This document shows, piece by piece, positions 1 through 21,368 of a stretch of 21,368 nucleotides of DNA. Each line of letters opens with the position of its first letter. Positions within the stretch are counted from its first letter, which is position 1. The notes under the pieces are model-generated. The model was not told the origin of the DNA. It did no database searches and worked only from the letters and a program-made list of their open reading frames with translations. The translations under genes and the position numbers were made by a program. Origin of the DNA: a virus; the IMG/VR virus record IMGVR_UViG_3300044637_001401, positions 1-21,368 of that record; one strand, given 5' to 3'.

Positions 1-1
1 T

Positions 2-379
2 CTGCTAGCACAAAATCCTCAAATCCCTGAACTTCGTAGACAAGATAAAAAGAATCGTCAGAATTCTACTAATGATCTTGAGGGTTATCTTAAACTTACT
101 CTTGAGGGTGAGATTCAAGAATACTTTTCAAAGGGTCAGCAACTTTATAATAGACTTCTTTCACATGATGTTGCAAAGGAATGTGCAAGATTTGTTCTCC
201 CTCTTGCCACACCTACTAGGATCTATATGACTGGTAGTTGCAGGTCTTGGATCCATTATATCAATCTGAGGTCTTCTCATGGCACACAGAAGGAACACAT
301 GGATATTGCAGAGGGTTGTAGGATCATCTTCAATGAACAATTCCCAGATGCTGCAAAGGCACTGGGATGGTTAGAATAA
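2..379 (+). CDS. thyX: Flavin-dependent thymidylate synthase ThyX (3' part)
   Basis: This is the C-terminal 125 residues of ThyX, which methylates dUMP to dTMP using FAD, methylenetetrahydrofolate and NADPH, so supplying thymidine for phage DNA. The frame is open from base 2 and ends at TAA 377-379; the start lies outside the window. Seen in the sequence: LRRQDKKNRQNS near the beginning, then a long helical stretch, then CARFVLPLATPTRIYMTG, then the SCRSWIHYINLRSSHGTQKE segment with the Arg residues (NLR) that in this family line the dUMP/FAD site, and a C-terminal helix (DIAEGCRIIFNEQFP). The central ThyX signature (RHRxxSxNExS) is expected upstream, so it cannot be checked here. Arginines here include CGT codons, unlike most later genes. 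It precedes a small unknown gene and phoH in the same direction. The identity is confident from the family pattern. Confidence 0.9.
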   Translation: MLAQNPQIPELRRQDKKNRQNSTNDLEGYLKLTLEGEIQEYFSKGQQLYNRLLSHDVAKECARFVLPLATPTRIYMTGSCRSWIHYINLRSSHGTQKEHMDIAEGCRIIFNEQFPDAAKALGWLE

Positions 380-404
380 ATAAAATTGTACATTATTATA
401 CACT

Positions 405-647
405 ATGCCAACTTATCCTGTTATAAATCAAACTACTGGTGAGACAAAAGAACTCTATATGCCAGTTGCAGAATATGAACAATGGAGAAATGACAATCCA
501 GACTGGGACAAAGATTGGTCTAAAGGATGTGCTGGAATTGGTGAAGTAGGTGATTGGAAGAACAAACTAATCAGTAAAAATCCTGGTTGGAATGATGTTT
601 TAGCAAAAGCAAGTAAAGCCCCTGGTTCTAGAGTGAAGAAAATCTAA
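405..647 (+). CDS. Conserved small phage protein of unknown function (80 aa)
   Basis: A short basic protein rich in Trp, Lys and Gly, with the start MPTYPVINQTTGE and a middle DWDKDWSKGCAGIGEVGDW. The opening MPTY and the length recall the FmdB-type small zinc-ribbon proteins, but only one Cys (in KGCAGIG) is present, so a zinc ribbon cannot form in the usual way. I recall similar proteins at this position in T4-like cyanophages, without a known role. The start ATG lies 25 bases after the thyX stop. The stop TAA shares a base with the phoH ATG (TAATG), suggesting translational coupling. That it is a real gene is well supported by the packing; the function is not known. Confidence 0.75.
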   Translation: MPTYPVINQTTGETKELYMPVAEYEQWRNDNPDWDKDWSKGCAGIGEVGDWKNKLISKNPGWNDVLAKASKAPGSRVKKI

Positions 648-1405
648 TGGCAAGAAGAAAAAGAAGTAATGATTTGCAACCAATTGGTATTGGTATGACT
701 GCAAAGCAAATGAAAAGAAGGAAACCTATCAGTACAGATCTTCTACTTGATATTACTCCTGCAACAAATAATCAAGGAAAATTGTTTGATGCTTATAATT
801 CAGACAAACACCTTTTTGTTTATGGATGTGCTGGTACAGGCAAAACATTCTGTGCATTATACCTAGCACTTAAAGATGTATTGAATGAGATTACTCCATA
901 TCAAAAGATTGTGATTGTAAGATCTCTTGTTGCTACCAGAGAGATTGGATTTCTTCCTGGAGATCATGATGACAAATCTGCACTCTATCAGATTCCATAT
1001 AAAAACATGGTTAAGTACATGTTTGAAATGCCATCTGATGCAGAATTTGAAATGCTCTATGGCAATCTGAAGGCACAAGAAACTATTACTTTCTGGAGTA
1101 CTTCCTTCATTAGAGGTACTACCTTAGATAATTCTATTATCATTGTTGATGAAGCACAAAACTTGAACTTCCATGAACTTGATAGTATAATTACAAGAGT
1201 TGGTGATAACTCCAGAATTCTATTCTGTGGTGATGCAACTCAGACTGACCTCACTAAGACTAATGAAAGGAATGGTATTCTAGATTTCATGAAGATCATT
1301 CAGAGAATGCCTGAATTTGAATCAATTGAATTTGGTGTTGAAGATATTGTTAGATCTGGTCTGGTCAAGTCATATATTGTTAACAAAATAGCAGCAGGAT
1401 TTTAA
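647..1405 (+). CDS. phoH: PhoH-like P-loop ATPase
   Basis: A 252-aa PhoH-family ATPase. A basic N-terminal leader (about residues 1-35) precedes the Walker A loop GCAGTGKT (60-67). Walker B with the DEAQ-type box is IIIVDEAQN (164-172), and the helicase-like GDATQ motif is at 195-199; RSGLVKSY (236-243) is the conserved C-terminal motif with an Arg likely to contact ATP. PhoH proteins are related to superfamily 1 helicases. In bacteria they belong to the phosphate-starvation regulon and are linked to RNA metabolism, but the role in phages is unsettled. Its length is typical of the short phage form without KH or PIN domains. It starts in the last base of the preceding stop codon and ends at TAATG, sharing a base with the exonuclease start. 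All arginines in the opening stretch use AGA/AGG. Confidence 0.93.
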   Translation: MARRKRSNDLQPIGIGMTAKQMKRRKPISTDLLLDITPATNNQGKLFDAYNSDKHLFVYGCAGTGKTFCALYLALKDVLNEITPYQKIVIVRSLVATREIGFLPGDHDDKSALYQIPYKNMVKYMFEMPSDAEFEMLYGNLKAQETITFWSTSFIRGTTLDNSIIIVDEAQNLNFHELDSIITRVGDNSRILFCGDATQTDLTKTNERNGILDFMKIIQRMPEFESIEFGVEDIVRSGLVKSYIVNKIAAGF

Positions 1406-2085
1406 TGTTTAATCATTGTAATGTAAGTCTCCCTCAACTTCAAAGGGAGACTATTGATGGTGTGAGATATTATAAAATCCCAGATGGAGATGAACTTCTA
1501 AAGTTTGTTTCCATCACTTCTGTTACTAGTCATCACAACAAACATATCTTTGAACAGTGGAGACAAAGGGTAGGAGAAGCAGAAGCAAATAGAGTCAACA
1601 AACAAGCAACTTCTAGAGGAACAGATCTTCATACATTAGTTGAAAAACATTTGTTGAATGAGTCTGAATTACCTGATGTTCAATTAATTTCTAAACATTT
1701 GTTTAAAATTATTAAACCTGAAATTGATAAGATAAATAATATTTACGCATTAGAAAGTTCTCTCTATAGTAAAGTTCTTGGAATTGCTGGTACAGTTGAT
1801 TGCATTGCTGAGTACAATGGAGAACTTTCAGTAATTGACTTTAAGACTTCAAAAAAAGAAAAACCAAGAGATTGGATTGAGCACTACTTTGTTCAAGCAG
1901 CAGCATATGCATGTATGTTCTATGAACTTACAGGAATCTCAGTTAAAAAACTAGTCATCCTAATGGCTTGTGAAGATGGAGATTGTGTTGTCTATGAGGA
2001 ATATGATAAAGCAAAGTACATTAAACTATTATCATCTTATATTAAGGATTTTATAAACTCAAAATTAAAAGAATATGGAAAATAA
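1405..2085 (+). CDS. PD-(D/E)xK (RecB/MGME1-like) exonuclease
   Basis: A 226-aa nuclease of the PD-(D/E)xK superfamily, close in layout to the RecB nuclease domain and to the MGME1-type exonucleases often annotated in cyanophages. Motifs in order: RGTDLH with His76, an acidic Glu near 118, GTVD with Asp132, VIDFK with Asp145 and Lys147 (the catalytic D...DxK core), and QAAAYA with Gln164/Tyr168 (motif QxxxY). These positions fit two-metal-ion DNA cleavage. It probably trims single-stranded or recombination-intermediate DNA during replication and repair; the polarity cannot be read from the sequence. It shares a base with the phoH stop and its 3' end overlaps the gp33 start by 11 bases, so the three are probably coupled. 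The nuclease fold is confident and the exact subfamily less so. Confidence 0.82.
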   Translation: MFNHCNVSLPQLQRETIDGVRYYKIPDGDELLKFVSITSVTSHHNKHIFEQWRQRVGEAEANRVNKQATSRGTDLHTLVEKHLLNESELPDVQLISKHLFKIIKPEIDKINNIYALESSLYSKVLGIAGTVDCIAEYNGELSVIDFKTSKKEKPRDWIEHYFVQAAAYACMFYELTGISVKKLVILMACEDGDCVVYEEYDKAKYIKLLSSYIKDFINSKLKEYGK

Positions 2086-2332
2086 GTTAGAGTCTGTATT
2101 AGAATCAAAGTTCTTGTGTCAGGCAAAGTTTTCTAAATTAATAGAAGACATTGTTAAAAAAAATGAAGACATGAATTATATTGATGCTGTTGTTTACTAT
2201 TGTGAGCAGAACAATTTAGAAGTTGATTCTATTTCTAAACTTATTAGCAAACCACTAAAGGAAAAACTTAAGTGTGATGCTATTAATTTAAACTTTTTAA
2301 AGCGTACATCTAGAGCAAAACTTTTGATATGA
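2075..2332 (+). CDS. 33: Late-transcription co-activator gp33-like
   Basis: An 85-aa protein matching the T4-like cyanophage gp33 pattern: ESVLESKFLCQAKFSKLIED, then an acidic middle with MNYIDAVVYYCEQNNLE, then ISKLISKPLKEKLKCDAINLNFL. In T4, gp33 binds the beta flap of host RNA polymerase and links it to the gp55 sigma factor and the gp45 sliding clamp, allowing transcription from late promoters; the extreme C-terminus is the clamp-binding part in T4. Here the last residues (RTSRAKLLI) are basic and then hydrophobic, compatible with a clamp-binding tail. It overlaps the exonuclease gene by 11 bases and gp59 by ATGA. The family match rests on remembered sequence patterns rather than an alignment. 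Confidence 0.75.
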   Translation: MENKLESVLESKFLCQAKFSKLIEDIVKKNEDMNYIDAVVYYCEQNNLEVDSISKLISKPLKEKLKCDAINLNFLKRTSRAKLLI

Positions 2333-2922
2333 CACCTTTTGATGCCTACAAAACTTACCTTGCATTAAAGAATCATTTTAGCAAACCAAATTATGATTAT
2401 ATTAAATATGCAGGCAAGACTAGAGCATCAATAGATTCATTTAATAAAAGAAAAGATAAGTATTGGTATGAAAAACTGTCTCGTCAAAAAAATGATGAGG
2501 CAGTTAAAAATTTTTTTATTGCTAATTTTGTAGAAGCAGATGACCCATCTACATTATGGATAGGCAATATCATTAGGGGTGGGGAATCTAACTATAAAGA
2601 GTGGGAAAAGAGACAGCAAAGTTTAAAGTATATTTTTAAACAGCAGTCAGAAGAAATGCTGTCTGAATACCACTTAGATAAATTATTTGATGCTTCAAAA
2701 CAACATCCACCTATACTAAAAAAATTCCTGAGTGGGAAAATTAGTATAGAAACACTAGTGATTTATGATAAAATTTTCCTGTTTGGGAATAATTTTGACA
2801 AAAAACTTTTAGATCCAGTGTGGGAAATTGTGTCATTAAAAATTAAGAAGTATTCGCCATTTCTAAATATTGATGTTCAAGATTATAAAAAAATTTTGAA
2901 GCAAATTGTGCAAGGAGAGTAA
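2329..2922 (+). CDS. 59: Replicative helicase loader gp59-like
   Basis: A 197-aa all-helical protein resembling T4 gp59 (217 aa), which binds forked DNA and gp32-coated single strands and loads the gp41 helicase. Matching blocks in order: VYK/AYKTYLALKNH near the N-terminus, NYDYIKYAGKTRAS (compare T4 YDVIKYNW), FNKRKDKYWYEKLSRQ (T4 KRRDKYFFQKLS), NFFIANFVEADDPSTLWIG (T4 FISNLVANQDAWIG), KFLSGKISIETLVIYDKI in the C-terminal domain (T4 SNIISFETFILLD), and SLKIKKYSPFLNID near the end (T4 SIKLKAYRKILNID). The ATG overlaps the gp33 stop (ATGA). Its position two genes upstream of gp32 fits the physical gp59-gp32 partnership. Confidence 0.9.
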   Translation: MTPFDAYKTYLALKNHFSKPNYDYIKYAGKTRASIDSFNKRKDKYWYEKLSRQKNDEAVKNFFIANFVEADDPSTLWIGNIIRGGESNYKEWEKRQQSLKYIFKQQSEEMLSEYHLDKLFDASKQHPPILKKFLSGKISIETLVIYDKIFLFGNNFDKKLLDPVWEIVSLKIKKYSPFLNIDVQDYKKILKQIVQGE

Positions 2923-2923
2923 G

Positions 2924-3250
2924 ATGTCATTTTTTGATTCTGAAATAGTTAAGAAGGAACTAGAAGATATCTATCAAATGCAACTGAAGATGGGTAAAGA
3001 ACTCTTTCGTTTCCCAAACATGCCAAAAGAAGAGAAAGCAGAGCACATGGAAATGCTTTCCAATCTATTAGAAAAGCAGCAATTACTTTATACTAGACTT
3101 AGTTTGTCTGATGATCCCAAAGCCATTGAGATGAAAAAACAGATTCAAGAATCATCTAAACTATTGGGATTTGGAAATGCAGATATCCATTCAATCTTTA
3201 GGTCTATGAAGATGACAATTGAAAATCTCAAGTCTGGGGTTGACACGTGA
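2924..3250 (+). CDS. DUF1825 family protein
   Basis: A 108-aa mostly helical, charged protein with the opening FFDSEIVKKELEDIYQMQ and the ending LLGFGNADIHSIFRSMKMTIENLK. This matches DUF1825, a family found in cyanobacteria and their phages and with no known function. I chose ATG 2924 because AAGGAG at 2912-2917 sits six bases upstream and the gp59 stop is immediately before it; an in-frame non-ATG start at 2906 would overlap gp59 and skip this ribosome-binding site. Two amphipathic helices (about residues 5-30 and 40-65) suggest a coiled-coil or helical hairpin. Its 3' end contains the gp32 promoter and a hairpin covering the TGA stop. Confidence 0.82.
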   Translation: MSFFDSEIVKKELEDIYQMQLKMGKELFRFPNMPKEEKAEHMEMLSNLLEKQQLLYTRLSLSDDPKAIEMKKQIQESSKLLGFGNADIHSIFRSMKMTIENLKSGVDT

Positions 3251-3257
3251 CCCCAGA
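3233..3257 (+). other. Hairpin spanning the DUF1825 stop codon
   Basis: TCTGGGGT (3233-3240) and ACCCCAGA (3250-3257) are exactly complementary, giving an 8-bp stem with a 9-base loop that holds most of the TGA stop. No U-run follows, so it is not a classic intrinsic terminator. It overlaps the gp32 promoter -35 box and most of its spacer. In an RNA coming from upstream it could mark a 3' end, slow RNases or be a processing site; in DNA it might be a regulator site. The complementarity is seen; the role is inference. Confidence 0.5.
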
Positions 3258-3268
3258 TGCAGTATGAT
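3240..3268 (+). promoter_or_regulatory. Consensus sigma70-type promoter for gp32
   Basis: TTGACA at 3240-3245 and TATGAT at 3263-3268 are separated by exactly 17 bases, one mismatch from the consensus of the vegetative sigma70/SigA promoter. Transcription would begin near 3275, leaving a leader of about 43 bases before the gp32 ATG at 3318. It would let host polymerase transcribe gp32 early and strongly, independent of the upstream replication run. It lies inside the last codons of the DUF1825 gene. Confidence 0.75.
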
Positions 3269-3279
3269 GTCTAGGTGGT

Positions 3280-3317
3280 AATCAATCCATTAAATCCAAT
3301 TAATCCGAGGTAATCCA
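3280..3317 (+). repeat. AATCC repeat leader of gp32 (candidate autoregulatory operator)
   Basis: Four copies of AATCC occur at 3284-3288, 3293-3297, 3302-3306 and 3312-3316, with 9-, 9- and 10-base spacing, and a truncated AATC at 3280-3283. The stretch is A/U/C-rich with little pairing potential, and the ribosome-binding site GAGGT (3307-3311) lies between the third and fourth copies, six bases before ATG. In T4, gp32 represses its own translation by binding cooperatively to an unstructured leader around its ribosome-binding site. The repeats here have the form expected of such an operator. That link is inference. Confidence 0.55.
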
Positions 3318-4214
3318 ATGTCCTTTTCTGAACTTAAGAAGAAATCTTCTCTTGGTTCTCTCACTTCTAAACTTCTGAATGAAGTTGAGAAGATGAATTC
3401 TTCAGGTGGTGGTTCTGATGAACGTATCTGGAAACCTGAAGTTGACAAAGCAGGTAATGGTTTTGCTGTTATTCGCTTTCTTCCTGCTCCTGAGGGTGAA
3501 GAACTCCCTTGGGCAAAGGTATACAACCATGCCTTCCAAGGTACTGGTGGTTGGTTGATTGATAATTGTCTGACTACTATCAATCAATCTTGCCCAGTGT
3601 GTGAAGCAAATCGTGAGTTGTGGAACACTGGTAGCAAATCAAATCAGGAAATTGTTCGTCAGCGTAAGCGCAAACTTTCCTACTACTCTAACATCTATGT
3701 TGTGAGTGACAAAGCACATCCAGAGAATGAAGGTAAGGTCTTCCTCTTCAAGTATGGTAAGAAAATCTTTGATAAGATTTCTGCAGCAATGCAACCTGAG
3801 TTTGATGATGAAACTCCTATTGATCCTTTTGACTTCTGGCAAGGTGCAAACTTCAAAGTGAAGATCACTAAGAAGGATGGTTACTGGAATTATGATAAAT
3901 CTGAGTTTGATTCTCCTGCAACTTTGGGAGATTTTGATGATGATGTTCTTGAAGCAATCTGGAAAAAGGCACACTCTCTTGAGGAGTTTGTTAAACCAGA
4001 GGCATTCAAATCTTATGAGCAACTTGATGGTCGTCTCAAGGCAGTTCTTGGTAAGAAGCCTGTGAAACAGGATGAATCTTATGCTGATGAAGATGACAAT
4101 CGTGGGTCAGTTGAAGAGGAACTTGTAACTGCAAAGACTTCTTCTAAACCTTCCTCATCTTATGATGAAGATGATGACACTCTGAGTTACTTCCAGAGAT
4201 TGGCTGAGGAGTGA
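3318..4214 (+). CDS. 32: Single-stranded DNA-binding protein gp32
   Basis: A 298-aa homologue of T4 gp32 (301 aa), which coats single-stranded DNA in replication, recombination and repair and organises the replisome. The basic N-terminal segment (FSELKKKSS, residues 3-10) matches the cooperativity domain. The core carries the zinc ligands His71, Cys84, Cys92 and Cys95 (HX12CX7CX2C; T4 uses HX12CX9CX2C), followed by the OB-fold DNA-binding part through about residue 230. The C-terminus is the usual Asp/Glu- and Ser-rich acidic tail (about 250-298), used in T4 to recruit gp59 and other partners. It has its own promoter and leader and a strong terminator just after the stop. Eight of nine Arg codons are CGT/CGC, while neighbouring genes use AGA/AGG almost only, suggesting selection for high expression or a different history. 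Confidence 0.95.
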   Translation: MSFSELKKKSSLGSLTSKLLNEVEKMNSSGGGSDERIWKPEVDKAGNGFAVIRFLPAPEGEELPWAKVYNHAFQGTGGWLIDNCLTTINQSCPVCEANRELWNTGSKSNQEIVRQRKRKLSYYSNIYVVSDKAHPENEGKVFLFKYGKKIFDKISAAMQPEFDDETPIDPFDFWQGANFKVKITKKDGYWNYDKSEFDSPATLGDFDDDVLEAIWKKAHSLEEFVKPEAFKSYEQLDGRLKAVLGKKPVKQDESYADEDDNRGSVEEELVTAKTSSKPSSSYDEDDDTLSYFQRLAEE

Positions 4215-4877
4215 TTATCTGGGGGAGAGAACTCTTAAGTTCTCTCCTTTTTTAGTATTGTCATCAACATACTGAGAAGAGAACCCATAAGACATGATAG
4301 TTCTCATATCATCAATAGCAGTCTGAAGGTATCTACTCCTTAAGACATAGATATTTCTTTTATTATTGTTCAGCAGAATCTCATACTCATAAATGCTTAT
4401 AAGTTTTACTGGATTAACTGTAATTGATTGAGTTAAATTTTCATCATAATAGGTCACAGTAAAATTTGAATCAACTTCTTTTCCTTCAGGAATAATTAAT
4501 TTTCCTCTTGAATCAATAACTGCAGTTGTTTCATAATGATGAGCACTATCTAATTCATCTTGAGTGTATTTTCTAAAAATATAATCAGAAAATTCAGCAT
4601 CAGATAATGGCCATTCAGTTCTGATGTTTATGATATTGTTTGATATAAGAACTACCCAATCATAAGAAGGACTTCCATATAGTTTTTCTGCTACTTGTTC
4701 TGGTCTCTCTTCTCCAATAATTTTATACTTTGTAAATGCAGTAGCATTTTGAAAGAAGTCATCACGAATTTTTGCTCTACGAAATAAATTCTTGACTCTT
4801 ACATAATCATAAGAAGAGTTTCTATTTGGTTGTTGGGACTGGTAAAGTAAGTCCGATACTTCTCTAAAATATGTCAT
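4215..4877 (-). CDS. 53: Baseplate wedge protein gp53-like
   Basis: A 220-aa protein with the gp53 pattern: YDYVRVKNLFRRAKIRDDF, then TKYKIIGEERPEQVAEKLYGSPSYDWVVLISNN, then the W of RTEWPLS. That block is the LysM-like signature seen in T4 gp53 (RPEELANAIYGNPQLYWVLLMCN), which connects neighbouring wedges when the six wedges join around the hub. The C-terminal half (about 110-205), with beta-strand-rich VTYYDENLTQSITVNPV, is an extension relative to the core. Its ATG overlaps the gp48 stop by four bases (ATGA). It ends next to the gp32 stop, and its last dozen residues are encoded by the gp32 terminator hairpin. Confidence 0.85.
   Translation of the reverse strand: MTYFREVSDLLYQSQQPNRNSSYDYVRVKNLFRRAKIRDDFFQNATAFTKYKIIGEERPEQVAEKLYGSPSYDWVVLISNNIINIRTEWPLSDAEFSDYIFRKYTQDELDSAHHYETTAVIDSRGKLIIPEGKEVDSNFTVTYYDENLTQSITVNPVKLISIYEYEILLNNNKRNIYVLRSRYLQTAIDDMRTIMSYGFSSQYVDDNTKKGENLRVLSPR
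4224..4253 (+). terminator. Intrinsic terminator after gp32
   Basis: GGAGAGAAC (4224-4232), a TCTTAA loop, and GTTCTCTCC (4239-4247) form a perfect 9-bp stem extendable through the loop palindrome, followed directly by six T residues (4248-4253). It begins nine bases after the gp32 stop. It is one-directional: on the minus strand no T-run follows the stem. The stem lies wholly inside the 3' end of the convergent gp53 gene. Confidence 0.92.
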
Positions 4878-6274
4878 GATCCTTGAGCACCTTGAGAACC
4901 TTGAGCACCTTGAGCACCTTGAGCACCACCAATTTTGACCCCATACTCATCAGTAAATTTAGTTGGTCCAATGTTTACAGCATTATCATCAAGATCAAAT
5001 TCATCACTGAATATTGGAGTAAGTTCACTAAACCCCATCTGTATACTTACAGAAACTGGTTGTGAACCACCTGCAAGAGAATCTTGAAATGCAGCATAGA
5101 ATCCATCAGCAGTATAGTTGACATTAAAGGAAACTAAAGCACAGGTTTTAAACTTACCTATACTTTTTAATTCTCCCCCACCAGAATTAAATTTAACTTT
5201 AAATACATTCGGAGTTCCCAAAAAGAAACTCATATCAGATTTATTAGATCTTCTTGGTGCCATTCCTTTTTTAAAGAATTGAATGATACCTCTTATTGCT
5301 GTTGCTTCTTCTTGACTTCTTGGAGTCATTTTAAATGCTAGTCCAAACTGTCTTAATTTTGGACCACTGAATAAAAGTTCTAGGTTTGGATTGATTGCTG
5401 TTCCAGTTGCTCTGGTTATATATGCTTCTGGATTTACATTTATGTTAAACTTTTTAAGAACTTGTGCAGCAATAGATGATGTCATATATTGCTTAAATCT
5501 AGTTTTACTGTCCATGGCAGATTTTATAGCACTTTCAGCTGCTGATGTTGCTGCTGTCAGATTTCCTTCAGTAACCCCAGTAACTCCAGTAATTATGTTG
5601 GGCATTACTAATGCTGCAAAATTTCCTAAACTATCTTCTCCCCAACCAACTTGATTTGATTCTGAAATATCATTTGGCATTGGCAGTGTTACCATACCAA
5701 TCATTTCTTGTTTAGTGAATCTTTCTTCTCCTGATATTGCAGATGTTGTTTCTGATGACCCAGATACATTAAGTCCTGGAACATATTGTATTTGTGTAAT
5801 TGTAATCCTATCTTGACCACTATCAATTGTTGATGGATATTTTAAATTCCATTTTTTATATTTTTGTTGTTCATCATCTGTAAATTCACTAGTCAAATCT
5901 TTAAATAAGTCTGCCTCAAAATCAGATGCTGGTGGTGTTCCTGTCTGTTCTGTTTCTGATGTTGTTGGTGATGCTGGTGCTGCTGGTGCTGGTTGGGTTC
6001 CTTGATTTAAAGATTGAGTATTTTTTAGTGCTTGCTTGACAGTTATATTTACAAAAGTATCTCCATACCCACCACCCAAACTTGTGAGTTGAGGGGGTTC
6101 ATTATTTCTAACTCTTGCTAATAAATTTTTCTCATTTTCCTGACTTTCATATATCCAAGTAGTTGGGGTTTTATTTGAGTCATATCTAACTTGTTGGATA
6201 TACTCTACATTTCTACTTACAAAAGTAGTTTCTTTATATCCTTCTGGGGTAGTAGTCCAATTTAAATCTGCCAT
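4874..6274 (-). CDS. 48: Baseplate tail-tube cap gp48-like, with collagen-like C-terminus
   Basis: A 466-aa protein assigned to gp48, the factor that sits on the hub and starts tail-tube polymerisation. It has an N-terminal segment (VEYIQQVRYDSNKTPTTWIY), a Pro/Ala/Thr-rich linker (about 95-118), and a core in which ITITQIQYVPGL, EMIGMVTLPMPNDI and GPKLRQFGLAFKMTPRSQEEATAIRGII look like the strands and helix of the tail-tube fold shared by gp19, gp48 and gp54. VSFNVNYTADGFYAAFQDS and PVSVSIQMGFSELTPIF close that fold. The extreme C-terminus has Gly-Ala/Ser-Gln triplets (about 450-466), a short collagen-like tail. It starts two bases after the upstream gene's stop and its stop overlaps gp53. 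The identity rests on fold pattern and neighbours gp53 and gp4. Confidence 0.75.
   Translation of the reverse strand: MADLNWTTTPEGYKETTFVSRNVEYIQQVRYDSNKTPTTWIYESQENEKNLLARVRNNEPPQLTSLGGGYGDTFVNITVKQALKNTQSLNQGTQPAPAAPASPTTSETEQTGTPPASDFEADLFKDLTSEFTDDEQQKYKKWNLKYPSTIDSGQDRITITQIQYVPGLNVSGSSETTSAISGEERFTKQEMIGMVTLPMPNDISESNQVGWGEDSLGNFAALVMPNIITGVTGVTEGNLTAATSAAESAIKSAMDSKTRFKQYMTSSIAAQVLKKFNINVNPEAYITRATGTAINPNLELLFSGPKLRQFGLAFKMTPRSQEEATAIRGIIQFFKKGMAPRRSNKSDMSFFLGTPNVFKVKFNSGGGELKSIGKFKTCALVSFNVNYTADGFYAAFQDSLAGGSQPVSVSIQMGFSELTPIFSDEFDLDDNAVNIGPTKFTDEYGVKIGGAQGAQGAQGSQGAQGS
4881..4925 (-). repeat. Five tandem 9-bp units encoding Gly-Ala-Gln triplets
   Basis: On the plus strand CCTTGAGCA repeats at 4881, 4899, 4908 and 4917, with CCTTGAGAA at 4890, so five units run head to tail without gaps. 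Read on the minus strand they give the Gly-Ala-Gln / Gly-Ser-Gln triplets at the end of gp48. The near-identity at DNA level suggests recent slippage and a length that may vary between relatives. Confidence 0.9.
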
Positions 6275-6276
6275 AT

Positions 6277-6825
6277 CTATCTACCCCACACTCTTTCTGA
6301 AAGTATTGGTATCTCTACCCCACCCAAGTCCCTTACAAATTCTTCTACTGGTAACAGACAAATAGTTTGCCATTCTTGTTCTGCTAAGTCTAACAAAGGA
6401 CTTCTTAATTCGCTGTACAAGTATTTATGCGCTCCCTTTTCAAACTTTGGAATTCTATTTGCTGCTAGTCCTGCTGCTATTCCCATCCTTTCTTCTGGAG
6501 AATAGTAGTGAAGATTGACTCCAAAGAAATGTTTAGGTTGAATATCCAATACAAATGTAAGAGGATACTTATCATAGAAGGGCAAATCCCTTCTAGTTTT
6601 TGCTTTGTATTGATAGAACATTAGACTAAACAATTTTGGGAATGATCTAACAACATTCCTATCTCTTTTTAATTCACGATCTGCTTCATCAAATTGATCT
6701 CCTCTTATAAGTTTGGATGGATCTGCTTGATAGTTCTGGAATACCTGAGATCTATACCAAGATCTAGATTGAGTTGCTCCACCACTCCTTTCATTAAGTT
6801 CTTCGAAGATAGTTTTATACGCCAA
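6277..6825 (-). CDS. T4-like virion protein (gp2/gp3-type candidate), 182 aa
   Basis: A 182-aa protein with an N-terminal SRSWYRSQVFQNYQADPSKL, then FPKLFSLMFYQYKAKTRRDLPFYDKYPLTF, then the motif FFGVNLHYYSPEERM. The LPFYDKYPL...GvNLHY pattern is one I recall from small structural proteins of T4-like phages that are variously annotated as DNA end protector (gp2) or tail completion protein (gp3). In T4 the order is 3-2-4-53, so its place directly after gp4 and before gp48/gp53 fits either. It overlaps the gp4 stop by 11 bases and ends two bases before the gp48 start. It is probably part of the head-tail joining or completion step; I cannot choose between the names from sequence alone. Confidence 0.7.
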   Translation of the reverse strand: MAYKTIFEELNERSGGATQSRSWYRSQVFQNYQADPSKLIRGDQFDEADRELKRDRNVVRSFPKLFSLMFYQYKAKTRRDLPFYDKYPLTFVLDIQPKHFFGVNLHYYSPEERMGIAAGLAANRIPKFEKGAHKYLYSELRSPLLDLAEQEWQTICLLPVEEFVRDLGGVEIPILSERVWGR

Positions 6826-7249
6826 GATTATCCTCCGTTAAAACTTGGAACTCCCATCTTCTATCAGCACAAAATTCTTCTGCTGCCTTCCACTTTGCCT
6901 GATTTTTGGCATACTCTTTGACTTCATACATTTGTTTTTGAGTCATTCTCTTCTTTAAATCTGGACCATTTACTTGTCTCTTTGGTTTGATTTCAATTAG
7001 ACTTTCCTTTATGATTCCAGAAGAGTTTTTATACTTGATAAAAAAGTCAGGAAAATATCTATGAACTCTATTATCTAATGGAGAAACATAAGGAACCCAT
7101 ATTTCCTCAGAAGACCACTTCAAAATATTTTCATTGGTGTCACAATATACCATAAACTTTCTTTCCCACAGAGACCTGTAAATTATATTCTTTGGGTCTC
7201 CAATATATTTTTGTGGGTATGAGGGTTTATATATTCCTTTATAACTCAT
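6815..7249 (-). CDS. 4: Head completion nuclease gp4-like
   Basis: A 144-aa protein matching T4 gp4 (150 aa), needed late in head completion before tail joining. It has the TnsA-like PD-(D/E)xK nuclease pattern: YRSLWERKFMVYCD with Glu29, YFPDFFIKY with Asp68, and SLIEIKPKRQ with Glu86 and Lys88, in the order and spacing of that fold. I chose ATG 7249 (MSYKGIY) over a TTG 21 bases upstream because gp4 homologues begin this way. It heads the minus-strand run gp4, 182-aa protein, gp48, gp53. Only 30 bases separate it from the divergent gp54-like gene. No clear Shine-Dalgarno sequence precedes it. Confidence 0.87.
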   Translation of the reverse strand: MSYKGIYKPSYPQKYIGDPKNIIYRSLWERKFMVYCDTNENILKWSSEEIWVPYVSPLDNRVHRYFPDFFIKYKNSSGIIKESLIEIKPKRQVNGPDLKKRMTQKQMYEVKEYAKNQAKWKAAEEFCADRRWEFQVLTEDNLGV

Positions 7250-7279
7250 ACATATAATATAGGATCTCAAAGTATTTAG
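7250..7279. promoter_or_regulatory. Compact divergent region with late-promoter-like boxes
   Basis: The 30 bases between gp4 (minus) and the next gene (plus) must hold any divergent start sites. On the minus strand TCTAAATACTTTG (from 7279 to 7267) resembles the T4 late box TATAAATACTATT. On the plus strand ATATAATATAG (7251-7261) is an AT-rich box in a plausible place, with a leader of only about a dozen bases. Neither gene shows a Shine-Dalgarno sequence. The similarity is by eye. Confidence 0.4.
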
Positions 7280-8113
7280 ATGGCAGGATTTCCAGTAGAC
7301 AATAATAATACTTGGATAAATGATGGATTATGGAAAACAGCAAGTGCCACAGAAACTGTTATTAAAAGTGAAGGACTTTTAAATTTATCTTTAACATCAA
7401 TTTTTGCAGTTGATATTAAGGCAGGCAACATAGCAAACACTCTTGGATTTACTCAAAACCAAACTCAAACAATATCTCTGCTTGCATACGAAGCAGTTCT
7501 TCCTGGAGCATCTTATGAACTTGGAAGTGTATTTGGTGATAGACAAGGTGTTACTGAACAATATCCGACTAAAAGAATTTATCCTCCTGTAGATGTAAGT
7601 TTTTATATAAAGTATGATTATGATGTCTTAAGATTTTTTAATGGTTGGATGGATCTAATTTCTCCATTGAATGAAGGTGGTGGTGTAGCACAAAATGCTT
7701 ACTTTAAATTTAATTATCCAAACAAATATGAATGCAATATTAATATTGTCAAGTTTGAAAGAGAGTTTAGACCATCAAATCAAAGACTTTCTAAAAGGGG
7801 AACTGAGGGTGGCATAAATGATCCAAAAACTTATACCTACTCATTGATCAATGCATATCCATCAAATTTAATTTCAGTTCCAGTATCATATGAGCAATCA
7901 AATATACTAAGAACTACAATCACTTTTAATTATGATAGGTATTATATACAAGAGAATGTTGGTAAGTTATATCAAGATCCAAATCAACCAAATCAACCAA
8001 ATCAGACAAATGCTACTGGAGGAACTTTAGGAGAATTAAATAGGCAAGTTGATTTAATTAATAGATTTATTCCATCCACAGGATTAAATCCAATACCACG
8101 TGGAGTTGGATAA
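7280..8113 (+). CDS. Tail-tube-fold baseplate protein, gp54-like candidate
   Basis: A 277-aa protein. The centre, IYPPVDVSFYIKYDYDVLRFFNGWMDLISP (in two pieces: VDVSFYIKYDYD and VLRFFNGWMDLI), resembles the strand-helix element of tail-tube-fold proteins such as T4 gp54 (VSFRMDSEACNYRAMQDWV) and gp19. The later part has YECNINIVKFERE and LINAYPSNLISVPVSYEQSN with RTTITFNYDRYYI, typical of the closing strands of that fold. In T4, gp54 sits on gp48 and primes the tube. The C-terminus has a PNQPNQPNQTN linker and a short conserved tail. It is divergently paired with the gp4-gp48 operon and followed by gp26, all parts of tail-tube initiation. The fold is moderately sure; the name gp54 is inferred from fold and context. 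Confidence 0.55.
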   Translation: MAGFPVDNNNTWINDGLWKTASATETVIKSEGLLNLSLTSIFAVDIKAGNIANTLGFTQNQTQTISLLAYEAVLPGASYELGSVFGDRQGVTEQYPTKRIYPPVDVSFYIKYDYDVLRFFNGWMDLISPLNEGGGVAQNAYFKFNYPNKYECNINIVKFEREFRPSNQRLSKRGTEGGINDPKTYTYSLINAYPSNLISVPVSYEQSNILRTTITFNYDRYYIQENVGKLYQDPNQPNQPNQTNATGGTLGELNRQVDLINRFIPSTGLNPIPRGVG

Positions 8114-8122
8114 TAAATAGTC
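8111..8122 (+). promoter_or_regulatory. Possible late-type promoter before gp26
   Basis: TAATAAATAGTC overlaps the preceding stop codon and ends 23 bases before the gp26 ATG. It shares the AATAAATA core with the T4 late box, and lies in one of the few gaps (32 bases) of the plus-strand tail run. AT-rich background makes chance matches common. Confidence 0.3.
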
Positions 8123-8145
8123 ATATCTGAATTTAATATTTTAAA

Positions 8146-8877
8146 ATGCCTTTACCTAAAGTTGTAACTCCAACCTATGAGTTGATTCTGCCATCAACTA
8201 AAAAACCAGTTAAATACAGACCATTCCTGGTTAAAGAAGAAAAAATTTTAATCCTTGCTATGGAGGGTGGTGACCCAAAAGAAATCACCAATGCAGTTAA
8301 AACTACTCTTAAAGATTGTGTTTTGACAAGAGGAATTAAAATTGATACTCTTCCAAGTTTTGATATTGAATACCTGTTTTTAAATATCAGAGCAAAATCT
8401 GTTGGAGAAACAGTAGAGTTAATTATTACTTGTCCAGATGATAACAAAACTCAAGTAGATGTTGCTGTTAATATTGATGAGATTGAAGTCATAATTCCAG
8501 AAGGTCATACTGATCAAATCAAGATTGATGATTCAATCACAATCAAAATGAAGTATCCATCTCTTCAAGAATTTATTGATAATAACTTTAATTTCTCAGC
8601 ACAAAATAATAGTAAAGAAACTATTAATAAATCATTTGATATTGTTGCATCATGTATTGACATGGTATACACTAAAGAAGAATCATGGTCATCTTCTGAT
8701 GTAACTAGGAAAGAAATAATTGAGTGGCTGGAAACTTTTGATTCTAATCAGTTCAAAGGCATTGAAGAGTTTTTTGATACTATGCCAAAACTTTCACATA
8801 CTTTGACAGTTAAGAATCCAAGCACTGGCATTGAAAATGAAATTATTTTGGAAGGACTTTCCAGTTTTTTCGGATAA
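8146..8877 (+). CDS. 26: Baseplate hub assembly protein gp26-like
   Basis: A 243-aa protein with the gp26 pattern (T4 gp26 is 208 aa): LPKVVTPTYELILPSTKKPVKYRPFLVKEEKILILAME in pieces such as YELILPSTKK and YRPFLVKEEKILILAMEG, then VKTTLKDCVLT, then SFDIEYLFLNIRAKSVGETVEL, then CPDDNKTQVDVAVNIDEIEV. This N-terminal motif (target of the form yrPFLVKEEKiLllA) is the signature of the T4 base-plate protein family. In T4, gp26 with gp51 and gp28 acts in assembling the central hub. The next gene begins inside its stop codon (TAATG), and the pairing with the small gp51-like protein repeats the T4 26-51 order. No Shine-Dalgarno sequence precedes the ATG. Confidence 0.85.
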   Translation: MPLPKVVTPTYELILPSTKKPVKYRPFLVKEEKILILAMEGGDPKEITNAVKTTLKDCVLTRGIKIDTLPSFDIEYLFLNIRAKSVGETVELIITCPDDNKTQVDVAVNIDEIEVIIPEGHTDQIKIDDSITIKMKYPSLQEFIDNNFNFSAQNNSKETINKSFDIVASCIDMVYTKEESWSSSDVTRKEIIEWLETFDSNQFKGIEEFFDTMPKLSHTLTVKNPSTGIENEIILEGLSSFFG

Positions 8878-9056
8878 TGCTAAGTCATGAAGACTTAGAA
8901 TCTTATTACAGAATTAACTTTGCCTTGATGCAGTATCATAAATACTCATTGACTGAGATTGAAAATATGATGCCTTGGGAACGTGAAATTTACTTGGCAC
9001 TTCTTGAAAATCACATTAGAGAAGAAGAGGAAAAAGCACAAAAGGCAAATAGATGA
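8877..9056 (+). CDS. 51: Small baseplate hub assembly protein, gp51-like (59 aa)
   Basis: A 59-aa gene that is easy to miss. It starts at ATG 8877, sharing a base with the gp26 stop (TAATG), and its TGA overlaps the next ATG (ATGA), leaving no gap. The protein begins MLSHEDLESYYRINF and contains SLTEIENMMPWEREIYLALL followed by a charged helix EEEEKAQKANR. A PWEREIYLxLL block is what I recall in the short gp51 proteins of cyanophages, placed between gp26 and the tape-measure gene; T4 gp51 is much longer (about 249 aa). It also resembles the small helical tail-assembly chaperones that precede tape-measure genes in other tailed phages. The gene is well supported by packing; the name is less sure. 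Confidence 0.75.
   Translation: MLSHEDLESYYRINFALMQYHKYSLTEIENMMPWEREIYLALLENHIREEEEKAQKANR
8938..8945 (+). promoter_or_regulatory. Late-box match ATAAATAC inside the gp51-like gene
   Basis: CATAAATACTCATT closely follows the T4 late consensus TATAAATACTATT, and lies about 110 bases upstream of the first tape-measure-like gene. It falls inside a coding region, so codon chance is a fair alternative. Confidence 0.3.
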
Positions 9057-10765
9057 CACCAGAAGATTTTGATTACTTCAGAAATAGAACATCCAAATTT
9101 ATTTCAGGTACAAATCGTGGAATTAAATTTGGATCTTTTGGTTCGCCTAACATTAGAAAGTTATCAATAATTCCAAAAAGATCTGTACCTCAACAGATAG
9201 TAAATAAATTATCCTCAGCATCATTAGGACAAAATGATGGAATAGAAACAACAAAAAGAGATGTTTCATACTTTGGAAAGATAACTTTAAATCTTGAACA
9301 AACTAAAAATAATTTAGAAAGAATTCTTCAAGTCATTGCTGATGACTATAAGACTTCTAAAGAAACTAATCAAAAGGAAGTAGATGAATATAGAAAAAGA
9401 ATTGCAAATAGAGGTAGAATATTTGGAAAGAAAGAATTAGGAGATAAAAAAACTGATATACTTGGAGGAGTTAAAAAATATGTTGGATCATTCTTTAGTG
9501 GAGTTGGTGGTTCTATTAGAGGATTAGCAGCATTTAATTTATTGGAAGCAATTTTAAGTGGGGATCCCACAAAAATTATAGGTCCACTTCTTGGCATTGG
9601 TGCAACATATCTTCCAGCAATTGGAGCTGCTGTTGGAGTGTCAGTTGCTAAAAGTTTAGGTAAAGGACTACTTGGACTTGGTGGAAGTGCTGCTCCAGCA
9701 GCATCTGCAGCAGCAGGAGCAGGAAGTTCTTTAGGTAAGTTCGGAAGATTTGCAGGTAAGGCAGGACTAGTTGCAGGAGGAATTGGACTGGCAAGTAGTC
9801 TATTCAATAGAAGTGGGGGAGGAGAACAGACACAGCAAAGATTAGAGGATCTAACACAGCAACAGAAGGCATTAGTTGAACCTGGAAATTTAGTTTCCAT
9901 TCCTCAAAATGATTTAAGAAGATTTGAATCACTTAACAATAAATTTGAAAAGGCAATTGATTTTCTCTTAGCAAAACAAAAAGAAGGTGGGGGGAGAAGA
10001 TCTTCTTCTTCTGGTGGTGGACCTGGACCTGGACCTGGACCAACAGGACAACTTATGACTGGACCTGCTCCCACTGAAGTTAATGCTTTGATGTCTGCAA
10101 TCTCAGGAGCAGAGGGTGGTTTAGAGTCAGTTAATACAATAGGAACTCTTCCTGGACTGTCTCAAATGACAATAGATGATGCCATAGCAAAAGTAGAGCA
10201 GTTAAAATCCCAAGGAAAGACTTCTGGGGCTATGGGAAGAATGCAGCAAATGTCCCAATTTTTGAGGGGTAGAGCAGTTGCTGCTGGATTGGATCCTTCC
10301 ACTGCACTATTTAATGAGGAGAATCAATACAAAATTGATAGGGCATATCTTGCAAGTTTATTTTCTGGTGGAGAGCAAGAAATAGTAAATCTAATAAGGT
10401 CTGGAAAAATTTCTACAGTAGTTAATAAATTAAAAGGAGTCTGGCCATCTCTTCCTGGAGGAAGTCAAGAAAATGTTCACACATCAGGTTTCTATAGAAA
10501 CTTTCAATCATTTTTAGGGCAATTATCATCTGCAGGACCATCTCCAATTCAATTGCCACCAATGGCACCAGCACTACCAAGAAGAAATATACCATCTCCA
10601 GCATCTGCAGCACCAACTTTTGTTCCTATGGCAGTTCCACAACAAACAGCACCACAACAAACTTCTGCAGCATCTGGAGTCAATGATCAGGTTCCAGCAT
10701 TCTCAACAACATATTCAGAAAACTTCTTGACCTTGTATTCAAAGTTAATCTATCAGGTTGTTTGA
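9053..10765 (+). CDS. Tape-measure-like tail protein with lysozyme-like C-terminal domain
   Basis: A 570-aa protein. Residues about 60-125 are a charged helical stretch; about 140-255 are hydrophobic, Gly/Ala-rich segments (FFSGVGGSIRGLAAFNLLEAI, IIGPLLGIGATYLPAIGAAVG, AGLVAGGIGLASSLF) typical of tape-measure proteins. A Gly/Pro linker (GGGPGPGPGPTG, about 322-333) leads to a domain at about 343-500 beginning ALMSAISGAEGG, where Glu354 sits where lysozyme-like or transglycosylase phage domains carry their catalytic Glu; GAMGRMQQMSQFLRGRA and NEENQYKIDRAYLASLF fit the following helices. The C-terminal 70 residues are Pro/Gln-rich and end LYSKLIYQVV. It sits where T4 has gp29 and may set tail length or fill the tube, with wall-cleaving activity. 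It is paralogous in layout to the next gene. Enzyme activity is inferred. Confidence 0.65.
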   Translation: MTPEDFDYFRNRTSKFISGTNRGIKFGSFGSPNIRKLSIIPKRSVPQQIVNKLSSASLGQNDGIETTKRDVSYFGKITLNLEQTKNNLERILQVIADDYKTSKETNQKEVDEYRKRIANRGRIFGKKELGDKKTDILGGVKKYVGSFFSGVGGSIRGLAAFNLLEAILSGDPTKIIGPLLGIGATYLPAIGAAVGVSVAKSLGKGLLGLGGSAAPAASAAAGAGSSLGKFGRFAGKAGLVAGGIGLASSLFNRSGGGEQTQQRLEDLTQQQKALVEPGNLVSIPQNDLRRFESLNNKFEKAIDFLLAKQKEGGGRRSSSSGGGPGPGPGPTGQLMTGPAPTEVNALMSAISGAEGGLESVNTIGTLPGLSQMTIDDAIAKVEQLKSQGKTSGAMGRMQQMSQFLRGRAVAAGLDPSTALFNEENQYKIDRAYLASLFSGGEQEIVNLIRSGKISTVVNKLKGVWPSLPGGSQENVHTSGFYRNFQSFLGQLSSAGPSPIQLPPMAPALPRRNIPSPASAAPTFVPMAVPQQTAPQQTSAASGVNDQVPAFSTTYSENFLTLYSKLIYQVV

Positions 10766-10768
10766 TAA

Positions 10769-12772
10769 ATGAATATACAAACTCTTTTAAATAAACCTAA
10801 AGTAGAATCTAATCTTACTCCCAAGATTACTAAGATTAGTAGTCTTGTAGAATCTTCTAATGAGATAAGAAAGTCATCTAATAAATTAAGAAAAACTTTT
10901 GAAAAGGGAACTTATCAAAAGAAAACTCAATTAACAGTACTAAACAGATATAAAAAAAGATTAGATTCTATTCAAAAGCAAAATGATAAAAGATTTGCTC
11001 AAAAGAAAAAGGTACAAATTAAACCACCAGACATTAAAAAATATACTGGAAATTTATTTACTGCAGGATCTGCTAGTGATCCTTTAAAATCATTAGCAGC
11101 ATTGTCTGCATTTAATGCTGCATCAAAATTAAAGGATGGTAAGTGGGTAGATGCTATTGGACCTGGATTAGTTGCTGCAGGATTAATGTTTGGTCCTGGA
11201 TTGCTTAAAGGTGGGATTGGTAGAATGGGTGGACCAGGAAAACCCAGTGGACAACCTGCAACATCATCAGGAATGGTTAGTTCCAAATCATCATATGCAG
11301 GAACAAAAGCAGGACAGGCATATGCTGGAATGCAAGCACAAAGAAATCTTCCCAAATGGGCACAGAAAGCAGCAGGTGGGAGTGCTAGTAGATTTGCAGC
11401 ATCCAATGAAAGGATGTTTCAAGGAACTGCAAACATAGGAGATAGGGCTAGACTCGCATCTAGAAAGTTTGGATTTTCTGGTGCTGGTGGAATAGCAGAA
11501 AGACTTTCTGCTAAATCTGGAGGAACTGTTGCAGCAAAGGCAGCAGGTGTTGGGGGAAGAGCAATTCCTTTATTGGGCGCAGCACTTAACATAGGTCTTT
11601 CTGCTTATAGATTTAGTGAAGGTGATGTTGTTGGAGGTATTCTATCTGCTGTAAGTGCAATACCAGTTATTGGATGGGCAGCTTTGGGTGTTGATTTGGC
11701 AAGAGAGTTTGGTGCTTTTGATGGAACTTTCCTGGGAAGAAAAGATAAACTTAAAGAACAAACGCAAAAACAAAAAGAATTAGTCAAGGGACAACAGGAT
11801 AGGGGAGGTGGGTTAACCTTTGGAAAAACTTTGAATAGTTATGAAAGGGTAGTGAATAAATTTGAACAATTTTGCAAATCATTTAAAACTGTTCAAGAAA
11901 TAAATGATATGACTGAAGGAGGATCTTCAAATCCCCCAGCAATATCAACTGATCCTTATACTGGTCCAATAGATGGAAATTCTTTTAATCCTCTACCTGG
12001 AGGAACTTTAAGCAATAGGTCAGTTGGATTTCCTGGGGGAGAATATGGTGCAGATAGAAATTATGGAGGTCACTCTGGACAAGATATTGGAGGATTGCCT
12101 CCAGGATCTCCTGTAGTTGCTTGGAAAACTGGTAAAGTTAGTTATAGTGGTTCAGTAGAATCTGGAGATACTATTGTTACTATAGACCATGGGGGAGGAG
12201 TTCAATCTGTATATAAGCATGTTGTTCCAACCATTCCAGAAGGCAGTACAGTTTATGGTGGGCAACAGATTGCCACATTATTTAATGCTAGAAAATATGC
12301 ACCTCACTTACATTTTGAGGTGTGGAGAAATGGAAGGCATGTAAACCCAAATCAAGATATTTCTTCATCACAAAGAATATCCTCACCATTAACAGCAGAA
12401 AGAGCAAAACAAAACTATGAATCTTCATCTCAAAATATGAGGATTCCAACACCACCACCACAACAAAATCCACTTGGTCTTTCAATTGGTGCTGGAGGAT
12501 TTAATATTAATGGCAGACCAATACAGCAAACACAAAGACAAACTCCACAAATTGCATCTCCTCCAGTAATGCAAAGACCCACACTTGCAACATACCTTTC
12601 ATATGATTCTAGATCACAGGCAGGACAAGTAATACCTTTTCCAATTACTATCCCACAACAACAACCACAGATGATGCAACAAGAATCTTCTGCTCCTATG
12701 ATGATGGGACCATCAGAGGAACAACTGTTAAATAGTTTTTATAAGAGAGTACTCCTCAATACATTACAGTAA
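10769..12772 (+). CDS. Tape-measure-like tail protein with M23 peptidase domain
   Basis: A 667-aa protein. The N-terminus is charged and helical (about 1-90), then KKYTGNLFTAGSASDPLKSLAALSAFNA and AIGPGLVAAGLMFGPGLLKGG echo the preceding protein. A second hydrophobic block, IPLLGAALNIGLSAYRF and VVGGILSAVSAIPVIGWAALGVD, spans about 267-315. Residues about 425-525 are a LytM/M23 zinc metallopeptidase: GGHSGQDIG gives His435 and Asp439, and APHLHFEVW gives His513 and His515, the full HxxxD...HxH zinc and catalytic set; TIDHGGGVQSVYKH lies between. M23 enzymes cut peptide cross-links of peptidoglycan. The tail is Gln/Pro-rich and ends FYKRVLLNTLQ, like its neighbour's end. It starts three bases after the previous stop, and its stop shares a base with gp27. 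Confidence 0.8.
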   Translation: MNIQTLLNKPKVESNLTPKITKISSLVESSNEIRKSSNKLRKTFEKGTYQKKTQLTVLNRYKKRLDSIQKQNDKRFAQKKKVQIKPPDIKKYTGNLFTAGSASDPLKSLAALSAFNAASKLKDGKWVDAIGPGLVAAGLMFGPGLLKGGIGRMGGPGKPSGQPATSSGMVSSKSSYAGTKAGQAYAGMQAQRNLPKWAQKAAGGSASRFAASNERMFQGTANIGDRARLASRKFGFSGAGGIAERLSAKSGGTVAAKAAGVGGRAIPLLGAALNIGLSAYRFSEGDVVGGILSAVSAIPVIGWAALGVDLAREFGAFDGTFLGRKDKLKEQTQKQKELVKGQQDRGGGLTFGKTLNSYERVVNKFEQFCKSFKTVQEINDMTEGGSSNPPAISTDPYTGPIDGNSFNPLPGGTLSNRSVGFPGGEYGADRNYGGHSGQDIGGLPPGSPVVAWKTGKVSYSGSVESGDTIVTIDHGGGVQSVYKHVVPTIPEGSTVYGGQQIATLFNARKYAPHLHFEVWRNGRHVNPNQDISSSQRISSPLTAERAKQNYESSSQNMRIPTPPPQQNPLGLSIGAGGFNINGRPIQQTQRQTPQIASPPVMQRPTLATYLSYDSRSQAGQVIPFPITIPQQQPQMMQQESSAPMMMGPSEEQLLNSFYKRVLLNTLQ

Positions 12773-14139
12773 TGGCAGGATCATATTTAAATTACCAGAT
12801 TAAAGAGTTTTTAATTGAATCTTATGATGGAAGCACTGTCATAAATGCAACTGAATGCATATCACAGGTTCAATATTTTGAGGATTTATTTTCTCCTGCT
12901 ATTTTTGTATCAATGATTTTAGTTAATACTGATGGGTTGTTAACTTCACTTCCAAGTAAGGACCCATCTATAAAACCTGGAATTAAAGGTGGAGAAAGAG
13001 TTAGGTTAATTATAGAGCAAACTGCAACAAAAAATAATAAGAAAGTAATCAATAGAATAGATTTTACTGACACAAATAAAAATCCATACTTCATTTATAA
13101 AATCTCAGGATCAACAACAGAATCTACAAGAGAAGTTTTCTTTGTAGAGTTAGCTCCAGCAGAACTTTTTACAAATGAAACATCAAGAGTTTTTAGAAGA
13201 TACCCTGAAGATGAAGGTGGCAATCAAACAATAGACATTACTGTACAGCAAATACTAAAAGATGTTTTAAAAACTAACAAAAAATTAAACAAAGATCAAA
13301 CTCAAAATAGTTATGCATTTTTTGGCAATTCTAAAAAACCATTCACAGTATTGACTTGGTTATGTCCAAAGTCAATTCCAACAATAAGTTCATCAAGTGG
13401 ATCTAAAGGGACTGCAGGATTTCTTTTTTATGAAAATAACAAAGGATATAATTTTAGAAGTGTTGATAGTTTAATTTCTAATCTAGATCCAAATTCTGCA
13501 AGTGCAAAAAGTGCAGTTAAGTATTCTCTTCCCAATGTAATTTCAAATTCAGCATCTGAGGCATCCAATTTTACAATTGTATCCATGCCAGTGTTTGAAA
13601 AGAATGTGAGCATATTTGAAAATCTAAGAATAGGAATGTATTCAAGTGTCAATTATTTTTTTGATGCCAATACCAGAGAGTTAAGTGTGTATGAATATAA
13701 ACTTTCAGAAAGTTATGATTTGATGAAACATGCATCCAAAAGTTCAGAGAAACCTAAAATTCCAAATCAATTGGAGAACTCTCCATCTAGATTGATGGTC
13801 AAGATAATAGACAATTTAGTGACCCAATCTTCAGATGCAAATGAAAATCAAAAGATAGATAAAAGAGAGCAATATCAATCACAATCTGTTGCAAGATATA
13901 ATTTAGCATTTAGTCAGATGTTAAATATAACTATACCATTAAATTTAAATTTGACAGTGGGTGATGTAATCCAGTTAGATTTTTCAAACATCACAAAAGA
14001 TGCTGAAAGTAGTGGATTAAGAGATGATTTAAAATCTGGATTTTATTTAATAAAAGAATTATCCCATTTGTTCAAAGAAAATAGTGGGTATACAGGATTA
14101 AAACTTATTAGAGACTCTTATGGATCTCCAGGAACATGA
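12772..14139 (+). CDS. 27: Central baseplate hub protein gp27-like
   Basis: A 455-aa protein with the layout of T4 gp27 (391 aa), the trimeric hub torus that joins the spike (gp5) to the tail tube. It opens with SYLNYQIKEFLIESYDGST, ISQVQYFEDLFSPAIFVSMIL, matching the tube-like first domain; GERVRLIIEQTA and YFIYKISGSTTESTREVFFVEL follow, where T4-like hub proteins have paired strands; then TVQQILKDVLKT and a tower domain with AGFLFYENNKGYNFRSVDSL. NITIPLNLNLTVGDVIQLDFSNI and SGFYLIKELSHLF near the end are the typical final beta elements of hub proteins in contractile systems. It overlaps both neighbours by a few bases. No CG dinucleotide occurs anywhere in this gene. Confidence 0.82.
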   Translation: MAGSYLNYQIKEFLIESYDGSTVINATECISQVQYFEDLFSPAIFVSMILVNTDGLLTSLPSKDPSIKPGIKGGERVRLIIEQTATKNNKKVINRIDFTDTNKNPYFIYKISGSTTESTREVFFVELAPAELFTNETSRVFRRYPEDEGGNQTIDITVQQILKDVLKTNKKLNKDQTQNSYAFFGNSKKPFTVLTWLCPKSIPTISSSSGSKGTAGFLFYENNKGYNFRSVDSLISNLDPNSASAKSAVKYSLPNVISNSASEASNFTIVSMPVFEKNVSIFENLRIGMYSSVNYFFDANTRELSVYEYKLSESYDLMKHASKSSEKPKIPNQLENSPSRLMVKIIDNLVTQSSDANENQKIDKREQYQSQSVARYNLAFSQMLNITIPLNLNLTVGDVIQLDFSNITKDAESSGLRDDLKSGFYLIKELSHLFKENSGYTGLKLIRDSYGSPGT

Positions 14140-14348
14140 CAAACATTAACGATCATATCAAAAAGGATCAAGAAGAATTAACTGATCCTATGATTTCTTC
14201 ACAAAGACGTAGACATATAGAAGATGAATTAGATTCTCTTGAAAAATATCATAAGAATCATCCAGGGGATGATCATGACCCAACTGCACTTGAACTATTT
14301 TGTGATACCAACCCAGATTCACCAGAGTGTAGGGTATATGATCTATGA
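14136..14348 (+). CDS. CP12-like small protein within the hub operon (70 aa)
   Basis: A 70-aa acidic protein whose end, ALELFCDTNPDSPECRVYDL (51-70), has the pattern of the C-terminus of CP12 (LExFCDxNPxxxECRxYDD), including the Cys56-X8-Cys65 pair. CP12 is a redox-controlled peptide that uses this Cys pair loop to bind GAPDH and then PRK, switching off the Calvin cycle; many cyanophages carry a copy. Here the N-terminal Cys pair and AWDxVEEL core of full CP12 are absent; instead RRRHIEDELDSLEKYH (24-39) forms a charged helix. It overlaps gp27 (14136-14139) and the gp5-like gene (ATGA at 14345-14348), so it is co-expressed with late baseplate genes. It could be a metabolic regulator riding in a structural operon, or a virion/assembly peptide that borrowed the CP12 tail. 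The motif is seen; the role is open. Confidence 0.75.
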   Translation: MTNINDHIKKDQEELTDPMISSQRRRHIEDELDSLEKYHKNHPGDDHDPTALELFCDTNPDSPECRVYDL

Positions 14349-16327
14349 TGCTTGAGCAAAGTTTAATTAATCCCAACTTTCTTGGCAGAGATGGATTCAG
14401 ATGGTTCATTGGACAAATTCCTGTTGGGGATTCTGTAAAGGAAGGTAGGGCTAAAGTTAGAATCCTTGGGCATCACCCAGGAGATGCTCAAATAAAGGAT
14501 AAAAATCTTCCTTGGGCTCACATTTTAGTTCCATTATCTTTTGGTAGTGGTGCAGGAAATTGTGGGACCAATATTAATGTTCAACCAGGGACTTTTGTTA
14601 TTGGATTTTTTCTTGATGGCGATGATGGACAACAACCAGTAATTATTGGAGCATTATCTGATGATGATCCAAGTAAAATCAAAGTATCTGAAAAATACAC
14701 AGAAATTTTAAATAAAGGAACCTCAAATTTTCAACCATGGTATCCACCACCTCCAAGGAATACTTGGGTTCAACCAACATCAACTGATAAACCTGCAGCC
14801 ACTGGAGGAACCAATGTTAATGGAACAACCAATACTCCAACAGGACCTCAAGGCACTCAAGGACCACAAACCAAAGAGGTAACTTCTAAGGGTCAAAAAT
14901 TAACAACAACAGAAGGAATTACAATAGTAGTTCCATCAGAATGTACTAATGGAAATAAAAAATTTAATGACCTCCAATTAGCATTAATAAAATTCATACA
15001 GTTCACTAATACAATCCAAAATATAAACGGTGCATATATTAATCCAGTATTAAACACTGTTGTCAACCTAGATGATCAAATTAATTCTTCTGCTAGAGTA
15101 ATAACAGATATTATTACTGGAATAATTAGAGGTGCAATGAATGTAATAGTAGAGGAAATTTATGAAAGGTTGACTGATTGGTTAGGCATTCCTGGACAAC
15201 CACCAGTAGTTAAACTAGCAACTCACAAATCAGTAGAGACTGTTATTGATAGCATCATTTGTGCATTTGAAAAAGCATTGACAAAACTCCTCCAATTTGT
15301 ATTAGATTTCTTAATGCAAATGGTTGAGGATGTTCTTGCAGCTCCAGTTTGTGCTGTGGAAGCACTTGTTGGAGAATTGTTGGGGGGAATTTCCAATGAA
15401 ATTGATGATGCAATAGAAGATTCATTGGATGAAATTACATCTTTAATAGGTGGTCAAATCAGCAATGTAGTTTCATATGTTTCTCAATCAGTATCATTAG
15501 CACAATCTGCCCTCAAATTTCTTTCTTGTGAACCATCTCAATGTTATGAAACTTATAACTATGAATTAAATAAGGGATGGGTTCCAGCATCAAGTCCAAA
15601 TTTCCAAAAAATTCTTGGATATGCAAGTGCTACCCCAGTTAGAAATTTATCAGAAGATATTAAAAAGTCTACAAATAATTGGTATGATTCTGTTGGTCTT
15701 GGTACAGGACAGTCTCAGTACTCAGTTGAAGGTGGCAGTTGTGATGCTGGCATCTTGCAGTGTGGTTCTCCTACAGTGTCTATTTTTGGTGGTGGTGGAT
15801 ATGGGGCATCTGCAAATGCCATAATAGATCCTTCTGGAAAAATATTTGGATATTTAATTAATGATTCTGGCAGTGGATATACTTCTCCACCATTTGTAAC
15901 AATAGAGGATGCTTGTTATAATGGAAGTGGAGCAGTTGCCACAGCATTAATTAATGATGGTAAAGTTCAGAACATAATAGTATCAAATTCAGGTTCTGGA
16001 TATATTGGAACATCGGATTATGTTGGAATAGTTTCCAGTTTTATTATAACTGATACTGGAATTGGATATACATCCAAAGACACTATTACAATTAAAGGAA
16101 CTGATGTTTTGGCAAATCCAATACTTGATCAGTATGGAAGAATCACTGGCATAATGGTAGTGAATCCAGGAACTGAAATCAAATCCTCACCAATTATTGA
16201 AATAAATACTCAAAGTGGGCAAGGAGCAAATATAACTCCAGTGTTAAGTTTTAAACCTTTAAGTGAAGTTTCTCCCATAAAACAGAAAGTACAAACAGTA
16301 GTGTATTGCGCAGAGGATCATGTCTAA
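14345..16327 (+). CDS. gp5-like baseplate hub/spike protein with OB fold, without lysozyme
   Basis: A 660-aa protein. About 10-110 is the OB-fold domain of gp5-type spike proteins: FRWFIGQIPV, RAKVRILGHHPGD, LPWAHILVPLSF, VQPGTFVIGFFLDGDDGQQPVIIGAL. A Pro/Thr-rich linker with PTGPQGTQGPQ (about 164-174) follows. No T4-lysozyme-like domain is seen; instead about 200-400 is helical, with hydrophobic stretches such as VIDSIICAFEKALTKLLQFV and VCAVEALVGELLGGI. The last 170 residues are repeats of about 40 residues with NDSGSGYTSPPFVTI, SNSGSGYIG, TDTGIGYTSKDTITI. ATGATG offers two starts (14345 or 14348); the first overlaps the CP12-like stop. The following gene supplies the beta-helix spike that T4 gp5 has on the same chain. 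Confidence 0.75.
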   Translation: MMLEQSLINPNFLGRDGFRWFIGQIPVGDSVKEGRAKVRILGHHPGDAQIKDKNLPWAHILVPLSFGSGAGNCGTNINVQPGTFVIGFFLDGDDGQQPVIIGALSDDDPSKIKVSEKYTEILNKGTSNFQPWYPPPPRNTWVQPTSTDKPAATGGTNVNGTTNTPTGPQGTQGPQTKEVTSKGQKLTTTEGITIVVPSECTNGNKKFNDLQLALIKFIQFTNTIQNINGAYINPVLNTVVNLDDQINSSARVITDIITGIIRGAMNVIVEEIYERLTDWLGIPGQPPVVKLATHKSVETVIDSIICAFEKALTKLLQFVLDFLMQMVEDVLAAPVCAVEALVGELLGGISNEIDDAIEDSLDEITSLIGGQISNVVSYVSQSVSLAQSALKFLSCEPSQCYETYNYELNKGWVPASSPNFQKILGYASATPVRNLSEDIKKSTNNWYDSVGLGTGQSQYSVEGGSCDAGILQCGSPTVSIFGGGGYGASANAIIDPSGKIFGYLINDSGSGYTSPPFVTIEDACYNGSGAVATALINDGKVQNIIVSNSGSGYIGTSDYVGIVSSFIITDTGIGYTSKDTITIKGTDVLANPILDQYGRITGIMVVNPGTEIKSSPIIEINTQSGQGANITPVLSFKPLSEVSPIKQKVQTVVYCAEDHV

Positions 16328-16868
16328 TAATGGTTTAGTTTTTTATGATAAGGATTCTGGTGTTTTAGTTATAGGTGAAGATGATAAGGGCAGAATTAGA
16401 CAAGTTCAACTGTCCTCATCATCTGGAGGAAGTTTAAAATTTTATGAGGATGGTGCATTTGAACTGGTAGGACAACCTTCAGCAACTTTAGGTGATAATG
16501 TTGTAAGTCAATCTTCTCATGGATTGAAAATTTATTCTAAAGGGGATTTAAATATTTACAGTGAGGGAAAAATAACACTTAAAGGTCAACAAATTATCTT
16601 TGATAGTGGAAGTTCTACTCAGGACTTTGTTTTAAAAAATGAAAATGGTGGCATTAGAATTGAAGCACCTAATGGCAATATTGGTATTAAGGGCAAAAAT
16701 GTTGCAGTTTCTGCAAAAAGAGATCTTTTACTAAGATCTAAGGGAAATGTGCATATTGTTGCAGATGGTGGTCAGGTGTTTATAATTGAACCAAAATCAA
16801 AATTAGTACCATCATCTGTTTTGGGTATAGTAAATAAAGTTACATCAGCATTAGGGGGTTGGGTTTAA
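16320..16868 (+). CDS. Beta-helix spike protein (gp5 C-domain-like)
   Basis: A 182-aa protein whose residues about 60-155 repeat short strand units with Gly turns: GLKIYSKGDLNIYSEGKITL, GGIRIEAPNGNIGIKGKNVAV, DLLLRSKGNVHIVADGGQVF. This is the repeat style of the triple-stranded beta-helix needle of T4 gp5 and of VgrG-type spikes. N-terminal DKGRIRQVQLSSSSGGSLKFYEDGAFEL may be the trimer start. Immediately downstream of the OB-fold protein and overlapping it by eight bases, it probably forms the membrane-puncturing needle as a separate chain. The end (VLGIVNKVTSALGGWV) is a hydrophobic tail. No PAAR-type tip motif is seen in it. Confidence 0.72.
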   Translation: MSNNGLVFYDKDSGVLVIGEDDKGRIRQVQLSSSSGGSLKFYEDGAFELVGQPSATLGDNVVSQSSHGLKIYSKGDLNIYSEGKITLKGQQIIFDSGSSTQDFVLKNENGGIRIEAPNGNIGIKGKNVAVSAKRDLLLRSKGNVHIVADGGQVFIIEPKSKLVPSSVLGIVNKVTSALGGWV

Positions 16869-17599
16869 TGTCAAATTTTACAGACATTTATACTGGTGGT
16901 CTTCATGTTGGATCTGGACTGGTCCCACCAATTGCTTCTGCAACATTTGAGCAAAGTTTAGATCCTACTAGACCATTTGCAACACATAGTTTAGGAATCA
17001 ATCAATTTGAATCCATTACAAATCAACTTGGAATTCACAATCAAGTTGGGTTATATAATGGCATTGGTATGTGGGATCAACTTGGGGTTTATAATGGAAT
17101 AGGTCAAGGAATTTTTGTAGGAGGACATCAAGATTGCCAACCATACTATGACAGTTCTGCTGTATCAATAAATTTAAATTCTCCAGAAGGAGATTTTAAT
17201 GGATTCTGGAAGTATAATGGCAATTGCATACAGACTACACCATGCTCAGATTCTTCTGCTAAAAAGGATATAAAACAACTTGAAAATTCTTTAGAAAAAA
17301 TAAAACTTCTTAGAGGTGTTTCTTTTAATTGGGATGAAAATGTTGTTCCAAATTTAGCAACTAGTGAGGGAAATCAGGTAGGTCTTATTGCACAAGAAGT
17401 TGAGGAAGTAGTGCCTGAGGTTGTATTTACCACCATAGTGGAAAATAATAAGTTAAAGTCTATTAAGTATGAAAATCTTACCTCACTTTTGATTGAAGCA
17501 GTCAAAGAACAGCAAGAGCAAATCAATGAACTCAAGAAGACAGTTTCCAAACTGTCCACTGGTTGCACAAAGTGCTCAGGTTCGTGCTATAGTGGATAG
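16868..17599 (+). CDS. Tail protein with S74 intramolecular chaperone domain
   Basis: A 243-aa protein, taking ATG 16868, which shares a base with the previous stop; an in-frame TTG nine bases upstream is less likely. Residues about 52-85 hold six-residue repeats (QLGIHN, QVGLYN, GIGMWD, QLGVYN, GIGQGI), suggestive of a beta-solenoid or trimeric stem. The C-terminal half is a peptidase S74 chaperone: CSDSSAKKDIKQLENSLEKI with Ser127-Asp128, the site type where these domains self-cleave, then VSFNWDEN, GLIAQEVEEVVPEVV, and LTSLLIEAVKEQQEQINELKK forming the terminal coiled coil (about 203-230). Such domains fold trimeric fibres and spikes, then cut themselves off. The last residues are Cys-rich (Cys233, 236, 240). 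It may be a fibre or spike-tip component; its exact place in the tail cannot be read. Confidence 0.78.
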   Translation: MSNFTDIYTGGLHVGSGLVPPIASATFEQSLDPTRPFATHSLGINQFESITNQLGIHNQVGLYNGIGMWDQLGVYNGIGQGIFVGGHQDCQPYYDSSAVSINLNSPEGDFNGFWKYNGNCIQTTPCSDSSAKKDIKQLENSLEKIKLLRGVSFNWDENVVPNLATSEGNQVGLIAQEVEEVVPEVVFTTIVENNKLKSIKYENLTSLLIEAVKEQQEQINELKKTVSKLSTGCTKCSGSCYSG

Positions 17600-17623
17600 G
17601 TAAGCAAGACAGGCACCCACACT

Positions 17624-17791
17624 ATGCAGATTTCCCGAGAGCAGCTGAAGGACCTTCAAGGTATGCAAGAAGACATGGCAGCACATTTCACTGATGAAAA
17701 CTTCCCCATCAGTGGAGAAACTTATTGGACTTGTGTGGAATGTCTTGCTACTGCCAAACTTGCTGAACTTCGTGGGGAGTTGGTTGCTTGA
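17624..17791 (+). CDS. Small conserved cyanophage-type protein (55 aa)
   Basis: A 55-aa gene, ATG 17624 to TGA 17789-17791. The protein starts MQISREQLKDLQGMQ and contains DENFPISGETYWTCVECLATAKLAELRGELVA. I recall similar short proteins with the FPISGETYW...ECLATAKxAEL motif in cyanophages, with no known function. Its DNA is clearly more GC-rich than the flanking tail genes and carries CG dinucleotides, so codon use differs from its neighbours. The stop lies inside the -35 box of the following promoter. A weak AGG (17611-17613) is the only Shine-Dalgarno candidate. The function is unknown. Confidence 0.65.
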   Translation: MQISREQLKDLQGMQEDMAAHFTDENFPISGETYWTCVECLATAKLAELRGELVA

Positions 17792-17816
17792 CAAGGTAAT
17801 TTGATGGTGGTATAAT
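17788..17816 (+). promoter_or_regulatory. Perfect sigma70 consensus promoter
   Basis: TTGACA (17788-17793) and TATAAT (17811-17816) are separated by exactly 17 bases, a full match to the vegetative consensus in both boxes. Transcription would start near 17823, upstream of the hairpin leader, and read through the HNH gene and the tRNA. It would make both early-expressed by host polymerase, although they sit between two late tail-gene runs. Confidence 0.9.
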
Positions 17817-17836
17817 ATTAAGGTCCGTGTGAAGGA

Positions 17837-17863
17837 ATACACTTTCCTAAATAGGAAGTGTAT
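17837..17863 (+). promoter_or_regulatory. Leader hairpin covering a ribosome-binding site
   Basis: ATACACTTTCCT (17837-17848) pairs with AGGAAGTGTAT (17853-17863) in an 11-bp stem with one extra T, closing an AAAT loop. The 3' arm holds AGGAAG, the only good Shine-Dalgarno sequence near the HNH start, so it would be sequestered in any transcript from the promoter at 17788. T4 homing endonuclease genes are known to be silenced in early messages by hairpins over their ribosome-binding sites. The loop region contains CTAAATA, a weak likeness to a late box. Confidence 0.65.
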
Positions 17864-17875
17864 GTGCTAATTAAA

Positions 17876-18298
17876 ATGAGAACTAGAGATGAATTATTAA
17901 ATGCAGTCGAAGGTGCTCAATCAATGGCTGAGGTTGTAAGGAGATTAAATCTTAATAAGAGTAGTAATACATATTCTACTCTTAGAAAAGAATTAGAATA
18001 TCACAAAGTAAATACTCAATTCAAAAAAAGAAGTAGAGGAACTAGTCCATACTCAAATGAAAAGATATTTTGTGAGAATTCTACTTATGATAGAAAAACT
18101 CTTAGGAACAGAATTATTAAAGAAAAAATTCTTGAATATGAATGTAAAGAATGTGGTATAACTGATTGGAATAAAAAGAAACTTTCCCTTCAATTAGATC
18201 ATATAAATGGAGTTTCTAATGACAATAGGATAAAAAATTTAAGATTTCTTTGTCCTAATTGTCATTCTCAAACAGAAACTTGGGGGAATAAAAAATAA
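17876..18298 (+). CDS. HNH homing-type endonuclease
   Basis: A 140-aa protein (from ATG 17876). The N-terminus MRTRDELLNAVEGAQSMAEV...LNLN is a helix-turn-helix-like DNA-binding part as in many phage HNH proteins. The C-terminal nuclease has a Cys pair CKECG, then LQLDHINGVSNDNRIKNLRFL with the His of DH and following Asn, then CPNCHSQTETW, giving two zinc Cys pairs and the final His of the beta-beta-alpha HNH fold. In-frame GTG starts exist at 17858 and 17864; GTG 17864 is five bases after GGAAG, whereas ATG 17876 has no nearby Shine-Dalgarno sequence but matches the usual start of the family. It is free-standing, not in an intron, beside a tRNA gene, as homing endonucleases often are. It is preceded by a strong promoter and a hairpin leader. 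Confidence 0.85.
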   Translation: MRTRDELLNAVEGAQSMAEVVRRLNLNKSSNTYSTLRKELEYHKVNTQFKKRSRGTSPYSNEKIFCENSTYDRKTLRNRIIKEKILEYECKECGITDWNKKKLSLQLDHINGVSNDNRIKNLRFLCPNCHSQTETWGNKK

Positions 18299-18310
18299 TT
18301 TTTTCATTAT

Positions 18311-18383
18311 GGGGATGTAGTCCAGCGGAAGAGACAGTAGACTTAAAATCTATCCAGGGTGGGTTCGAATCCCACCATCCCTA
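18311..18383 (+). tRNA. tRNA with anticodon UAA (Leu), class-I shape
   Basis: A 73-base cloverleaf: acceptor GGGGATG (18311-18317) with CATCCCT (18376-18382; first pair G-U), a 3-bp D stem (GTC 18320-18322 with GAC 18333-18335), anticodon stem GTAGA (18337-18341) with TCTAT (18349-18353), loop CTTAAAA with anticodon TAA at 18344-18346, a five-base variable loop, T stem GTGGG/CCCAC with loop TTCGAAT, and A73. No CCA is encoded. The anticodon reads UUA/UUG, so leucine is indicated, and the anticodon loop and T arm look like those of T4 tRNA-Leu. Bacterial leucine tRNAs have a long variable arm; this one does not, and its D arm looks more like tRNA-Gln. The identity is therefore leucine by anticodon only. 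Confidence 0.88.
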
Positions 18384-18453
18384 TTTCAAAATTGACTTTT
18401 TATTTCAAAAAAGGGGGCAAAAAATCTCCAGGTAAAAATTGCCTGTAGGGTTT
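18384..18453. other. Gap after the tRNA with short direct repeats
   Basis: No gene is seen. TATTTCAAAA occurs at 18382-18391, overlapping the tRNA's last two bases, and again at 18401-18410. On the minus strand CAGG/CCTG arms around 18430-18442 followed at a distance by a T-run could be a poor terminator for the minus-strand gene that ends at 18454. Nothing stronger is visible. Confidence 0.4.
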
Positions 18454-19200
18454 TTATAAAAATTCATCATTTGCAGGATCTTTTAAGAAGTCAATAATTA
18501 AGTTTGAAATTGTTATTTGCTCATTAATTTTTTGAATTGATTGATCATATGCATATTTTTGAAGTTCAAAAGAAATTCTTTGTCCTTTCAAATAATTAAC
18601 CTTAGTCATCAATCCATTTCGTTCTGCTTGTAATGTTGATATAGATGAATTTAAGTTAGAAATAGAAGTTGCATATCCAGTACAAAGTTCAGATGTACAT
18701 AACATAATATTATTGCAAGTTCCTACTGGATCATAATAAGTTCCAATGGAAACTTGAGATATAAAATCATGAGTTCCAATACCTATAGAAGATGTATTTA
18801 AATTTCCAGTAGTTTGAGAAAATGGATTTGGAGAGTTATATGAATAACCTTTATAGTTTAAATTATCTTGTAGTACAGTTACAGTAGTAAATCCAACAGA
18901 CCATTCAGTAGATCCACACCCAACAGAATTTGCAATTGTACCAATTCCAAGCACTACTTGTTGGAGATTTTTTATTTGATTATTGATTGTTATGATTTCT
19001 TGATCTATTGCATTGATTGCTGGAGCAAAATTTGAAATTAATTCATCTGGTCCATAAATTTTAATTGGAGTAGATCCATCCTTCCTATCAATAGTATATC
19101 CAGTTTTTACTATGTTAACTTGAGATATTTGATTAGTGTCTAAAACATTTTTTTGTTCATAAAAATCAATAAGTGCTTGTGTTTGAGTACTAATTGCCAT
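18454..19200 (-). CDS. Coiled-coil protein of unknown function, probable virion component
   Basis: A 248-aa protein (ATG 19200; a TTG two codons upstream is less likely). It has an N-terminal helix (TQTQALIDFYEQKNVLDTN), a beta-like stretch with GYTIDRKDGSTPIKIYGPDEL, a helix DQEIITINNQIKNLQQVVLG, a Gly/Ser/Thr-rich middle, Cys residues clustered at about 164-176 (GTCNNIMLCTSELCTGY), and a long C-terminal coiled coil (NLNSSISTLQAERNGLMTKVNYLKG and YDQSIQKINEQITISNLIIDFL in parts). It reads like a helical-hairpin tail component with a central exposed domain. I do not recognise the family by name. It diverges from the beta-helix tail protein from a shared late-promoter region, supporting late, structural expression. 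Confidence 0.7.
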   Translation of the reverse strand: MAISTQTQALIDFYEQKNVLDTNQISQVNIVKTGYTIDRKDGSTPIKIYGPDELISNFAPAINAIDQEIITINNQIKNLQQVVLGIGTIANSVGCGSTEWSVGFTTVTVLQDNLNYKGYSYNSPNPFSQTTGNLNTSSIGIGTHDFISQVSIGTYYDPVGTCNNIMLCTSELCTGYATSISNLNSSISTLQAERNGLMTKVNYLKGQRISFELQKYAYDQSIQKINEQITISNLIIDFLKDPANDEFL

Positions 19201-19221
19201 CTTCAAAAATATTAATAATCC

Positions 19222-19237
19222 TATTTATTGATAAATA
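19222..19237. promoter_or_regulatory. Back-to-back late-type promoters
   Basis: TATTTAT (19222-19228), TG, ATAAATA (19231-19237) is a perfect inverted repeat. Read rightwards it gives TGATAAATAAG, read leftwards CAATAAATAGG, both close to the T4 late box TATAAATA. They are 22 and 34 bases from the minus-strand and plus-strand start codons, so one 16-base element could serve both genes. A GAAGGA motif (19256-19261) upstream of ATG 19272 is a plausible ribosome-binding site. Confidence 0.55.
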
Positions 19238-19271
19238 AGACAGAAGAAAAACTAAAGAAGGATAATCTGAA

Positions 19272-21368
19272 ATGCCTTTAGCTAGATTAGACAATTTCCT
19301 AAAAAATCTTAATGGTAATACATTATATGTGGATCCAAGTGAATTAGATTCAACTGATTCAATTGAGAATAGGGGTAATTCTAGAACAAGGCCCTTTAAG
19401 AGTATCCAAAGAGCATTACTTGAAGCAACAAGATTTTCTTATGTTGCTGGATCAAATAATGACCTGTATGATCAAACTACGATTTTAATTTCTCCAGGAA
19501 CTCACTATATTGATAATAGACCTGGATATTATTATGATGGAAGTGGATTTAGAGATATAAACAATAATCCTGTAACAATTACTGAGTTAAGTGTAACTTC
19601 AGAGTTTGATCTTGGAAATGCATTTAATGATTTGTACATTTATAATAGCGTTGAGGGGGGAGTTGTAGTACCTAAGGGGGTTTCTCTTGTAGCAACTGAC
19701 CTAAGAAAAACAAAAATCAGACCAAAATTTGTTCCAGATCCAGCAAATGACAATATTGCAAGATCTGCAATTTTTAGAGTAACTGGAGGTTCATATATTT
19801 TTGGATTTACCATCTTTGATGGAAATCCAACTGGAGGAGTCTATAATACATATACCACAAGCACTGTAAATCCAACATATTCTCACCACAAATTAACTGC
19901 TTTTGAATATGCAGATGGTAAGAATATTTTAGAAAATTCTACATTAACTGACCTTGCCAATTATTACTATAAAGTTAGTTTTGCATTTGGTTCATACTCT
20001 GGACGTTCTATTCCAGATACTCTTACAGACCTTCAACCAAACCCAGAAGAAAACAAGATTGTTGGGGATCTTGGTCAAGGAGCTATAGATATTTCAAATA
20101 TAGTTTCTGGTGATGGTTCTACTGCCACCACAACAATTACTGTTACTACAGCACAAGATCACAATCTTTCTCCATCATCACCTATTCAAATTTCTGGAGT
20201 TGGACCTAATAATACTACGGCAGTTCAGCAACAATTTAATGGAAATTTTGTAGTAGCACAGGTCATTAGTCCAACACAATTTACATATTTACTTCAGACA
20301 GCACCATCAGCAGCAAATCCAGAGGTTGGAAGTTCAACAGTAAAAATTCAATCTGATACAGTATCTTCAAGTTCTCCATACATTTTTAATTGTAGTTTAA
20401 AATCTACATATGGTTTAAATGGACTTCATGCAGATGGATCAAAGGCAACTGGATTTAAGAGTATTGTTACAGCACAATTTACTGGCATTTCATTACAAAG
20501 AGACGACAGAGCATTTGTATTATATGATGATGTATCTGGAACATATAAAACTCAAAGTGACCTAGGAACATCTACAGTATTACACCAAAATTCTAGATCA
20601 GTTTACAGACCATCTTGGGAAAGTTTCCATATTAAAGCTTCCAATGATGCATTTATTCAATGTGTATCTATTTTTGCTATTGGATATGCTACTCAATTCA
20701 TAGCAGAGTCTGGTGGTGATCAAAGTATTACTAATTCTAATAGTAACTTTGGTGCAATTTCCTTAACATCTTCTGGATTTAAAGACTATCAATTGCAAAA
20801 AGATAATCATGGATTTATAACGCATATCATCCCACCAAAAGATATTGATGATGCAGAAAGCAATATAAATTGTTATTCCATAGATGTAGATTTAACTACT
20901 GCCGTTGGAAATACTACAAAAATTTACTTAAATGGATATACTGATCAATTTACTCCACCAAGACAAAAAATTAGAGGGTATACTCTAGGTGCTAGAGACA
21001 ATGATGCAATTTATTATGCTGGATATAATGGGTCTGCAACTATAAGTCCAGATTATGAAACATCTTATAATATTGATAGTATATCAGATGGGGTTATTAC
21101 TGTTGAGGAAACTTTATCTGGAATTGTAGAAAACCAAGCAGTAAGAGTTATTTCCAACAATGGAGTTCTTCCAGATGGGTTAGAATCCAATAAAGTATAC
21201 TATGTTTCATCAAATTCTTTATCATCAACTACTGTAAAGTTAAAAGAAAGTCTTTCAAGTATCAACGATCTTGATATTACTAATGATATTGGAATTTCTA
21301 TAGAAGATAACTTAAAACTTGTTTTTAGAGTATCTGACTGTTCTCCAGGAGATCCAGGAAGTCCTTTC
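19272..21368 (+). CDS. Large beta-helix tail/baseplate protein, VrlC-like (5' part)
   Basis: An open frame from ATG 19272 to the window edge (699 codons, no stop). It opens MPLARLDNFLKNLNGNTLYV, then SIENRGNSRTRPFKSIQRALLEATRFSY, then TTILISPGTHYIDNRPGYYY and GVSLVATDLRKTKIRPKFVP. This is the start I recall for the large cyanophage virion proteins annotated as VrlC or simply structural protein. The PFKSIQRAL and ISPGTH / GVSLVATD pieces are the pattern of pectate-lyase-like parallel beta-helices, as in tailspikes. SIFRVTGGSYIFGFTIFDG continues that. About 280-360 has a Thr/Val-rich domain (TTTITVTTAQDHNLSPSSPIQISG in part), often seen as an added beta-sandwich. It is probably a tail or baseplate-fibre component; the receptor-binding end, if any, lies beyond the window. 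Confidence 0.75.
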   Translation, partial: MPLARLDNFLKNLNGNTLYVDPSELDSTDSIENRGNSRTRPFKSIQRALLEATRFSYVAGSNNDLYDQTTILISPGTHYIDNRPGYYYDGSGFRDINNNPVTITELSVTSEFDLGNAFNDLYIYNSVEGGVVVPKGVSLVATDLRKTKIRPKFVPDPANDNIARSAIFRVTGGSYIFGFTIFDGNPTGGVYNTYTTSTVNPTYSHHKLTAFEYADGKNILENSTLTDLANYYYKVSFAFGSYSGRSIPDTLTDLQPNPEENKIVGDLGQGAIDISNIVSGDGSTATTTITVTTAQDHNLSPSSPIQISGVGPNNTTAVQQQFNGNFVVAQVISPTQFTYLLQTAPSAANPEVGSSTVKIQSDTVSSSSPYIFNCSLKSTYGLNGLHADGSKATGFKSIVTAQFTGISLQRDDRAFVLYDDVSGTYKTQSDLGTSTVLHQNSRSVYRPSWESFHIKASNDAFIQCVSIFAIGYATQFIAESGGDQSITNSNSNFGAISLTSSGFKDYQLQKDNHGFITHIIPPKDIDDAESNINCYSIDVDLTTAVGNTTKIYLNGYTDQFTPPRQKIRGYTLGARDNDAIYYAGYNGSATISPDYETSYNIDSISDGVITVEETLSGIVENQAVRVISNNGVLPDGLESNKVYYVSSNSLSSTTVKLKESLSSINDLDITNDIGISIEDNLKLVFRVSDCSPGDPGSPF

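Follow-up and report, generated by a model that had tools for sequence, protein, structure and literature searches.

In Synechocystis, the C-terminal Cys pair of CP12 is the GAPDH site and is needed for GAPDH-linked phenotypes, the N-terminal pair serves for PRK, and CP12 variants without the N-terminal pair still retain the function of the GAPDH site (PMC9623430). Marine picocyanobacteria lack a classical CP12, and phages carry CP12-like proteins (reviewed in PMC3906501). Phage cp12 is highly expressed and has been tied to Calvin-cycle inhibition, and in P-HM2 it is a middle gene (PMC5082946). In phage genomes, cp12 has been placed 'near gp5', at variable positions and in a hot spot with tRNAs (Sullivan et al., 2010; PMC3037559).

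Here we examined a 21,368-nucleotide stretch of viral DNA (IMG/VR record IMGVR_UViG_3300044637_001401, positions 1 to 21,368; hereafter the window), in which a small CP12 gene (14136..14348, plus strand) sits between two genes of the baseplate hub.

Family assignment of the window gene

The gene encodes a 70-aa protein that terminates in LELFCDTNPDSPECRVYDL, and it was annotated from Pfam, PHROG, an alignment of phage copies and an AlphaFold2 model. The Pfam CP12 profile (PF02672) matches with 51.3 bits (E=2e-13) against a curated cut-off of 22.7 bits, aligning residues 5-69 on profile positions 2-70 of 70, and PHROG 627 matches with 102 bits (E=3e-29). At E<=1e-3, a tblastn search with the protein matched 362 phage records, each from a cyanophage or marine virus, and many of these are already labelled 'CP12'. 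The best PDB sequence matches are CP12 chains (down to E=6e-5), several of them in GAPDH complexes. The AlphaFold2 model, built from aligned sequences of the window, viral contigs and hosts, has a pLDDT of 91; two helices form its N-terminal part, and a short C-terminal one precedes the hairpin. When the model was compared with the PDB by Foldseek, CP12 chains from GAPDH complexes took the top four places, with weak E values (0.07-0.4), and in VIA-align CP12 is the best match (Z 4.8), with unrelated helical proteins scoring close. Judged by the profile matches, the ORF is a bona fide CP12, beyond a mere 'CP12-like' protein, and the gene is a member of the established cyanophage CP12 family (PHROG 627; T4-GC 337/63, Sullivan et al., 2010).

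The C-terminal hairpin has the layout C56-x3-P60-x4-C65, with a Cys spacing of C56-x8-C65, and the codons from C56 through C65 to Y68-D69 (C D T N P D S P E C R V Y D) occupy 14301..14342 on the plus strand. Across 73 phage CP12 copies (63 distinct), C56, P60, E64 and C65 are invariant, together with D48, P49 and E53 and an N-terminal set comprising H7, I8, R25, R26, H27, E31, L32, L35 and Y38. The dN/dS of the window CP12 against seven close relatives is 0.06-0.14. An invariant hairpin and a dN/dS of about 0.1 indicate that CP12 is a working protein; the idea of a degraded or truncated copy was rejected on account of this ratio and because the host proteins share the form. The preliminary description of this DNA had recognized the Cys-X8-Cys of the GAPDH-binding loop of CP12 and proposed a profile search, with an unrelated family or an unconserved pair as the outcomes that would tell against it; the search returned CP12 itself, and the pair is present in every phage sequence aligned.

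Divergent CP12 copies in the hub group of the window (L089, L090 and L093) all retain Cx3Px4C. One of these, in L089 (approximately 4323-4514), is a miniature 63-aa CP12 in hub position that has lost the acidic DDHDPT linker and kept the hairpin. Such retention in divergent and shortened copies points to selection on the hairpin. The last residue is Leu in the window CP12 (Val or Leu in its clade) and Asp in most CP12s, a replacement that might weaken the contact with GAPDH.

The window CP12 has only two Cys and no Trp, and both the N-terminal Cys pair and the AWD_VEEL core are absent, as the preliminary description had stated. This is no anomaly: the N-terminal Cys pair and AWD are missing from all 73 phage copies, and 13 host CP12s (Synechococcus, Cyanobium, Prochlorococcus) likewise lack the pair and AWD_VEE. 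The host proteins are colinear with the phage protein from end to end, two mid-protein residues being missing in phages. In a tree from 71 columns, which gives little resolution inside the phage clade, the phage CP12s form a single clade separate from the 13 host sequences (SH-aLRT 99). By its colinearity and its place in the phage clade, the window protein is of the cyanophage/picocyanobacterial C-only CP12 type. Because picocyanobacterial hosts share the C-only form, we regard it as inherited and not as a new phage device.

Hub position and late promoter boxes

The gene upstream of CP12 (12772..14139, plus strand) encodes the gp27-equivalent baseplate hub protein (T4-GC 15 family), a phrog_350 tail protein whose AlphaFold2 model matches T4 gp27 chains at E 8e-16. 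Downstream lies a gp5-like central spike (14345..16327, plus strand), which matches phrog_1922, baseplate hub and tail lysozyme, at E 3.5e-91 and T4 gp5 by PDB sequence at E 1e-4; the Pfam Gp5_OB match in this protein is under its cut-off. The gp27 stop and CP12 start share four nucleotides (ATGA, 14136-14139), as do the CP12 stop and gp5 start (ATGA, 14345-14348), so that the overlapping joins originally described are confirmed and the identities of both neighbours are now verified. By gene coordinates and Pfam/PHROG annotations, CP12 belongs to a run of nine plus-strand genes (8146..17599) that overlap or lie at most 4 nt apart, in the order gp26-like, gp51, unnamed, M23 peptidase, gp27, CP12, gp5, small protein and S74-chaperone protein. 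This run is probably a single late transcription unit.

Several other features of the region were recorded. The M23 peptidase domain is carried by a baseplate-region protein (10769-12772) encoded two genes before CP12, which places a cell-wall enzyme within the hub operon. Downstream of the operon, an HNH endonuclease ORF with a GTG start (17858-18298) lies beside tRNA-Leu(TAA) (18310-18384) and is likely, with this neighbour, a mobile insertion. An ORF of at least 699 aa (19272-21368) that runs past the window end probably encodes a tail fibre or baseplate protein.

Among 74 CP12 loci, a count in which the window appears both under its own name and as L001, gp27 adjoins CP12 in 62. Both gp27 and gp5 lie within 60 bp of CP12, one on either side, in 43 loci. 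In 14 others gp27 adjoins CP12 and gp5 lies no more than 3 kb away, and a further five have gp27 adjacent with no separate gp5 found within range; most of these lie close to the end of a contig, and in one (L016) gp5 is fused. CP12 is located elsewhere in the remaining 12. A second survey was seeded with gp27 alone to escape the bias of a CP12 search, and here CP12 was directly downstream of gp27 in 22 of 24 loci, some on contigs that repeat earlier ones. Of the other two, one ends at a contig edge just past the CP12 start and one (L094) has no CP12. In L094 (4340-4460), gp27 is followed directly by gp5, CP12 being lost, and a short stretch resembling the CP12 end may be a remnant. The gene-order comparison proposed at the outset thus found gp27-CP12-gp5 to recur. 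The arrangement is widespread and partly published already, and a placement that had been singled out as noteworthy is real without being unusual.

The published cyanomyovirus late promoter consensus is NATAAATA (PMC2984593). We searched for [ACT]TAAATA in the 80 nt upstream of CP12 in 73 loci (L002-L075 and the window), many of which are closely related, so that the events are not independent. The box occurs in 26/73 loci, always at -26 to -35, against a background of 3.3% in random 80-mers inside gp27. It is present in 18 of the 19 hub-linked copies that lie 20 bp or more from gp27, in none of the 42 hub-linked copies that overlap gp27 or have a gap below 20 bp (the window copy included), and in 8/12 relocated copies. 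Overlapping or tightly spaced copies without their own box must therefore ride on the hub transcript. The contrast in box occurrence between copies with and without upstream room is the one useful addition to the known picture.

In the window, an ATAAATA box resembling T4-type late promoters (8113..8119, plus strand), proposed as such from its position, starts 33 nt upstream of 8146, the first gene of the run. Late motifs across the whole window are not above chance in number, and the position alone is suggestive; a scan of 12.5-16.5 kb for sigma-70 promoters and terminators yielded sites no more numerous than in shuffles. Since a continuous overlapping run is headed by a late box and none precedes CP12, late co-expression with the hub is suggested, and the window CP12 is probably expressed late. 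Given that cp12 of P-HM2 is a middle gene, late timing is read here from gene layout alone. Of the proposal that CP12 is a late structural gene, late expression is thus probable and a structural role is unlikely.

Existing descriptions place phage CP12 among the metabolic genes of the middle phase. The layout suggests a late tie in many T4-like cyanophages, either through cotranscription with the tail hub or through a T4-type late box of its own. If transcriptomics confirms this tie, carbon-fixation shutdown in those phages would coincide with virion assembly instead of following nucleotide synthesis alone, and the current picture of how host carbon is rerouted by cyanophages would be refined.

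The hub position could also have no adaptive meaning, CP12 being a host-derived gene carried in a hot spot for insertions close to gp5 and cotranscribed only incidentally. This account is compatible with GAPDH inhibition, from which it differs only on the reason for the location, and we hold it to be tenable while leaning slightly against it. The hot spot with tRNAs and the variable cp12 positions reported by Sullivan et al. (2010) are in its favour, as are the CpeT, 2OG oxygenase or tRNA genes that occupy the same gap in other phages and the own late box borne by CP12 copies with upstream room. Against it, the inserted genes fall between CP12 and gp5, CP12 remaining beside gp27. Both deep halves of the phage CP12 tree also retain the hub position, as do 22 of 24 gp27-seeded loci, which exceeds the expectation for random insertion. 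Occurrence in both deep halves suggests that the hub position is probably ancestral and that relocations came later.

Predicted action on host GAPDH

We consider it very probable that the window gene is a picocyanobacterial C-only cyanophage CP12, made from a late hub transcript, that acts in the infected cell on host GAPDH. A late-expressed GAPDH inhibitor is the most likely role that we can predict for it from sequence, on the basis of family membership, the invariant hairpin, purifying selection, conserved position and the lack of an own late box. We infer that CP12 would be produced late from the baseplate-hub transcript, co-translated with gp27 and gp5, and that, by homology, its oxidised C-terminal disulfide hairpin would dock into host photosynthetic GAPDH. 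Docking would restrain the Calvin cycle, so that NADPH/ATP and carbon flow stay available to phage synthesis. Because the N-terminal Cys pair and AWD_VEE are missing, the protein is expected to act on GAPDH, with no canonical recruitment of PRK. A Calvin-cycle inhibitor made from the hub operon had been one of two options offered in the preliminary description, and the family match, the invariant hairpin and the gene run favour it.

The other option was a virion peptide with a CP12-type redox loop, perhaps meeting host GAPDH from an incoming particle. We regard a virion peptide of this kind, incorporated in or on the baseplate hub and delivered with the DNA to bind host GAPDH as infection begins, as highly improbable. 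Its specific form, in which CP12 is packaged with gp27 and the gp5 spike and injected, so that Calvin-cycle shutdown precedes phage gene expression, is marginally less probable again. The tight gp27-CP12-gp5 linkage in both deep halves of the tree speaks for a virion location, and the overlapping genes imply synthesis beside the hub proteins. Contig L016 (627-3392) even reads CP12 in frame into gp5, but the fusion misses the first ~45 residues of gp5 and the near-identical L023 has separate genes; as a probable deletion or assembly join, it was set aside. CP12 is not a required part of the hub, as relatives have gp27 directly followed by gp5: the hubs of S-SRM01 and P-SSM2 have no CP12, with gp27 and gp5 abutting or overlapping, and CP12 was lost in L094. 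At the hub site, the T4-like Pelagibacter phage HTVC008M carries two short ORFs, neither of which matches CP12. Relocated CP12 copies lie far from hub genes; that of P-HM1, the sister of P-HM2, is beside talC. The gp27 equivalent (_65) appears in the virion table of S-SZBM1, as does an 87-aa protein, and CP12 (_64) does not (PMC9146016); this is moderate evidence, since gp5 (_61) was also missed and sensitivity was limited. Together, the CP12-less hubs and this table make a virion role unlikely. A chance motif within a hub protein unrelated to CP12 has next to no likelihood and was dropped, as full-length matches to Pfam CP12, PHROG 627 and host CP12s rule against it and no point in its support was found.

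Comparison with known CP12 systems

The closest known systems are the cyanophage CP12s. Those of S-T4, S-RSM4, S-SM2 and DSL-LC03 share the length and C-only Cys pattern of the window copy, and those of S-T4, S-RSM4, S-SM2, DSL-LC02/03 and Sf-CH5 share its position between the gp27 equivalent and gp5. Identity of the window CP12 reaches 67% at best to isolates and 84% to an uncultivated contig. It differs from these systems further in its 4-nt overlaps on both sides and in a terminal Leu for Asp. Picocyanobacterial host CP12 is colinear, carries the same hairpin and likewise lacks the N-terminal Cys pair and AWD_VEE, whereas the phage copies form their own clade and have two middle residues fewer. 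With canonical CP12 (S. elongatus, T. elongatus and plants), the window copy shares the C-terminal CxxxPxxxxC hairpin but not the N-terminal Cys pair or AWD_VEEL, and canonical PRK binding is not expected of it. The observation is well founded; the gene itself is known, and so is its location, though the latter has been under-described.
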